A DNA stretch of 64,000 nucleotides from Fibrobacter sp. (GTDB taxonomy: Bacteria > Fibrobacterota > Fibrobacteria > Fibrobacterales > Fibrobacteraceae): positions 1-64,000 of the forward strand of contig JAKSIG010000005.1 of assembly GCA_024398955.1 (NCBI GenBank), read 5' to 3'. The number at the start of each line of letters is the position of its first letter. The stretch's first letter is position 1. The notes below the pieces were generated by a model. It made no database searches and had not been told where the DNA came from. It saw nothing but the letters and a program-made list of their open reading frames with translations. This document shows positions 1 through 64,000 of the stretch, piece after piece. The position numbers and the translations under genes are program-made.

Positions 1-116
1 ATAGCAATGGTGGCGTTGACATGAAGGCCAGTGGTACCGTGGATGTGTATAGGGCGGCAGTCAACAAGGCTGTGGAAGGCTTTAAGAAAAAAGCCGCCGT
101 AAAGATTGGTAAGTAG
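1..116 (+). CDS. C-terminal end of an unidentified protein (5' truncated by window edge)
   Basis: An open frame runs from base 3 to a TAG stop at 114-116, giving about 37 residues rich in Lys, Ala and Val. No start is inside the window, so the gene begins to the left. A clear intrinsic terminator (143-173) follows within 30 bases, which supports a real gene end here. The fragment is too short to assign to a family. Confidence 0.6.
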   Translation, partial: SNGGVDMKASGTVDVYRAAVNKAVEGFKKKAAVKIGK

Positions 117-142
117 TTCTTTTACTTCTTAAGGAAAAATGT

Positions 143-173
143 CCCGCACTTTTGTGCGGGGCTTTTTCTTTTT
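143..173 (+). terminator. Intrinsic terminator after the truncated left-edge gene
   Basis: A 7-bp perfect stem (CCCGCAC at 143-149 with GTGCGGG at 154-160) and a TTTT loop are followed by a T-rich tract to 173. It lies between the end of the left-edge gene and the convergent end of the PotA-like gene. Confidence 0.85.
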
Positions 174-217
174 ATGGGAAAATTACTTAAGGAAAATTTG
201 CAAGGGCTTTTGACGCA

Positions 218-1315
218 TTAATCGTCAAGAACCTGCAAATATTGTGGTTCCATGTAGAGTTTTACGTTATCGCCCGGATTGTAGATTTCGTCGGGGTCGG
301 TCATCACACGAAGCTTGTGGCTTTCGGCATTGCCAACGCCGGGCAGTTCTGCAATCAGCTCCCAATAGTCGCCACGGAAAATGCGTTCCAGAATGCGGGC
401 GTCAAAGACATTGTTCTCGAAGGATTCGCCGGCGGTGCAAACATGGATGTCTTCCATGCGGATGGCGATGCCGCCGCAGGTCTTACCGGCGTTGTCCCCT
501 TCGGAAGATGCGGCCCACTGCGGGTCCTTTTCCAGAACCAGTTCGCCAAAGGCTACCTTTACTAGTTTGTCTGCAATACGCTCGCTTTCGAGGATGTTGC
601 ATTCGCCCATGAAGGTTGCCACAAAGCGGTTTACCGGATGCTCGTAAACATCTTCGGGAGTGCCGTCCTGAACGATGGCGCCCTTGTACATTACCAGCAC
701 ACGGTCGCTAACGGCGATGGCTTCGTCCTGGTCGTGGGTCACCATGATGAAGGTGGTGTCCGTTTTCTTCTGGACTTCCTTCAGTTCCACCTGCAGCTTC
801 TTGCGAAGGTTGGCGTCAAGCGCACTGAGGGGTTCGTCCAGCAAAAGAATGTCGGGCTCGTTCACCAGGGCGCGGGCGAGAGCCACACGCTGCTTCTGAC
901 CACCGCTCAAGGTTGCGGGCATTTCGTTCTTCAGGTCGGTGATGTTCACCATTTCCATCATGGCGTTTACACGCTTCTCGATTTCGTCTTTGGGAACCTT
1001 GTGGCTCTTGAGACCGAAGGCGATGTTGTTGAAAACGTTTAGATGGGGGAACAAGGCGTAGCTCTGGAACACCGTGTTGATGGGGCGGTGCGCCGGAGAC
1101 TTGTTGGAGATGACTTCGCCACTGAGAATCACTTCGCCTGCGTCGGCCTTTTCGAAGCCTGCGATAATGCGAAGAAGCGTGGTCTTTCCGCAGCCGGAAG
1201 GACCAAGCAAGGTGACGAACTGACCATCCTTGATGAATACGTCAATTCCCTTGAGAACGGCCTTTTCGCCGAAACTCTTGGAAACATTCTTAACCTGAAG
1301 ATCGAAAGATTTCAT
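218..1315 (-). CDS. potA: PotA-like ABC transporter ATP-binding protein (spermidine/putrescine type)
   Basis: This 365-residue cytoplasmic ATPase would power uptake through an inner-membrane permease. Visible parts in order are Walker A GPSGCGKTT (residues 38-46), the Q-loop near 84, signature LSGGQKQ (136-142), Walker B ILLLDEP with D-loop SALD (156-167), the H-loop in MVTHDQDEA near 195, and a C-terminal TOBE-like region from about 285. Length and TOBE domain match the PotA/spermidine class, though other CUT1/MOI-type importers share this build, so the substrate is not certain. It lies 21 bases downstream of an aminotransferase on the same strand, so co-transcription is likely. The next gene to the left is on the other strand, so the usual potB, potC and potD genes are not adjacent. 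Confidence 0.85.
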   Translation of the reverse strand: MKSFDLQVKNVSKSFGEKAVLKGIDVFIKDGQFVTLLGPSGCGKTTLLRIIAGFEKADAGEVILSGEVISNKSPAHRPINTVFQSYALFPHLNVFNNIAFGLKSHKVPKDEIEKRVNAMMEMVNITDLKNEMPATLSGGQKQRVALARALVNEPDILLLDEPLSALDANLRKKLQVELKEVQKKTDTTFIMVTHDQDEAIAVSDRVLVMYKGAIVQDGTPEDVYEHPVNRFVATFMGECNILESERIADKLVKVAFGELVLEKDPQWAASSEGDNAGKTCGGIAIRMEDIHVCTAGESFENNVFDARILERIFRGDYWELIAELPGVGNAESHKLRVMTDPDEIYNPGDNVKLYMEPQYLQVLDD

Positions 1316-1336
1316 AGAGGTTTCGCTACGCGAATG

Positions 1337-2641
1337 CTAGCTATGCAAGTACTCTATGATGGCGTCGTGGATGGTGGTGAACACGCTGCGCAGTTCCTTT
1401 TCATCTTCTTCAAGGAGCGTCACGCGGAAGCCCATGAGGTCGGTGCTGAAACTGGTGCTCGGCACCACGCAGATGCCCTTGGCGCCCAACAGGTAGTACA
1501 CGAAGCGGTAGTCTAGCTTGTCGGTCTTGGAACACCATTCTTCAACCTTGGCCTTGATCTGAGGATTGTCGATCTTCATGGTCTGGTGGTTGTTCAGAAC
1601 ACCTTCACGGAAGATGATGGTGTTGTAGAATGCACCGTAGGTGGGGTTGAAATAAAGTTCGGGAATGTCGCTCAGGATTTCGTTGATGATAGCGGAGCGG
1701 CGGCCAATCTTTTCGTTTAGAGCCTGACGGTGTTCCATGAAGCGAGGATCGCCCAGCACGCGAGGAATGGTCATCTGGGGAAGCGTTGTGGAGCAGACTT
1801 CCACCATCTTGGCGTTGTCCAAAGCGCGGCAGAAGGCGTCGAACTGTTCGTCCTTGTCGCGGTTGTAGTATTCAACCCAGCCGCAACGAGCACCCGGCCA
1901 CGGGTATTCCTTGGAGATGCCCTTCATGGCAATAGCCGGAACGTCGCCGATGTATTCGGCCAGGGCGTAGGCGTGAGCTCCATTGTAGGTAATCTTGTTG
2001 TAGATTTCGTCGCAGATGATGAAGAGGTTGTAGCGCTTGGCGATATCAACGATCTTCTTCAAGATTTCCAGGGGGTACACCATGCCGGTCGGATTATCCG
2101 GGTTGAGAACCAGGATACCTGCGATGCTGGGGTTGTACTTCACCTTGTTTTCCAGTTCTTCAAGGTCCGGATACCAGTGGTTTTCGGGCTTGAGGCTGTA
2201 AGTAATAGCGGGTGCATGAGCGTGGGCAGCTTCTGCAGAGCTGTGGGTGCTGTATGCAGGAGACGGTCCGATAATGCGGGTGGTCATGGACAGCAGGCTG
2301 TAGAGCGTTGCGATGGCATCGCCAAGGCCGTTGAAGAACAGAATGTCGTCAACGGTAATCTGAGCGCCGCCCAGCTTGTTGGTTTCCTTCACCAGGAATT
2401 CGCGGGTTTCCAGCATACCCTTGGACGGGCAGTAACCATAGGAACGGTTGGTCTTGGAAAGGTCCACGACGATGTCCTTGATCCATTCAGGGACCTGGCA
2501 CTTCTTTTCAATGGGGTCGCCGATGTTTTCCCAGTGGATGTTCGGCATGCCCAGCGTCTTAAGGAGGTTCGCCTTCTTCACGATCTCACGGATTTCGTAA
2601 GACAGTTCCTTGGCACCATCGGTAAGCAAACGCTTTCTCAT
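1337..2641 (-). CDS. PLP-dependent aminotransferase, class I/II
   Basis: A 434-residue fold-type I aminotransferase that would move an amino group between an amino acid and a 2-oxo acid in the cytoplasm. Recognisable elements are the NPDNPTG loop (180-186), the Asp pairing with the pyridine nitrogen in CDEIY (211), the Schiff-base Lys in GISKEYPWPG (244) and the Arg in ARCGW (252). The extended SKEYPWPG motif resembles the alanine/aspartate aminotransferase-like group often annotated simply as pyridoxal phosphate-dependent aminotransferase. Substrate cannot be read from sequence. It is the first gene of a probable two-gene unit with the PotA-like gene. Confidence 0.85.
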   Translation of the reverse strand: MRKRLLTDGAKELSYEIREIVKKANLLKTLGMPNIHWENIGDPIEKKCQVPEWIKDIVVDLSKTNRSYGYCPSKGMLETREFLVKETNKLGGAQITVDDILFFNGLGDAIATLYSLLSMTTRIIGPSPAYSTHSSAEAAHAHAPAITYSLKPENHWYPDLEELENKVKYNPSIAGILVLNPDNPTGMVYPLEILKKIVDIAKRYNLFIICDEIYNKITYNGAHAYALAEYIGDVPAIAMKGISKEYPWPGARCGWVEYYNRDKDEQFDAFCRALDNAKMVEVCSTTLPQMTIPRVLGDPRFMEHRQALNEKIGRRSAIINEILSDIPELYFNPTYGAFYNTIIFREGVLNNHQTMKIDNPQIKAKVEEWCSKTDKLDYRFVYYLLGAKGICVVPSTSFSTDLMGFRVTLLEEDEKELRSVFTTIHDAIIEYLHS

Positions 2642-2757
2642 TTTATACTCCTGTATCGTACTGAAAAATTCAAAAATTTACCGCTTAATAATAGATAAAT
2701 ATTGATTTTTGAATTTCCTTTTTTGTGGTTTATGGTTTAAATTCGGCTAAAATAAAA

Positions 2758-2781
2758 AGGGCTGTCCTTGCGGGACTGCCC
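2758..2781 (-). terminator. Leftward intrinsic terminator-like hairpin beside the array
   Basis: GGGCTGTCC (2759-2767) pairs with GGACTGCCC (2773-2781) with one mismatch. On the minus strand the stem is followed by CCCTTTTTATTTT, so it would stop transcription moving left. The nearest minus-strand gene upstream is xseA, whose stop is more than 700 bases away. The hairpin may therefore end a transcript that crosses the array. Confidence 0.55.
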
Positions 2782-2826
2782 TTTGTCATATGTAAGTCAA
2801 GGCAAAAAGTGCATTTTTGTGAAATT

Positions 2827-3033
2827 GGACTCCAAATAAAGAGTTTTCACCGATTTGGAGCCTATATTTTTAGTTTGTTCGGGATGCTTTTGAGGGAGCG
2901 TTCGTTGAAAAGGACTCCAAAATGGGAATTGTTGACGAAATGGAGCCCATCAAACTCATGGAAAATACTTTTTATTGCTAGTTTGTATGTAAATTTGGAC
3001 TCCGAATTCATAGAATCAGTACGTTTGGAGTCC
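2827..3033. repeat. Array of three 36-bp dyad units spaced exactly 85 bp apart
   Basis: Units start at 2827, 2912 and 2997. Each is GGACTCC, then 23 variable bases, then GGAG(C/T)C. The six short sites, each a near-palindrome of the type GGA-S-TCC, are centred at 2830, 2860, 2915, 2945, 3000 and 3030, a strict 30/55/30/55/30 spacing. Only the ends are conserved; the 23-bp interiors and 49-bp gaps differ. In units 1 and 3 the arms extend into AT pairs, so RNA hairpins are possible. The pattern stops cleanly on both sides: bases at the expected next positions (2742 and 3082) do not match. Confidence 0.8.
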
Positions 3034-3104
3034 AAAAAAGGGAAAAAAGCCTGCTTGAGGGGGACTCGCGAACGTAATTCTGGATGTTTTCTATTTTTCC
3101 ACCT

Positions 3105-3533
3105 ATGTCAACAGAAACCTTATACGATCCCATCCGCAAGAAGGATGTTCCCGCCACTCCCGAGGAACATGTCCGTCAGGCAACCATCCGCTATTTGCTG
3201 GACCAGGTGAAGGTTCCGGAGCATCTGATTGCGGTGGAGTTCCCACTGAATCTTGTGGACCCGAAGACCGAAGATCGAGTGGACATTTTAGTGCAAAATT
3301 TTAGGGCAGGGGCTGACTTAAGCAAGCCTTGGCTTCTGGTAGAATGCAAGGCTCCCGGTGAATACTCCTGGCCCGCATTGCAGCAGCAGCTGAACAAGTA
3401 CCTGCAGATTTTGACTCCGCTGTATGTAATGCTCTCGCTGGGGGATGCCGTTCGCTACTTTAAGCTTGATCCCGCTACAAAACGCTTTGAAAAAATCGAG
3501 ACGTTGCCGCTGTTTACTGCACCACAGAAGTGA
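3105..3533 (+). CDS. Stand-alone HsdR N-terminal-domain protein (PD-(D/E)XK nuclease-like)
   Basis: This 142-residue protein looks like the N-terminal nuclease-type domain of type I restriction subunit R (HSDR_N_2 type), without helicase or specificity domains. The core D in RVDILV and the E-x-K in LVECKAP fit the PD-(D/E)XK active site. I start it at ATG 3105 (MSTETLYDP) because homologues of this size begin near the YDP-like segment; an ATG at 3084 would add seven residues. No strong ribosome binding site is visible. Its stop overlaps the 3' end of xseA by 20 bp on the opposite strand. Similar solo proteins occur widely in Bacteroidetes-like genomes and their role is unknown. Directly upstream is the 85-bp-period array. 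Confidence 0.75.
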   Translation: MSTETLYDPIRKKDVPATPEEHVRQATIRYLLDQVKVPEHLIAVEFPLNLVDPKTEDRVDILVQNFRAGADLSKPWLLVECKAPGEYSWPALQQQLNKYLQILTPLYVMLSLGDAVRYFKLDPATKRFEKIETLPLFTAPQK

Positions 3534-4812
3534 CGTTGCCGTCTTTGAATCTGGTGGTAAGCTTATCGCCTGGCTTTAGCTGGCTTGCATTGCGAACGAA
3601 TTTTCCTGATGCGTCCAAGGTAAGGGAATAGCCCTTGGCCAATGTTGTTGCCGGATCGGCTGCCTTTACCCTTACTTCGGATAAAGTAAATTTTGATTTT
3701 GCCAGATCCAGAATTTTGCGAGAACCTTGTCGAAGACCTTCGATATCTCGATCGAGGCGTGCGTTCTCGTCACGTATGATGTAGCTTAGGTCTCTCTTGA
3801 GGTTGCTGCTACAGATGGCAAGTTTTGTCTTTTCGCCCTGAATGCGGGCTGTTACTTTTTGCTGCAGGCGGACACCCGCATTTGCCAAGGTCTGGTTCTC
3901 GCGGACTATGGCATCCTTGGCGCCCATGGCCACATTCTGTGCAGCAACCAGCATGTTGTTCCATCCGTCGCTGACTCGGTCAACAATTCTCTTGGCCGTA
4001 TCGGTGGGCGTAATGCAACTTTGGTATGCAACTTCATCCAGCAAACTCTTGTCAATCTCGTGACCGATTCCCGTGAACACGGGAATGTGGTAATTAGCTA
4101 CAGCTCGGCAAAGGGCTTCGCTGTCAAAGAAATTCAAATCTGTTTTTGACCCGCCTCCGCGTACGATGCAAACTACGTCCAGAGATGGTTCCTGAGCCAA
4201 TTTTTCGAGTGCTGCCAAAACAGATCGTTCTGTTTCTTCGCCCTGCATCTTTGCGTAAACAGTCATGACCTTAAAGGCGAAGGGGGATTCTGCCAGCTTT
4301 GATGTGAAGTCCTTGAAGGCGGCTGTCTTTTCGCCTGTAATAAGACCGATGCGCATTGGCATGTCGGCAAAAGGAAGATTCTTGTTCTTTTCTAGCAAGC
4401 CTTCCAGGGCGAGTCTTTTTAAAATGGCGCTTTTTGTAAGAGCGAGTTCTCCTACGGTGTACACCGGATCAATATCAAGAACCTGCGCTTGCAATCTTCC
4501 GGTTGGTATATAAAGATCTGCTTTTATTAGCAGGCTGACCTTTAGTTCTTCTCTCAGTTCAAAAGGCTGTTCAAAACTTTGAATTTTTGAAAGAATGTAG
4601 GCATAGCGGCCGGCAAAGCAGGTTAAGTCCAGGGCGGCGACGGGCTTTACGCTACCTTCTACAAAGTCTGCAATGCTTATGTAGACTATGTTTGGCTTTA
4701 CCGTCATGCGGGTAATAACGCCGCGAACCCATACGGCAGGCGTCTCCTCAACCCGTTTTTTCAGGGAAGTAAGGTATTGAGTTACGGTAAAGGACTTGTT
4801 TTCTGTTGCCAT
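3514..4812 (-). CDS. xseA: Exodeoxyribonuclease VII large subunit
   Basis: A 432-residue XseA: an N-terminal OB-fold part (VWVRGVITRM, about residues 25-110), then the catalytic core with GLITGEKTAAFKDF, VCIVRGGGSKTDLNFFDSE and the conserved GIGHEIDKSLLDEVA. A helical region and a short C-terminal segment with ATTLAKGYSLT follow. With XseB it degrades single-stranded DNA in the cytoplasm during repair. I prefer the internal ATG at 4812 (MATENKSFTVTQYL), since XseA proteins start a few residues before the OB-fold; an ATG at 4839 is possible. No xseB follows it in this window. Confidence 0.92.
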   Translation of the reverse strand: MATENKSFTVTQYLTSLKKRVEETPAVWVRGVITRMTVKPNIVYISIADFVEGSVKPVAALDLTCFAGRYAYILSKIQSFEQPFELREELKVSLLIKADLYIPTGRLQAQVLDIDPVYTVGELALTKSAILKRLALEGLLEKNKNLPFADMPMRIGLITGEKTAAFKDFTSKLAESPFAFKVMTVYAKMQGEETERSVLAALEKLAQEPSLDVVCIVRGGGSKTDLNFFDSEALCRAVANYHIPVFTGIGHEIDKSLLDEVAYQSCITPTDTAKRIVDRVSDGWNNMLVAAQNVAMGAKDAIVRENQTLANAGVRLQQKVTARIQGEKTKLAICSSNLKRDLSYIIRDENARLDRDIEGLRQGSRKILDLAKSKFTLSEVRVKAADPATTLAKGYSLTLDASGKFVRNASQLKPGDKLTTRFKDGNVTSVVQ

Positions 4813-4864
4813 AGTGCCGAATATAACTATTTCTGCCAAATCAAAATTTTATTTTTATTGCACT

Positions 4865-5065
4865 ATGGCAAAAGTTGTATCAGCAATGGAAGTTCGTCAA
4901 AATTTTGGAAACCTGCTGAACCAGGTTTCCATTAAGGATGAAGAGATTATCATCGAGCGTGCTGGCAAACCCTTAGCTCGCCTGGTGAGCGTTGCAACGC
5001 CATCTGCAGGCAAGCTGGATTTTCGCGATATCAGCAAACTTCCCAACCAGATTTGGGAAGAATAG
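4865..5065 (+). CDS. Phd/YefM-family antitoxin-like protein without an adjacent toxin
   Basis: A 66-residue protein starting MAKVVSAMEVRQNFGNLLNQ, typical of the Phd/YefM DNA-binding fold, followed by EEIIIERAGKPLARLV, the strand-turn-strand signature of the family. Such proteins bind their own promoter and neutralise a partner toxin through the C-terminal tail, here ending KLPNQIWEE. The start at 4865 gives the usual N-terminus; the longer frame from 4796 would overlap xseA and adds unrelated residues. The next gene (5075-6817) is a lipoprotein on the opposite strand, so no Doc, RelE/YoeB or PIN toxin lies beside it. The DNA between it and divergent xseA is 52 bp. Confidence 0.85.
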   Translation: MAKVVSAMEVRQNFGNLLNQVSIKDEEIIIERAGKPLARLVSVATPSAGKLDFRDISKLPNQIWEE

Positions 5066-5074
5066 TCTGCTTTT

Positions 5075-6817
5075 TTAGTCTGCCGCCTTTACGATGGAAA
5101 TCTTGAGTGCGGTTCTCATGGTGGGGTCGGCAACACTTTCTGCAATGAGCTCGGCCGTCTTAAGGGCTCCGTCTTCATCAACAATCAGGTAGTCCGAAGA
5201 AATCAACTGTTCTGTATCGCATTCCTCAACTTTATAATTTCTGTTGATGTAGTTGAGTGATTCGCACGGAACATACCAGTTAATGTCGGAACCGATTTCC
5301 TTCCATTTGGTGTTCTTGTTTGCTTCGAAGTTGAAACTGAATCGGCTGAACCTAATGGTGTCGCCTGTTGAAACGTTGATTTGTTCTACGACATCGTCCA
5401 TTTCGGCGTCGTAGAATTTCATGGCTTTTAATAGACCCGGCTGCTGAACCATGGTGTAAAGCTGCAGGACGTAGCGTAGGGAATCCACTACCTGATCTTT
5501 TGGGAAGGAATTCAAGCGCAGGTAGCGTAGGTAATATGGACCGTCGGCGGGAACAGAAAAACCGCTTCCGTAAAAGGCGTCAAGGGTGCTGCCGATGGTT
5601 TCTAGAACTTTCTTGTCTTTATTAAGGATTTCGTAGGTTACGGGACTCTTAAAGTCGTTGTCGTCGTAATTTTCAATCCAGTGCTTAATGATTAACGAAT
5701 CGCCCTTCTTGTAGTCGCCCATCCATACGAACTGTTCCTGGCGCAGGTTGTAGCGGTAGATGGCACTGTCGGGAATGTCTTTGGGGCGGGAGCTCTTGAG
5801 AGCCTCTCCTGGATACTGGATGGAGTCGGGATAGGTAAAGTATTCGCCCTTTTCTAGAGCGCGGGCTCGGGTGGTTGCCTTGAAGAAGGCGAAGGGGCCG
5901 CTCCAGACGCTAGAGAAGGTTTCGGGGGAAATCTTCAAAGTCCAGTTTACGCTGTCGTTGGGAATCAGCATGGTGTCGATTTTAGAGGTAGACTTGCTCA
6001 GTAGGGAGTCGCCTTCCAACAGTTCATACTTCTCTACATTGGTTCCCGAGGTTGTCAGGTTCAGGCTGTAACCTTCGCTTGCTGCGAAGTCAATGTTGAC
6101 CGTTTCGGGTGCGTCGTCTCCCATAAGAACAATGCCGCGAAGGGTGTCGTTCATATCCATGGATACAGAATCGCTTTCGCCGGTATAGTTGTAATAGGCC
6201 GTATCGATTTCTACGAAAAGTCTTGCTGTGGATTCATCTGTAAAGATGCCGCCAATTTCAAGATAATAGTGGTTGGGGGCGAATACGACAAATTGATTGG
6301 AATCCTTGTAGGTAGAATCGGGAATGGTTCCAAGGCTGGGAACCATAAAGTTTCCGTACACAGAATCCCTATGACTGTCGTTGCGGGCCACAGCTGTAAG
6401 TGCTCTCAGATATTCGCCATGTTCACTTCTGATTCTGATCTTGTCTTCTTCGATATTGCCGGTAGAAGCCTTGACCTTGATGCGGCTTCCGCGGGTCAGT
6501 TCACCGATGTACATAGGTATGCTGATATCGGTGCTGTCGATGTAGATTTCGCTACTGTCATGAGCGTCGGAATTCTTCTTGTTGAGCTCGAAGTTCAGGT
6601 CCAGCTTCTTTTCAAGAACGATGGTGTCTTTGTAATCGATGTCTGCACGAGTGCTAATTGAAGAACTTGAAGGGGTGTAGCCGAATTCGGTTTCTTCGGT
6701 GCTAGAAGAAGCGTCGTCACCACATGCGAAAAGAACGCTGGAGAGACCTGCGATTGCAAAGGCTTTTAGGCTTTGCCTGAATAAACTTTTATGATTCATC
6801 TTATGGCTCATCTTCAA
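5075..6817 (-). CDS. Large secreted lipoprotein of unknown function
   Basis: 580 residues. The N-terminus has a charged stretch, a hydrophobic segment and a lipobox LFAC (Cys about residue 32), followed by a Ser/Thr/acid-rich linker (SSSTEETE ... SSSSIS). It is therefore predicted to be lipid-anchored in the envelope. The rest is beta-rich with repeated Asp/Tyr/Gly motifs but no domain I recognise. It starts 4 bases after the pectate-lyase-3-type gene, so the two are almost certainly one operon and may act at the same surface site. A nearer ATG (MNHKSLF) is an alternative start. Confidence 0.75.
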   Translation of the reverse strand: MKMSHKMNHKSLFRQSLKAFAIAGLSSVLFACGDDASSSTEETEFGYTPSSSSISTRADIDYKDTIVLEKKLDLNFELNKKNSDAHDSSEIYIDSTDISIPMYIGELTRGSRIKVKASTGNIEEDKIRIRSEHGEYLRALTAVARNDSHRDSVYGNFMVPSLGTIPDSTYKDSNQFVVFAPNHYYLEIGGIFTDESTARLFVEIDTAYYNYTGESDSVSMDMNDTLRGIVLMGDDAPETVNIDFAASEGYSLNLTTSGTNVEKYELLEGDSLLSKSTSKIDTMLIPNDSVNWTLKISPETFSSVWSGPFAFFKATTRARALEKGEYFTYPDSIQYPGEALKSSRPKDIPDSAIYRYNLRQEQFVWMGDYKKGDSLIIKHWIENYDDNDFKSPVTYEILNKDKKVLETIGSTLDAFYGSGFSVPADGPYYLRYLRLNSFPKDQVVDSLRYVLQLYTMVQQPGLLKAMKFYDAEMDDVVEQINVSTGDTIRFSRFSFNFEANKNTKWKEIGSDINWYVPCESLNYINRNYKVEECDTEQLISSDYLIVDEDGALKTAELIAESVADPTMRTALKISIVKAAD

Positions 6818-6821
6818 AATC

Positions 6822-9800
6822 CTAATTCAAGATGTAGAATTTCTGTTCGGCGGAGAAGGCTTCGCCTACGACTTTAAGAATGTACTTGCCGGTGGGGAAG
6901 GCTTTTGCCTTGAACTTGAAATTCGTTTTCTTTTCTCCATCAAGTTCTCGGGCGGCAACAGTCAGCATTCGCTTGCCAAATTCATTGATAATTTCAATTT
7001 GCACAAATTGCGGGTAACCCACGGTTAGGTCAAAGTTGCATTCCAGGGAGTAAATGTCCACAAGAACCTTTGTCAGAGTGTAGCCGCCATCCATAGCGTC
7101 GCCGCCTACAGACTTGGTGTTGTCAAAGTAGCCTACCAATAACGATGGCGCAAAGTTCTTGCCTGCGTTTGCCGAGGGCAGGACTACGTCGCCGGAATCC
7201 ACCGCGGTAAGAATCAGCGTGTATAGATTGGATGCATGCTTGCGCTTAAAGAATTCTGTAAGTGTGGGCGTACGCAAGAAGGCGCCTAACGGAGCCTTGG
7301 GGTTCAGGGTGATAATGCCAAGGAAGTCTGCGTACTTGGTGTCTACGCCACCACCGGAATTCTTGCGAATGTTAAACTGACCGCCTGGCTGGGGAAGATT
7401 TGCGGGGGCGTTTTCCCAGGTCAGTTCGTAATCAGGCCAGTCCACTCCCAACTTCTGGTCCCCAAAGAACATGTCTTTGGAAGTTTCCTTCAAGCCGAAA
7501 ATGTTCAGCTGCATAGGCTTCTTGATGGAGTCTACGGTTTCTGGATCGAATTCAAGTTTGAGGGCTGCGTCGAACAGGGGACCTGGCAATGCCGAAAGGT
7601 CGAACTTGAGATAAATCTTTCCGACAGATCCTGCTGTGTTGGAGGCTCTAAGTTCGGGATCCGTATTATGGGGGCTGTAGTTGTCGAATTCAGAAATCCA
7701 GGTGGCGGCACCCTTACCGCTAGGAATGTTGTCGCCGCTGTGATCTAGAGTGGTGTAACGCTTGTCGAATACATATACCTTGCTGGTATCGGAACCCGTC
7801 TGGTAACCGTCGTCGCCGGTAAAGATAATGTTGTAGCGTCCGCTTGCGGTAAAGGAAATGTCTGTTTCGTAAGCAGCACTGTCAGAGAAGATTACCTTAC
7901 CCGGGCCAGCACCCTTTCTCCAGGACACAGGAACTTCGCAAAGGCCGTCTCCGCGTCCGTCGTCGACCACGGCTCCTGTGACGCGAATCTTGTTTGGCTG
8001 CACCAGCAAAAGTTCTTCGGGAATCGAGGCGACTGGTTTTTCGTTGGCGCCTTGCTTGGGGGCGTATCCCACATAGATGGGGAGAATGGCTCCGCCGTTT
8101 TCTGTGCGGGTGAGTGATGTTCCTAGCAAGGACTTGATTGAGGATCCTGTTCTGGATTCTTCGACAATCTTGTGGAATGGATTGCCTCGGGTCAGGGTTT
8201 CGCGGAGGCCCACGATAGAAAGGCTGGAATTGTCGTTGATGAACATGGGGCGGTCTTTTGCCTTGTCGCTATCCACCACCTGTACGCCAATCAGTTCTGC
8301 GCTACCCTTGTTAAAGTTCTGAAGGATAGTGTTGCCCTTCTTTGCCGTAAGGCCTAAAATCCAGATGGTTCCGCCATTGTTGGTAATTTTTGGCCCCTTA
8401 GTGTCGCCAAGCATGGTTACCTGACGGCCCCACAGTTTCTGGTAATTCAGCTGGATGGTGCCGATGGTGACATCTTCCAGGTAAATGTCTCCTGACCCGA
8501 GCTCGTCTGTTTCGAGGGCGCGAACCATCATGTTCTTTAACAGGATACTTCGAGTGGACTTCTGGATAATGCCACTGCCGAATTCCGAGAATCGTTCTAT
8601 TGTCAGCTCGTTAAAGGCTCCGTTCTCTACAATGAACTTGCCCTTACCGTCAATTCGTCCTTCGATACCGATAATGCGACGAATTCGGTTACGAATATAA
8701 ATGTCTCGGTTGATTGTCCAGCGGCCTCCTGGCGGGAAGTACAGGGTTTCTGCGCCGTCGTCAATGGCTTCCTGAATCGCCTTGGAGTCGTCGGAACCTG
8801 TGTTTGAACGTCCGCCGTAATCGCCGGCGATGGTAATCCAGTTGTCGGCTTTCTGTTCTGCAAAGTTGGGTGTTTCTGCAACCGCCACACGCATGGTTGT
8901 CTTGGGGCTATGGCAGAGCTGGCGGCTATCCTGAGTCGAAAACTCAATGATTTCGCTGTTGGTCATTTCGTTGATGTAGCCCTTCTTCTTGGACTGCAGC
9001 ATGGTCTTGTAGCGACTGACCTTCATGGATCTTGCAAAAAGATTGCTTTCGTTGATGATGGCTGCTGTCGGCTTGCCAAGTTTCTTTTCGTTATCGAATT
9101 CAAGAACTCCGTCTACAAGGCTCATCATGGCGTAGGGGCCGTGGTTGTAAACTGCTGGGGTATAGCCCTTGTAACGAAGGGCTCGTATGGCAAGGTTCAT
9201 GTCCTCGTTTTCGAGGCCGTACTTTTTCTGGGCACTGAGAGTCACGTGCTCCAATGTCAGATTGCCGCTTTCGCCCTTGGCGTAAACGCCAATGTCAAAA
9301 CCGCGGATTTCCACATTCTTAACAAGAAGGGGGCCGATACCTTCGCTAAAGCCTAAGTCGATACCGTAAACGCCAGAGGAGTCGCCAGAGTAAATTTTGA
9401 CGTTGTTGATGGTGCCCTGGTTTGTTGCAATAAACTGAATGCCGATGGCGCCGGGGTTTCCCTTTCCGGTACGGATCGTCAAGTCGCGTATGGCGTTGCG
9501 GAATTTAGGTTCCGGACCCATGCCGGTATTGATGATCGCCTTTGGAAAATCCGGATTGTCGTAACCGTAGGTGCTGTCGGCCAGCTGGATGATGGTGCCG
9601 CCAATGCTTTGCCCCTGCAGAATTGTACGACGGTAGGAACTTTCGGCCTTGTCGGTTGTGGGCCAGGTCAGCTGTTCTGTGATTTTATAAATGCCATGAG
9701 GCAGATAGATGATATAGTCTCCATCGGGATGGTCGTTAAGGGCCTTCTGGATGGCTTCGGTATCGTCTGTCTTGCCGTCTGCTTTTGCAAGATAGGGACT

Positions 9801-9920
9801 CTTGGTCACGTTAACAATCTTGGAGGCCATGGGGAATTCCACCTGGGCCAAGACAGAGCTTATAAAAAGCAATAAAAGAACTAAAAGACCTCTACACATA
9901 CTAAACCTCACAAAACTCAA
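6822..9920 (-). CDS. Secreted double beta-helix enzyme (pectate_lyase_3 / GH55-like) with DNRLRE-type and C-terminal sorting-like domains
   Basis: 1032 residues with a signal peptide ending near VLAQ. Two pectate_lyase_3-type starts are visible: ADGKTDDTEAIQKALND near residue 47 and SNTGSDDSKAIQEAIDDG near 375. These imply two right-handed beta-helix lobes, as in GH55 exo-beta-1,3-glucanases and related lyases. A DNRLRE-like beta domain (about 745-925, with TTLDHSGDNIPSG and LKFDLSALPG) follows. The end (about 950-1032, with IINEFGKRMLTV and FPTGKYILKVVG) resembles type IX secretion tails. The substrate is not clear from sequence. It is the first gene of a two-gene operon with the downstream lipoprotein. 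Confidence 0.75.
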   Translation of the reverse strand: MSFVRFSMCRGLLVLLLLFISSVLAQVEFPMASKIVNVTKSPYLAKADGKTDDTEAIQKALNDHPDGDYIIYLPHGIYKITEQLTWPTTDKAESSYRRTILQGQSIGGTIIQLADSTYGYDNPDFPKAIINTGMGPEPKFRNAIRDLTIRTGKGNPGAIGIQFIATNQGTINNVKIYSGDSSGVYGIDLGFSEGIGPLLVKNVEIRGFDIGVYAKGESGNLTLEHVTLSAQKKYGLENEDMNLAIRALRYKGYTPAVYNHGPYAMMSLVDGVLEFDNEKKLGKPTAAIINESNLFARSMKVSRYKTMLQSKKKGYINEMTNSEIIEFSTQDSRQLCHSPKTTMRVAVAETPNFAEQKADNWITIAGDYGGRSNTGSDDSKAIQEAIDDGAETLYFPPGGRWTINRDIYIRNRIRRIIGIEGRIDGKGKFIVENGAFNELTIERFSEFGSGIIQKSTRSILLKNMMVRALETDELGSGDIYLEDVTIGTIQLNYQKLWGRQVTMLGDTKGPKITNNGGTIWILGLTAKKGNTILQNFNKGSAELIGVQVVDSDKAKDRPMFINDNSSLSIVGLRETLTRGNPFHKIVEESRTGSSIKSLLGTSLTRTENGGAILPIYVGYAPKQGANEKPVASIPEELLLVQPNKIRVTGAVVDDGRGDGLCEVPVSWRKGAGPGKVIFSDSAAYETDISFTASGRYNIIFTGDDGYQTGSDTSKVYVFDKRYTTLDHSGDNIPSGKGAATWISEFDNYSPHNTDPELRASNTAGSVGKIYLKFDLSALPGPLFDAALKLEFDPETVDSIKKPMQLNIFGLKETSKDMFFGDQKLGVDWPDYELTWENAPANLPQPGGQFNIRKNSGGGVDTKYADFLGIITLNPKAPLGAFLRTPTLTEFFKRKHASNLYTLILTAVDSGDVVLPSANAGKNFAPSLLVGYFDNTKSVGGDAMDGGYTLTKVLVDIYSLECNFDLTVGYPQFVQIEIINEFGKRMLTVAARELDGEKKTNFKFKAKAFPTGKYILKVVGEAFSAEQKFYILN

Positions 9921-9948
9921 TATAAACTGAAAATAAAAAAAATGAAAA

Positions 9949-9967
9949 GGTCCCCGAAAAGGGAACC
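9949..9967 (-). terminator. Intrinsic terminator of the endonuclease I gene
   Basis: Read leftwards, GGTTCCC pairs with GGGGACC (one wobble) around a TTTTC loop and is followed by a long T-rich tract (9931-9948). It sits between the stop of the endonuclease gene at 10023 and the start of the next leftward gene at 9920. Confidence 0.75.
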
Positions 9968-10022
9968 CTTCAAAATGGTGTTATTTGATGCTGTTCAAAC
10001 AGTATCGTAAAACATATTGCTT

Positions 10023-10763
10023 TTATTGCTTGCATTTTTCATACACAAAGGGATTGTGGTCCCCTTGCACATTGAATATGCGACGATCTCTTTCGCATTC
10101 CTTTTCGGTAACGGGATACATCTTGTCCCAGGCTTCAAATAACTTTCTGTCTTGTTTAGACAACTTAACGCCGTAGGTTTTTTCCATATAGAAACTGGCG
10201 CGGGCGACAATGCCGCGGGCCTCTTCGCGAGGCTGGGCCTTTTTCTCCTTGAAGTCAACGATAGTCTTGCACTTGCCATACATGGGCGTTGGATTGTTTG
10301 TCCACTGGCTGTACATAAAGTTATTGCGATCGCCATTGATTTCGCCGATGGCGGGGTAAAGGTTGTGCAGGTCTCCTTCCATGATTTTGAAGGTGGTGTC
10401 GTTGGCGCTGCAGTTCTTGCGTCCGCCTTCTTTCCAACAGGGCAGGAAGTGCCCCATGTTGTGGGCGGTAACCATGTGTTCCCACTCAATGGACTGGGCC
10501 CGCTTTAGGCTTTTGCGATTGGGGTTTTCGCGCGGCTCGAAATCGCAGCTGCTAAAGTCTACGGTTTTCTTGTCTAAATAACGGCAACCGCAGTAAAGTG
10601 TTTCCTGAAGTTCTCCGTAGTAAACTCTGCGCATTTGCTTGCTTGCGTCGCGGTAATTGTAATGTTGCGGTGCGGCGTCGGGCTTGACCTTTGCCTGTGC
10701 AATTGCGACAAGGCTTAGAAAGGCGAACAGGGTGGATAGCAGTAATGCGAATTTCTTTTTCAT
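10023..10763 (-). CDS. Secreted endonuclease I family DNase
   Basis: 246 residues with a signal peptide (cleavage probably after AIAQA). The core motifs of the EndA/endonuclease I family are present: QSIEWEHMVTAH (about 90-101), with the metal-binding His region, and GDLHNLYPAIGEINGDRNN (about 131-149). Several Cys residues (LYCGCRYLD, FLPCWKEGG, NCS, GKCK) could form disulphides, fitting an exported protein. It would cut double-stranded DNA outside the cytoplasm, for nutrient recovery or defence against free DNA. Single gene with its own terminator. Confidence 0.88.
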   Translation of the reverse strand: MKKKFALLLSTLFAFLSLVAIAQAKVKPDAAPQHYNYRDASKQMRRVYYGELQETLYCGCRYLDKKTVDFSSCDFEPRENPNRKSLKRAQSIEWEHMVTAHNMGHFLPCWKEGGRKNCSANDTTFKIMEGDLHNLYPAIGEINGDRNNFMYSQWTNNPTPMYGKCKTIVDFKEKKAQPREEARGIVARASFYMEKTYGVKLSKQDRKLFEAWDKMYPVTEKECERDRRIFNVQGDHNPFVYEKCKQ

Positions 10764-10943
10764 ATAAAAATTTCGATATAAAAAATGCAGTTTTTAAAAA
10801 GGATGGTAAGTACGAACGTTTAAAAATGCAAAAAACAAGAATAAAGACTGACGTACAGAATAAAAGTACATAAAATTTTAAAATGATGGTAGATTATCGT
10901 TCAATTTAATAGGGCTGGAACCGATTATTGCTAGATTTAGGGC

Positions 10944-12260
10944 ATGCAAAACGCCGGTATGGAATACTTGAATTCCCGACTGATGTTCGGGATGATGCCT
11001 GGGCTCGAATCCACTCGCAAGCTTTGCGAAGCCCTAGGGAATCCTCAAAAAAAATTTAGGACTATCCATGTGGTAGGTACAAATGGAAAGGGTTCTACCA
11101 GCTTTTATCTGGCGGGAATCCTGCAGGCCCATGGTTACAAGACAGGGCTTTATACCAGTCCTCATCTGGTGAACTTGCGGGAACGCATTCGCGTTAATGA
11201 TTTGCCTATCGGTGCCGAAGATTTAGACCGTCTGCTGCTGAAAGTAAAGGAGGTTGCAGACAAAGTAAATGCGGCGGGGGCGTCCATTGAACCGACGTTC
11301 TTCGAGGTTTTGACTCTTGTGGCGTTCCTTTACTACGCCGAGCAGAATATCGATGTGGTTGTTCTTGAAGCCGGTATGGGCGGTCGCCTAGATAGTACGG
11401 CTGTGGCCGACGGAAACTTTGCCGTTGTGACTAGCATTGGCCTGGAACACACCGAGGTCCTGGGCCCTACAGAAAGCGCTATCCTTAAAGAAAAGATGGC
11501 TGTTCTGGGAGAAGGTTCTCTTGATGGAAAAACCTTTGTGGTTGGTGGCCTGTCGCAGGATTTACTGCATGAGGCCAGACTGTTTGCGAAATCCCGCAAT
11601 GCAAATCTGGTGGAGCCTGAAATCCGCAATGACATTGGATTGCCGAACCTTGGACTGCACTATGTTGAAAACGCGAGCCTGTCGCTGGCCGCTGCAAAAA
11701 TGTTCTGCAACCAGCTTGACGTTTCTGCTGGTGGCCGCCTGTACGATGATGCCCTTGCTATTCGCACCTTGGCAAACCGCAGCTGGGCTGGTCGAATGCA
11801 GACCCTTGCCGACGCTTCTGGAAGGGTTCGTTATATTCTGGACGGAGCCCACAATTCTCATGCAGTAAGACGTCTGGTGCAGGCTCTAGACAAGTATTAT
11901 CCGGGGCAGAAGTTCCATTGCGTGTTTGGTGCCCTGAAGGATAAGGATGTAGGCGAAATGCTAAAACTGATGGCGCCCTATGTAAGCCGCTGGCATATTA
12001 CCAAGACGCCTTATCCGCGTTTTCGCGAACTTGAGGACCTGCGGGGGCTGATGGCTGGACTCGACCTGAATGTGGCCAGCGAAGGCCTGCTGAGTCGCTC
12101 GTTCCTGGATCAGGTGCAGGCTGCCGCAGCTGACGAAACTCCTGTGCTGATTACAGGTAGCCTCTACATGATTGGCGAAAGCGTGCAGGCTCTAAAAAAG
12201 GATTTCGAAGGTCTGTCCTTTTTCCGAGGTCTGGAACCGACAACCAACGAACATCGATAA
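10944..12260 (+). CDS. folC: Dihydrofolate synthase / folylpolyglutamate synthase
   Basis: 438 residues of the Mur ligase superfamily. The ATP-binding loop GTNGKGST (45-52), the folate-site segment YTSPHLVNLRERIRVN (about 72-87), VVLEAGMGGRLDST and TSIGLEHTEVLG in the central domain and ILDGAHNSHA in the C-terminal domain are all characteristic. It adds glutamate to dihydropteroate and to folates in the cytoplasm. It starts at ATG 10944 after an AT-rich leader and ends at a strong terminator. It appears to be a single gene; no accD or other usual partner is next to it. Confidence 0.93.
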   Translation: MQNAGMEYLNSRLMFGMMPGLESTRKLCEALGNPQKKFRTIHVVGTNGKGSTSFYLAGILQAHGYKTGLYTSPHLVNLRERIRVNDLPIGAEDLDRLLLKVKEVADKVNAAGASIEPTFFEVLTLVAFLYYAEQNIDVVVLEAGMGGRLDSTAVADGNFAVVTSIGLEHTEVLGPTESAILKEKMAVLGEGSLDGKTFVVGGLSQDLLHEARLFAKSRNANLVEPEIRNDIGLPNLGLHYVENASLSLAAAKMFCNQLDVSAGGRLYDDALAIRTLANRSWAGRMQTLADASGRVRYILDGAHNSHAVRRLVQALDKYYPGQKFHCVFGALKDKDVGEMLKLMAPYVSRWHITKTPYPRFRELEDLRGLMAGLDLNVASEGLLSRSFLDQVQAAAADETPVLITGSLYMIGESVQALKKDFEGLSFFRGLEPTTNEHR

Positions 12261-12265
12261 AAAAA

Positions 12266-12284
12266 GCCTCCGCAATGCGGAGGC
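12266..12284. terminator. Bidirectional terminator between folC and the LPP20-like gene
   Basis: A perfect 8-bp stem GCCTCCGC / GCGGAGGC with an AAT loop. The left flank is a run of A (T tract for leftward transcripts) and the right flank is CTTTTA, so it can serve both convergent genes. Confidence 0.88.
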
Positions 12285-12309
12285 CTTTTAAATTCTATGA
12301 TCTCAAGAA

Positions 12310-12873
12310 TTATTCTGCAGCCGGAGCGTCGTCCAGTTCGGAGTATGCCTTGTTGGCCACTTCACGAACCTTTTCGATCTGAGCTTCGGAGAGGCCGCTC
12401 TGGGTGGACTTCAGAGATTCGATGAGTTCGTTAACCAGGTTAACGTCGAGAACCATAACGCCATAAACGTTGAACTTGCCGTCTTCGGAAACTTCAACCT
12501 TGACGTCGGTCAGGGTAGCACCGTTCAGGTGAGTGTCGACCTTGGTCTTGGAAGCGGTCTGGAAGTGTTCGCTGAGAGCTTCCTTACCTTCGATGTCGAT
12601 CTGTTCCTTGAAGTTCTTGGTAATGGACTTCACCTGAGCGTCGAGAGCCTTAGCCAGGTCTACGCGAGCGTTCTGGTCGGCCTTTTCGTAAGCAACCTGT
12701 TCGTCGGAAGAAACGCCCTTACCGAGACCGGCAAGCTTGTGTTCCTGCTTGATGTACTTGGTCTTGAGCATCTGCATTTCCATGAATGCGCTTGCAGCGT
12801 GCTGCTTCGGGGTTTCACTAGCACAACCAATCAGAAGAGCTGCCATTGCGAAAGCTGCGAGAAGTTTCTTCAT
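12310..12873 (-). CDS. LPP20-like lipoprotein
   Basis: 187 residues. A signal peptide with lipobox LIGC (Cys 17) indicates a lipid anchor. The region ADQNARVDLAKALDAQVKSITKNF and the later LTDVKVEVSEDGKFNVYGVMVLDVN resemble the LPP20 family, which carries a conserved alpha-beta core and is often found as abundant outer-membrane lipoproteins of unknown role. It ends in an acidic tail (YSELDDAPAAE). It is monocistronic with a terminator shared with folC. Function is not assigned. Confidence 0.75.
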   Translation of the reverse strand: MKKLLAAFAMAALLIGCASETPKQHAASAFMEMQMLKTKYIKQEHKLAGLGKGVSSDEQVAYEKADQNARVDLAKALDAQVKSITKNFKEQIDIEGKEALSEHFQTASKTKVDTHLNGATLTDVKVEVSEDGKFNVYGVMVLDVNLVNELIESLKSTQSGLSEAQIEKVREVANKAYSELDDAPAAE

Positions 12874-13021
12874 TTTGTTATCTCCTTATTATAAGACTTT
12901 GAGGGTATGAAGATACCCGATTTTGAGTAAAAAAATACGATATTGTAAGAAAAAAGTCAAGTGTCAAACCGTGATTTTGTTCGAAAATGTGCGGAAACTA
13001 ACAGTTCTGCTCCTTGTAATG

Positions 13022-13096
13022 CAAGATCCAGCAAAAAAATGTTTGCTGGATCTTGTTTTAACAACTGTGCACAGTTAGAACTTGACTTGCTCTAAC
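13022..13096. repeat. Cluster of three inverted repeats downstream of the aconitase gene
   Basis: Within 75 bp lie a 14-bp perfect stem (13022-13035 with 13042-13055), a perfect 14-bp palindrome AACTGTGCACAGTT (13063-13076), and a GTTAGA/TCTAAC hairpin (13074-13079 with 13091-13096). The aconitase stop is at 13099, so all three fall in its 3' untranslated region. The large stem has TTTT on its right side, which suits rightward rather than leftward termination. Confidence 0.7.
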
Positions 13097-13098
13097 AC

Positions 13099-15372
13099 TT
13101 ACTTGTTCATCTGCTTAATCAGATTCAGGGCGGAGCCGGCCTTGAACCATGCCCACTGCTGTTCGTTGTAGGTGTGGTTCAGGGTGATGTTTTCGACGGA
13201 GCCATCCTTGTGGTGGATAGCGAGAGTCAGGGGCTTGCCCGGTGCAAATTCGGTGAGGCCCAGGATGTCAAAGACATCCTGCTCTTGAATCTTTTCGTAG
13301 TCGGCAGGATTTGCGAAGGTGAGGGCCAGCATGCCCTGCTTCTTCAGGTTGGTTTCGTGAATGCGGGCGAAGCTCTTCACGATCACGGCCTTGACGCCCA
13401 GGAAGCGGGGTTCCATAGCGGCGTGTTCGCGGCTGGAGCCTTCACCGTAGTTTTCGTCACCGATCACGATGGAGCCGGTACCCTTGGCCTTGTAGACCTT
13501 GGCCAGTTCCGGAACTTCCTTGTATTCGCCGCACTGGCAGAGAACCTTGTTGGTTTCGCCGTTGAATGCGTTCACAGCACCGATGAGCATGTTGTTGGAA
13601 ATGTTTTCCAGGTGACCGCGGTAGTTGAGCCACGGACCAGCCATGGAAATGTGGTCGGTGGTGCACTTGCCCTTGGCCTTGATCAGGATCGGAGCGCCCA
13701 TGATGTCCTTGCCATCCCATGCTGCAAACGGAGCCAGAGCCTGGAGACGCTTACTTTCCGGATTGATGGTCACGGTGATGGAGGAACCGTCTTCTGCCGG
13801 AGCCTGGAAACCAGCATCCTTCACTTCGAAGCCGTTGACCGGAAGTTCGCACTTTTCAGGAGGATCCAACTTCACAGCCTTGCCTTCGCCATTGACGAGG
13901 GTGTCGGTAGCCGGATTGAAAGTGAGCTTGCCGGAGAGAGCTGCAATCACAGCCATCAGCGGGGAAGCAACGAAGGCGTGGGTGTTGGGGTTGCCATCGG
14001 CACGCTTTGCAAAGTTACGGTTGAAGGAGTGAACGATGGTGTTCAGTTCCTTCTTGTCGGCGCCGGCACGGTCCCAACGGCCAATGCAAGGACCGCAGGC
14101 GTTGGTCATGATGGTTGCGCCAAACTGCTTGAACAAGTCAATGAGGCCGTCGCGTTCAGCGGTGTAGCGGACCTGTTCGGAACCCGGGTTGATGATGAGC
14201 GGGCACTTGGGGGTAAGACCCTTGGCCAGAGCCTGCTTGATCATGCTTGCAGCCATGAACAAATCTTCGTAGCTGGAGTTGGTGCAGGAACCGATGAGGG
14301 CTGCGGAAACCACCGGGGTAGATTCCGGCTTGGCTTCAGTTGCCTTGATGGATTCGGCCATGTCGGTAATAGCGAATGCGCGGTCCGGGCTGAAGGGGCC
14401 GTTGTAGTGGGGAACCAGTTCGGAGAGGTTGATTTCCACGACGCGGTCGAAGTACTTTTCCGGTTCGGCTTCCACTTCGGGGTCGGCCTTCAGGTGTTCA
14501 GCAATCTTGTCGGCAGCGGCAGCAACGTCTGCGCGGCCAGTGATCTTCAGGTAGCGGCTCATGGAGTCGTCGTAGCTGAAGGTAGAGCAGGTTGCGCCCA
14601 CTTCTGCACCCATGTTGGCGATGGTTGCCTTGCCGGTAGCAGAAAGGCTGCGAGCGCCTTCGCCGAAGTATTCGATAATGGCGTTGGTGCCACCCTTAAC
14701 GGTAAGGATGCCAGCCAGCTTCAGGATAATGTCCTTGGCGGTTGCGAAGCCCTGGAGCTTGCCGGTGAGCTTTACACCGATCATCTTCGGGTACTTCAAT
14801 TCCCAGGGGAGGCCAACCATGGCGTCCACAGCGTCAGCACCGCCAACGCCGATAGCCAGCATGCCGAGACCGCCTGCGTTCACAGTGTGGGAGTCGGTAC
14901 CGATCATCATGCCGCCGGGGAAGGCGTAGTTTTCGAGAACAACCTGGTGAATAATGCCTGCGCCCGGGAGCCAGCAGTCAATGCCGTACTTTGCAGAAAC
15001 GGACTGGAGGAAGTCATAAACTTCCTTGCTGTCGGTCTTTGCCTTGGGAAGGTCAACTTCAACACCTTCCTTGGCGATAATCAAGTGGTCGCAATGTACA
15101 GAACTTGGAACAGCGACCTTGGATTTTCCAGCAGTTGTAAACTGGAGGAGGGCCATCTGGGCGGTAGCGTCCTGCATGGCAACGCGGTCCGGGTTAAATT
15201 CGGCAAAGTCAGTGCCACGAACGTAGGTCTTGGATTCGGCGCCGGCGATCAAGTGGCTGTACAGAATCTTTTCGGCCAGGGTGAGGGGGCGGCCAAGCTG
15301 CTTGCGAGCTTCTGCCACGCGACCAGGAATACGGGCGTAAGTAGCCTGAATCATGTCGAAATTAAAAAGCAT
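13099..15372 (-). CDS. acn: Aconitate hydratase
   Basis: 757 residues, the mitochondrial/Bacteroidetes-type aconitase length. It interconverts citrate and isocitrate in the citric acid cycle. The three cysteines that bind the 4Fe-4S cluster are visible at C363 (GSCTNSS), C426 and C429 (NACGPCIG). The substrate-region motifs [16 protein letters not shown] (158-173) and, in the swivelling domain, [15 protein letters not shown] are also present. The start [16 protein letters not shown] is typical. A sigma-54-like box lies about 180 bp upstream on the same strand (15555-15577), and G-rich direct repeats lie just before the start. Confidence 0.95.
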
Positions 15373-15380
15373 AGTTTTAC

Positions 15381-15411
15381 CTAGAGGTTAGGAACTAGGG
15401 GCTAGGGGTTA
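15381..15411. repeat. Short G-rich direct repeats (CTAGRGG / GGTTAG)
   Basis: CTAGAGGTTAG is followed by CTAGGGG twice and then GTTAG, immediately upstream of the acn start. The unit recurs too imperfectly for a coding role. Runs of two to four G could form a quadruplex, but this is only a composition-based thought. Confidence 0.6.
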
Positions 15412-15512
15412 GAGTTATAATCGCAGCTACGCTGCCTTATAAGGACTAGTCTCAATGCTCAAAGTTCTTGGTTTGCGGTTAGACCATATTTTGGTTTTTC
15501 AAGGATAATTTA

Positions 15513-15579
15513 GAAAAATCAAAAAATCGGCCGGGATCGGTTTAATCAATTGTTGCAAAATATGTGCCAAGGGTAAAAT
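15513..15579 (-). repeat. Dispersed repeat copy A with sigma-54-like promoter box, upstream of acn
   Basis: On the minus strand TTGGCAC-N5-TTGCAA (within 15554-15576) has the GG-N10-GC spacing of sigma-54 promoters and points to acn. Left of it come about 20 variable bases, then CGGCCGA and GATTTTTTGATTTTT. The same arrangement and much of the same sequence recurs at 19221-19277. The acn start would be about 170 bases from the predicted transcription start. Confidence 0.55.
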
Positions 15580-15710
15580 CGCGCCAAAAGAGTCAACCTT
15601 TTTTTAGGAAAGGTCGATCGTTCGGTGTCAAAAAGAAGAAAGTCATTGCGCTTTTTGTAAAATAATTCAGAAAGTCGGTGCAATTATTGGCTTTTAATTT
15701 GTAAATGTCC

Positions 15711-15739
15711 TTGCGTTTTTTGTTTTGTATATGTATATT
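15711..15739 (+). promoter_or_regulatory. Sigma-70-like promoter for the AAA ATPase gene
   Basis: TTGCGT (15711-15716) and TATATT (15734-15739) are separated by 17 bp and lie 23 bp before the ATG at 15763. This is a good match in sequence and spacing to a housekeeping promoter. Confidence 0.55.
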
Positions 15740-15762
15740 GTGGTTGCGAAAAATGGTTTGAT

Positions 15763-17088
15763 ATGCATAGAAAATTTATAAAAAATCTTGAAATTTGGAA
15801 AATTTCGTCAAAAAGGAAACCTTTGATCCTAAATGGCGCAAGACAGGTAGGTAAAACTTGGATTTTGAAAGAATTTGGTAGACTTTTTTTCAAAAAGACT
15901 GCTTACGTCCGTTTTGATAATGATGAAACCGCGAAATCCATTTTTAATGTGGATTATGACGTGAAAAGAATTGTCAAGCAGTTGTCTCTGTTGACCTCGG
16001 TGGACATTGATCCTATGGATACTTTGATAATTTTTGACGAAATTCAAGAATGTCCCAAGGCATTGACAAGCCTGAAATATTTTTGTGAAGATGCTCCCGA
16101 GTATCACGTGGTTGCTGCGGGTTCTTTACTTGGCGTAAAATTGGCTGCGTCTCAAAAGAATGATTCTGCGGGTACTGGATTTCCTGTTGGTAAAGTTGAC
16201 TATCTGGATTTGGAACCCATGAATTTTTGTGAATTTTTGGGAGCTGTCGGGTTGGAACGATTTGTTCCCTTACTTGTACAGAAGGATTGGGACAACATAC
16301 GGATTTTTGGAGAAACATTCCGTCAAGCGTTGAAGAATTATCTTGTTGTAGGTGGCATGCCGGAAGTTGTGGCAACATTTGTGGAAACACAAAACTACTA
16401 CAAAGTCCGCAAAGTTCAGCAGCGCATTTTGCGAGATTACAACAACGACTTTGCAAAGCATGCTCCTAAGGAAGATGTTCCAAAAATTCGTGCGGTGTGG
16501 AATAGTGTGCCGCAACAATTGTCAAAAGAAAATAAAAGATTTGTTTATTCCGAGGCGCTACCTTCGGGAGCTGCAAGAAATTTGGAATCGGCGCTGTGGT
16601 GGCTGTTTGATTCGGGGCTTTTGCATAAGGTGACTCGAGTGTCTAAGCCTTCTTTGCCCTTGAAGGCTTATGAAGACGGCGCATTTAAGTTGTTCTTTTT
16701 AGATGTGGGTTTGCTGGGGGCTATGTCGCAGCTGGATCCTAAGGTGATATTGGATGGTAATAAGGTGTTTTCTGAATTTAAGGGTGCCTTGACTGAACAG
16801 TATGTGCATCAGGAACTGCGTGGAATTGTGAAATCTCAGTTCTATTGGAATGGCCGTAATTCAGAAATAGATTTCCTTGTTCAAAGTGAAAGTGGTGCAG
16901 TGCCTATTGAGGTGAAGGCGGAAATGAATTTGCAAGCGAAAAGCCTGAAGTTCTTCTGTGAAAAGTATGGTGTTGAAAAGGCGATTCGATTTTCTATGGG
17001 AGATTGTAATGAAGGCTCCTATCCCTTTGGTACAAAGATTTATGATTATCCTCTCTTTGGCATAATGGACCTTTGGAATGAATGTTAG
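15763..17088 (+). CDS. AAA ATPase with DUF4143 domain (AAA_14 family)
   Basis: 441 residues. Walker A is GARQVGKT (25-32), Walker B TLIIFDEIQECP (about 87-98), sensor-like VVAAGSLLGVKL follows, and YLDLEPMNFCEFL is the family-typical segment after it. The C-terminal half (from about 215) is DUF4143, with the nuclease-like strand pattern EIDFLVQ ... PIEVKAE near 370-390. Families of this kind are common, variable between strains, and of unsettled role. The gene is AT-richer than its neighbours, which suggests acquisition. Its stop overlaps the start of the RND exporter gene by 7 bases (ATGTTAG), so translation may be coupled. Confidence 0.85.
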   Translation: MHRKFIKNLEIWKISSKRKPLILNGARQVGKTWILKEFGRLFFKKTAYVRFDNDETAKSIFNVDYDVKRIVKQLSLLTSVDIDPMDTLIIFDEIQECPKALTSLKYFCEDAPEYHVVAAGSLLGVKLAASQKNDSAGTGFPVGKVDYLDLEPMNFCEFLGAVGLERFVPLLVQKDWDNIRIFGETFRQALKNYLVVGGMPEVVATFVETQNYYKVRKVQQRILRDYNNDFAKHAPKEDVPKIRAVWNSVPQQLSKENKRFVYSEALPSGAARNLESALWWLFDSGLLHKVTRVSKPSLPLKAYEDGAFKLFFLDVGLLGAMSQLDPKVILDGNKVFSEFKGALTEQYVHQELRGIVKSQFYWNGRNSEIDFLVQSESGAVPIEVKAEMNLQAKSLKFFCEKYGVEKAIRFSMGDCNEGSYPFGTKIYDYPLFGIMDLWNEC

Positions 17089-19289
17089 ATAAAATGAAAA
17101 TTCTGCAAATCAACAAGATTTTTAATCGTTTGGGTAAGTTCCAGACGACTCATCGTCGTGGAATTCTCATTGGGATTACTCTTTTTACGTTGGCGGCCGC
17201 TGCCGGCATTTTACGTTTTGAGTTCAGTTTTACAAATGATGGTTGGTTTCTGGAAGGGGACCCGGCCAAGGTCAATGCGGAAAAGTTCCGCGAGCACTTT
17301 GGAAACGACGCCAGCGTTGTGGTTCTGGTAACTGCGCGTGAAGTTGGTAATGCCGCAGAATCCGCGCCAAGTGTCCGTGATTCCGCAATCCTTGAAATGC
17401 GGGATACTCTTTCTCGCTACATGCTGGCGAACATTCCTCTGGCAAAGGAAATCCATTCCATCGAAAATACCGCAGGTACCGAGGCGCTGCTTCACCTGAG
17501 TCTAGAACGTTACACGGATCCGGCTGATGATGCTGCAAAAATTGGCCGCGCAGTAGCGGACATGTTGAAGCGTCCGGAGTTTAAGTCTGAAAAGTGGGAC
17601 TTGAACGCCGGCGGCGAACCCTATCTTGAGGTGGCGAAGAACGATTCCACCATGCCCCAGGCGGCACGTTCCGTAGTTATCGGCGTGTTCATCATGATTT
17701 TCTGCCTGGCCTTTTTCACCCGAAGTAAATTCGGTGTGCTGGTGCCCCTGATGGCCATTGCCTTTGCCATGGCTTCTGTGTTTGGCATTTGCGGCTGGCT
17801 GGGCGTTAAGCCTGACTTTACCTTGTTTACGTTGCCCTTGGTGCTGGGCATGGCCTTAAGCGTAGGCTATTCCATCCACTACATAAACAGTTTCAAGCAA
17901 GCATATCAGCGACTGGAAACCTGCTTTGGCAATCGCCCGAAAAATCGTGATGAAGCCCTGGTGGAAGCGGTAACGGAAACGGGCTGGCCCATCTTCTTTA
18001 CGGTGGTGACTACGGTTGCTTCCATGTTGTCATTCTTGGTTGTGGAAATGCCTGTGATGAAAATCGTGGGCTCCATTTGCGCCGCCATGGTTTTTGCTGT
18101 TTACTTGTACGTGATTATTCTGGTACCCATCCTGTTCAGCTATGACGGCAAGGGCAAAAAATCGGCCGCGAAACTTGCAAACGACGAAGGCCGAATTGAA
18201 AAAATCCTGGTGAAGATAGGCGGCAAGGCTTTGAACATGAAACTGCCGATTGCCTTGGCTTCTGTTGCCGTTGCCGTAGCCAGCGCCATTGGATGCATGG
18301 GGTTGAAGGTGAACATGGAATATGTGGAAATGTTTGGTACCAAGTTGCCTTTTGTAGATCGCCTGGTAGAACTGATGGATTCCGAACTGGCCAACGTTTA
18401 CTCCTACAACGTCATGATTGATGTGGGCGACGTTTCTGATTCAGCATCCTTCAAGAATCCCGAAAAATTCGCCGCATTGGACAGTGCTGTTACGGACTTG
18501 TCAAAGCTGCCTTTGACCAAGTTCACCGAAGGAAAGGCCCGTGTGATGGTGGGGGGCGTTACCGACGATTTCAGCACCGCCTACATTCACGTGGAACTGA
18601 AGGAATGGAATTCCAAGCAGGTGGATGTTGATATCGACAGCGCCCAGACTCTTGTTCGCCACTATTTCCCTAAGGCGGACGTGGGTGTAGAAGGTTATGC
18701 CGTGGAACAGGCTTCCATGAACAACAAACTGGTGAAGGGTGAAATCAAGTCCGTGTGCATTTCGTTCTTCATGATCGCCGCGCTTTTGATTATTTCCTTC
18801 ATGAGCGTTAAAACGGGACTGATTGGCATGATTCCAAACGTGGCACCCATTCTCGTGATTGGCGCAGTCATGGGCTACTGCGATTTCAGCATGGACATGA
18901 TGACCATGATGGTGATTCCCATGGCCATCGGTATTGCGGTGGACGATACCATCCACTTTGTCAATCATTCCAAGCTTTGCTTTGAACGATGCGGGAACTA
19001 CTGCGAATCTGTTCTTGCCACCTTCAGGGACGTGGGCAAGAGTATGGTGAGCACCACCATTATTCTTTGCATGATGTTCCTTGCCTACATGGTAAGCCCT
19101 GTGACCATCTTCTTTAGGGTGGGGCTTATGGCAAGCATTGGCCTAGTGACTGCCCTGGTGGCGGACTTTACCATTACGCCGGTACTGATTGTGCTGACCA
19201 AACCCTTCGGTAAAGGTTTTAAAAATCAAAAATCGGCTGGATTACTCCAACCGGTTATATTGCAAAAATTGTGCCAAGAATTGAATTGA
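17082..19289 (+). CDS. MMPL/RND-family exporter
   Basis: 735 residues with the RND two-half plan: a TM helix near 27-45, a large periplasmic loop, a block of TM helices from about 195 to 350, another TM helix near 385-405, a second large loop, and a final TM block from about 555 to 715. Motifs include LPLVLGMALSVGYSIHYINS and the matching PMAIGIAVDDTIHFVNHS, the sterol-sensing-like segments of MMPL proteins. Probable substrates are lipids or hydrophobic compounds. ATG 17082 overlaps the AAA ATPase stop; ATG 17094 is an alternative. The last about 22 codons lie inside a dispersed repeat (copy B), so the C-terminus may have been altered by it. Confidence 0.85.
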   Translation: MLDKMKILQINKIFNRLGKFQTTHRRGILIGITLFTLAAAAGILRFEFSFTNDGWFLEGDPAKVNAEKFREHFGNDASVVVLVTAREVGNAAESAPSVRDSAILEMRDTLSRYMLANIPLAKEIHSIENTAGTEALLHLSLERYTDPADDAAKIGRAVADMLKRPEFKSEKWDLNAGGEPYLEVAKNDSTMPQAARSVVIGVFIMIFCLAFFTRSKFGVLVPLMAIAFAMASVFGICGWLGVKPDFTLFTLPLVLGMALSVGYSIHYINSFKQAYQRLETCFGNRPKNRDEALVEAVTETGWPIFFTVVTTVASMLSFLVVEMPVMKIVGSICAAMVFAVYLYVIILVPILFSYDGKGKKSAAKLANDEGRIEKILVKIGGKALNMKLPIALASVAVAVASAIGCMGLKVNMEYVEMFGTKLPFVDRLVELMDSELANVYSYNVMIDVGDVSDSASFKNPEKFAALDSAVTDLSKLPLTKFTEGKARVMVGGVTDDFSTAYIHVELKEWNSKQVDVDIDSAQTLVRHYFPKADVGVEGYAVEQASMNNKLVKGEIKSVCISFFMIAALLIISFMSVKTGLIGMIPNVAPILVIGAVMGYCDFSMDMMTMMVIPMAIGIAVDDTIHFVNHSKLCFERCGNYCESVLATFRDVGKSMVSTTIILCMMFLAYMVSPVTIFFRVGLMASIGLVTALVADFTITPVLIVLTKPFGKGFKNQKSAGLLQPVILQKLCQELN
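19221..19277 (-). repeat. Dispersed repeat copy B with sigma-54-like box, inside the 3' end of the RND gene
   Basis: The minus strand reads TTGGCAC-N5-TTGCAA (within 19261-19277, GG-N10-GC spacing), then a 7-bp stem GGTTGGA/TCCAGCC (19235-19252), then GATTTTTGATTTTT. The outer parts match copy A at 15513-15579 nearly base for base. The box points left, antisense to the RND gene, and no minus-strand gene lies directly downstream. Confidence 0.6.
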
Positions 19290-19292
19290 GAA

Positions 19293-19925
19293 CTAGAGGC
19301 AACTATCTGGAATATCTACCTCATAGGACCCGTCTGCTCTGAAAAGAGAGTCTGCTTCACAGGATGGCACCACGACGGAGTCATCGTCAGCTGCCTCTCC
19401 ATAGTCCATGTCCTGCTGCTTGCAGTGCTCAATTGCATGATTCTTTGTTTTCTCTATTGCGATAGAATCGGACACTGTATATGAACCGAATGCGACTTCT
19501 TTGATGTAATCATCTTCGCAAACCACGTACGCACCATTGGCTGTATCAGCGCTTTGGGTCATTTTATTGCACATGTCTTCCATGGTCTTTTTTGTATAAG
19601 GTTTCATGCTGACGAAAACAGTTACTTTGATGCTGTCGTTTTTGATGAGGTTGTGGTATATGGCCTTGATTTCAAATCCTGATTGAAATTCAATGGAGGA
19701 TTCAATGACTGCGTTTTCGCTTTCATAAACAGAACATTGGAATCCGTTGACGGAGTCGCCTTTGGCAACGGAATAAATTTCGCTTCCGTAACCTGCAGGA
19801 TTGTTTGCCCAGCGCTCGGGGAAAACGCCGCTGGTTTCATCGGCATCGGTGCCGCTGGAACAGGCGCTGATTAATGCGATGGCGAATGCGCTAACCCAAA
19901 TAAACTTTGACCTGAACATAGTCAA
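19293..19925 (-). CDS. Lipoprotein of unknown function
   Basis: 210 residues with signal peptide and lipobox ISAC (Cys 22) followed by SSGTDADETSG. The mature part contains five later Cys residues spread through the chain (for example VYESENAV after FQCS, DMCNKM, VVCEDD, HCKQQD, PSCEADS), suggesting disulphides in the envelope. It has no recognisable domain. The stop lies 3 bases from the convergent RND gene stop, with no terminator between. Confidence 0.7.
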   Translation of the reverse strand: MTMFRSKFIWVSAFAIALISACSSGTDADETSGVFPERWANNPAGYGSEIYSVAKGDSVNGFQCSVYESENAVIESSIEFQSGFEIKAIYHNLIKNDSIKVTVFVSMKPYTKKTMEDMCNKMTQSADTANGAYVVCEDDYIKEVAFGSYTVSDSIAIEKTKNHAIEHCKQQDMDYGEAADDDSVVVPSCEADSLFRADGSYEVDIPDSCL

Positions 19926-19965
19926 ATAAACCTCCTAACTTTCATATGCAAAAAATAAAAAAAGT

Positions 19966-19985
19966 CCTGCGATTTGGCTCGCAGG
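19966..19985 (-). terminator. Intrinsic terminator of the CobW-type gene
   Basis: CCTGCGA / TCGCAGG (7 bp) with a short loop. Leftwards it is followed by ACTTTTTTTATTTTTT, so it closes the gene ending at 20012; the right flank also has GCTTTTT. Confidence 0.82.
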
Positions 19986-20011
19986 GCTTTTTGTTGAACT
20001 AAGTCTGTTAA

Positions 20012-21367
20012 TTACTTGTCCAGGCAACTGTCCAGAACTGCGATGATCTTCTTCTTTTCCATGTGCTGGCCGATGAAGACGAGGCGGATGATACGGTCGC
20101 CGTATTCATCGTCCCAAACTTTCTTCAGGTCAGGATTCTGGGCGAGAATGTAATCCTGGGTAGCCTTGTCTTCTGCAGCAAACCAGCGACCGAAATTCTG
20201 TGCGGTTGCCTGCTTGCCAGCCTGTTCAAACAGATAGCTTTCGGTACGTTCGTCAGCGAACCACAGGAGACCCTTGGTACGGATGATTGCGTTGGGATAA
20301 TCGTCCAGGAATGCTTCGAACTTCTTGCGGTTGAAGGGGCGGCGGCGTTCGTACACGAAGGTAGAAATGCCGTACTCGTCACCATGGGGATGATCCTTGT
20401 CGTGATGATGACCGCAGTGGCAAACACCATGTTCGTGGTCGCAGTGGCTGTGGTCTTCATCGTCGTGGTGGTGATGATGTTCGTGTTTATCATCGTCGTC
20501 GTCATCGTGATGATGGTGGCAAATGCCATGTTCGTGATCGCAGTCGCTATGATCATCGTGATCATGGTCGTGGTCATGATGATGGTGATGCTCGTGTTCA
20601 TCTTCATCGTCATCATCATCGTGGTCGTCGTCGATCTTGTTCAGTTCGATGGCCCAGGCAGCGCCTTCAGCAACCTTGTCGAAGTCAAACTGCTTGGTGT
20701 CCAGGATTTCCTTCATTTCCACCTTGCCGAAGTTGGTCTCGATCATCTTGGCGGTGGGCTGCAGGGCCTTCACCACAGCCTTCACATGTTCCAGGTCTTT
20801 CTTAGAAAGGCTGTCCACCTTGTTCAGGATGATGGTGTTGCAGAATTCGATCTGCTGGATCAGCAGGTTTGCAATGTCGGTTTCTTCCAGGTCCTTCTGG
20901 AGAAGCTTTTCGCCACCAGCGAATTCGTCAGCCAGACGCAGAACGTCTACCACAGCGGTTACGCTGTCCAGATGGCAGGGGAGAGGTTCGCCATTCTTAC
21001 CCTGGAGCTGGGAACCAGCCATGCAGATGGTCTGTGCGATAGGCACGGGTTCGCAAATGCCGCTGGCTTCAATAAGGATGTAGTCGAACTTGCCGGTTTC
21101 AAGAATTTCGGCAATCTGTTCCAGCATGTCCTGCTTCAGGGAGCAGCAAATGCAACCGTTGGAAAGGGGAACCAACTTGCCGGAATCTTCCTTGGTGATG
21201 TTTCCTCCCTTTTCGATAAGGGTCTGGTCAATGTTGACTTCGCCAATGTCGTTGACGATAACAGCTACGTGATAGCCTTCCTGATTGTTAAGAACGTAGT
21301 TGAGGAGAGTAGTTTTACCGGCTCCTAAGTAACCGGTGAGCACTGTAATAGGTACTGATTTTTTCAT
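20012..21367 (-). CDS. CobW/COG0523 GTPase with very long His/Asp-rich metal-binding insert
   Basis: 451 residues. Walker A GYLGAGKT (12-19), the zinc-type CxCC motif GCICCS (C72, C74, C75), the ESSGICEP-like segment ASGICEPVPIAQT, and NKVDSL for guanine recognition place it in the G3E/COG0523 metallochaperones. Between the GTPase part and the CobW C-terminal domain lies a stretch of about 90 residues made almost entirely of His, Asp and Glu with Cys-Asp-His-Glu-His-Gly repeats. Such inserts store or hand over Zn, Ni or Co; zinc is the likeliest given CxCC. It is divergent from the MscS-type channel, with a 35-bp gap. Confidence 0.88.
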   Translation of the reverse strand: MKKSVPITVLTGYLGAGKTTLLNYVLNNQEGYHVAVIVNDIGEVNIDQTLIEKGGNITKEDSGKLVPLSNGCICCSLKQDMLEQIAEILETGKFDYILIEASGICEPVPIAQTICMAGSQLQGKNGEPLPCHLDSVTAVVDVLRLADEFAGGEKLLQKDLEETDIANLLIQQIEFCNTIILNKVDSLSKKDLEHVKAVVKALQPTAKMIETNFGKVEMKEILDTKQFDFDKVAEGAAWAIELNKIDDDHDDDDDEDEHEHHHHHDHDHDHDDHSDCDHEHGICHHHHDDDDDDKHEHHHHHDDEDHSHCDHEHGVCHCGHHHDKDHPHGDEYGISTFVYERRRPFNRKKFEAFLDDYPNAIIRTKGLLWFADERTESYLFEQAGKQATAQNFGRWFAAEDKATQDYILAQNPDLKKVWDDEYGDRIIRLVFIGQHMEKKKIIAVLDSCLDK

Positions 21368-21402
21368 GGTCGATAATCTAGCAATTTTTTTATTTTTAGG
21401 CT

Positions 21403-22578
21403 ATGGATTACAAGTTTGCAATATTGCTTATTATCGTTGTGCTGGCTATGGCACTGTGTTTTTTCGTGGTAAATCCCATTGCCAAGAAAATTGCCGAAAA
21501 GACTCCCAATAAGTTTGACGACCTCCTGGTAGAAAAGAACTTTTTCTCCAGGGGGTTGCAGTTCATGCCGGCTGCCGTATTCAGTACCGGAATTGCTGAA
21601 ATTTTGCCTGCGGGATCCACCCTTCTGGACTTGTGTACCCGAGTCTCCAACGTGTGGTTTGCACTGGTTGGCTTTGCGGTAGGCTGCTCCATTTTCGATG
21701 TGATCGAGGCGTTGAACGATAACAACCAAAAGACCAGGAATAAGCCTTTGCATGGAATCTTCCAGGCCATCAAACTGGCTATTTTCTGTGTGTGCGCAAT
21801 TGTTATCGTTTCCCAGGTTTCTGGCAAGAGTCCCGTGTTTATTTTGTCGGCATTGGGAGCCGCCGCTACCGTGCTGATGTTGATTTTCCGCGACTCTATT
21901 TTAGGCGTGGTTTCTGGTATCCAGATCAATATTTCTGATTTGCTTCGCAAGGGCGACTGGATTGAAATTGAACGCCACAATGCCGACGGTACGGTTATAG
22001 ACATCACTTTGACTTCTGTGAAGGTCCGTAACTGGGACAAGACCATCTCGGTGATTCCTGCTTATGACCTCATTACCAACAGTTTCAAGAACTGGCGTGG
22101 CATGGAGGAATCCGGTGGTCGCCGCATAAAGCGTTCTCTCTTCATTGATCAGCAGAGCATCCGCTTCTTGACAGAAGAAGAAATCGAACGATTGTCCAAG
22201 ATTGAAATCTTGAAACCCTACATGGATGAAAAGCGCGTAGAGTTGGCTTCGGAATTTACCGCCAAGTACGGCGAAGGTGCTGTGCCTACGGAGTTGGACA
22301 TGGTGAACAGCCGTCACATGACTAACATCGGAACTTTCCGCGCCTATTGTACGGCGTACTTACGCTCTCTAAAAAATGTGGCGCAGGACATGACTTTGAT
22401 GACTCGCCAGCTGGCGCCAACTCCCGAAGGCTTGCCTCTTGAAATTTATGCATTCGCCAATGTTACCCAGTGGGTGGCCTATGAAACAATCCAGGCGGAT
22501 ATCTTTGACCACCTAATCGCGGTGCTTCCGGAATTTGGACTTAGCCTGTTTCAGTATGCAGCGTATTTGAGAAAATAA
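21403..22578 (+). CDS. Mechanosensitive ion channel, MscS family (YbdG-like)
   Basis: 391 residues. Several TM helices lie in the first 165 residues (for example IVVLAMALCFFVVNP, FALVGFAVGCSIFDVIEAL). The pore-type segment FILSALGAAATVLMLIFRDSILGVVSGIQI (about 146-175) leads into the beta domain GDWIEIERHNADGTVIDITLTSVKVRNWD. The long N-terminal membrane part and the C-terminal domain resemble YbdG/MscM rather than the short MscS. It would open under membrane tension after a drop in external osmolarity. Start is at ATG 21403. Confidence 0.88.
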   Translation: MDYKFAILLIIVVLAMALCFFVVNPIAKKIAEKTPNKFDDLLVEKNFFSRGLQFMPAAVFSTGIAEILPAGSTLLDLCTRVSNVWFALVGFAVGCSIFDVIEALNDNNQKTRNKPLHGIFQAIKLAIFCVCAIVIVSQVSGKSPVFILSALGAAATVLMLIFRDSILGVVSGIQINISDLLRKGDWIEIERHNADGTVIDITLTSVKVRNWDKTISVIPAYDLITNSFKNWRGMEESGGRRIKRSLFIDQQSIRFLTEEEIERLSKIEILKPYMDEKRVELASEFTAKYGEGAVPTELDMVNSRHMTNIGTFRAYCTAYLRSLKNVAQDMTLMTRQLAPTPEGLPLEIYAFANVTQWVAYETIQADIFDHLIAVLPEFGLSLFQYAAYLRK

Positions 22579-22631
22579 GTTGTAGATTTGTTCGTAGGAA
22601 AACTTAAAAAAACGGGTGGTTTGAGGATTCT

Positions 22632-24077
22632 ATGAAAAATATGAATGAGCATCTTGGATTTTGCTCGGTTGCTGTTGGCGTTTTTGCCTTGGCTTTGGGG
22701 CTTGCTGCCTGTGGTGATGATGGCTCTAATAATTCTTCTGTTGAGTCAGAATCCTCCTATGGCACCATGACCGACGCCCGCGACGGTCAGGTCTACAAGA
22801 CAGTTAAGATTGGTGTCCAGACCTGGATGGCGGAGAATTTGAACTATGATTATAATGTAGGCTCTGCTAAAAGTTTTTGCTACGACAATAAATCAAAGAA
22901 TTGTGATAAGTATGGGCGCCTGTACCTATGGCCTGCGGCTATGGATTCTGCAGGGTTATTCTCCAAAACAGGTCAGGGCTGTGGTGCTAAAGCTGTTGAC
23001 GATAATGAATATCGGTCGTCTTGTGATGTAAACGGTGTCGTTCAAGGAGTTTGTCCCGACGGGTGGCATTTGCCTAGTGTCGAAGAATACGCGTACCTTT
23101 TATATAGTGTCGCTCAATACTATGACAAAGATCATTTTGCTGGACGTGTACTGGAGGCGAAAAAAGGCTGGCCTTCGCATTACAAGCAAGGTACTGATAA
23201 CCTTGGGTTTGCCGCACTACCTGCAGGCCTAGCTAAATCGGATGGCTTATCCCGTGAATCTATGGAATTTAGCAGTATAGGGTCCTTTGCTGGTTTTTGG
23301 ACTGCCGCGTATGGTAATTATTTGTGGCTAGATGTAAGGCATGAAGAACTTGATTATGCCATTTCTGAAATAGGTAGGTACAAGTCTCTTAATGAAGGCT
23401 TTTCAGTTCGCTGCGTAAGTAATGAATATTCAGAAGAGATTGAAGACGACTTATGCGTTCCGTCGGATTCGAATATTGTGAAAGATACGATAGTTGATTC
23501 TCGTGACGGCCAGGTTTATAGCATCGTTACCATTGGCGAACAAACTTGGATGGCGCAGAACTTGAATTATGACAACGGATCCGGATATGCGGGATGTTTT
23601 GAATACGATATAAATAACTGTAAGAAATATGGTCGCTTGTATTCTAAAACTGGCGATGGTTTATCTGGGGACAAGGCGAATCGTATTCATCTATGCCCAC
23701 AGGGCTGGCATGTGCCGAATAATGAGGAATGGAATACTCTGTTTGATTTTGTTGGAGGCGCGGATTCTGCAGGTCAATATCTAAAATCCTCTTGTTATTG
23801 GAAAAACGGTGAAGAAAATAGAGACCGCTTTGGATTTTCTGTTTTACCTGCTGGTTTAAGTTATATTGATAATGCTGACCATACGGATGGGTTTAATCTT
23901 CTTGGAGAATATGCAAGTTTCTGGAGTATTAGTGAAACGTGTGATGTTGAAAACGACTTTTGGGATGAAAAATGGGACGAATTTTATTATATGCGTTTTG
24001 ACGAACATCAGGGTGTCGAAGTTCGTGTGAATGATGAAGAAGTTGATTCTCGGTACATCCGTTGCATAAAGGATTAG
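22632..24077 (+). CDS. Lipoprotein with two TIGR02145 (F. succinogenes major paralogous) domains
   Basis: 481 residues. The signal peptide ends in lipobox LAAC, followed by a short acidic/Ser linker. Two copies of the domain are clear: the first from DARDGQVYKTVKIGVQTWMA to FSVRCVS (about 50-265), the second from DSRDGQVYSIVTIGEQTWMA to SRYIRCIKD (about 285-481). Each has the hallmark W-M-A-(E/Q)-N-L-N-Y, a K-Y-G-R-L-Y segment, C-P-x-G-W-H-(L/V)-P and closing R-C. The fold is related to FGE/formylglycine-type surface proteins; the function in Fibrobacter is unknown, possibly surface binding. It is monocistronic and convergent with the uvrA-like gene. Confidence 0.85.
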   Translation: MKNMNEHLGFCSVAVGVFALALGLAACGDDGSNNSSVESESSYGTMTDARDGQVYKTVKIGVQTWMAENLNYDYNVGSAKSFCYDNKSKNCDKYGRLYLWPAAMDSAGLFSKTGQGCGAKAVDDNEYRSSCDVNGVVQGVCPDGWHLPSVEEYAYLLYSVAQYYDKDHFAGRVLEAKKGWPSHYKQGTDNLGFAALPAGLAKSDGLSRESMEFSSIGSFAGFWTAAYGNYLWLDVRHEELDYAISEIGRYKSLNEGFSVRCVSNEYSEEIEDDLCVPSDSNIVKDTIVDSRDGQVYSIVTIGEQTWMAQNLNYDNGSGYAGCFEYDINNCKKYGRLYSKTGDGLSGDKANRIHLCPQGWHVPNNEEWNTLFDFVGGADSAGQYLKSSCYWKNGEENRDRFGFSVLPAGLSYIDNADHTDGFNLLGEYASFWSISETCDVENDFWDEKWDEFYYMRFDEHQGVEVRVNDEEVDSRYIRCIKD

Positions 24078-24087
24078 AAAGTCTCAA

Positions 24088-24110
24088 AGCAGGTTGTTAC
24101 TTTACCTGCT
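24088..24110. other. Inverted repeat between convergent genes
   Basis: AGCAGGT (24088-24094) pairs with ACCTGCT (24104-24110). It spans the stop of the uvrA-like gene and lacks a T tract on either side, so it is at best a weak terminator. Confidence 0.35.
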
Positions 24111-26591
24111 CAGTTGCACCACGTAGTCAGCGGCGTTGACGAAGTCTTGCGCATGTTCGATGGCTACGACGGTGTGTCCGGCCTCGGTGAGTCCCTTGAT
24201 CAGTTCCAGCAGGTGCTTGATATCTACCTGATGGAGGCCGCGGGCGGGCTCATCAAATAAAAATAGCGTATTGGGTGCCTTTGCGCGGGCGAGAGCGATG
24301 GACAAACGCAGGCGGGCTCGTTCACCACCGGACATGTGCGCGGTGGATTGCCCAAGACGGATGTAGTCCAGGCCTGTGTCTACTAGCGGTTTCAGTTTTT
24401 CTGCGAAAGGCTTCAGGTCGTAAAAGAGCCTGTAGGCGGCGCCGATTTCCATGTCGAGAATGTCTGCGATAGACTTGCTCTTGAAGCGGATGTCCAGGAC
24501 TTCGTCCTTGAAGCGCTTGCCCAGGCATACGGGGCATTCCGTCTCTTCGTAGCCGGAGGGATCCAGGATGACGCCTTCGCCCTTGCAGTTTTCGCAGCGA
24601 CCGCCTGCAGCGTGGGTTGCGAATTTGCCGGCGGCGTATCCGCGGACTTTGCTTTCTGGCATTTTGGCGAAAAGGTCTCGCAGCAGGTTCCCCATGTTGG
24701 TGGCGCTGAGGACGGTACTGCGGCGGTTGCCGTGGAAGTCCCCTGTAGAAAGTACAGAGAGAGCCTCGATCCCGAGGGGGGCGAACTCGCCGGATTCCCC
24801 ACGGGGAACAAGATTCTTGAACATGAGGGTGGACTTGCCGCTTCCGCTCTGGCCCGTGATGACGCTGAACTTCTTTAGCGGGAAATCGGCGGAAACGGAT
24901 TTCATGTCGAAGAGGGCGAAGTCGCGTACTGCTATGGATTCTTCGCTGCGCACAGAATGACGCTTTGCGGGGGATTGCTCAGGATGACTGAGGTCCCTGG
25001 AACCTGGAACCTCACACTTCGCGCCTTGTGCCTCGCGCTTGGAGCCCTTCAGGATTCGAATCCAATTCCCCGTAGGCGATGCGGGGTTTGCCAGGACGTC
25101 TGCGGCGGGTCCCATAAACAGAACTTCGCCGCCTTTTTCGCCGGCACCGGGTCCCATTTCTATTATAAAGTCAGCTTTCTCGATAATGCTGGGATTGTGT
25201 TCTATGAGAACTAGGGTGTTCCCGCGGGCCTGAACCTTTTTCAGTACCTTCCAAAGGGCCTCAACGTCGTTCTTGTGGAGGCCGCTGGCTGGTTCGTCCA
25301 GCGCAATCAGCAGGTTGTTCAGGTGACCGGTAGAAAGGCTTGCCAAACGCAGTCGCTGGATTTCTCCGCCGGAGAGGGTCGTGCCTGCGCGACCTGCAGT
25401 CAGGTAGCCGATGCCCAGGTCGTTGATTGCCTGGATGCGGTCGGAGAGGTTGGTGATCAGTCGGGCGAGATTCGCCTGGCGGCTTTCCTTGATGGGGTCA
25501 TCAAAAATGGAGTGCAGTTTTTGTTCCAGCTGGGCGAAGGAAGTGGTCAGCAGGTCCTTCCAGGTGGCTTGTTCTTGCCTGTCGTTTGCAGTGACGGTCG
25601 CGTTCAGGATTCCAGCCTTAAGCCGCAGGCCTTTGCATTCTGGGCATTCCTCGGAATTTTCCTTGTCGTTTGTAAGACCGGTGCCGCCGCAGCATGTACA
25701 GGCGAAACTTCTGCAGTAGGGCGAAAAGTCCGAAGGTTCCAAGGTGCGGAATTCTGCTGCTCCATGCTCCTTGCAACTGGGGACGGTACTGAAAATGCGG
25801 CGGGAGCCGTTCTCGTCTAGGGTGACTTCGGAATGGGTGAGGCGTAAAACTCCGTCAACGGCTTCTGCGATTCTTGTGCGGGTGTTGGCTCGCACGATAA
25901 TGCGGTCCACCACGATGAAGAATTCCTTGGGGCGGATTTCGCGCTCCGCGTCGGTCAAGTCTGCCAGGGAATAGGCCACTCCGTCGGCCATGGCGCGGGT
26001 AAAGCCCTGCGCCAAAAAGGCGGCGGACAGCTTGTCCAGCGATTGCCCGGCGCTTTTCTTTCCTGAGCTTTCTTGCTGCTTGCCTGCGGCGACCTTGCCT
26101 CCTGAGGCATCTCCGCATCCCGTGTCTACCCGTGCAAAAAACTGTAGCTTGGTTCCCTCGGGCAGGCTTGCTACTTGCCTAATGATGTCTTCGCGGCTAG
26201 TGCTTTCCATGGGCTTGCCGCAAACGGGGCAGGCTGGCTTTGCAAACGCGGCAAACAGAGTCCGCAAGGCGCTATCGCATTCTGAAATGCTTAGGGCGTA
26301 GGCCTTGGCGGCAGATTCTCCGTGGCTTGGGCCGATAGCGAGACTGGCGGGTAGACCTTCTGCACTGTCCAGGGGAATGATGCGGCGACCGCCCAGCATT
26401 TCTGCGGCGTAGGGCGAAAGGGTCTCCAGGTAGCGGCGCTTACTTTCTCCGTGTAATGTGTCCAGAACGAGGGTCGACTTTCCGCAGCCCGATGGCCCGC
26501 AGACTACGGTAATCTTTCCTAGTGGAAATTGTGCGTCTACGTTCTTGAGGTTGTGTAACCTACAGCCACGAAGTGTTATAAAGTCAGACGT
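24102..26591 (-). CDS. UvrA-like excinuclease ABC subunit A paralogue; start codon unclear
   Basis: The first ATG in frame (26399) lies after the first ATP-binding loop, but the frame continues upstream and encodes LRGCRLHNLKNV and Walker A GPSGCGKST, just as in UvrA. The next in-frame stop upstream is at 26607-26609. Between it and Walker A no ATG, GTG or TTG occurs; I place the start at ACG 26591 only as a guess. Total is about 829 residues, shorter than the usual 940. Both ABC signatures (TTLSGGEIQRLRLA, AHMSGGERARLRLS), the second Walker A GQSGSGKST and the C-terminal zinc module CENCKGEG ... CPVCLGK are intact. A UvrB-binding-like region seems present; the first zinc module is reduced. 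A Ser/Arg-rich low-complexity insert (about 455-495 from 26399) matches repeat DNA. It is the last gene of an operon with yihY. Confidence 0.75.
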   Translation of the reverse strand, partial: TSDFITLRGCRLHNLKNVDAQFPLGKITVVCGPSGCGKSTLVLDTLHGESKRRYLETLSPYAAEMLGGRRIIPLDSAEGLPASLAIGPSHGESAAKAYALSISECDSALRTLFAAFAKPACPVCGKPMESTSREDIIRQVASLPEGTKLQFFARVDTGCGDASGGKVAAGKQQESSGKKSAGQSLDKLSAAFLAQGFTRAMADGVAYSLADLTDAEREIRPKEFFIVVDRIIVRANTRTRIAEAVDGVLRLTHSEVTLDENGSRRIFSTVPSCKEHGAAEFRTLEPSDFSPYCRSFACTCCGGTGLTNDKENSEECPECKGLRLKAGILNATVTANDRQEQATWKDLLTTSFAQLEQKLHSIFDDPIKESRQANLARLITNLSDRIQAINDLGIGYLTAGRAGTTLSGGEIQRLRLASLSTGHLNNLLIALDEPASGLHKNDVEALWKVLKKVQARGNTLVLIEHNPSIIEKADFIIEMGPGAGEKGGEVLFMGPAADVLANPASPTGNWIRILKGSKREAQGAKCEVPGSRDLSHPEQSPAKRHSVRSEESIAVRDFALFDMKSVSADFPLKKFSVITGQSGSGKSTLMFKNLVPRGESGEFAPLGIEALSVLSTGDFHGNRRSTVLSATNMGNLLRDLFAKMPESKVRGYAAGKFATHAAGGRCENCKGEGVILDPSGYEETECPVCLGKRFKDEVLDIRFKSKSIADILDMEIGAAYRLFYDLKPFAEKLKPLVDTGLDYIRLGQSTAHMSGGERARLRLSIALARAKAPNTLFLFDEPARGLHQVDIKHLLELIKGLTEAGHTVVAIEHAQDFVNAADYVVQLSR
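24931..25037. repeat. Repeat-type DNA inserted in the uvrA-like coding frame
   Basis: The plus strand reads GGATTCTTCGCTGCGCAC, AGAATGACG and later CTCAGGATGAC, the style of the dispersed TCATTCTGAGCGAAGCGAAGAATCC elements seen in many bacterial genomes. Then come CCTGGAACCTGGAACCT and CGCGCCTTGTGCCTCGCGC with internal direct repeats. UvrA proteins have no conserved segment at this place, just before the second Walker A. Confidence 0.5.
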
Positions 26592-26599
26592 ACTGACCC

Positions 26600-27196
26600 C
26601 TACTCTTTAATGGTAAAGCGGAGCTCGCCAAAGGGCGTGCAGAGATCCAGATTTTCTAGGCCGTTTTCTTCGATTCCTGCGAACATGCGGTAGCCGCCGC
26701 CGATAGAAACTTCAAGCATCTTGGTAATGCGGTAGTTGAAGTGCACAGACATGTCGGCAACAAAGAAATAGTCTTCTGAAGAGAAGTTGTTGTCGCCGTT
26801 TTCGATAATGTTGATGGCGCCGCCACCTACATTTAGCGGGACAGAAATGCTGAACTTATCGAAACGGAGGGGGAACAATTCCACAAAGGCGCCGAAGGAA
26901 TTGTAGTCGATCATCTGCTTTTGGGGCACGTTGTAATTGCGGACGTCGCTTACCAGGAAGTTTGCAAAGACGCCTGATGCCAGAAGGGGATTCCACTGGA
27001 TGCCGATGCGGAGGTTCGCAAAAATAGCACCGTCGTCGGCGACCAGGGCGTTTCCGCCACCGACTCCCAGCAGGGCGGTCCAGCCCTCGCTTTTTTCTTC
27101 TTCGGGTGTAAATTTTACGGACTGCAGTTCTGCGTTTGCGGTTGTCGCAAAGGCGAAGAACATGATTCCTGCAGTTAAAAACTTCTTGAACGTCAT
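26600..27196 (-). CDS. Outer-membrane-type beta protein of unknown function
   Basis: 198 residues with a signal peptide (cleavage probably after ANA). The mature part alternates hydrophobic and polar residues, has many Gly and aromatic residues (LLGVGGGNALVADDGAIFANLRIGIQWNP, VSIGGGYRMFAG) and resembles a small outer-membrane beta-barrel. Its start overlaps the end of the YihY gene by 4 bases (ATGA), so translation is coupled. Its TAG stop lies 8 bases before the likely start of the uvrA-like frame. Confidence 0.7.
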   Translation of the reverse strand: MTFKKFLTAGIMFFAFATTANAELQSVKFTPEEEKSEGWTALLGVGGGNALVADDGAIFANLRIGIQWNPLLASGVFANFLVSDVRNYNVPQKQMIDYNSFGAFVELFPLRFDKFSISVPLNVGGGAINIIENGDNNFSSEDYFFVADMSVHFNYRITKMLEVSIGGGYRMFAGIEENGLENLDLCTPFGELRFTIKE

Positions 27197-28185
27197 AGGC
27201 GATCCTCCGTAGAAAGTCCGTGGCCGTCGGTGGTGATTCCGTCCCAGTTCCAGGTGCGGTTGGCGGCTTCGGGCCAGTTACAGATGGTCCATACCAGGCT
27301 GTTGCCGCATAAAATAATGACCCAGATGCCGAATACCAGGAATAGAACCAGCGGGATGAATGCCAGTGAACCATAGAAAATAGACATCCTAGTGACAAGA
27401 GCTGTTTGAATAAGCACCAAAATCTTGACGTAAATGATCATGCAGATCCAGGCGAGGATTGTGGTTCCGATGGATGTCAGAACTAATTTTTTTCGGGAAT
27501 AAGGGCGCTTTTCTTGAGGGCGAGCCGGCAGTGCGTAAAGCACAAGGAAAATCATTAAGATGAGGGCAGCCTGGATGGAGGTATACCAGAATGCGTTAAT
27601 GAGAGTCTTGATGACCGACGGCGGGAAATGGAGCCCGTCTACCACGATAACAGACAGTGCGTTCTGCAGCTGGTTTACCAGACCCGCATAAATGCCGATG
27701 ATGCCTGCGTACACCAGAAGGAGAGGGATGGCGATTCGTATTTGCTTGTGAAGTGGGCGAGAAGTCTTGTTTTCCCAGACAACGTTAAAATTGGATTCTA
27801 GGCTGCCAAATGCCAGAATAAAGGTAACGAAAAGACCCAGTGCGCCGATAAAGCCCAACTTTCCGATGGGAACTTTTTCTGCATTCTGCACGATGGCTAC
27901 TAGGGGCTCTGTAGGCCAATTTAGATCGAGAATGTCAAAAAGGTGGGGGAGGTAGTCAGAGAAAAAGCTTCCGAATCCCGCAGAAATCGTAATGGACGTC
28001 AGCAAAATCAGCATAGGGACCACCGCCAGGAAACTGGTGTAGGTCAATGCTGCTGCACGTGTAAGACCGTGGAAGTACAAAAAGGACTTGCCGGCGGTTA
28101 CCGCAATTTTGACGGGAGTCGGAGACGCGGCGGCAAGTGCGTCGAAAATCCGCTCCCAGGAGAAATTTTTAAACCATTCGGGCAT
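27193..28185 (-). CDS. YihY/BrkB-family inner membrane protein
   Basis: 330 residues with about six TM helices. The family signature RAAALTYTSFLAVVPMLILL (about 43-62) is clear. Later segments include LLLVYAGIIGIYAGLV and LTSIGTTILAWICMIIYV, ending with WVIILCGNSLVWTICNW. Members were once called RNase BN but are integral membrane proteins of unsettled function. It is first in the operon yihY - outer-membrane protein - uvrA-like. The start is ATG 28185. Confidence 0.87.
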   Translation of the reverse strand: MPEWFKNFSWERIFDALAAASPTPVKIAVTAGKSFLYFHGLTRAAALTYTSFLAVVPMLILLTSITISAGFGSFFSDYLPHLFDILDLNWPTEPLVAIVQNAEKVPIGKLGFIGALGLFVTFILAFGSLESNFNVVWENKTSRPLHKQIRIAIPLLLVYAGIIGIYAGLVNQLQNALSVIVVDGLHFPPSVIKTLINAFWYTSIQAALILMIFLVLYALPARPQEKRPYSRKKLVLTSIGTTILAWICMIIYVKILVLIQTALVTRMSIFYGSLAFIPLVLFLVFGIWVIILCGNSLVWTICNWPEAANRTWNWDGITTDGHGLSTEDRL

Positions 28186-28495
28186 TGTGGGGCAAATGTA
28201 GTAAAGTTGACGGAGTGCCTTTTGTTAAAAAAGCTTTATGAAAAATGCTCTTTTTGACCGTTTTTTAGTCAAAATGTAGACTTTCTAAATACTTTATAGC
28301 TTTTGTTTATCTTGATTTTTGTAAAAATGCGTTAAAAGTGTTGACTTTTAATAAAAATAAATGTAGATTTAGAACCATGAAGAACGTAAGTGAGTTAATA
28401 GAGCTGTGTTGTCTGTGGACTACGGGTTGTTTATTGATTCTTTTCGCTCTTTAGGATGTGGATGTAATTTAAGGGAAACCTTAAGGAGTGTGTTT
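28186..28495 (+). other. 310-bp upstream region of the first pectin cassette
   Basis: This AT-rich region separates divergent yihY and PL11 genes. It holds TGTWGAC-type sites at 28275, 28339 and 28362, a promoter-like TTGACT-N17-TAGATT (28341-28369), a possible 25-codon leader frame (28377-28454), and the PL11 ribosome binding site AAGGAG (28483-28488). Confidence 0.65.
28275..28369 (+). promoter_or_regulatory. Promoter and TGTWGAC-type operator sites of PL11 copy 1
   Basis: TTGACT (28341-28346) and TAGATT (28364-28369) are 17 bp apart. TGTAGACTTTC occurs at 28275, TGTTGACTTTT at 28339 (covering the -35) and TGTAGATT at 28362 (covering the -10). Similar sites recur before PL11 copy 2 and before the TIGR02147 gene. 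Confidence 0.5.
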
Positions 28496-31303
28496 ATGGG
28501 TTTTGGATTGATGAAGGCTGTAATGGCCTTTGGTTTGGGCCTTGGCTTGGCTACTCAGGCAAATGCCGCCGCCCGTCAGATGGAAAATCTTAACCGCGGC
28601 CTAGTTTCGGCCAACGTGGGTAACGGTATGCTGGTGAGCTGGCGTCTTTTGGGTACAGATGCGCCCACCACCGCTTTCAACCTCTATCGCGACGGAACGA
28701 AAATTGCCACCATTGGTGGCTCTGAACCGACCAATTACCTGGATGCCAAGGGCACCGCAACATCTAAGTATACCGTTGCCGCAGTAGTGAACGGTGTGGA
28801 AGGAACTCAGGAAGGCCTTTCCCTGGTTTATGACCAGACTTACAAGGACGGGAACAGCAAGATTTCCTTCCCCTACAAGGTTCTGAACCTGAAGGCTGCA
28901 GCTCCCGCCAACCAGACAATGCCCGACGGCAGCACTTGCGTCTACAGCATTAACGACATGAGCACTGGCGACCTGGACGGCGACGGCACGCTGGATCTGG
29001 TGATCAAGTGGGACCCGAACAATTCTAAGGATAACGCCAACTCCGGTTACTCCGGCAGCGTTTTCATCGACGGCGTCAAGCTGGATGGAACCCGCCTGTG
29101 GCGTATCGACCTGGGCAAGAACATTCGTGCCGGCGCGCACTATACCCAGTTCATGGTCTTTGACTTCGACGGCGACGGCGTTTCTGAAATCGCCATGAAG
29201 ACTAGCGACGGCACCGTAGATGGAACCGGTAAGGTCATCGGCGACGCCTCCAAGGATTACCGCACGGGTAGCGGTACCATCATGAGCGGTAATGAATTCT
29301 TGACTATTTTCAACGGCACTACAGGTGCAGCCATCAATACTATCAACTTTTGGCCTGCTCGCGGCAAGATTTCCGGTGACAATTACGGTAACCGCGACAA
29401 CCGTATGCTGGCCGCTGTTGCTTACTTGGATGGAGTTCATCCCAGCTTGATTACTTCCCGCGGCTACTATACCGAGGCGTATGTTGCCGCCTACGATTTC
29501 GATGGCAAGAAGCTGAACACCAAGTGGCAGTATTCTGCATCGACTGCTGGTCAGGGGCTTTACGGTCAGGGCAATCACAACCTGAGCGTCGCCGATGTAG
29601 ACAACGACGGCAAGGACGAAATTATCTGGGGCGCAGGCGCTTTGGATCACGACGGTACTTTTATGTATCGCACGGGCCTTGGTCATGGTGACGCCATGCA
29701 CGTGTCCGACATGGATCCGGATCGCCCGGGTCTTGAAGTTTGGGACGTTCATGAAGAAACTAACGCTGCTTACAGCGATGAACTTCATACCGCCGAAGGC
29801 GGCAAGATTATCTGGGGCACCAAGCAGACCGGTGGCGACAACGGTCGCGGTCTGGCTGCAGATTTGGATTCCACCAACCGCGGTTTTGAAATGTGGAGCT
29901 ACGCCAGCGGTGCCATTTATACCGCCACCGGCAAAAAACTTTGGGACGTCCTCCCGTCCCAGAATTTCCGCATCTACTTTGACGGCGATCTTCAGGACGA
30001 ATTGCTGGACGCCGTGGGTTCTCCCAAGGCAGGCACTTACGCCTACAACACCGGTGGAAAGATCGACAAGTGGAATCAAAGCTCCAAGGGCATTGACCGC
30101 TATTTCAGTTTCTACAATGTGGAAGGCTCCAGCCTGAACAACTACACCAAGGCTAATCCCTGTCTGGTGGCGGATATTCTGGGCGACTGGCGCGAAGAAC
30201 TGATTACCCGTTCCGGCTCCGACCAGAACAAGATCATCATTTTCTCCACTGCGGTGACTTCTCCTCATCGCGTCTATACCTTGATGCATGATTCCCAGTA
30301 CCGTCTGGGCATTGCTTGGCAGAATGTGGCATACAACCAGCCGCCACACCTGAGCTATTACCTGCCGGATAACGTGGGCAAGAACCTGAAGCAGCCGAGC
30401 CTTTATACCGTAGGCAAGGGTGGTGCTGTGGTTTACCCGAATAGCTCTAGCAGTTCCGTGATTTCCGCTGTCTCCAGTTCCTCTGTCACTCCGGCCGAGT
30501 CTTCTTCCAGCGTTGTTCCGGCTTCCAGCTCCAGCGAAATTCCCGCCGTGTCCAGCTCTAGCAAAACTTATGCTACCGCTCTAGACGCCTCCACTCCGGA
30601 TGAAGGCGCAGGTGTGTTTGAAAACACCAACGCTGGCTGGCAGGAAAAGGGCTATTACAACTTCGACAATAGTACAGAAAGCTTCGGTACATGGAATATC
30701 TATTCCAAGTCCGCTACGGAAGCTACCTTGACTATCCGCTATGCTAATGGCGGCAAGGCTGAACGCAATATGAACCTCACCGTCAATGGAGAAAAGGTGG
30801 GTGAGGTCAAGATGGGTATGACCGGTGCCTGGACCACTTGGGAAACTGTAGATGTGAAGGTTAAACTGACCGAAGGCAAGAACGTTCTGACCCTTTCCTC
30901 TATTACCGCTGATGGCGGTGCCAATGTGGACATGCTCTACTTTGACAAGGCCGACATTTGCCTCTATAGCGACTATGAATCCGGCAAAGTGAAGTTTGAG
31001 GAAGAAAAGACCGATAATGGCGAGACTGATGAAGAAACGAACATAGCATCTCGTGTTGTCAAGGTTCGCGGCATGAACAGCTACAATGCTGTAACAGGAA
31101 CAATTCTTGCTTCTGAAGCTGGTTTTGCTGAAGTCTACTATTACGATATGAAGGGTGATATGAAATATGGCATGGGTGTTGACGTTCCTGCGGGCGAAAC
31201 CATGCTGAAGGCCGAAAGCGAAATTCTTCCCAAGGGGATGTACTTCGTGAAGGTAAAATTGAACGGTCGCCTTATCGCAAAAACAAAGGTTTCGAACTTC
31301 TAA
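28496..31303 (+). CDS. Rhamnogalacturonan lyase, family PL11, with CBM35-like domain (copy 1)
   Basis: 935 residues from ATG 28496, chosen because AAGGAG precedes it by 7 bases and it gives a proper signal peptide (AVMAFGLGLGLATQANA). The lyase part begins RQMENLNRGLVSANVGNGMLVSWRLLG and shows the PL11 beta-propeller with repeated calcium-type D-x-D-x-D-G loops (DLDGDG, DFDGDG, DVDNDG). It cleaves the rhamnogalacturonan I backbone by beta-elimination. A Ser-rich linker (about 645-695) leads to a CBM35-like domain (YYNFDNSTESFGTW ... DGGANVDMLYFD), then a sorting-like tail (VYYYDMKGD ... LPKGMYFVKVKLNG). It is first in a three-gene cassette with two CE12 esterases. Confidence 0.88.
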   Translation: MGFGLMKAVMAFGLGLGLATQANAAARQMENLNRGLVSANVGNGMLVSWRLLGTDAPTTAFNLYRDGTKIATIGGSEPTNYLDAKGTATSKYTVAAVVNGVEGTQEGLSLVYDQTYKDGNSKISFPYKVLNLKAAAPANQTMPDGSTCVYSINDMSTGDLDGDGTLDLVIKWDPNNSKDNANSGYSGSVFIDGVKLDGTRLWRIDLGKNIRAGAHYTQFMVFDFDGDGVSEIAMKTSDGTVDGTGKVIGDASKDYRTGSGTIMSGNEFLTIFNGTTGAAINTINFWPARGKISGDNYGNRDNRMLAAVAYLDGVHPSLITSRGYYTEAYVAAYDFDGKKLNTKWQYSASTAGQGLYGQGNHNLSVADVDNDGKDEIIWGAGALDHDGTFMYRTGLGHGDAMHVSDMDPDRPGLEVWDVHEETNAAYSDELHTAEGGKIIWGTKQTGGDNGRGLAADLDSTNRGFEMWSYASGAIYTATGKKLWDVLPSQNFRIYFDGDLQDELLDAVGSPKAGTYAYNTGGKIDKWNQSSKGIDRYFSFYNVEGSSLNNYTKANPCLVADILGDWREELITRSGSDQNKIIIFSTAVTSPHRVYTLMHDSQYRLGIAWQNVAYNQPPHLSYYLPDNVGKNLKQPSLYTVGKGGAVVYPNSSSSSVISAVSSSSVTPAESSSSVVPASSSSEIPAVSSSSKTYATALDASTPDEGAGVFENTNAGWQEKGYYNFDNSTESFGTWNIYSKSATEATLTIRYANGGKAERNMNLTVNGEKVGEVKMGMTGAWTTWETVDVKVKLTEGKNVLTLSSITADGGANVDMLYFDKADICLYSDYESGKVKFEEEKTDNGETDEETNIASRVVKVRGMNSYNAVTGTILASEAGFAEVYYYDMKGDMKYGMGVDVPAGETMLKAESEILPKGMYFVKVKLNGRLIAKTKVSNF

Positions 31304-31321
31304 AAATTCTCTCTAAAAAGA

Positions 31322-31350
31322 CCTCGGAAATCAGGAGTGTATTTTCGGGG
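31322..31350 (+). terminator. Hairpin with T tract between PL11 copy 1 and the CE12 gene
   Basis: CCTCGGAAA pairs with TTTTCGGGG (9 pairs, two wobbles) and is followed by TTTTTC. Its place inside a cassette suggests partial termination or processing, giving more lyase than esterase mRNA. Confidence 0.6.
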
Positions 31351-31424
31351 TTTTTCTTGATTTTTAGGAAACATTTATGTTTCTTAAGATCCCATTTTAT
31401 CAAAAAAAGTTGAGGAGTGCAACA

Positions 31425-33257
31425 GTGAAAAACTGGATGGGTAAAATTTGGCAGGCTGCTGTGATAGCGTCTATGGCTATTGCTCCGGCCATTTGGGCGA
31501 AGGTAACAATCTACATGGTCGGTGATTCTACCATGCAGGATTGGAACGCTGGTTATTATCCTAAGCAGGGCCAGGGTCAGGATTTCCAGTATTGGTTTGA
31601 TTCCGGGTTGGCAACGGTTGCTAACCACGGCGCTGGCGGTACCGCTGCAGAAACTTTCTACACTGGTGGAAAGTGGAAACCTGTGGTCGATAATCTGAAA
31701 GCTGGGGACTACGTGTTTATCCAGTTCGGTATTAATGACCGTAGCTACAGTAATGAAGCTAATTACGTGACCTACATGACCAAGATGGTGAACGAAGCCA
31801 AGGCCAAGGGCGCTTATCCTGTGCTCATGAATCCCATCCGCCGTAGCGATTATCGCGGTGCAGCCTTGGATTCCATTTACGAATCCTATCATAATTATCC
31901 CATTTTGACTCGCAAGCTTTCCCAGGATCTTAAGGTCCCTCTGATTGAAATGGATACCTTAAGCCGTAATTACTTGCTTTCTGTGGGACGTCCTTACGCT
32001 CTGAACTTTGTGAACATGGTTCTTGATGCTGGTGAATACAGTAACTATAAGAACGGTAACAACGATAATCTGCATTTCCAGCAGACCGGCGCTAACGCCT
32101 TTGGCCGTATCATCACGGAACAGATTCGCGTTCATTCTGACGCCAAGGTGAAGGAACTTGCAAAAGCTCTTGCACCTATTTACCAAGTGGATGTGAAGGT
32201 TTCTCCCGCAGGCGCAGATTCTCTCACCAGTATTAGCGCCTACTACCCGAAGGGTATGACTGTTACCCTTAAGACTCGTCCTTATGCTAAGGGCAAGAAA
32301 TTCCTGGGCTGGTATGACGGCAACGGAAACAAGGTGACTGCTAATAGTAATTCTACGGTGGTTTCTGGTAACATCATTACCTTCGTCATGGGCGATAAGA
32401 GTACTCAGTACACTGCCGTCTATGAAGGCGGTTCCGCTGTTAAGTATGCCGGTAACGGTGCTGCGCTTTCATCTGTGCCGACCTGCACTCCCAAGAAGTT
32501 GGGAGCTGCTTGCCCCGCTGCAGGTGAAGCTAATCCCGGTTCTTCCAGCTCTGTTGAAATTGTGATTCCTGAAAGTTCTAGCAGTGAAGAAGAGATAAGC
32601 TATATCAGTACAGACATGAAGAACTTTATGGATGCTGCAAATCCCGAAGAAGGGGACGGAGCCACTGAAAGCAATCATGAAGGCTTCATTGGAGAAGGTT
32701 TCTTCAACTTTACCAATGCCATGAATTCTTCTGCTACCTACGATATGGTTTTCCCTAGTGCAGGTTATGTAACCATGGGCATCCGCTATTCCTTTGTTGG
32801 AAACGCCGACCGTAAAGTCAATGTCTACCTTGGTGAACATGACTACATCATCAACTGCAAGTCTACTGGCAGCTGGGACAAGTGGGACACAGCCTATGTA
32901 GATCTGGACTTGGTCAATGGCGAAACCCAGATGAAGATTATTTCCATGACGAGTGATGGTGGCCCCAATATCGATGCCTTTGCCTTCAGTGTTGATGGTG
33001 TAAAGCGCAAGGCGAAGGTAGAAGGAAATTCCATAGAGTCCGTTGAAACTCCCAAGGATTCAAGTGACATTCTTGTGCCTGATACTAGTGACGTTCAGAA
33101 GAAGGATTCCTCCGAAACAACGGGGCTTTTGAATCGTAGAGCTGTACAATCCTTGAATTCTAATGCTCCTGCTTATGATCTTCGCGGTCGTCGGGTGAAC
33201 AAGAATAAGGTCAGCAATTTCTATAAGCTTTATTCTGTGATGAAGGGGAGGGAATAA
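31425..33257 (+). CDS. Rhamnogalacturonan acetylesterase A, family CE12, with CBM35-like domain (copy 1)
   Basis: I start at GTG 31425, with GAGGAG 7 bases upstream; this gives 610 residues and an N-terminus matching its paralogue at 40341. An ATG at 31377 lacks a site. SGNH-hydrolase motifs are GDSTMQDW (catalytic Ser), GAGGTAA, FGINDRSY and DNLHFQQTGANAFG (catalytic Asp/His). A bacterial-repeat-like beta domain (KFLGWYDGNGNKVT), a Ser linker and a CBM35-like domain (GFFNFTNAMNSSATY ... DGGPNIDAFAF) follow. It removes acetyl groups from rhamnogalacturonan outside the cell so lyases can act. Its C-terminal tail (YDLRGRRVNKNKV) is shorter than in copy 2. The stop overlaps the next start by one base (TAATG). 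Confidence 0.87.
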   Translation: MKNWMGKIWQAAVIASMAIAPAIWAKVTIYMVGDSTMQDWNAGYYPKQGQGQDFQYWFDSGLATVANHGAGGTAAETFYTGGKWKPVVDNLKAGDYVFIQFGINDRSYSNEANYVTYMTKMVNEAKAKGAYPVLMNPIRRSDYRGAALDSIYESYHNYPILTRKLSQDLKVPLIEMDTLSRNYLLSVGRPYALNFVNMVLDAGEYSNYKNGNNDNLHFQQTGANAFGRIITEQIRVHSDAKVKELAKALAPIYQVDVKVSPAGADSLTSISAYYPKGMTVTLKTRPYAKGKKFLGWYDGNGNKVTANSNSTVVSGNIITFVMGDKSTQYTAVYEGGSAVKYAGNGAALSSVPTCTPKKLGAACPAAGEANPGSSSSVEIVIPESSSSEEEISYISTDMKNFMDAANPEEGDGATESNHEGFIGEGFFNFTNAMNSSATYDMVFPSAGYVTMGIRYSFVGNADRKVNVYLGEHDYIINCKSTGSWDKWDTAYVDLDLVNGETQMKIISMTSDGGPNIDAFAFSVDGVKRKAKVEGNSIESVETPKDSSDILVPDTSDVQKKDSSETTGLLNRRAVQSLNSNAPAYDLRGRRVNKNKVSNFYKLYSVMKGRE

Positions 33258-35083
33258 TGAAGGCGTTTGCAAAGTATGCCATAGCTGCAGCACTTTTCAC
33301 AAGTGTTGCCGTAAGTGATACAACCAGTTTTACCATTCATGTGATTGGTGACTCTACGGTTTGTGCCTATAAGGATTCTGCTTATCCGCAGACCGGCTGG
33401 GGCCAAATTATCGGATCTTTTTTCGATGGTTCCCGCGTTAAGATCAACAATGTTGCCATCGGTGGCCGTAGTTCCAAGACCTTTATTCAGGAAGGTCGCC
33501 TGGATGCCTTGCAGGGTAAGGTTCAGAAGGGAGACTTTATCTTTGTGCAGTTCGGTCATAATGATCGTTACTTTGGCACCAAGGATCGTGAAGTTCCCAT
33601 TGATTCTCTAGATTTCTGGCTGAACCAGTATATCACTAAGGCCAAGGGTTGGGGCGCAACTCCCGTATTTGTTTCGCCAATGATCATGAATACCTTGCCC
33701 CGCAATACTTTCTCGACTAAGTATTCCACCAAGGGCGAATATGATGTTCGTGACCATATGGAAGCCTTGGCCAAGAAAAATCAGATTCCTTTTGTGGACT
33801 TGAACTTGAAATCCTATAACGGTTACAAGTCCATGAACGGTTCCTATGTTTCCCGTTACCAGTTTAAGTATTTCCTGAAGGGTGAATATCCGGGCTATCC
33901 TGATGGTGTGACCAATGACGGCACCACTCATTTCCAGGCTTCGGGATCCATAACCCATAGCCAGTGGATCATGGAAGAACTGGAAGAGGAACTGAATGCC
34001 AGTTACCTGTCTGCTGATGTCAAGGCCCAGATGACGACCCTTGTTTCATCTATCAAGCCCCGCTATGACCTGAATGTGAAATCCAATGTTAACAACAGCA
34101 ATGGTTTAATTACCCATAATCAGAAATTGCCTGGTGGCGCTCCGCTGGTATTGCATGTGAGCCCCAGTAGCTTCGGCAAAAAGTTTATGCACTGGGCTGA
34201 TGACGATTGTAATGTTGTTTCCGCAGACTCCAACTACTATGGCAAAACGATGCCTGGCCGCAGCATCACCTATACTGCCATTTTTGAAGGCGGTTCTGCC
34301 TGCGTTAAAACGGCCCATGGCGATGAAATTTCCAGCAGTTCTATAACTCCTACAAGTTCCAGCAGCGTCGTGGAATCTTCCTCCAGCTTTGACGAGGCGG
34401 TTTGCTTTACTGGCGTTGCCGATGCCGCCTGGCCGTCTCCCATTGATATGTCTAAGCCGGATGTGAATGACGGAACTACGGATACGAACCACGAAGGTTA
34501 TACCGGTATTGGTTTTTATAACATTGCAAATTCCGCTACCAGCAAGGCTGTCTATAACGTGACTTCTGATCAGAGTGCCTCCAATGCGCGAGTCATGATC
34601 CGTTACGCCTTTGCCGGTACTGACAATCGCGATATGAAGTTTACCATCGATAACGGTACTTATGATGTGGCTTTCCCGCCCACAGGTTCCTGGGATAAGT
34701 GGGATACTACTTACATTAACGATGTGTGGGTGGATGCTCTGGATTTCCAGCTGACAATTCAGTCTACGGTGGCTGCTGGTGGACCGAATATCGATATGAT
34801 TGCCTTTGATATCAAGGACGTTTACCGCACCGGCTGTAAGCCCGCCAAGGTCGCCGAAGTTCCTGTTGCAAGTTCTAGTTCCCAGAATCCCCAGGTTGAA
34901 AGTTCCAGTTCTTCAGAAACTATGGATTCAGATGTTGCTGCTGATAGCTCCACTGCAATTGGAAAACATCGAATCCCTTCCGCGTACGAAACCGCGGATT
35001 GGCGTTCCTATAGAACTGTGAATTTGCTAGGAAGAACCGTTCAGGGGAAGAAAGCCCCTGGAAAATACTTCAAAATAAAATAG
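33257..35083 (+). CDS. CE12-type acetylesterase B with CBM35-like domain (copy 1)
   Basis: 608 residues. The signal peptide is short. SGNH motifs are HVIGDSTVCAY, AIGGRSSKTF, FVQFGHNDRYF and DGTTHFQASGS. After the esterase come a bacterial-repeat-like domain (KKFMHWADDDCNVVS), a Ser-rich linker, a CBM35-like domain (GFYNIANSATSKAVY ... GGPNIDMIAFD) and a second Ser linker. It ends in a very short tail VNLLGRTVQGKKAPGKYFKIK-like, perhaps a minimal sorting signal. Its start overlaps the previous stop, so translation is coupled. The stop abuts the stop of the histidine kinase with no base between. Confidence 0.85.
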   Translation: MKAFAKYAIAAALFTSVAVSDTTSFTIHVIGDSTVCAYKDSAYPQTGWGQIIGSFFDGSRVKINNVAIGGRSSKTFIQEGRLDALQGKVQKGDFIFVQFGHNDRYFGTKDREVPIDSLDFWLNQYITKAKGWGATPVFVSPMIMNTLPRNTFSTKYSTKGEYDVRDHMEALAKKNQIPFVDLNLKSYNGYKSMNGSYVSRYQFKYFLKGEYPGYPDGVTNDGTTHFQASGSITHSQWIMEELEEELNASYLSADVKAQMTTLVSSIKPRYDLNVKSNVNNSNGLITHNQKLPGGAPLVLHVSPSSFGKKFMHWADDDCNVVSADSNYYGKTMPGRSITYTAIFEGGSACVKTAHGDEISSSSITPTSSSSVVESSSSFDEAVCFTGVADAAWPSPIDMSKPDVNDGTTDTNHEGYTGIGFYNIANSATSKAVYNVTSDQSASNARVMIRYAFAGTDNRDMKFTIDNGTYDVAFPPTGSWDKWDTTYINDVWVDALDFQLTIQSTVAAGGPNIDMIAFDIKDVYRTGCKPAKVAEVPVASSSSQNPQVESSSSSETMDSDVAADSSTAIGKHRIPSAYETADWRSYRTVNLLGRTVQGKKAPGKYFKIK

Positions 35084-37366
35084 TTACTTGATGAATTCTG
35101 ACAATGCGTTTTGCAAGTCTACTATGCTTATAGGCTTTGCAATGTGACTGTTCATGCCTGCCTCGAATGCTTTTTTGCGATCCTCGTCAAAAGCATTTGC
35201 GGTCATGGCGATAATGGGAATGTTTGACTTTGTCTGATCCTCTAGGGCTCGGATGGCGCTCGTGGCTTTATAGCCGTCCATATTGGGCATTTGGATGTCC
35301 ATAAGAATCAAATCGTAGTAATTTGCGTCTTTTCCTTTTAGCATTTGTAGGCATTTTAAACCGTCGGTTGCGTGCTCTACAGAGAATCCCTGTTCTTCAA
35401 GTAAGGCAAAGGCTATTTCTGCATTAAGACTATTGTCTTCGGCTAACAGGATTCGTTTACCCTTGAACTTAGAAAGTGTATCGTCGCTGGATTTGCCTTT
35501 GACAAATCCCTCGTGTTTGCTTCTTGCGAGCTTTGCTGATTCGATCTGTTCTGCTGTTGGAATTTTAAGGGGCAATTTGATGGTAATTTTTGTCCCCTTT
35601 CCGACTTCACTTTGAATGTCGATTGTTCCTTCCATCATGTCGATAATCTTCTTGACGATAGGCATGCCAAGGCCTGTGCCTGCAATTTGGCTTTCTGTAG
35701 AAGAACGTTCTCTAGAAAATTCTTCGAAAATGTGGGGGAGGAATTCCTGGCTGATTCCTATGCCGGAATCTTCGGCGATTGCAGTAAATAAGGTGTAGCC
35801 GGGCCTACTGCATTTGCCTTCCTGTAGGGTCAATTTTACAAAGCCCCCGGCAGGAGTGTACTTAATGGCATTGCTAACAATATTCAGCGTCAGTTCCCTG
35901 ATTTTCATTTCGTCGCCAATAACGAATTCATTAATCAGGTGGTATTCGTTACTAAAGGCTAGCCCCTTGTCCTTGGCGAGATCTGTAAATACGGCGTCTG
36001 TAACATCTTCAAATTCCTGAGTGCTGATGATGTTTTCTGAAAGACTCATTTTTCCGCTTTCGATGCTTGCCATTTCAAGAACGTTGTTGATCAGTGACAA
36101 TAGGAAGCTGCTTGAAGAGTGGAGCTTTTCAAGATAATCGTTGAGCTTCTCCTTGTTGTCGAGATTTTTCTTCATGAGGTCGGCAAAGCCGATAATGGCA
36201 TTCATTGGGGTTCGAATGTCGTGGCTCATGTTGAATAAAAACTTCGTTTTGGCCAGGTTTGCCTCTTCGGCTTGCTTTCGAGCCTGTTCAAGAGATTTGT
36301 TCATGCGTTCCTGGGCATCCATTTCGCTTGTGACATCTCCGACAAAACCAGAAATGGCTACGGAGCCATCGGTTTCTTCTTGCCTTGTTCCGCCGACGCT
36401 CAAATAAACAAGACCCTTCGTGGGGTGGTTCCATTCAAAAATTCTTCTTTTGACAATGCCGCTGCGCATTTGCTCATAATCGTCTTTTACATCTTCAAAA
36501 GCTTTCTTTGTCAGCCTTTTGTTATAAAAGTCCAGTCGTTCCCTTGGCGTTATGTGCGAGTCGGGCATTCCAAATATCTCGTGCCATTTTTCGTTGCCCA
36601 AGAGACCGCATAGCTTGCCGTCTTCATCAAAAATGAATTTCCAGATTCCATATCCGGCAGAGGCTATGGCCTGGTTATTTGCAGCTATTTTTTTCTGAAT
36701 TTCGTCTTTTTCATCTTGCTGTACGTAAATATGTAGAATGCAGGTGCCTATGAGAAAGCCGATGGTGTAAAATGGAAACAGTGGAATGAAAGACTGAAAA
36801 ATGACTGCGCTAATCATGACGACGCCGAATAAGGCGATGGCGATATGGCGTCCGCGTCTAGAACCGACTGTCTTAAAGGCCGCAATAAAAGACTGTATTG
36901 TTGTCAGCAGAAAAAGGGTAATTTGAGCGGTTTCAGAAACATAGCGGATGATGTTGGTATGATAGCCGCCATTGGTATCGATCCAGAAGAAGCTTTGGTT
37001 GAAATGATTGATTGAAAGGAATATGATGGTGAATATGCAGAACAGGAATCCAGATACTTTTAGAAATTTCCCAAAAAACTTTTTTAGGTTCAAATACGTA
37101 ATGACGTACTGGCACCAGAGCAGTATTGTAAGGGTGACTGCGGAACAATATAGGATGGTGTCGATGTATAGAGCCTTTGTCCACTGGAAGTAGGCGAGGA
37201 TGCCCCATGAGGAGTCCACGATATAGTAGCCCAGTAGGCAAATCATGAAATTGCGGTAAGCAGACTGAACTTTGCTTCCGCTTGAGAATTTAAGAACGTC
37301 AAAATTAATGATCAGATGGATCATTATGGCGATAAAGCCAATGGTCGAGTAGTAAACGTTCTGCAT
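35084..37366 (-). CDS. Hybrid histidine kinase with N-terminal membrane sensor, PAS, HisKA, ATPase and receiver domains
   Basis: 760 residues. About seven TM helices (residues 5-215) form a sensor like the 7TM/MASE type. A PAS-like domain (about 228-350) follows, then a short coiled coil, the H-box NMSHDIRTPMNAIIGF (phosphorylated His near 385), ATPase motifs (LNIVSNAIKYTP, DSGIGISQEFL, GTGLGMPIVKKII) and a C-terminal receiver with the acceptor Asp in LILMDIQMPNMDG. There is no output domain, so the phosphate probably passes to a separate response regulator. It lies in opposite orientation between the two pectin cassettes, which hints at, but does not prove, a role in pectin sensing. Promoter faces the upstream region of cassette 2. 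Confidence 0.88.
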   Translation of the reverse strand: MQNVYYSTIGFIAIMIHLIINFDVLKFSSGSKVQSAYRNFMICLLGYYIVDSSWGILAYFQWTKALYIDTILYCSAVTLTILLWCQYVITYLNLKKFFGKFLKVSGFLFCIFTIIFLSINHFNQSFFWIDTNGGYHTNIIRYVSETAQITLFLLTTIQSFIAAFKTVGSRRGRHIAIALFGVVMISAVIFQSFIPLFPFYTIGFLIGTCILHIYVQQDEKDEIQKKIAANNQAIASAGYGIWKFIFDEDGKLCGLLGNEKWHEIFGMPDSHITPRERLDFYNKRLTKKAFEDVKDDYEQMRSGIVKRRIFEWNHPTKGLVYLSVGGTRQEETDGSVAISGFVGDVTSEMDAQERMNKSLEQARKQAEEANLAKTKFLFNMSHDIRTPMNAIIGFADLMKKNLDNKEKLNDYLEKLHSSSSFLLSLINNVLEMASIESGKMSLSENIISTQEFEDVTDAVFTDLAKDKGLAFSNEYHLINEFVIGDEMKIRELTLNIVSNAIKYTPAGGFVKLTLQEGKCSRPGYTLFTAIAEDSGIGISQEFLPHIFEEFSRERSSTESQIAGTGLGMPIVKKIIDMMEGTIDIQSEVGKGTKITIKLPLKIPTAEQIESAKLARSKHEGFVKGKSSDDTLSKFKGKRILLAEDNSLNAEIAFALLEEQGFSVEHATDGLKCLQMLKGKDANYYDLILMDIQMPNMDGYKATSAIRALEDQTKSNIPIIAMTANAFDEDRKKAFEAGMNSHIAKPISIVDLQNALSEFIK

Positions 37367-37534
37367 TGTACTTCTTTTACTTTACGGGTTCAAACAAGAA
37401 TAGCAGTTTTTTGTAAGTAAAAGTAATTATAGAAAACGTAAAAAGGAACCTTTTGTCGAAAAAGGAAGCCTAAAATGAAATAATTGTCGGTCTTCATTGA
37501 TTTTTTATCCATAAAATCCTAAAAGAAATGAACT

Positions 37535-37567
37535 TGTTGACTTTTTTTGAAGATATATTTGTCTACA
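37535..37567 (+). promoter_or_regulatory. TGTWGAC-type sites upstream of PL11 copy 2
   Basis: TGTTGACTTTT (37535-37545) is identical to the site at 28339, and TGTCTACA (37560-37567) is the inverted form of TGTAGACA. TTGACT at 37537 could act as -35, but no good -10 is seen at the right spacing. The PL11 ATG is at 37591. Confidence 0.45.
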
Positions 37568-37590
37568 GTTGTAACATAGGTGTGTAGTGT

Positions 37591-40272
37591 ATGAATAAAA
37601 TTTCAAAGACATTGCTGTTTGGTACTGCTCTGTTGAGCATGAGTTCCTTTGCGTTTGCTGCTCCTAGGCAGATGGAAAACCTGAGTCGTGGCCTTCTGGT
37701 GTCCAATGTGGGCCAGGGTGTGCTGGTCAGCTGGCGCCTTTTGGGCTCCGAAGACCCCAAGACCGAATTCAATCTTTATCGAGATGGTACAAAAATTGCA
37801 ACCATTGGCGCTACCGATGGTACCAACTATCTGGACAAGTCCGGCAAGACGACCTCCAAGTATGCTGTTTCCGCGGTGGTAGACGGTAAGGAAGGCGTCA
37901 AGTCCGACGTTTCTGTAGTTCTGGATCAGACCGTAGCAAATACGGGTCGCTCTGTTCCCTTCAAGACCATCAAGCTTCAACCTCCTGCAAATCAGACCAT
38001 GCCCGATGGCGAAGTTTGCACTTACACTCCTAACGACGCAAGCGCTGCCGACCTGGATGGGGATGGCGAATACGAAATTATTTTGAAGTGGGATCCTTCC
38101 AACGCTCATGACAACTCCCAGACCGGCTATACGGGCACCGTATTTATTGATGCCTACAAGCTGGATGGTACCCGTCTGTGGCGCATTGACCTTGGTCCGA
38201 ACATCCGTGCGGGCGCTCATTACACCCAGTTCCAGGTCTTTGACTACGATGGCGACGGCAAGGCCGAAATGATTGTGAAGACTTCCGATGGAACTATCGA
38301 CGGCAAGGGCAAGGCCATTGGTGACAAGTCCAAGGTTTATCGCGATGGTAACGGCTTGGTTCTTACAGGTAACGAATTCCTGACGGTATTCCGCGGTGTC
38401 GATGGCGCAGCCATTACCACCATTGACTTTATTCCCCCTCGCAATATCCTGAAGTCCGAAAAGGGCAAGAACGGTGCAGGCTATTGGGGCGATAACTACG
38501 GTAACCGTAGCGAACGTTACATTGCTGCAACCGCCTATCTGGACGGCGTTCATCCTAGTGCAATCTTTGCTCGCGGTTATTACACTTCTTCCTATGTTGT
38601 TGCCTACGACTTTGATGGAACCACATTAAAGCAGCGCTGGTACCACAAGTCCGAAACTCCGGGCCAGGGCCTTTACGAAGAAGGTAACCATAACATTACC
38701 ACCGGTGATATCGATGGCGACGGCTACGACGAAATTGTCTTTGGTGCAGCCTCCCTGAATCACGACGGTACTTTGCGCTACCGCACTGGCCTTGGCCATG
38801 GCGACGCTGGCCACTTGGGCGACCTGGATCCGGATATCCCGGGCCTTGAATTCTTCGGTGTCCAGGAACATACCACTGCAAAGTGTACCGACGACCTTCG
38901 CGATAAGGACGGAAAGTTCCTTCATTGTAGTCCTCAGGGCGGTAACGATAACGGCCGCGGTATTGCTGCCGATATCGACTCCACTCATCGCGGCTATGAA
39001 TTCTGGTCTGCTAAGGGCGGTGGACTTCATACCATCAAGGGCGATGTTCTTGGAACTCCAGCCCTTTCCCAGAACTTCCGCATCTACTTCGATGGCGACG
39101 CATACGATGAACTTCTGGATGGTGCCTACATCACCAAGTACGATCCCATTGCAAAGAAGTCCGATGTTTACTTTGATGGTCCCGTCGCTTTGGGCGCCAC
39201 TGGTTGCAATGGCACCAAGAACACACCGAGCCTCGTTGCTGACCTCTTTGGTGACTGGCGTGAAGAAATGGTTGTCCGCAATTCTAAGGACCCTACTGTT
39301 TTGTATATCGTGTCTACTCCGGTGACTTCTCCTCATCGCGTCTACACCTTGATGCACGATCCGGTTTACCGCACTGCAATCGCCTGGCAGAATACCGCTT
39401 ACAACCAGCCGCCGCACCTCGGTTACTACCTGCCGGATATGGTCAAGAAGCTGCAGCAGCCTGAAATTCAGGTGGTGGGCGATCCCATTGTTTCTGTTCC
39501 TGATGAAACTGAAGATTTCCCTGTCGTTAAGGATGGCAAGTCTTCTTTGGAAATTTGCAAACCTGTAGAAGGAAAGGGTTTTGAATGTCAAACTGATAAT
39601 GCTGGCTTTGAACAGGATGGGTTCTATAACTTTGACAACAGTATTGGAAGTTACGGCGTGTGGGAAGTTTTCTCTCCCAGCGATGCAAAGACTACTTTGA
39701 CAATCAGGTTTGCAAATGGTGGAACCGCTAATCGCAACATGTCTCTTTCTGTGAATGGAAAATCTGCAGGCATTGTAGAATTTGCTGCTACCGGCTGGAC
39801 CACTTATAAGGAAGTGACTGTTGATGTTGCCTTGAAGGCAGGCAAGAATACTATCAGACTGGCTTCCATGACTTCTGATGGTGGCCCCAATGTGGACCAA
39901 TTCACCTTTGCCATGGATGGCGTTGAAATCTATGATGGTCAGAAGGTTCCCGAAGTTCAGGATACAACAGCTGCACCTTCTGATACTACCGTCAAGGATT
40001 CCTCTGGTACAGCAATTCTTCCTGTGGGTATTGCAAAGGTGAACGCCTACAATCCTTACACCGGAGTTCTTCGCAGTAACGTTGCCGGTGACGCTCAGGT
40101 CATTGTTTACGACATGCGCGGCCAGGTGGTTGGTAGCATCTACACCAGCATTTCCGCAGGCGAAAACATGGTGGTCATTGATCGCGAAATGCTGCCCCAG
40201 GGCAAGTACATCGTAAAGGTCTCTGTGAACGGTGTCGCAGTTTCAAAGAGTGTCTTCTCTCTGAAAAAATAA
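37591..40272 (+). CDS. Rhamnogalacturonan lyase, family PL11, with CBM35-like domain (copy 2)
   Basis: 893 residues, with a signal peptide ending SSFAFA. The catalytic part (RQMENLSRGLLVSNVGQGVLVSWRLLG onward) closely parallels copy 1, with the same D-x-D-x-D-G loops (DLDGDG, DYDGDG, DIDGDG) and closing TSPHRVYTLMHDPVYR. Unlike copy 1 it has no poly-Ser linker before the CBM35-like domain (FYNFDNSIGSYGVW ... DGGPNVDQFTF). It ends in a clear sorting-like tail (VIVYDMRGQVVGS ... LPQGKYIVKVSVNG). It cleaves rhamnogalacturonan I outside the cell and opens the second cassette. A strong terminator-like hairpin follows. Confidence 0.88.
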   Translation: MNKISKTLLFGTALLSMSSFAFAAPRQMENLSRGLLVSNVGQGVLVSWRLLGSEDPKTEFNLYRDGTKIATIGATDGTNYLDKSGKTTSKYAVSAVVDGKEGVKSDVSVVLDQTVANTGRSVPFKTIKLQPPANQTMPDGEVCTYTPNDASAADLDGDGEYEIILKWDPSNAHDNSQTGYTGTVFIDAYKLDGTRLWRIDLGPNIRAGAHYTQFQVFDYDGDGKAEMIVKTSDGTIDGKGKAIGDKSKVYRDGNGLVLTGNEFLTVFRGVDGAAITTIDFIPPRNILKSEKGKNGAGYWGDNYGNRSERYIAATAYLDGVHPSAIFARGYYTSSYVVAYDFDGTTLKQRWYHKSETPGQGLYEEGNHNITTGDIDGDGYDEIVFGAASLNHDGTLRYRTGLGHGDAGHLGDLDPDIPGLEFFGVQEHTTAKCTDDLRDKDGKFLHCSPQGGNDNGRGIAADIDSTHRGYEFWSAKGGGLHTIKGDVLGTPALSQNFRIYFDGDAYDELLDGAYITKYDPIAKKSDVYFDGPVALGATGCNGTKNTPSLVADLFGDWREEMVVRNSKDPTVLYIVSTPVTSPHRVYTLMHDPVYRTAIAWQNTAYNQPPHLGYYLPDMVKKLQQPEIQVVGDPIVSVPDETEDFPVVKDGKSSLEICKPVEGKGFECQTDNAGFEQDGFYNFDNSIGSYGVWEVFSPSDAKTTLTIRFANGGTANRNMSLSVNGKSAGIVEFAATGWTTYKEVTVDVALKAGKNTIRLASMTSDGGPNVDQFTFAMDGVEIYDGQKVPEVQDTTAAPSDTTVKDSSGTAILPVGIAKVNAYNPYTGVLRSNVAGDAQVIVYDMRGQVVGSIYTSISAGENMVVIDREMLPQGKYIVKVSVNGVAVSKSVFSLKK

Positions 40273-40289
40273 AGAATGTTTAACGCCAT

Positions 40290-40309
40290 CCCGAGGAGGT
40301 TTCCTCGGG
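40290..40309 (+). terminator. Hairpin with T tract between PL11 copy 2 and the CE12 gene
   Basis: CCCGAGGA (40290-40297) pairs with TCCTCGGG (40302-40309), followed by CTTTGGCTTTTTT. It is at the same place as the hairpin in cassette 1 though the sequence differs, so the position seems selected. Confidence 0.7.
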
Positions 40310-40340
40310 CTTTGGCTTTTTTGAAAGTTTGGGTACGTTT

Positions 40341-42251
40341 ATGAAAAAAGGTCTCTTCAACAAGTTTTGGCAGGGTGCAGTTGTTGCATCTATGATGGCT
40401 GCCGCATCTGCAAATGCCGTGGTGACCATCTATATGCTTGGTGATTCCACCATGCAGGACTGGGCTGCCGGTTACTGCCCTAAGCAGGGCCAGGGTCAGG
40501 ATTTTCATTACTGGTTTGACGTGAGCAAGGCCATGGTGGTAAACCGCGGTCAGGGCGGCATGTCTCTTGGTGGTGGCGGTCTTGATAAAAAAGGCAATAC
40601 TGCTGTGGGCTACTATGACATGTTCTGGAAGCATGGCTGTTCTGCAGGAAACTGCATTGCCGACAAGGTAAAGTCTGGTGACTATGTGGTTATCCAGTTC
40701 GGCATTAACGATGTCAGCTACAGTAACGAGGATTTCTTTGCTTCCAACATGACGAAGCTTGTGAACGAAGCCAAGGCAAAGGGCGCTTATCCTATTATCA
40801 TGAGCCCTATTCGTCGACTTTATTACGATTCTCCTACGGCAATTCACAATAGCTACCGCGGCTATCCGGCTCTTTCTATGAAGTTGGCCCAGGACTTGAA
40901 TGTCCCTGCCATTGATATGAGCGAATGGGTGGCCAACTATATGATTTCTGTGGGCGAACAGTATTCGGCCCAGTTCATTTTCAACTATGCCACAAAGGCC
41001 GAATACAGCAACCTTGGTGGCGACCAGGCTGACCAGGTGCATTTGCAGATGAATGGCGCCAATGCCTTTGGACGTATCATTACCGAACAGATGCGCGCCC
41101 ATAAGGATCCTATCGTCAAGAAGTTGGGCGATTACATGGCTCCCATGTACCAGGTGGATGTGAAGGTTTCTCCAGAAGGTTCTGCCGAAGCCACATCCCT
41201 CAGCGCCTATTATCCTTCTGGCATGAACGTGATGCTAAAGACCATTCCCAAGTCTGGCAAGAAGTTCCTGGGTTGGTACGATGGCAACGGAAACAAGGTT
41301 AGCGGAAATTCTGTTTCTACGGTGATTTCTCCTTATATTCATACCTTCAAGATGGGAACTGCATCTACTCAGTACACGGCTGTTTATGAAGGTGGTACTC
41401 CTCAGAAGTATACTGGCGATGGTAAGGCCTTGACCAGTTTCCCCAAGGAAACTCCCAAGAGTCTTGCTGATGTGACCTTTGAACCGTTCACTCCTATGGA
41501 GGGCAGCACCGAAACTTCTGTCGTCGTCGACAAGGACATCAAGAAGTATTTTGATGCATACAAGCCGGATTCCGGTATCGGCTATTCCGAAAACAACTGG
41601 GCTCATACTGGTGACGGCTTCTTTAACTTTGAAAATTCCCAGACGTCTTACGGCACCTACAGGGTAAAGTTCCCGGGTGCAGGTTATGTGACCTTGGCGG
41701 TCCGTTACGCCAATGGCGGAACTGCAGACCGTATGTTCAATGCCTACTTGGATCACGATTACTATGTAAGTGCTCCTCCGACCGGTGGCTGGGACAAGTG
41801 GGATACCGCTTATGTGGTGATGGACGCTCCCATGGGCGAAACTGATTTGAAGTTCATGTCCATTACATCTGATGGCGCTCCTAACATTGATGCCTTTGGC
41901 TTCAGCCTCGATGGCGTCTGCCGCGTCAGCGAAGGCTGCTCGGAAATCGAGCCTGAAACTCCCGAAGATTCCTCTGCCGTTGTTCCTTCGGATTCTACAG
42001 TAAATGATTCTACAGTAAAGGATTCCAGCGAAGTTGGTTTTGTTGCGAAAAATCTTCAGCTATCTAGAATGGAAAATGCAGACGTTCGTGTCTTTGACTT
42101 GTCTGGAAAGTTGGTTGCCCGTCGTCAAATGATGGTTGGTGCCAAAATTTCTTCTCAGGATTTGAATAGCATGGTAAAGACTAATGGTCTGTATCAGATC
42201 ATTATTCGCAAGGGCAATCAGCTAGTTCGTCAGACCATGGTAAGAAAGTAG
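40341..42251 (+). CDS. Rhamnogalacturonan acetylesterase A, family CE12, with CBM35-like domain (copy 2)
   Basis: 636 residues from ATG 40341 (MKKGLFNKFWQ), preferred over 40329 because it gives a normal signal peptide ending ANA. SGNH motifs are YMLGDSTMQDW, RGQGGMS, FGINDVSYSNED and DQVHLQMNGANAFG. A bacterial-repeat-like domain (KFLGWYDGNGNKVS) and a CBM35-like domain (GFFNFENSQTSYGTY ... DGAPNIDAFGF) follow. A full sorting-like tail (VRVFDLSGKLVAR ... NGLYQIIIRKGNQ) closes it, which copy 1 lacks. The next gene starts 10 bases on. Confidence 0.88.
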   Translation: MKKGLFNKFWQGAVVASMMAAASANAVVTIYMLGDSTMQDWAAGYCPKQGQGQDFHYWFDVSKAMVVNRGQGGMSLGGGGLDKKGNTAVGYYDMFWKHGCSAGNCIADKVKSGDYVVIQFGINDVSYSNEDFFASNMTKLVNEAKAKGAYPIIMSPIRRLYYDSPTAIHNSYRGYPALSMKLAQDLNVPAIDMSEWVANYMISVGEQYSAQFIFNYATKAEYSNLGGDQADQVHLQMNGANAFGRIITEQMRAHKDPIVKKLGDYMAPMYQVDVKVSPEGSAEATSLSAYYPSGMNVMLKTIPKSGKKFLGWYDGNGNKVSGNSVSTVISPYIHTFKMGTASTQYTAVYEGGTPQKYTGDGKALTSFPKETPKSLADVTFEPFTPMEGSTETSVVVDKDIKKYFDAYKPDSGIGYSENNWAHTGDGFFNFENSQTSYGTYRVKFPGAGYVTLAVRYANGGTADRMFNAYLDHDYYVSAPPTGGWDKWDTAYVVMDAPMGETDLKFMSITSDGAPNIDAFGFSLDGVCRVSEGCSEIEPETPEDSSAVVPSDSTVNDSTVKDSSEVGFVAKNLQLSRMENADVRVFDLSGKLVARRQMMVGAKISSQDLNSMVKTNGLYQIIIRKGNQLVRQTMVRK

Positions 42252-42261
42252 GGGCTGTTCT

Positions 42262-44070
42262 ATGAAATCTTTGTTGAAATACTTTGCCGCCGCTACCATT
42301 TTTACAAGTATTGCCGTTAGCGATACCACAAGCTTTACCATCCATGTGATTGGTGACTCTACAGTCTGCAATTACAAGGAAAGTGCTTATCCGCAAACGG
42401 GCTGGGGACAAGTGCTGGCTCCTTTCTTCGATGGTTCTCGGACTAAGGTCATCAACTACGCCATTGGTGGCCGCAGCTCCAAGTCGTTCATCAACGATGG
42501 CCGCCTGACCGAAGTGCTGAACAACACTCAGCCCGGCGACTACATCTTCGTGCAGATGGGTACAAACGATCGTGACTACTCCAAGGCCGACCGCTACGTT
42601 CCCATTGACTCCAGTGCTTACTGGTTCCAGAAGTACGTTGATGGTGCCAAGAGCAAGGGGGCTCACATTGTGCTCATGAGCCCTTTGATGCTGAACACTT
42701 ACCCGCGTAACGTGTTCGACAACAATCTGACGGACGCTTCCCATAAGGGCAAGGAATATCCTGTAAAGGATAAAATCGCTGAAGTGGCCAAGAAAAACGG
42801 CGTTCCCTTTGTCGATCTTACCACCAAGACTTACAATCTGTATAAGCAGCTCAGTTCCGCCTATATTTCCCGCTACGTCTATAAGATGTTCCTGCCGGGA
42901 GAATATCCCAATTACCCTGCTGGCGTGACCAATGATGGTACTACTCATTTCCAGGAAACAGGCTCTGTTGTTCACGCCCAGCTTATTGCAGAAGGCTTGC
43001 GTGAAAACCTGAACAATTCCAGCGTGAATGCATCTGAAAAGGCTGCTCTGACCACTCTTGTCAGCGCTCTTAAGCCAACATATAAGTTGACGGTAAAGGC
43101 CAACATTTCTGGAAGTGGCTTGATTACTCACAATCAGTATTTGCCTGGTGGCGCTGCCCTTAACCTGCATGTTTCTCCGGGAAGCTTTGGCAAGAAGTTC
43201 CAGTATTGGGCTGACGATGACTGCAATAAGGTTTCTACGGATTCTAATTACTACAAGATTCCCATGCCTTATCGCGACATTACCTATACGGCTATGTTCG
43301 AAGGTGGCGCCCAGTGCGTGACTGCTTCCCACGGCTCAGAGGAACTGCCGAATGCAGGCTCCAGCTCTAGCGAGGGTCCTTCCACAACTTCTAGCAGCAG
43401 CGTTGCCATCAAGTTCGAAGTTCTTGAGGGTTCTGCAGAATGGCCTAGCGTAAGCGATATGTCTTACCCCAATGTTGGCGACGATAGCCAGGGGTGGACC
43501 GAGTCCAATCACCTTGGCTTTGTAGGAAAGGGATTCTTCAATTTTGACAATGCCGTAGGTCGCTATGCTACTTACAAGATGACTTCTTACCAGTCGGCAT
43601 CTAACGCAAGAATGTTTATTCGCTACTGCAACGGCAAAACGACTGTAAGCAAGATGAGTGTCCAGGTGGATGCAAAGACTTACGAAGTGGAATTCCCGCC
43701 TAGCGGCTCCTGGGACAAGTGGGATACCGTCTATGTGGACGACGTCTGGCTCGATGCCTGTGATTTCGATTTGAAGTTTACTGCACTTACCTCTGATGGC
43801 GGCCCCAATCTAGACATGGTGGGCTTTGATATCAAGGACGTGTACCGCATTGGCGCAGAACCTGAAGAAAGTGAAATTGTCAATTCTAGCAGTTCTGTTC
43901 AGGATTCGACTGTAGAAAGTTCTAGCAGCGAGGCTGATTCTTCTAGCGCAATCTGCAGACGTTACGTTCCTCGTTCCGAGGGCCTTAAGCAGGGCCGTTC
44001 CGTGAACCTTCTGGGCCGTACGATTTCTGGAAAGAAGCCCGCCGTAGGCCGGTATTTTGAAGTGAAGTAA
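42262..44070 (+). CDS. CE12-type acetylesterase B with CBM35-like domain (copy 2)
   Basis: 602 residues, colinear with the gene at 33257. Motifs are HVIGDSTVCNY, AIGGRSSKSF, FVQMGTNDRDY (GTND where copy 1 has GHND) and DGTTHFQETGS. After the esterase come KKFQYWADDDCNKVS, a Ser-rich linker, the CBM35-like domain (GFFNFDNAVGRYATY ... DGGPNLDMVGFD), another Ser linker and the short tail VNLLGRTISGKK ... GRYFEVK. It is secreted and would deacetylate pectin. It is the last gene of cassette 2 and ends at a strong terminator. Confidence 0.86.
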   Translation: MKSLLKYFAAATIFTSIAVSDTTSFTIHVIGDSTVCNYKESAYPQTGWGQVLAPFFDGSRTKVINYAIGGRSSKSFINDGRLTEVLNNTQPGDYIFVQMGTNDRDYSKADRYVPIDSSAYWFQKYVDGAKSKGAHIVLMSPLMLNTYPRNVFDNNLTDASHKGKEYPVKDKIAEVAKKNGVPFVDLTTKTYNLYKQLSSAYISRYVYKMFLPGEYPNYPAGVTNDGTTHFQETGSVVHAQLIAEGLRENLNNSSVNASEKAALTTLVSALKPTYKLTVKANISGSGLITHNQYLPGGAALNLHVSPGSFGKKFQYWADDDCNKVSTDSNYYKIPMPYRDITYTAMFEGGAQCVTASHGSEELPNAGSSSSEGPSTTSSSSVAIKFEVLEGSAEWPSVSDMSYPNVGDDSQGWTESNHLGFVGKGFFNFDNAVGRYATYKMTSYQSASNARMFIRYCNGKTTVSKMSVQVDAKTYEVEFPPSGSWDKWDTVYVDDVWLDACDFDLKFTALTSDGGPNLDMVGFDIKDVYRIGAEPEESEIVNSSSSVQDSTVESSSSEADSSSAICRRYVPRSEGLKQGRSVNLLGRTISGKKPAVGRYFEVK

Positions 44071-44075
44071 CTTTT

Positions 44076-44108
44076 TTCCCTGAGAAATAGGGCTCAGGGA
44101 ATTTTTTT
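44076..44108 (+). terminator. Intrinsic terminator of pectin cassette 2
   Basis: TTCCCTGAG (44076-44084) pairs with CTCAGGGAA (44093-44101) and is followed by seven T. It separates cassette 2 from the TIGR02147 gene. Confidence 0.88.
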
Positions 44109-44155
44109 CTTGATAAAAAACACATCTTACACAGAAAATTGTGTTTTTTCTAAAA

Positions 44156-44231
44156 TGTAGACTAAAATTTGGTTCAAAATGTAGACTTTTTTGTTATATT
44201 GTAGACGTAAATTTGTTTATAAAAGTCAACA
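44156..44231 (+). promoter_or_regulatory. Cluster of four TGTWGAC-type sites before the TIGR02147 gene
   Basis: TGTAGAC occurs at 44156, 44180 and 44200 (spacings 24 and 20), and TGTTGACTTTT occurs on the minus strand at 44221-44231, five bases before the ATG. A -10-like TATATT (44195-44200) lies among them. The layout suits autoregulation. Confidence 0.5.
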
Positions 44232-44236
44232 GTACG

Positions 44237-45190
44237 ATGATTGATTTATTCAAATACCTAAATTATCGCGATTTTTTGAAGGATGCATACGAAGAACGCC
44301 ATGCTGGTGATTGGCGCTTTAGTCATCGTTATATTGCAGAAAAGGCTGATTTTGATGCATCCATGTTTAACAAGATTCTACAGGGTAAGCGAAACTTGAC
44401 TCCTCGTCTAGTTTCTGTTTTTGCCGATATTTTCTGTAATGATGATCGCGAAAAGAAGTATTTCGCAGATATGGTGGCATTCAACCAGGCCAAAAACCAT
44501 TCAGAAAGCCGACAGTTCCTCGAAAAACTGGTGGCTACCAAGGAATGCAAGGTTGAAAATGTTGCCAAGGATCAGTTTGAATATTTTGACCACTGGTACC
44601 ATGCCGTTGTTCGCGAACTGGTGACTTTTTACCCCTATGTAGGCGATGACGCAGCCCTTGGCTTGATGGTTCGCCCGCCTATAACGGCCAGCCAGGTTAA
44701 ATCGTCTATTGCGCTTCTGGAACGCCTTTCTATGATTCGCAAGAATCCCGAAACGGGTTTTTACGAACAGACGCAAGGCCTGATTTCTAGCGGCAGCGAA
44801 TCTTACAGCACGGCTGTAAACTCTTATATCCAGCAGAATTTGGATGTAGCCACTTCTGCAATGGATCGCTTCGAAAGAGAAGAACGCAATCTTTCTACTT
44901 TGGCTTTTGGCTGTGATGAAGATACCTACAGGGAACTTGTAGAAATGGTTCGCCGTTTCCGTCGTGAAGTTCTTGCCAAGGTTGGGCAGTGCCAGAAACC
45001 GAATCGCGTTTATCAGTTGGGCATGCAGTTGTTCCCCTTAAGCGACCCGTATCCACCTCCCGTAAGGCGAGGTCGTAAACGCCGCATTCGTGGCGAAGAA
45101 GTACGCGGAGAAATCGATGCAAACGGACAATCTGGAACCCCTGATGAACCCCTTGCAGTTGCGGCGGTAGAGGAGGTTTCTCATGATTAA
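44237..45190 (+). CDS. TIGR02147-family predicted regulator
   Basis: 317 residues from ATG 44237 (MIDLFKYLNYRDFLKDAYEERH), the standard start of this Fibrobacter-expanded family; the frame from 44141 would read through the operator cluster. The first 75 residues look like a helix-turn-helix (WRFSHRYIAEKADFDASMFNKILQGKRNL). The middle (HWYHAVVRELVTF ... LLERLSMIRKNPETGFYEQT) resembles a second winged-helix-like unit, and a charged Arg/Glu tail closes it. It is presumed to bind DNA; no target has been established to my knowledge. It overlaps the PL1 lipoprotein gene by 8 bases, so the two are co-translated. Repeated sites upstream suggest self-control. Confidence 0.85.
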   Translation: MIDLFKYLNYRDFLKDAYEERHAGDWRFSHRYIAEKADFDASMFNKILQGKRNLTPRLVSVFADIFCNDDREKKYFADMVAFNQAKNHSESRQFLEKLVATKECKVENVAKDQFEYFDHWYHAVVRELVTFYPYVGDDAALGLMVRPPITASQVKSSIALLERLSMIRKNPETGFYEQTQGLISSGSESYSTAVNSYIQQNLDVATSAMDRFEREERNLSTLAFGCDEDTYRELVEMVRRFRREVLAKVGQCQKPNRVYQLGMQLFPLSDPYPPPVRRGRKRRIRGEEVRGEIDANGQSGTPDEPLAVAAVEEVSHD

Positions 45191-47393
45191 ACTGCGTTAC
45201 CCTCTTTTTATGGCAGGAGCCTTGTCTTTTGCCTTGCTGACTTCTTGCTCTAGCGACAAGAATGACGTTGCCGGCGGCACCGAAGCCGAATCTACAATTG
45301 CCTTGCAGATCCAGCTGGCCGATGGAACTCCCGCCGCCCTGTCTAGGGTTCGTGTGCTTCCCTTGGGGTATATGGCCGATGGTCTTTCTCAGGAAGATTG
45401 GTCCGAAACCGATGAAGGCGGCTATGTTAAGCTGGACGTAGATCCTGGTGAGTATTCCGTAGAAGTCCGCGGTTATGGCGATTCTTCTGCGCAGGGTGCT
45501 GTATTTACCAAGATGGTCGACAAGATGGAATCTACGCCTGTCGATTCTGTGTCTCTTGGAAAGCTGACTACAATTGAAGGCTTTGTTGCTGCGGGACAGG
45601 GTCCGTCTGTAATCCGCATACCTGGCCTGGAACGCTTTATTGTTCCGGATAGTTCGGGCCATTTTGTTATCGATTCCTTGCCGGCTGGTCAGTTTGACAT
45701 TGTGATTGAAAGCCGCAGTAATCGTGGATCCGTTAAGCTGAGCGCAGCTGCTGGCGAAGTTGTTCCCGAAGTCAATCTGGGCGCTCCTCGCGGTTTTGCC
45801 GTAGAAGACTTCGAAAGCTTTAGCGGCGTTTCTGAAACAGGCAAGATTCTTGGCGATGGCTGGTGGTATACCTACGATGTCGACGGCAAGAACATTATGC
45901 CACTCTGGGATGAAACCTTGACCAGAACGTATTCCGGAAACGACGGCTGTGCTTCTGGCGGCTGTGCAAGAATATACGGCTCTGCCGAGAAAAAGACGAC
46001 ACATCTCGGTTTCTTGCTGGGCGGCTTCAAGACTAATTACGAAATGCCTGATCTGGATACCTTGATGTTCAGCGCCCGAGGTGTGGGAAAGCTTCATGTT
46101 TCTTTGGCTGTCTATGATAGCGCCTCCACATCTTCTGATAAGGATATGACTTTTGATGTAGAGCTGTCTAAGGTTTGGCAGAGCTACACTCTTCCTGTTG
46201 ATGCGCAGAACAAGGTTGTCATAAACCGTATCGACTTTAGTGTAGCCTCGGGCGATTCCGTCTACCTTGACGATGTGTTCCTGGGGGGTGTGTCACGCGC
46301 TTCTTTGGGCAAGGTCGTAATAGAATCTGAAAAGGATAGCTCGGTCTATTCTGCAGACTGGAAGGACCACGCCGCTCTCCTTAAGGAAGTGACTGGCTAC
46401 GCTGTAGGAGTCCGCGGCGGCGAAGGCTATATAGATAGCACCGCAGCAGATTCTATTCAGGGTGAAATTTGCCTGGTAACGACAACAGACGACTACATTG
46501 TTGTCGAAGATACTACCGCGCTGGATTCCGCAGGTAACGCTACATTGACTGCAGTCATCGCTCCGGGGTCTTTGCGTGATTGCGCCTACCGCGACAATGC
46601 TGCATGGATTCTTTTTGAAAAGAGCGGAACGTACAACTTGACTTCTCCTCTCCGTATAAAATCCAATAAGACCATTGATGGCCGCGGTCGCGATATCCGC
46701 ATTGCGGGTATGGGAATTCTGACCAACGAATCCAGCAATTTGATTTTTGAGAATCTGACTTTTACCGAGCCTAGCGTTACCGCTGCAGATACCAGTAGCC
46801 GTAGGGCCGTTTCCATTCATAACTTCACACATCATGTCTGGATAGACCACTGTACTTTCGAAAAGTATCCGCTTGTAGAAGTTGACGTAAAGCGCGGTTC
46901 CAATCATGTTACTATTTCATGGTCTCGTTTTGAGAATGGCGATACAGGCATTCTCTTTGGGCTTGCGCCAGATGTCATTGATGAATCCGCACAGACATTG
47001 ACCATGCATCATAATTACTTTGATAATATGAAGTGGTCTGGCGCATTCTCTAGACGGGGTGCTCTTCACGCCTACAATAACTTCTTTATGGGCATGAAAC
47101 ATTACGGAATTGAATGTACTGATTCTGCACGCTGCTACCTAGAAAAGAACGTATTCAATATCCAGAAAACCGTTACGGAATACCGACTCTTTGTGGATGG
47201 CGCCCCTGTAGATTCTACCGCTGGCTTTATAAACATGACTGGAAACTGGATTGCCAACGGCTTTGAAGACAGTGCCATTTCCGAAGCTTATTACAGTTCT
47301 TCTCGGGGCTACAAGCCGGAATACGATTACGCTGCAGATGCGGCGGATGCCAACCTGGCCTGGACTCTTAAAGAAAAGACGGGTCCCCGTTAA
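45183..47393 (+). CDS. Pectate lyase, family PL1, as a lipoprotein
   Basis: 736 residues. Lipobox LTSC (Cys about 22) indicates a lipid anchor. Next come a carboxypeptidase-regulatory-like beta domain (VRVLPLGYMADG ... SVEVRGYG, about 45-105), a second similar beta domain, and a carbohydrate-binding-like region (about 200-365). The PL1 beta-helix follows: NKTIDGRGRDIRIAG, NLIFENLTF, HHVWIDHCTFEKYP (the vWiDH signature), NHVTISWSRFEN and MHHNYFDN. It cuts homogalacturonan using calcium. The anchor should keep it at the cell surface, unlike the secreted PL11 and CE12 enzymes. It is coupled to the TIGR02147 gene. Confidence 0.87.
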   Translation: MIKLRYPLFMAGALSFALLTSCSSDKNDVAGGTEAESTIALQIQLADGTPAALSRVRVLPLGYMADGLSQEDWSETDEGGYVKLDVDPGEYSVEVRGYGDSSAQGAVFTKMVDKMESTPVDSVSLGKLTTIEGFVAAGQGPSVIRIPGLERFIVPDSSGHFVIDSLPAGQFDIVIESRSNRGSVKLSAAAGEVVPEVNLGAPRGFAVEDFESFSGVSETGKILGDGWWYTYDVDGKNIMPLWDETLTRTYSGNDGCASGGCARIYGSAEKKTTHLGFLLGGFKTNYEMPDLDTLMFSARGVGKLHVSLAVYDSASTSSDKDMTFDVELSKVWQSYTLPVDAQNKVVINRIDFSVASGDSVYLDDVFLGGVSRASLGKVVIESEKDSSVYSADWKDHAALLKEVTGYAVGVRGGEGYIDSTAADSIQGEICLVTTTDDYIVVEDTTALDSAGNATLTAVIAPGSLRDCAYRDNAAWILFEKSGTYNLTSPLRIKSNKTIDGRGRDIRIAGMGILTNESSNLIFENLTFTEPSVTAADTSSRRAVSIHNFTHHVWIDHCTFEKYPLVEVDVKRGSNHVTISWSRFENGDTGILFGLAPDVIDESAQTLTMHHNYFDNMKWSGAFSRRGALHAYNNFFMGMKHYGIECTDSARCYLEKNVFNIQKTVTEYRLFVDGAPVDSTAGFINMTGNWIANGFEDSAISEAYYSSSRGYKPEYDYAADAADANLAWTLKEKTGPR

Positions 47394-47400
47394 AATTTGT

Positions 47401-47424
47401 CCCCGGTTTGTCCGGGGCTTTTTT
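47401..47424 (+). terminator. Intrinsic terminator after the PL1 gene
   Basis: CCCCGG / CCGGGG with a TTTGT loop, then C and six T. Confidence 0.9.
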
Positions 47425-47436
47425 ATTATTGGTTCT

Positions 47437-47739
47437 ATGAAACAAAAGCTCCCTGCAATTCTTTTTCTTGTATCCACTGGATTTTCTGTTGTTGTCTATC
47501 TGAAGGTGGCCGAACTTTCGGGTCATGAACTTTTGGGTGTTCTTGCCGCTATGGGATTCTATATGGCGGTATTTGCCATCCTTTGCCTTTTGTTCAATAA
47601 CAAAGAAAAGACTGGCGAAGAAAAGTCTACCTGGCAGGAACTGAAGGAACTGCAGGAAGCCACCCGCAAGGCATCCGAAGAAGAGTTTTCAAGAAAGTCC
47701 GGAGCAGAAAGTTCATCGGATACGTCCAGTCAAAAGTAG
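47437..47739 (+). CDS. Small membrane protein of unknown function
   Basis: 100 residues from ATG 47437, which follows the terminator; the longer frame from 47251 lies over PL1 and is a shadow. Two TM helices (LPAILFLVSTGFSVVVYL about 5-22, LLGVLAAMGFYMAVFAILCLLF about 32-53) are followed by a charged, Glu/Ser-rich cytoplasmic tail with coiled-coil potential (STWQELKELQEATRKASEEEF). No family is recognised. Confidence 0.6.
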   Translation: MKQKLPAILFLVSTGFSVVVYLKVAELSGHELLGVLAAMGFYMAVFAILCLLFNNKEKTGEEKSTWQELKELQEATRKASEEEFSRKSGAESSSDTSSQK

Positions 47740-47772
47740 AGATGCGCATTTGCGTGGGTCGGGGTTTAAATC

Positions 47773-47789
47773 TTGGCACACAATTTGCA
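47773..47789 (+). promoter_or_regulatory. Sigma-54-type promoter upstream of the M32 carboxypeptidase gene
   Basis: TTGGCACACAATTTGCA matches the -24/-12 consensus, with GG (47775-47776) and GC (47787-47788) exactly 10 bases apart. A start near 47800 would lie about 95 bases before the gene at 47894. A 5-bp stem CCCAG/CTGGG with six T (47806-47828) follows at once and could attenuate transcription. Confidence 0.65.
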
Positions 47790-47805
47790 TTTGCCCTAGT
47801 GAAGT

Positions 47806-47828
47806 CCCAGACTTGCACTGGGTTTTTT
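47806..47828 (+). terminator. Short hairpin with T tract just after the sigma-54-type site
   Basis: CCCAG (47806-47810) pairs with CTGGG (47818-47822), then TTTTTT. Being within 30 bases of the predicted transcription start, it may be an attenuator, or it may close the small membrane protein gene. Confidence 0.5.
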
Positions 47829-47893
47829 CATTTATTGTGGTTTTTTATAAATTCTGAAGGTCTAAATTACAATTTTTGTTGAAAAGGTCTTAA

Positions 47894-49435
47894 ATGTCTA
47901 AACTAGTCGAATCTCTCGCTCTCGTAAAGAAAACTCTCGCCGAAGTCCGCATGTACAATCAGGCTTCCGCCGTATTGAACTTTGATATGCAGACCATTTG
48001 CCCCAAGGAGGGCATGGAAGCCCAGGGTGCCGTTGACGCCTTCCTGAGCAACAAGGCCTTTATCTTGCAGAAGGAACCTGCTTACATCGAGGCCTGCCAG
48101 TACATTTATGACCATCGGGGTGAATTGACTGCCGAAGTTTGCAGTAGCGAGGTGGATGCTGAATTTGACCGCTGCCTTGCAGAAAGTCTCCATCGGGACT
48201 TTGCCCGCGAAAAGAACATTACTCCCGAAATGCAGCACGAGCGTTCCCTGGCCTATAACAAGGCCTACGTCAACTGGCTTGAGGCAAAGAAGTCCAAGAA
48301 CTTTAGCATTTTTGCTCCCAGCCTTGCCGAAGTCCAGAAGATTCAGGTTCGTGAAGCCAACCTGAACGAAGACCGCAAGGAAACTCCCTACGACACGCTC
48401 TTTGATGGCTACGAACGCGAACTGACCTCCCGCGATCTGGATGACTGCTTCAATGAATGCAAGGAGCGTCTGGTTCCGCTGCTGAAGCGAATCATGGCCA
48501 GCAAGAAAAAGATCCGCACCGATTTCTTGAGCCGCCCCGTTACCGACGAGGCGCAGAAAACTTGTACAAAGTATCTGCTCGAAACTATGGGCTTTGACTT
48601 TAACCGCGGAGCCTTTGCTACGACGGAACACCCCTTTACTACAGAAATCGGCAAGAACGATATCCGCGTAACGACTCATTACTACCCGGACATGTTCTAT
48701 TCCAACATCTTCAGCATTATTCACGAAGGTGGTCACGCCCTTTTTGAACAGAACCAGCCCAAGGAAAACTATAGCCATTATATTGAGTTCAACAAGACCA
48801 TGGGCATGCACGAGAGTACCAGCCGTTTTTACGAAAACCGTATTGGTCGCAGTCGCGAATTTATTTCGCTAATTTATCCTAAATGCTGCGAGCTGTTCCC
48901 CAATGTGTTCGAAGGCGTTTCCGAAAACGAATTCTACGAATCTATGAATACGGTAACGCCAAGCCTGATTCGTACCGAGGCCGACGAATTTACCTACACC
49001 TTCCACATCATTATCCGCTACGAAATCGAAAAGATGATCGTGAATGGGGGAGACAAGGTTGACATTTCTGCCCTGCCCAAACTCTGGAATGACAAGTACC
49101 AGGAATACCTGGGGATTCGCCCCGAAAATGATGCGGTGGGTATCCTTCAGGATGTGCATTGGACCAGCGGATTCGGGTATTTCCCCACCTACGCACTAGG
49201 CAACATGTACAACGCCATGTATTACAACAAGATGGCCAGCGAGTTTGATATAAAGTCTGCTGTCCGTTTCGGCGATTTCAACAAGATTAATTCCTGGATG
49301 AAGCAGAACGTGTGGGCCCGAGCCGACCGCGAAGCTCCAAAGACCTGGATTAAGAACATTACCGGCCGTGACTTTACACCTAAGGATTTCCTGGATTATC
49401 TTGAAAACAAGTATGGTGAAATTTACGAACTTTAG
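47894..49435 (+). CDS. Carboxypeptidase Taq, peptidase family M32
   Basis: 513 residues, the family length. The zinc motif HEGGHALFEQ (HExxH, about residues 277-286) is followed by MGMHESTSRFYEN, which supplies the third zinc ligand Glu, and by IRTEADEFTYTFHIIIRYEIEK. GFGYFPTYALGNMYNA near the C-terminus is also typical. It removes C-terminal residues from peptides in the cytoplasm. No signal peptide is present. It sits behind a sigma-54-type site, suggesting nitrogen- or starvation-linked control, and ends at a clear terminator. Confidence 0.93.
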   Translation: MSKLVESLALVKKTLAEVRMYNQASAVLNFDMQTICPKEGMEAQGAVDAFLSNKAFILQKEPAYIEACQYIYDHRGELTAEVCSSEVDAEFDRCLAESLHRDFAREKNITPEMQHERSLAYNKAYVNWLEAKKSKNFSIFAPSLAEVQKIQVREANLNEDRKETPYDTLFDGYERELTSRDLDDCFNECKERLVPLLKRIMASKKKIRTDFLSRPVTDEAQKTCTKYLLETMGFDFNRGAFATTEHPFTTEIGKNDIRVTTHYYPDMFYSNIFSIIHEGGHALFEQNQPKENYSHYIEFNKTMGMHESTSRFYENRIGRSREFISLIYPKCCELFPNVFEGVSENEFYESMNTVTPSLIRTEADEFTYTFHIIIRYEIEKMIVNGGDKVDISALPKLWNDKYQEYLGIRPENDAVGILQDVHWTSGFGYFPTYALGNMYNAMYYNKMASEFDIKSAVRFGDFNKINSWMKQNVWARADREAPKTWIKNITGRDFTPKDFLDYLENKYGEIYEL

Positions 49436-49513
49436 GAAATCCATTTTTTTGAAAAATGAATGTGATTTTCATCAATTTTTATAAAAACAGCTAGTACAGT
49501 TGTTTTGCTTTAA

Positions 49514-49541
49514 GCCCTGTTCTCCCGTGAGAATGGGGCTA
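49514..49541 (+). terminator. Intrinsic terminator after the M32 gene
   Basis: A 12-pair stem with two wobbles, AGCCCTGTTCTC / GAGAATGGGGCT, and a CCGT loop is followed by ATTTTCATTT. Confidence 0.82.
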
Positions 49542-49599
49542 TTTTCATTTATCTTTGTGCGCGGATGATTGGGTTCCATTCCAAATGTATGAGGATGTT

Positions 49600-51462
49600 A
49601 TGAAAAAATTTTTGGCAATGGGCCTTATGACAGCAGGCCTCGCAACAATGGCTTTTGCTGCAAACCGCGTTGGTCCTGTTAGTCAGTATGGTCAGCTTCA
49701 GGCTGGCAAGAATGCTCAAGGCAAGGGCCGTATTTACGGCAGCTGCCCCGCTTATAGTACCTCTGGCAACGAAGTGGCTGTTCAGGGAATGAGCCTTTTC
49801 TGGTCCATGACAAAGGATGCCGGCATCAACTTCTGGAACGGCGACGTGATCAAGGGCCTGGTAGACAAGCACAAAATCCAGCTGATTCGCGCTCCCATGG
49901 GCGTTGATGGCTCCTGGGAAGACGACGTGGGCAACTACTACACCAATTCCATGCACGAGACTGCCATGAACGCAGTGGTGCAGGCCGCCATCGACAACGA
50001 CATCTACGTGCTGATCGACTACCATTCCCATTGCGCAGAAAAGAACACCAGTGGCGCCGCCCAGTTCTTTAGCAAGATGGCCCAGAAGTGGGGCAAGTAC
50101 GATAACGTAATCTTCGAAATATATAACGAACCTAAGCATGGTGATTGCAACGAAGAAAATCCTTGGTACGATGCTGCAGAAGCAAAGAATTACTGGAAAT
50201 CTAACATCTATCCCTATGCAAATGCCGTCATTTCTGAGATTCGTAAATATTCCGACAACCTGGTCGTTGTTGGTACGCCATATTACGATCAGTACGTAGA
50301 TGCTGCGGCCGTTCAGCCTATTAACGACAAGAATGTTGCCTATACATTTCATTATTACGCAGGTGAAGAAGTCCAGAATTCCGAATGGACTCACAAGGTT
50401 GATGGCCTTGGCAAGAATCCCGAAAATATGATGAACAAGGGTTACTCTGTGTTCGTTACGGAATGGGGTAACTCTGGTCCTAGTGGTGATGGCGGCTTTA
50501 CTAAAAGCTACAGCGCAGCCTGGTACAACTGGATGAAACAGAACCAGCTTTCTGGCGCCAACTGGTCCGTTTCTAACAAGGCCGAAACCGCTTCCTACTT
50601 TAATACAGGCGTTTCCGCAAGTACCCCATCAAGCCAGTGGAGCTACACCGAAAGCGGCGAATGGACTAATACCAATGTTTTTGCCGGTTTGCCGTCTACC
50701 TACAAGGCCTGCAATGGCTCTACTCCGGTGGTAACCTCGTCTAGCTCCACACAGTCGTCTTCTAGTGTGGTAAGGTCTTCTAGCTCTGTTTACGTTTCTT
50801 CTAGCTCGGTACAGCCGATCTTGTCTAGCTCTAGCCAGCAAGTCCTGAGTTCAAGCAGCGTTCAGCAGCCGTCTTCTAGCGCAACTATCGCTGGCAATGT
50901 TAAGGTTTCTGGCAGCCTGAACCAGACTGTGGCACAGAACGGTTCCTTCCAGACCATTACCTTCGAAAATGTGACTTCCTATAGCCGCGATTCCTGGAAT
51001 CTCCACTTCCTGAATGTTCCGCAGCAGGCTGAAAATGGAAAGGTTGTCATTTCCGGTTCTATTCCTGAATATGCAGAAGTGGGCGAAAAGACCGAAACCT
51101 TGACCATTAACGGTCAGAAGGTGACCATTTCGCTGAATGTGCTGCCTAAGGGTTCTGAAATTCCTTCTAGCAGTTCGCAGGCTGTTGAATCCAGTGACTC
51201 CCAGGGTCCTGTAAGTTCCGGAACGACTTCTATTGCGGCTGTCCAGCAGAGTTCTCTGAAGGTGACCGTTTCGAATCGCTCCCTGAATGTTGCTGGTGTC
51301 GCCTCTGCCGAAGTGGATGTGTTCGATTTCCAGGGCCGCCCAATGACTCGTTTAAGGAATGTCTCTGGCTTTGTAGACCTTTCTCGAATTCCCAATGGAA
51401 ACTACATTGTTAGGGTTCGCGCAGGTTCTATGAACCTTACAAGAAAAATCAGTCTTCAATAA
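49600..51462 (+). CDS. Secreted endoglucanase, family GH5, with sorting-like C-terminal tail
   Basis: 620 residues from ATG 49600, with GAGGA just upstream and a signal peptide ending MAFA; the frame from 49555 adds an unlikely leader. The GH5 barrel (about 24-330) has the acid/base Glu in FEIYNEPKHGD (E177) and the nucleophile in VTEWGNSG (E288). YVLIDYHSHCAEKN fits the GH5_2-type cellulases. A long Ser-rich linker (about 365-430), a beta domain of about 90 residues, a second Ser linker and a tail with VDVFDFQGRPMTRL ... IPNGNYIVRVRAG follow. It would cut beta-1,4-glucan in cellulose outside the cell. Confidence 0.92.
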   Translation: MKKFLAMGLMTAGLATMAFAANRVGPVSQYGQLQAGKNAQGKGRIYGSCPAYSTSGNEVAVQGMSLFWSMTKDAGINFWNGDVIKGLVDKHKIQLIRAPMGVDGSWEDDVGNYYTNSMHETAMNAVVQAAIDNDIYVLIDYHSHCAEKNTSGAAQFFSKMAQKWGKYDNVIFEIYNEPKHGDCNEENPWYDAAEAKNYWKSNIYPYANAVISEIRKYSDNLVVVGTPYYDQYVDAAAVQPINDKNVAYTFHYYAGEEVQNSEWTHKVDGLGKNPENMMNKGYSVFVTEWGNSGPSGDGGFTKSYSAAWYNWMKQNQLSGANWSVSNKAETASYFNTGVSASTPSSQWSYTESGEWTNTNVFAGLPSTYKACNGSTPVVTSSSSTQSSSSVVRSSSSVYVSSSSVQPILSSSSQQVLSSSSVQQPSSSATIAGNVKVSGSLNQTVAQNGSFQTITFENVTSYSRDSWNLHFLNVPQQAENGKVVISGSIPEYAEVGEKTETLTINGQKVTISLNVLPKGSEIPSSSSQAVESSDSQGPVSSGTTSIAAVQQSSLKVTVSNRSLNVAGVASAEVDVFDFQGRPMTRLRNVSGFVDLSRIPNGNYIVRVRAGSMNLTRKISLQ

Positions 51463-51473
51463 GAAATAAGGAT

Positions 51474-51500
51474 GGCACCCGAAAGGGTGCCTTTCTGTTT
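51474..51500 (+). terminator. Intrinsic terminator after the GH5 gene
   Basis: GGCACCC / GGGTGCC (7 bp perfect) with a GAAA tetraloop, then TTTCTGTTT. Confidence 0.9.
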
Positions 51501-51529
51501 CGTAACTTGTTGAGTGTCAATGCGTTACG
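51501..51529. repeat. Imperfect dyad element upstream of glyA, shared with the tamB/radA region
   Basis: CGTAACTTGTTGA-GT-GTCAA (51501-51520) continues to GTTACG (51524-51529), so CGTAAC/GTTACG can close a hairpin. The first 20 bases match 62025-62044 in 18 positions. Confidence 0.6.
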
Positions 51530-51636
51530 AATTGCAGGAATCGAAAATTGCCGAAAATGAGCAAAAAACGGCAAAAATCTTTAAAAAACGACCTTAAAAT
51601 ACTATCTTTGCTTTTGTAAACTTCAAGGAGCTACTA

Positions 51637-52920
51637 ATGCTTAAATCTACTCTGCAACAGACTGATAAGGCAATCTTCGACATCATCCAGGAAGAAGCCG
51701 AACGTCAGGAATATGGCATCGAACTGATCGCCTCCGAAAACTACACCTCCAAGGCCGTCATGGAAGCTATGGGTTCCGTGCTGACCAACAAGTACAGCGA
51801 AGGCTACGTTGGCAAGCGCTACTACGGTGGTAACGAAGTGATCGACAAGATGGAAGCTCTCGCCATCGAACGCTGCAAGCAGCTCTTTGGTTGCGACCAC
51901 GCAAACATCCAGCCCCTTTCCGGTTCTCCGGCAAACGCTGCTGTTTACATGGGCGTCCTCAAGCCGGGTGACAAGGTCCTTGGCCTCAAGCTGGACCACG
52001 GTGGACATCTTTCTCACGGCCATCCGGTGAACTTCTCCGGTATGCTCTACAACTTCGTCCAGTACGAAGTGGATAAGGAAACTGGCCGCATCGACATGGA
52101 CAAGGTCCGTGAAATCGCTCTCCGCGAAAAGCCCCGCATGATCCTCGCTGGCTTCTCTGCATACAGCCGCAACCTTGACTGGAAGAAGTTCAAGGAAATC
52201 GCCGACGAAGTTGGCGCTCTCACCATGGCTGACATTTCTCACGTTGCTGGCCTCATCGCTGGTAAGGCAATCGAATCTCCGGTTCCTTACTTCGATATCG
52301 TCACCACCACCACCCATAAGACTCTCCGCGGTCCCCGTTCTGCAATCATCATGTGCAAGGACAAGATGATCAAGAAGATCGTCAAGGGCGAAGAAAAGGA
52401 AGTCTCCCTGCCCAAGGCAATCGACGCAGGTCTGTTCCCGGGTATGCAGGGTGGTCCCCATGACCACATCAACGCTGGTAAGGCTGTTGCCTTCCTGGAA
52501 GCTCTCCAGCCGGAATTCCAGACCTATGCCCAGAACATCATCAAGAACGCAAAGGCTATGGCCGACGAACTGATGAAGCTTGGCTACAAGATCATTTCCG
52601 ACGGTACCGACAACCACCTCATGGTTGTGGACATGACTTCCAAGGGTATCGGCGGTAAGGATGCCGAAATCGCAATGGAAAAGGTTGGCATCTCCTGCAG
52701 CCGTTCTACCATTCCGTTCGACACTCGTAAGCCCATGGATCCGTCCGGCGTACGTCTTGGCACCGCTGCCATCACTACCCGCGGCTTCGACGAAAATGAT
52801 TCCCGCCTGGTAGCTCAGATCATCGACCGTTGCATCCAGAACAAGGACAACGAAGAAGGCCTGAAGGCTATCCGTCAGGAAATCATCGAACTCTGCAAGA
52901 AGCACCCGCTTTATAAGTAA
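51637..52920 (+). CDS. glyA: Serine hydroxymethyltransferase
   Basis: 427 residues, full length. Diagnostic motifs are ELIASENYTS (about 28-37), NKYSEGYVGKRYYGGNE, the PLP-binding TTTTHKTLRGPR (Lys about 226) and GLFPGMQGGPHDH. It converts serine and tetrahydrofolate to glycine and methylene-tetrahydrofolate. AAGGAG precedes the ATG. It is monocistronic with its own terminator. Codon use is strongly biased to the preferred set, as expected for a highly expressed gene. A dyad element lies 110-135 bases upstream. Confidence 0.97.
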   Translation: MLKSTLQQTDKAIFDIIQEEAERQEYGIELIASENYTSKAVMEAMGSVLTNKYSEGYVGKRYYGGNEVIDKMEALAIERCKQLFGCDHANIQPLSGSPANAAVYMGVLKPGDKVLGLKLDHGGHLSHGHPVNFSGMLYNFVQYEVDKETGRIDMDKVREIALREKPRMILAGFSAYSRNLDWKKFKEIADEVGALTMADISHVAGLIAGKAIESPVPYFDIVTTTTHKTLRGPRSAIIMCKDKMIKKIVKGEEKEVSLPKAIDAGLFPGMQGGPHDHINAGKAVAFLEALQPEFQTYAQNIIKNAKAMADELMKLGYKIISDGTDNHLMVVDMTSKGIGGKDAEIAMEKVGISCSRSTIPFDTRKPMDPSGVRLGTAAITTRGFDENDSRLVAQIIDRCIQNKDNEEGLKAIRQEIIELCKKHPLYK

Positions 52921-52960
52921 GGCAAGCTTCGCGCGAAGAGCGCTAGTAAGCGCTAAAAAG

Positions 52961-52987
52961 ACCGTCGGAACAAACCGGCGGTTTTTT
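52961..52987 (+). terminator. Intrinsic terminator after glyA
   Basis: ACCGTCGG (52961-52968) pairs with CCGGCGGT (52975-52982) around a 6-base loop, followed by a T run. A 12-bp palindrome CTTCGCGCGAAG lies just before it (near 52927). Confidence 0.88.
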
Positions 52988-53075
52988 ATTGTACTTTTGC
53001 ATCACGACTATTAATTTCACATGATACAAAAGTTAAATTAAGTGATATAAAGACAAAAGGGGTTGGAGGTTTTTT

Positions 53076-55283
53076 ATGAACGTGCTTAAAATATTGATTC
53101 CGTTTTCAGTAGCGGCAGCCTTGTTGGCTTGCTCCGATGATGCTACGTCTAATGCTACGGAGGATAAAGAAGATCTTTCTTCTCTGGAGAGTGTGTCTTC
53201 GGCTGATGATGTTTCGTCATCAAGCGTCTCGGATGAGGCTGTTGTATCAAGTTCTTTGGAATCGCAGCTTTCTTCGTCTTCTGTAGTTCCTGATACGGCG
53301 CGTTTTGATGCCGATGGAAAAATAGGGGAGTTTACAGATTCTCGTGACGGTCATGTCTATAAGATTGTAAAAATCGGTGATCAGGTTTGGATGGCTGAAA
53401 ACTTGACTTACGGTCATGAGGAAGTGACCCGTTGCGGAACCCCCGCTACGGATGGCTATGACGATTGCATGGCCGTCTATGGCGAACGTTGCTGGTGGTA
53501 TAGCTGGGCGGAGACCATGGATTCAGCTTCTACGGGATGCGGCAATGGCCCATTTGTTGTTGATGGCCAGGAGTTTAGTGCTTGTCCTGTTCCAAAGCCT
53601 GTTCAGGGCATTTGCCCTGCGGGTTGGCATTTGCCTTCTGTTGAAGAATATGAAACACTGATTGATTTTGTGGGTGGCGCTTCTGTAGCTGGAGAAAAAC
53701 TGAAATCCACATCTGGATGGAATGGTGTTGGAAATGGTACCGACGCCTACGGCTTCAATGCGTTGCCATCCTCGAACAATCGCTTTGCAACGTCTGATGT
53801 AAAAAATAATGGAGAAGTGGTTTATGTAGAGCTGAGCCATGAGAGTCGTTGGGCCAAATTATGGAGTGGAGACAGAAAATTCTTCAAGGATTTCTCTGTT
53901 CGCTGCGTCATGGGGCAAGGACATGATGCTTCTGATATTGTCATTCCTGAAATTCCTAAGGAAACCTATACCGGCGATTACGGAACTTTTGTGGATTCGC
54001 GCGATGGCAGAACGTACAAGACAGTAGAAATCGGAAATCAAACATGGATGGCTGAAAATCTGAATTACATCTACGACGAAGAGCTAAGTTATGGGTGTAC
54101 CGTGGGCGAGGGCGTAGATTGCAATGGTAATGGACTTTATTACTCCTACGATGAGGCTTTGGACTCAAAAAGAACGAATTGCTCTGTTGAAAATTTGACG
54201 GGGGATGATTTCTATACAAATTGCGGAGTTGCCTTGCCCATGCAGGGCGTTTGCCCCGATGGCTGGCACTTGCCCTCCAAGGATGAGTGGATGACTCTTG
54301 TGGCCTATGTGACGGGCTATGAATCTGGTGACGTTCTCCACGGCAGCAAGGATGCTGGCTATCTGCTGAAATCCTCAAAGGAATGGCCTGCTGGTTCTGC
54401 GGGAGTCAATGCCTTTGGCTTTTCTGCGTTGCCTGTAGAAGGCCAACAAGATAGGATTTATGCAGATTACAATGATTCATTTGAAGTTTGCTTCTGGGCA
54501 GGTTCTATCACCGGATATCAGCTTTGGCTTGCTCATGACTTCTTCTGTATTGATGGAAAATCGACGTATGTAAAAACGTACATGGTTGATGGCTTTGAAA
54601 CAGCTGCGCCTGTCCGCTGCGTCAAGGGCGAAGGCAACATCAAGTGGCAAAAAGAATTGAACTCTTCCTCTTCCGCGATAATTTCCTCTTCTAGCGTGAG
54701 TTACGGGCAATTGACGGATGAACGTGATGGCAACGTCTATAAGACGGTAAAGATTAATGACCGCGTCTGGATGGCTGAGAACTTGAAGTATAAGGTTGCT
54801 GATGGCAAAAGTTTCTGCAACTGCGGTGATACCACATCTTGCGATGGCTGGGGCTTGCTCTATACGATGAATGCTGCAAAGGATTCTTCTCTTTGCCCTG
54901 TCGGCTGGCATGTTCCCTCAAAGACAGAAATGGATAAGCTTGTATATGAAGTAAATGGTTTTGGCAAAACTGATGTGATGCTGAGATCCAAGGATGGCTG
55001 GCGGACTGTTGCGGATAGCTATCTTCGCGGAACAGATGACTTTGGTTTTGGTGCTGTTCCTGCAGGAATTTTGTGGATGCCCATGGATGACTATTATGAG
55101 GAAACCTCATACTGTGGAACTCTTCCGGATGATGAAAGTGAATATGCCGCCTTCTGGACTTCCGATGGTTCGCTCATGGGTATTGCAGTTAACTATAGTT
55201 CCGAAATGATAAAGTATACGGATCCAAGTGAACTTAATGAGGGCGAATTTGCGTTCTCCGTCCGTTGCGTCCAGAATGAGTAA
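53076..55283 (+). CDS. Lipoprotein with three TIGR02145 domains
   Basis: 735 residues. The lipobox LLAC is followed by a long Ser/Glu/Asp-rich linker (about 20-85). Three TIGR02145 domains begin at DSRDGHVYKIVKIGDQVWMAENL, DSRDGRTYKTVEIGNQTWMAENL and DERDGNVYKTVKINDRVWMAENL, and each ends with VRCV. All keep C-P-x-G-W-H-(L/V)-P. A poly-Ser linker separates domains 2 and 3. It is a predicted surface-exposed lipid-anchored protein and a larger relative of the one at 22632. Function is unknown. Confidence 0.85.
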   Translation: MNVLKILIPFSVAAALLACSDDATSNATEDKEDLSSLESVSSADDVSSSSVSDEAVVSSSLESQLSSSSVVPDTARFDADGKIGEFTDSRDGHVYKIVKIGDQVWMAENLTYGHEEVTRCGTPATDGYDDCMAVYGERCWWYSWAETMDSASTGCGNGPFVVDGQEFSACPVPKPVQGICPAGWHLPSVEEYETLIDFVGGASVAGEKLKSTSGWNGVGNGTDAYGFNALPSSNNRFATSDVKNNGEVVYVELSHESRWAKLWSGDRKFFKDFSVRCVMGQGHDASDIVIPEIPKETYTGDYGTFVDSRDGRTYKTVEIGNQTWMAENLNYIYDEELSYGCTVGEGVDCNGNGLYYSYDEALDSKRTNCSVENLTGDDFYTNCGVALPMQGVCPDGWHLPSKDEWMTLVAYVTGYESGDVLHGSKDAGYLLKSSKEWPAGSAGVNAFGFSALPVEGQQDRIYADYNDSFEVCFWAGSITGYQLWLAHDFFCIDGKSTYVKTYMVDGFETAAPVRCVKGEGNIKWQKELNSSSSAIISSSSVSYGQLTDERDGNVYKTVKINDRVWMAENLKYKVADGKSFCNCGDTTSCDGWGLLYTMNAAKDSSLCPVGWHVPSKTEMDKLVYEVNGFGKTDVMLRSKDGWRTVADSYLRGTDDFGFGAVPAGILWMPMDDYYEETSYCGTLPDDESEYAAFWTSDGSLMGIAVNYSSEMIKYTDPSELNEGEFAFSVRCVQNE

Positions 55284-55370
55284 AATTGTAAATACCTCTT
55301 GTTGTGCGGATGCCGAATTCGTTACATTAATTGCGCAGAAATCAATCAGTGCAATTTCTATATTCAAAGT

Positions 55371-56201
55371 ATGAATGCGATTCAGTTAGACAAAGTTTCT
55401 TTCAGATATCCAGTTTCTAGTAACTGGGCTTTGTCTGACGTGACCTTGTCTATTCCTGAAGGGAGTTTCTTTGCTTTGCTGGGACCCAATGGGGCGGGGA
55501 AGACTACGATGCTTCGCTTGCTTTGTGGACGTTTTGCTGCCTTTACTGGTTCCGTAGAAATTGCAGAGTCCCTTTGCGGGGCCAATGGATTCCTTGATCC
55601 GCGATTTTATGGCATTCTTCTTGAAAATCCCGGAGTATACCCAAAGTTATCTATCGAAGAATACGTGAACTATTTTGCGGGATTCTTTGGCCTTGATGGT
55701 TCTGTTATTCGTGAACGAATGGCGGCCCTTTCAAAGTCTCTGGAACTGCCTGCGCTGTCCACGAAAATGTCTGCCTTGTCGTTGGGAAACCGCCAGAAGG
55801 TTCAGATCCTTCGGGCCATGATTCATCGCCCGAAGCTGCTGATTCTAGATGAACCAGTGGCGAACCTGGATCCTGCAGCTCGTGAATCCGTCTGGCGGCT
55901 GATTGCGGATTGGCGTAAGCAAGATGGCGGAACCGCAATTGTCTGCTCTCATATTCTTGCAGAAATGGAACAAGAAGCTACAGACTTTGCCATCATTAAT
56001 CGCGGATGCGTTCTTCGCGCGGGCGCAGTTTCAGAAAACCTTTCCAACGGTTCTCGAAACAATAAGCACTTTGATTTGTCTTTTGACCAGGATGTTTCCG
56101 AAGATCAAATCAGGCTGGCTCTGGAATCCGCAGGCCTGTCAAATGCCATTGTAAAATCAAGAAATTCGACGCTCTCTGATTTGTACAGAGAGACCGTTTA
56201 G
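55371..56201 (+). CDS. ABC transporter ATP-binding protein without adjacent permease
   Basis: 276 residues from ATG 55371 (MNAIQLDKVSFRYP), the usual N-terminus; the frame from 55299 is longer but unlike the family. Walker A is GPNGAGKTT (about 39-47), the signature LSLGNRQK (about 140), Walker B LLILDEPVANLDP, and the H-loop VCSHILAE. The short C-terminal part resembles drug, lipid or copper-type exporters (CcmA/GldA-like). No permease gene is next to it: upstream is a lipoprotein and downstream is convergent tamA. The partner must be elsewhere or the protein acts alone. Confidence 0.82.
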   Translation: MNAIQLDKVSFRYPVSSNWALSDVTLSIPEGSFFALLGPNGAGKTTMLRLLCGRFAAFTGSVEIAESLCGANGFLDPRFYGILLENPGVYPKLSIEEYVNYFAGFFGLDGSVIRERMAALSKSLELPALSTKMSALSLGNRQKVQILRAMIHRPKLLILDEPVANLDPAARESVWRLIADWRKQDGGTAIVCSHILAEMEQEATDFAIINRGCVLRAGAVSENLSNGSRNNKHFDLSFDQDVSEDQIRLALESAGLSNAIVKSRNSTLSDLYRETV

Positions 56202-56223
56202 CTTTTACAGTAAAATTGAGAAC

Positions 56224-58104
56224 CTAGAAGGTGTGGGAAAGGTCGAATGCGAATCTTCCCAGGTGGAAACTTTCCATATTCCAGTGGCCTAAGTTTTTCT
56301 TAAAGGCATAGTCAAGGCGGAACGTCAGGAACTGCCAACGATAGCGTAGGCCAAGACCAAGGCTTTCGTCTTGTTCCGCCGTGTAGATGTCGTCTTCGTC
56401 GGTAACTTTTGCCCAGTCGTAGAATTGCACGAGTTGCCAGTGTCTCCAGCCCTTCCAGGGGAATTGCCAGCGAAGTTCTTCGTTGAATCTAAAGTAGGTT
56501 GGTGTAAGGCCAGTGTTAATGATGGTTTCGCCTTCGTTTTCGGGGTCGGGTTCTTCGTAGCTGGCGTAAATACTTCTAAAGCGGTATCCGCGCACCGATC
56601 TGGAACCACCTTGGTAGAACACTCGGGCGTCGTCTTCGATGGCCTTGTCAAAGAATCGTCCAATGCTTCCGCTCAAGGCTCCGTAGAACGTCCAGAACAT
56701 GGGGAAGTATACGTTGGTCGTTAATTCGCCGTAGGTGTAGGGGTTACCGATCATATTAAAGGAACGCAGGTCGCCGTCCCAGTTAGTGCCCGCACCAACG
56801 GTAGGGGCAATGCGAATACCCTTGGTGGGGTTAAAGTAGTCGTTGGTGTAATCGAAGGTCAATGCCGTTTCGCCCTTGAGCTTCAGCATTTTTTCTTCGT
56901 TCTTGGCCACGTATCGGGTGTCAAGAGTCCCGCGGAATCTAATGTGGCTGGTAATGCCGAAGGTAAGGTCTCCGCGGTTGATGATTTCGTAACGTTCTTC
57001 TATGCTGTCGGGGTAGGCCGGCGGGTTTATCTTTTCGTGATTCAAGGTCAGACGGTCTTCAAGTCGAATAGCAGTCGGAATAAAGCTGAACGATGTTCCG
57101 AACAATAGCGGGTTGGCGTAACCGATAGATGCCTCCTGCTTGTGTTGCGCAATTTGCAGGCCTGCCGAGAATTCATTAAATCGTCCAAAGAAGTTCTTGT
57201 GTCGTGCGTAAGCCTGCGCACCAAAACCGTAGATTTCTTCATAGAAAAATCCGTAGCGGGTTTCGCCGGGTACACGCTCTGTTACATTCAGGTGTACGTC
57301 CGAAAGTCCGTCTTCGCGCAGGGTGTCGCTCATTTTTACCTGGGTAAACAGCTGGGTAGAAAATAGCTTTGACTTAAAGGAATTGTACTGGTTTCCGTCA
57401 ATGATTTCGCCCTGCTTAATGCGCCACAGGCCCGAAAGCCATGCAGTATCCGTAAGGCCGTCTTCGGATTCTCCAGAACGCCCCTTGTCCGACGATCTCT
57501 GGCTTGTGCTGATCATGTTGCCCATCATGACCTTGGCGCCTGGGGTAATGGTAATTTCTACATAAATCTTCTTCTTGATGGTGTCAAGAATTTCAACAGA
57601 AGAAATGTAGGCGTGCAGGTAGCCTTCTTTACGGTAAGCCGCCTGAATCCCCTGCAGGTCTTCAGAAATGTCTTCCTGGTTGTAGAAGTTCCCCTTAGAA
57701 ATGCTTAAGCTCTTTTCTTCGATTTGAATGTCGTCCCCTTCGGGTACAATCAATTTGACGCCGTTGAACTTGTATCGTTCTCCGTCGCGAATGTTGATGT
57801 AGTAGCCGCGGCGAACGGTACTGTCAGAAACGACTTCTCTGCGGATATCCAATGCAAGGTCAAGACTGTAGTAGCCTCTGGAATAGTACAGTGCCTTAAT
57901 GTTTTCGATGGAAAGTCTCATCAAGAAGTCTTGCTTGGTGGTATCCATCTGGCCGAATTCATCGGGCATGTCCAGCTGTTCTTCTAGCTGAAAATTAGAG
58001 AAGGCCTTGTTGCCCGTAATTTCTACGAACCAAGGATGCTTTACATCGTCTTCGGCAAAAATCAGTGCTGCAAAAATCAGCAGAAGGATTAGAATGCGCT
58101 TCAC
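56224..58104 (-). CDS. tamA: TamA-like Omp85 outer-membrane assembly protein
   Basis: 626 residues with a signal peptide ending LIFA. POTRA-type segments (IKALYYSRGYYSLDLAL, GIQAAYRKEGYLHAYISSVEI) occupy about residues 25-260. The C-terminal barrel contains YQGGSRSVRGYRFRSIY, the conserved Omp85 lid-lock-type motif, and ends with Phe after LSHT as outer-membrane proteins do. The start codon is GTG and overlaps the tamB stop by GTGA, so translation is coupled. With TamB it would move lipids or proteins to the outer membrane. Confidence 0.87.
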   Translation of the reverse strand: MKRILILLLIFAALIFAEDDVKHPWFVEITGNKAFSNFQLEEQLDMPDEFGQMDTTKQDFLMRLSIENIKALYYSRGYYSLDLALDIRREVVSDSTVRRGYYINIRDGERYKFNGVKLIVPEGDDIQIEEKSLSISKGNFYNQEDISEDLQGIQAAYRKEGYLHAYISSVEILDTIKKKIYVEITITPGAKVMMGNMISTSQRSSDKGRSGESEDGLTDTAWLSGLWRIKQGEIIDGNQYNSFKSKLFSTQLFTQVKMSDTLREDGLSDVHLNVTERVPGETRYGFFYEEIYGFGAQAYARHKNFFGRFNEFSAGLQIAQHKQEASIGYANPLLFGTSFSFIPTAIRLEDRLTLNHEKINPPAYPDSIEERYEIINRGDLTFGITSHIRFRGTLDTRYVAKNEEKMLKLKGETALTFDYTNDYFNPTKGIRIAPTVGAGTNWDGDLRSFNMIGNPYTYGELTTNVYFPMFWTFYGALSGSIGRFFDKAIEDDARVFYQGGSRSVRGYRFRSIYASYEEPDPENEGETIINTGLTPTYFRFNEELRWQFPWKGWRHWQLVQFYDWAKVTDEDDIYTAEQDESLGLGLRYRWQFLTFRLDYAFKKNLGHWNMESFHLGRFAFDLSHTF

Positions 58105-61100
58105 TTAGATTCCTCCTTCGTAGATTCGGGCCTTGCCAATGGGTCGGCCAGGCTTTCGCAGCGTCCAATGCCTAGCAGGCACGGGTTCCAGTAACGATAA
58201 ATGTAGTTGATACCGATGTCTTTTTCTAGACGGTTTTCGCTTCCTTCGGTACCTGTATTTGTCAAGTACTGCTTTCGGGTCAGCATGGCGTTCAAAGATA
58301 GCGTGGGCGAAATGTGATTCTTGTGGCTGTAGTCTGCTTCCTGGAATACAGGGAGCGTATAGTTTACGCCAAATTGCAGAGACTGGTCGTAAGTGGGGTT
58401 TTCGCTTTGGTCCTGAGTGTAGCCGAATACAAGACTCAAGTTCTTGACCCAGCGATCCAGTGAAACAGGAACCTTGAAGTAGCTGGAGTCCTTGTCGCTG
58501 GTTGTGGTGTTTTCAAAGAGCATCACCTTCATGTCGATGTCGCCAATGTAGTCGCCGCCCAAGGTCTTGTTGGCTGTCGTAGAAATTACCTTGCCTATGG
58601 CCTTGCCTGCAATTTTATTCCAGTCGGTGGTTTCGCCATCGCCGTCTGCAATACAGCCCAAAAGAACGTTGTAGTAAATTGCAGCCGAAGAAGATTCTGT
58701 GCCGCAGTTAGACGACGGAATGGGCTGCGGATTTGTAATAGTTCCCTGAATGTCTAGATTAATGGGGCAGGTCTCGTTATTGTTGTCTTCGGAGTCGTTA
58801 CAGTAAGGCAGGTCCTGGCTACTGGAAACGTCGATGACGCCCTGCTGCCAGGGAACGTCATTCCATGAAAGCTGGAAGGAATTCAGGCCGAATTCGTAAA
58901 CTTCCTTGATTCCGATAAAGCCATTGTTTGTATTTGCGATGTCGCCTCGCAGCAACGGTCGTGTGGTGTTGCCCAGAACCCAGACGTCAACCGTAAAGGG
59001 GAAGGTTGCAAATGGCGTTACGATTGCAATAGAATCATTTTGAGAATCGCTGATGTGCAAAGACAGGTTGACAGCTCTAGAAGTAGAAAGCTTTTCTTCT
59101 TGGGTACCCTTCTTTCTTAGCTTTGCAATAGCGTTGTTGAACATAGACAAGTACTTGTCCAAGGCAGAAGGCGTTACCTCGATATCGAAGTCTCTGTAGT
59201 AGACCAGCTTGTCGATAGAAATGTTTCCTGCAATGGTGTTGTTCTTGATTTGCCCAGCCTTGCTGTGGGGGATAACGTAGGCGATGTCACCTTGGGCGAA
59301 TGCTTCGGCCTGGCCAAAAACATTGTCGTTGAATTTGTACGAAATCTTCGGAATCTTTGCGGTAATGGTCAGGTCGTCTTCGCCATCTTCCAGATGTCCG
59401 CTAATGTTTTCTAGAACAAGCTTGTGGGCATCCTTGGCTATGGTGTAGCGATCGGACTTCACGTCGATTGCCCTGAGTTTCATGCTGTCAAGCTGGAACT
59501 GCAAGGTGGCTGCAATGATTTCGTTACTGTCGTTTCGGGTCTCGGCAGAGGTTATGTCCAGCAAGCCATCTTGCACGCGACCTCTAAGATAAATGGGGAA
59601 GCTAAAGTCCATCTTCGGTGGGCGGTACAAGGTAGAATCCATCTTGATGTCGGCAGATAAACCCTTAAGACCTTTTCGAATATCTGCTGTAATGTCGATG
59701 TGCAAATCTGTATTCGTGATTTCGCTGATTGTTCCGGGAATGTACCAGGAACCATTTGCATTGGCCGCACCCTTGAATACAAGATCGTTGTCGATGAACC
59801 CGTCTGCCCATAAGGTACCGCCGTTATCGCTTCCGTGAGAGAAACTTACGTGGCGATTGTCGTTAAAGATGTGGTCAATGATAATCTGGGTGTTGCCGGT
59901 CCAGCCGCCCTGTCCAATGTCAAGGTAGGAGTTCAGCTCGACTTTATCCTTTTCGGCAAAGATGTTCAATTTCTTGATGTTGAATAGTTCCGGAGAAATC
60001 GTGTTGAATTCGATATTGTCAAAATCAAGGTTGCCCATAAGACCGCGATCCTTGTTAAAGGAAAGCTGGCCCGACAGCAGACCTGAGGCGAAGGTTGAAT
60101 CACTCAAAGGCTCTAGCAGAAGCGGAATGCTAAAGTCCTTAGAGGCAATGCTTGCTTCAACAATCTGAATCGGCAGGAACGCCGTCGGCTTGAAGTCTGG
60201 GTTGGAATCGTTGGGCAGAACAAATATACCGCTGGCATTGACTTCATTCTTGTTATAAATACTGTGGATCCTGTCGATAAGTATTGTATCGCCATTCTGT
60301 TTTGCAATAATGTCTGCCTGAACTTTGTAGGAGTCCACTTCGCCTTCGATTCTAACGTCGGCTGCGCCAATGTTCACATCGAAGTTCTGGTGCCATTGCC
60401 CGGTAACGCGCCCGCGGATTCGGTCGCTCCAGTTCAAGTCCGAGAACGGAATCGTTGCCACCACCGTATTTTCCGCTTCCACGTCAATGGCTATGGAATC
60501 GCCAATGTCAATATATGCGCTGGCCTTGCCGCCGTTTCGTTGCGTTATGTTCCATGAGGTATGCGGGCGCTCGTGATTCCACTTTACGTCGCCATCAAAG
60601 TCGAAGGTCTCGTTGGGCGTATAGATGATGCCGTTAGAAAAATCAATCCCCTTGGTATCAAGCGACAATAAGACCTGCATAGAATCGGCCTTAACGTGGT
60701 AGGCGTTCTGAATGTCGACGAACTTTGCCAGTATCTTCAGCTTGTGCCCGTCGCAGGTTCCGTAAAGCTTGGGGCGCTTGCCAAAGGTTACGTTTCCGTG
60801 TTCCCAGTCCAGAGCCCAGGGTTCAAAGGTGGAAATGTCGCCGATAAACGAAATCATCAAGGAATCCCTAAGGTCTATGGTGCCTTCGATAATGGAACCT
60901 TGACGAGTCTCAACTGTAGTCTTTATGACCATGTCCTTGAATTCTGCAGACTGAATTTCAAGATCCATAGGCATCATTTGCGGGCCGAACATGGCGCTCA
61001 TGTTTTCGACCTGGCCTTCTGCAGTGCCGTTCAGGTTCTTGTCGAAGTCGCCAATCAGATGAATGGATCCGCCCTCGTCGTTCTGCAGAAGAATGTCCGC

Positions 61101-62015
61101 ATTCACCTTTTCCTGATTGCCCTTAAGCACCAGGGTAACGTTTTCAGCTTCAAGAGGCCAGAAGGCTCCCACGCGGGTCTTGATGGTGGTGTTGTAATTG
61201 ACTGTTCCCTTCTTGGCGTCTACGGTAGCCTCTGCGGCAATGTCCAACTTTCCGATAGACGGTACCGCCGGCGGAATCTTTACGGGAATCCAGGCGGTAG
61301 GATCCTTTACGCTTAAGTTTGTCTTTGCCTTTACGCGAGTCATGTTGTCTTTAGGAACGTCTGCCGCAACATGCACAGAATCCTTGTCTGTCTTTACGCT
61401 AGCATCAACAGAAAGATTCTCGCTGCTGAAATCCGCCTTTAGCTTGATGGCTGCCGGCGCCTGCAAAAATTCTCCGTCTACCTTTCCGATATCTACGGCA
61501 ACAGCCTTTTCGCCGGTGTTCCTTACGGCAAGCTCCTGCACACTCCAGGCCTTTCCATCAGACAACTTTACGTTGGCTTCGTGAACTTCCAGATTCACCT
61601 TCACCGGAATTCTTAAGTCCTCGGGGAATACTGGGTCTGCTGTATCCTTGACGTCTTTCTTTGCTGTATCTGCGGGCGGCAGCTGGATAAAGGCGTCGAC
61701 CTTGTCCAATTTAAGGTCTACACCGCGGTTTTCTCCAAGAAGGGTTACGTCTAGATTCGGGTTTACAACGGTAATTTCGGTGCCGTCCTTAGAAATATGC
61801 AGCGAGTCGAAGGAATGCTCCAGCAGCGACTCCATTTTATGCCCGTAGGGGGTGACCGTGACACCGGAGTAAGTGTGGGGCGAAGAAAGGTATTTCATGG
61901 CAATCGCATGAACCAACCAGGCGCCAAGAGCGATGACGCCTACAACAACAGTCGCAATAACGGCTGTAATCAAGAATGTCGGTTTTCCTTTAATCAATTG
62001 CCCTAAGTATAGCAA
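58101..62015 (-). CDS. tamB: TamB-like inter-membrane transport protein (DUF490)
   Basis: 1304 residues. An N-terminal TM anchor (FLITAVIATVVVGVIALGAWLVHAI) is followed by a very long beta-taco body with repeated amphipathic strands. The C-terminal TamB/DUF490 domain has LRGDIANTNNGFIGI, LDIQGTITNPQ, and near the end a barrel-like TLSLNAMLTRKQYL. It spans the periplasm and works with TamA. The start codon is TTG at 62015, or another TTG at 61997; no ATG precedes the TM helix. A repeat-type dyad and a weak sigma-54-like box lie upstream. Confidence 0.87.
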   Translation of the reverse strand: MLYLGQLIKGKPTFLITAVIATVVVGVIALGAWLVHAIAMKYLSSPHTYSGVTVTPYGHKMESLLEHSFDSLHISKDGTEITVVNPNLDVTLLGENRGVDLKLDKVDAFIQLPPADTAKKDVKDTADPVFPEDLRIPVKVNLEVHEANVKLSDGKAWSVQELAVRNTGEKAVAVDIGKVDGEFLQAPAAIKLKADFSSENLSVDASVKTDKDSVHVAADVPKDNMTRVKAKTNLSVKDPTAWIPVKIPPAVPSIGKLDIAAEATVDAKKGTVNYNTTIKTRVGAFWPLEAENVTLVLKGNQEKVNADILLQNDEGGSIHLIGDFDKNLNGTAEGQVENMSAMFGPQMMPMDLEIQSAEFKDMVIKTTVETRQGSIIEGTIDLRDSLMISFIGDISTFEPWALDWEHGNVTFGKRPKLYGTCDGHKLKILAKFVDIQNAYHVKADSMQVLLSLDTKGIDFSNGIIYTPNETFDFDGDVKWNHERPHTSWNITQRNGGKASAYIDIGDSIAIDVEAENTVVATIPFSDLNWSDRIRGRVTGQWHQNFDVNIGAADVRIEGEVDSYKVQADIIAKQNGDTILIDRIHSIYNKNEVNASGIFVLPNDSNPDFKPTAFLPIQIVEASIASKDFSIPLLLEPLSDSTFASGLLSGQLSFNKDRGLMGNLDFDNIEFNTISPELFNIKKLNIFAEKDKVELNSYLDIGQGGWTGNTQIIIDHIFNDNRHVSFSHGSDNGGTLWADGFIDNDLVFKGAANANGSWYIPGTISEITNTDLHIDITADIRKGLKGLSADIKMDSTLYRPPKMDFSFPIYLRGRVQDGLLDITSAETRNDSNEIIAATLQFQLDSMKLRAIDVKSDRYTIAKDAHKLVLENISGHLEDGEDDLTITAKIPKISYKFNDNVFGQAEAFAQGDIAYVIPHSKAGQIKNNTIAGNISIDKLVYYRDFDIEVTPSALDKYLSMFNNAIAKLRKKGTQEEKLSTSRAVNLSLHISDSQNDSIAIVTPFATFPFTVDVWVLGNTTRPLLRGDIANTNNGFIGIKEVYEFGLNSFQLSWNDVPWQQGVIDVSSSQDLPYCNDSEDNNNETCPINLDIQGTITNPQPIPSSNCGTESSSAAIYYNVLLGCIADGDGETTDWNKIAGKAIGKVISTTANKTLGGDYIGDIDMKVMLFENTTTSDKDSSYFKVPVSLDRWVKNLSLVFGYTQDQSENPTYDQSLQFGVNYTLPVFQEADYSHKNHISPTLSLNAMLTRKQYLTNTGTEGSENRLEKDIGINYIYRYWNPCLLGIGRCESLADPLARPESTKEESK

Positions 62016-62024
62016 TTACGAATG

Positions 62025-62050
62025 CGTAACTTGTTGACAGTCAACGAGTT
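62025..62050. repeat. Near-perfect 23-bp palindrome between tamB and radA, shared with the glyA region
   Basis: AACTTGTTGAC and GTCAACGAGTT (62028-62050) are inverted around one base with a single wobble. CGTAACTTGTTGA-CA-GTCAA (62025-62044) matches the element at 51501 with the same internal spacing. Confidence 0.65.
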
Positions 62051-62113
62051 AGATGCTGTTTTGGAATGCAATTCTTATAGGAATAGTGTAAATTTGTGCA
62101 TTATTTTTGCCAA

Positions 62114-62128
62114 TGACATAAATTGTCA
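62114..62128. other. Dyad TGACA-N5-TGTCA before radA
   Basis: A perfect 5-bp inverted repeat with AT-rich centre lies 26 bases before the radA ATG. Three GTGCA pentamers (62096, 62130, 62148) flank it. It may be an operator; the binding protein is unknown. Confidence 0.4.
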
Positions 62129-62153
62129 AGTGCATTTTGTTATATTAGTGCAC

Positions 62154-63548
62154 ATGGTAGCAGTAAGCAAAAGTAAAAAAGAAATAGAATTCCTCTGTAC
62201 CGAGTGTGGTAATACCACGCCCAAGTGGGCGGGCAAGTGTCCGTTTTGTGGCGCCTGGAGCACGCTCAAGGAGCACGCCATCGAAAGGGCAGACGTAGCC
62301 GCTGGTCGCGGTGGGCGAGGCCTTGGCGGCCCTGTTCATCAAGTTGTGGCTCTTCGCGACGTAGCTACCGAAGATACAAGGCGCCTGAGTACGGCAAATT
62401 CAGAATTTGACCGCGTCCTTGGGGGCGGCTTTGCTCCGGGTAGCCTGGTGCTGATAGGTGGCGATCCAGGCATTGGCAAGTCCACCCTGGTGCTAACCAC
62501 TCTTGCCACCATGAATGCTGCCGGCGTCAAGGCCCTGTACGTTAGCGGCGAAGAAAGCGCCTGTCAGGTCAAGCTCCGCAGCGAACGTCTTAACGTGGCA
62601 GGTTCCGACATGCTGCTGCTCTGTGAAACCAGCCTCGAAAAAATCATTCAGCAGGCCAACGAAATCAAACCGCAGATACTGGTAATTGACTCTATCCAGA
62701 CTGTGTACAAGGGCGACCTTAACGGTACGCCGGGCTCTGCCGCCCAGCTTCGCGAATGCACCCTAGACCTTATGGTCTGGGCCAAAAATACAGGCTGCAT
62801 TACTGTTCTTATCGGCCACGTCACCAAAGACGGCCAGATCGCGGGCCCCCGCATTCTAGAACACATGGTCGATACCGTGGTCTACTTCGAGGGCGACCGT
62901 AACCATCAGTACCGTTTGCTCCGCACCATCAAGAATCGTTTTGGCGCCACCGACGAAATCGGCGTTTTCGAGATGACTTCCCACGGGCTGTCGTCGGTTC
63001 CCAATCCTAGCAAGGTGTTCCTGCAAGAGGGCGTTCCGCCAACACCCGGCAGCGTGGTCTGCTGTACATTAGAAGGCTCCCGTGCGTTGCTCTTCGAAAC
63101 TCAGGCGCTGGTCAATCAGACTACTTTTGCTGTGCCGCAGCGGGTGGCCGCGGGTATCGATGCAAAACGCCTCACCATAATTCTTGCCCTGCTCGAAAAG
63201 TTCGGCGGCATTACCATCGGGGCGTCCGATGTTTTTGCAAGCATTGCTGGCGGCATGAAGGTCAATGATACTTCTTCGGACTTGGCGCTGGCGCTGGCCA
63301 TTGCAAGCAACCACCTGGGTATCCCTCTGTCCCGTCAGACTATCGCCATAGGCGAGCTGGGACTTTCTGGCGAAATCCGTAGCGTAAGCCTGCTAGACCA
63401 GCGGCTCAAAGAAGCTCGACGCCTAGGCATGGTCGAAGCTATCGTTCCTGCCAATGGCAACCTGCCTGCAGATTCCCGCAACTCCATGAAGGTCTGCCGC
63501 GTCAAGACCTTGGGCGACGCCATCGCCTGGCTGATGGATAAGAAATAA
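62154..63548 (+). CDS. radA: DNA repair protein RadA (Sms)
   Basis: 464 residues from ATG 62154 (MVAVSKSKKEIEFLCTEC), which puts the zinc finger CTECGNTTPKWAGKCPFCGAW at residues 15-35 as in the family; the frame from 62022 adds a non-homologous leader crossing the palindrome. Walker A is GGDPGIGKST, and the RadA-specific KNRFG motif is in TIKNRFGATDEIG. The C-terminal Lon-protease-like domain has VNDTSSDLALALAIAS and IGELGLSGEIRSV. It processes recombination intermediates as a branch-migration helicase. It ends at a strong terminator. Confidence 0.95.
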   Translation: MVAVSKSKKEIEFLCTECGNTTPKWAGKCPFCGAWSTLKEHAIERADVAAGRGGRGLGGPVHQVVALRDVATEDTRRLSTANSEFDRVLGGGFAPGSLVLIGGDPGIGKSTLVLTTLATMNAAGVKALYVSGEESACQVKLRSERLNVAGSDMLLLCETSLEKIIQQANEIKPQILVIDSIQTVYKGDLNGTPGSAAQLRECTLDLMVWAKNTGCITVLIGHVTKDGQIAGPRILEHMVDTVVYFEGDRNHQYRLLRTIKNRFGATDEIGVFEMTSHGLSSVPNPSKVFLQEGVPPTPGSVVCCTLEGSRALLFETQALVNQTTFAVPQRVAAGIDAKRLTIILALLEKFGGITIGASDVFASIAGGMKVNDTSSDLALALAIASNHLGIPLSRQTIAIGELGLSGEIRSVSLLDQRLKEARRLGMVEAIVPANGNLPADSRNSMKVCRVKTLGDAIAWLMDKK

Positions 63549-63577
63549 AACACACCCTGCCTTGCAGGGTGTGTTTT
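63547..63577. terminator. Bidirectional terminator after radA
   Basis: A perfect 14-bp stem AAAACACACCCTGC / GCAGGGTGTGTTTT with a 3-base loop. A and T runs on both sides let it serve radA and the convergent pentapeptide-repeat gene. Confidence 0.92.
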
Positions 63578-63631
63578 CAATCTCTTAAGATTCCGATTTG
63601 GTTTTGAAGATTCTAGACACTTCGGAAGAAA

Positions 63632-64000
63632 TTAATCTTCGTCGTCAGCGGACTTGCGCTTTTTCTTCTTCTTCTTGGAGGAATCGCCACTGCCTTCAAC
63701 CTTGATGTCGGCAGCCTTTTCGCCACGCTTGGTAAAGCCGTACTGACGAGGATCGAAGCCAGAGGGGAACACGGTCTTGTTGTCGTAGATCACCTTCTTG
63801 GCGGTGAACTTTTCGATCTTTGCGCCTTCGAGGTTTGCACCAGAGAAGTCAACGTCGTTCATCTTGGTGTCGGCGTCGATCTTGATGCCCTGCATGTTGG
63901 CGTTGGTGAAGTTCACCATTTCGAGCTTTGCACCGGCGAAGCTTACGCCGCCCATCTGAGCGAGAATAAAGTCAGAACGTTCGATGGTGGAGTTTGCGAA
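63632..64000 (-). CDS. Pentapeptide-repeat protein, C-terminal part (5' end beyond the window)
   Basis: The frame is open from the window edge to the stop at 63632, so the ATG at 63955 is probably internal. Visible repeats of the A(D/N)LxX type include VSFAGAKLEMVNFTNANMQGIKI and VDFSGANLEGAKI, and the edge residues FANSTIERSDF continue the pattern. The tail is charged, with a Lys-rich run (KKKKKKRKSADDED). Such right-handed beta-helical proteins have varied roles; this one is not assigned. Confidence 0.7.
   Translation of the reverse strand, partial: FANSTIERSDFILAQMGGVSFAGAKLEMVNFTNANMQGIKIDADTKMNDVDFSGANLEGAKIEKFTAKKVIYDNKTVFPSGFDPRQYGFTKRGEKAADIKVEGSGDSSKKKKKKRKSADDED

Follow-up and report, generated by a model that had tools for sequence, protein, structure and literature searches.

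The paired inverted sites at positions 2827-3033 of the window, i.e., the whole 64,000-nucleotide stretch of Fibrobacter DNA analyzed here, belong to a non-coding element that is dispersed in Fibrobacter chromosomes, and we consider it probable that each copy is an assembly platform for a putative DNA-wrapping protein complex. Pattern matching found GGACTCC-N23-GGAGYC at 2827, 2912 and 2997 exactly, and the six site centers (2830, 2860, 2915, 2945, 3000 and 3030) have a spacing of 30/55/30/55/30, which bears out the three 85-bp-spaced units and the six-site spacing claimed in the initial annotation. The left arms of the three pairs (sites 1, 3 and 5, plus strand) occupy 2827..2836 (GGACTCCAAA, from the pattern match and the site logo), 2912..2921 (GGACTCCAAA) and 2997..3006 (GGACTCCGAA). 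The right arms, GGAGCCT, GGAGCCC and GGAGTCC (sites 2, 4 and 6, minus strand), occupy 2854..2863 (TTTGGAGCCT read on the plus strand), 2939..2948 (context AAATGGAGCCC read on the plus strand) and 3024..3033 (TTTGGAGTCC read on the plus strand). An accessory motif is found on the plus strand in both gaps, as M1 at 2870..2878 (TTAGTTTGT, 10-18 bp past the center of site 2) and as M2 at 2978..2986 (CTAGTTTGT, 14-22 bp ahead of the center of site 5). Together with the flanking A/T tracts, the whole element extends over 2811..3049, based on A/T phasing and on the orthologue in G090 (L161), and its plus direction was assigned from the M motifs. It should be noted that the 55/55 gaps of the window copy are an exception; in sister arrays, the two gaps usually measure 55 and 65/66. 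These 55 and 65 gaps, the motif in both gaps and about a dozen further copies had been missed previously.

We searched the host genome (3.18 Mb, 109 contigs, 88% complete) and detected 17 matches of GGACTCC-N23-GGAGYC per strand, compared to none for the reversed control; the looser pattern CTCCA-N20/21-TGGAG produced 27 matches versus 0 in the control, nearly all of them within arrays. There are approximately 13 arrays in this genome, all of them intergenic. Genomes were searched and read in stretches, and the array counts are therefore lower bounds. A second genome with the same spacing, the lack of which the initial annotation had named as evidence against the array, was found, and the geometry recurs genus-wide. 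Among 49 non-redundant Fibrobacter arrays, the architecture is pair-55-pair-65(or 55)-pair: the intra-pair center spacing is 30 in 121 pairs and 29 in 26, gap 1 is 54-56 in 48 of the 49 arrays, and gap 2 is 65/66 in 36 arrays, 64 in one and 55/56 in 12, so that the alternative gap lengths differ by one helical turn. Decayed arrays were also encountered, one lacking the middle pair (L048:3546) and others reduced to single pairs (L050, L051, L054). If the window alone is considered, the small number of units could be attributed to chance or to decayed coding sequence; however, given the host-genome matches against an empty control, the 49 arrays in the genus and zero arrays in shuffled sequence, the probability of this explanation is practically nil.

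Each site consists of a variable 5-mer and CCAAA, and the two sites of a pair are inverted. Alignment of sister arrays revealed the second motif, with the consensus TTANTTTRT, at a fixed place in both gaps and on the same strand, and when arrays are oriented with the 55 gap first, M1 and M2 are found at approximately the same offsets as in the window (10-18 bp beyond the center of site 2 and 14-22 bp before site 5). The orientation of M puts the short gap first in 37 of the 38 arrays with unequal gaps; thus, the motif gives the array a direction.

A generic pattern restricted to the geometry and to the inner halves of the sites, CCAAA/TTTGG, recovered the same architecture, with other outer five bases, in other Fibrobacter species. 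A later geometric detector for the outer words identified GGRCT (dialect A), TGNTA (dialect B), GCAGA, ACTRA, ACNRG, GGGTA, ATGGA and AGACN before CCAAA, that is, seven or more dialects of a single architecture, GGRCT being the dialect of the window. The initial description of each site as nearly palindromic is correct for the window dialect, but it does not extend to other dialects, e.g., TGCTACCAAA. The six sites of one array are normally all in one dialect, and two dialects are present within some genomes, for example GGRCT and ACTRA in G090. At the miaB locus, an array between miaB and a PD-(D/E)XK gene retains one direction in three dialects: GGRCT in G000, G081, G024 and G090; GGGTA in G009, G025 and G079; and TGCTA in G027. 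In the array located just after trpS, G000 and G081 have the word GGACT and G007 has AGACN, with identical direction. With three dialects at miaB and two after trpS, a locus therefore keeps its layout while the recognition word changes. The Fe-alcohol-dehydrogenase locus was not counted as a third such place, the array being on different sides of the gene in the two dialects.

At the miaB locus (L053:3710-4540; L167:45-875, complement), the adjacent PD-(D/E)XK protein of close relatives is nearly identical in its C-terminal half, but its N-terminal half differs, as does the dialect of the array; this is a recombination block in which the array and the N-terminus are swapped together. At trpS, there is one array on each side of the gene, 1.3 kb from each other (L045:3516-3726 and 4854-5064); their gaps are partly similar, and the pair is probably a local array duplication. 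A different dispersed repeat, CCAAATGAGGTTTTTCTTAATTTTGGTCTAAAAAATAA...AACTCTATTTAGAAC, is nearly constant in sequence and was detected in G003, G010, G030, G061, G080, G086 and G091.

Of 80 Fibrobacter genomes, 26 contain the pair-plus-M1 pattern, for which control matches are almost absent, and approximately half of the Fibrobacter genomes have no match to the generic pattern. The element is not essential, because the arrays are patchy, with close relatives lacking individual arrays and about half of the genomes lacking a match. In 88 non-Fibrobacter genomes, the generic pair-plus-M pattern had four matches, which is approximately the control level, and no dialect B array was found in the 46 other genomes of the class. 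Among GTDB contigs, real dialect A arrays were found only in horse-faeces Fibrobacter MAGs, as judged by contig titles and chance expectation, and the remaining dialect A pattern matches look like chance. Viral carriers were considered and rejected, the pattern matches in viral contigs not being arrays. A consistent orientation of the arrays relative to replication was rejected as well, orientations being mixed inside single contigs; in G062, all eleven pair-plus-M1 matches, on ten contigs, are on the forward strand, which may reflect assembly orientation. A search of the open-access literature returned no published description of such arrays, and on this basis the dispersed six-site element of Fibrobacter has apparently not been described previously.

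We compared eight orthologous array pairs (including the Fe-alcohol-dehydrogenase pair L187/L180, of the same dialect and place), and the fraction of differing positions was 7.3% for sites, 4.2% for M, 21.7% for interiors, 22.7% for gaps and 26.0% for flanks. Sites and M thus evolve approximately 3-5 times slower than spacers. Between arrays of the host genome, the interiors have 29% identity, compared to 27% expected from composition. As the spacers of copies in one genome have no sequence in common, recent transposition is unlikely, and the near-identical copies typical of a MITE or another non-autonomous transposon were not observed among the host-genome arrays.

These results bear on the main rival explanation, which we regard as unlikely, namely that each array is a mobile element of the non-autonomous type, or a recombination end, and that its sites bind a transposase or a recombinase; each dialect would then be a subfamily moved by its own enzyme, and the shared loci would be insertion hot spots. 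Such mobility could account for the patchy distribution, the widely varying copy number and the several dialects per genome, and the subterminal sites with an accessory motif resemble transpososome or intasome ends. It is also compatible with the state of the window locus, at which the array of G000 and G090 is precisely absent from G079 and G024, these two having approximately 10 nt (GGGAGTTGCT) between the same flanks. This clean difference could be either loss or gain, and the one empty site inspected (G079/G024) is a precise indel with no clear target duplication, a scar explained equally well by recombination loss between the near-palindromic outer sites. Conversely, the absence of common interior sequence, the constraint on sites while spacers diverge, the three dialects in one direction at the miaB locus and the lack of a transposase-like gene adjoining the arrays argue against mobility.

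The DNA-wrapping platform that we prefer is consistent with the helical phasing of the arrays. In 28 arrays of identical P1-P2 geometry, the best period of the A/T content is 10.5 bp, with a power of 1.47 compared to a maximum of 0.31 in the null model (2000 rotations); when sites and M were masked, the power at 10.5 bp was still 0.85 versus a null maximum of 0.16. An early suggestion that a protein reads evenly phased sites, 85 bp corresponding to eight helical turns, is supported by this period and by the genus-wide geometry. Phasing of this type is the signature expected of a DNA-bending or DNA-wrapping complex, and wrapping of the arrays is accordingly a prediction from sequence. Under the proposed mechanism, a putative sequence-specific protein would bind as three dimers (or as an oligomer), with one inverted pair of 10-bp sites spanned by each; CCAAA would provide the core contact, which does not vary, and the word formed by the five outer bases would set the specificity. 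TTANTTTRT in the gaps may be read by a second factor or by a different face of this complex, which would make the complex directional. As the contacts would be located on helically phased faces of bendable DNA, the approximately 215 bp of the element are probably wrapped or looped. Proteins of different specificity are likely to operate in different species and in paralogous systems of a single species, with the sites switching in concert.

Array neighbors are unrelated housekeeping genes, for example those for an aminotransferase, IDH, TGT, histidinol dehydrogenase, SAICAR synthetase, EPSP synthase and dUTPase; no recurring DNA-binding or recombinase gene and no transposase-like gene was found among them. 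The gene contexts are convergent in 17 cases, divergent in 13 and codirectional in 17, as assigned greedily with a simple ORF caller. The window array is placed between an aminotransferase gene (complement 1337-2641) and a gene with an HsdR_N domain (start in the region 3084-3108), and these two genes are divergently oriented. An operator array, at which a regulator controls the adjoining genes (those for the aminotransferase and the HsdR_N protein in the case of the window), would fit this divergent arrangement, and helically phased multi-site operators are well known; however, many arrays are located between convergent genes or right after stop codons, where there is no promoter to control, the neighbors have no common function, and M differs from the promoter box, so that we consider this reading improbable. 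A promoter function of M itself was rejected, TTANTTTRT not being enriched upstream of genes, unlike TAnnTTTG and TATATT.

The initial annotation also envisaged a self-contained unit composed of the array, the nuclease-like gene and a terminator, and this proposal was abandoned, other arrays having unrelated neighbors and the HsdR_N gene persisting in relatives without the array. The latter gene was rejected as an array partner on the same grounds, and no linkage of the arrays to a restriction-like gene, as in a type I restriction unit, was observed. The leftward terminator at 2758-2781 does not belong to an RNA of the array but is a relic. In relatives, a 34-codon minus-strand gene (in G081, MKNVFEQNIIAAAIAAGAAEARACVKSCATVQEL) ends at this terminator; in the present genome, that gene is deleted and its terminator is all that is left (region 2758-2800 of the window, compared in L156-L161, L163 and L164). 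The multi-copy PD-(D/E)XK protein, encoded beside the miaB array and some others, is the sole recurrent array neighbor; it was rejected as the binder, being absent from the array-bearing genomes G092 and G094, and its copy number (0-8) is unrelated to the arrays. Elsewhere in the window, positions 4796-5062 contain a Phd/YefM-type antitoxin gene with no obvious adjoining toxin gene.

The arms of a pair are complementary, often with A-runs at the left and T-runs at the right, and they could be taken for the stems of an RNA element such as tandem hairpins, bidirectional terminators or a small RNA. We compared pairing between partner arms to a null model in which the right arms of each array were shuffled across its three pairs. 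There are 631 Watson-Crick pairs between partner arms, compared to 629.7 +- 4.1 after shuffling, and counts that include G-U pairs are likewise unaltered on either strand; a raw excess of G-U pairs on the minus strand (63 versus 23 on the plus strand) vanished as evidence of pairing under the same control. As true partners pair no more than shuffled ones do, the arms are not stems of an RNA or a hairpin. In dialect A, the variable position shows no covariation between the two arms of a pair (A-T 31, G-T 15, A-C 9, G-C 3), and compensatory changes of the kind expected for an intrinsic terminator or a structured RNA were not found. The fold of the minus strand of the window array is better than that of shuffled sequences (z = -2.98), although the stretch folded includes the relic terminator, whereas the plus strand has z = -0.93. 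No Rfam family matches, and the strictly fixed length and free sequence of the spacers are the opposite of what RNA loops have. The structured RNA with repeated stems suggested at the outset is thus very improbable.

If the arrays are indeed platforms of a protein complex, their role, which we propose with lower confidence, may be to organize or insulate the chromosome between transcription units and not to regulate particular genes; nucleoid structure and a boundary of supercoiling or transcription are candidate functions. The arrays would then be the footprint of an unknown DNA-organizing (or recombining) protein system in a major genus of gut fiber degraders. A genome-wide change of the word, with place, spacing, direction and motif fixed, would represent concerted co-evolution of a bacterial DNA-binding protein and its dispersed sites, and the natural dialects at identical loci would be a ready series for studying how a protein and dozens of sites switch specificity together. 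The fixed geometry makes the putative complex directly testable by pull-down and footprinting.

Among known systems, parS/Noc-binding sites (PMC7383237) are similar in being dispersed chromosomal sites for a sequence-specific protein, and switching of DNA-binding specificity has been documented for ParB/Noc relatives. However, those sites are single palindromes of approximately 16 bp, bound by a ParB/Noc dimer, whereas the arrays consist of six asymmetric 10-mers, in most dialects non-palindromic, with fixed helical spacing and an accessory motif, and, unlike in parS/Noc sites, one dialect stands in place of another at a given locus. REP/BIME sequences (PMC3733652) are, like the arrays, short inverted intergenic sequences in many copies, often between convergent genes. 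Copies of REP share the palindrome sequence, whereas the arrays share only 10-bp site words and spacing, with interiors close to the composition expectation and arms that pair at the shuffled level. No RAYT transposase was found among the reported Pfam matches of array-flanking genes. A CRISPR consists of direct repeats of invariant sequence with unique spacers between them; the arrays differ in that their 10-bp words are inverted, with a spacing of 30/55/30/65/30 and always in three pairs, and direct repeats as long as those of a CRISPR were not found. The BOX elements of pneumococcus are modular intergenic arrays in many copies, with modules that are conserved over their full length and fold as RNA; the modular intergenic layout is common to both, and the Fibrobacter arrays differ in free spacers and in arms that are not selected to pair. 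In attP-type intasome DNA and transposon ends, several inverted protein sites and sites for bending proteins are combined in a helically phased and directional manner. The arrays resemble them in inverted sites for one protein, accessory sites, phased bent DNA and direction, and differ in that no nearby recombinase gene and no crossover core were found and that about a dozen copies are fixed. Strong gyrase sites have A/T-rich tracts that are in phase for more than 100 bp and indicate wrapping, and they have no exchangeable words or inverted-pair geometry; the arrays are similar in A/T phasing and differ in both of the latter features. We tentatively suggest that the arrays may constitute a new class of chromosomal element in bacteria, namely directional platforms of six sites on DNA that is phased and can be wrapped, which would be read by a protein family whose specificity switches between species.
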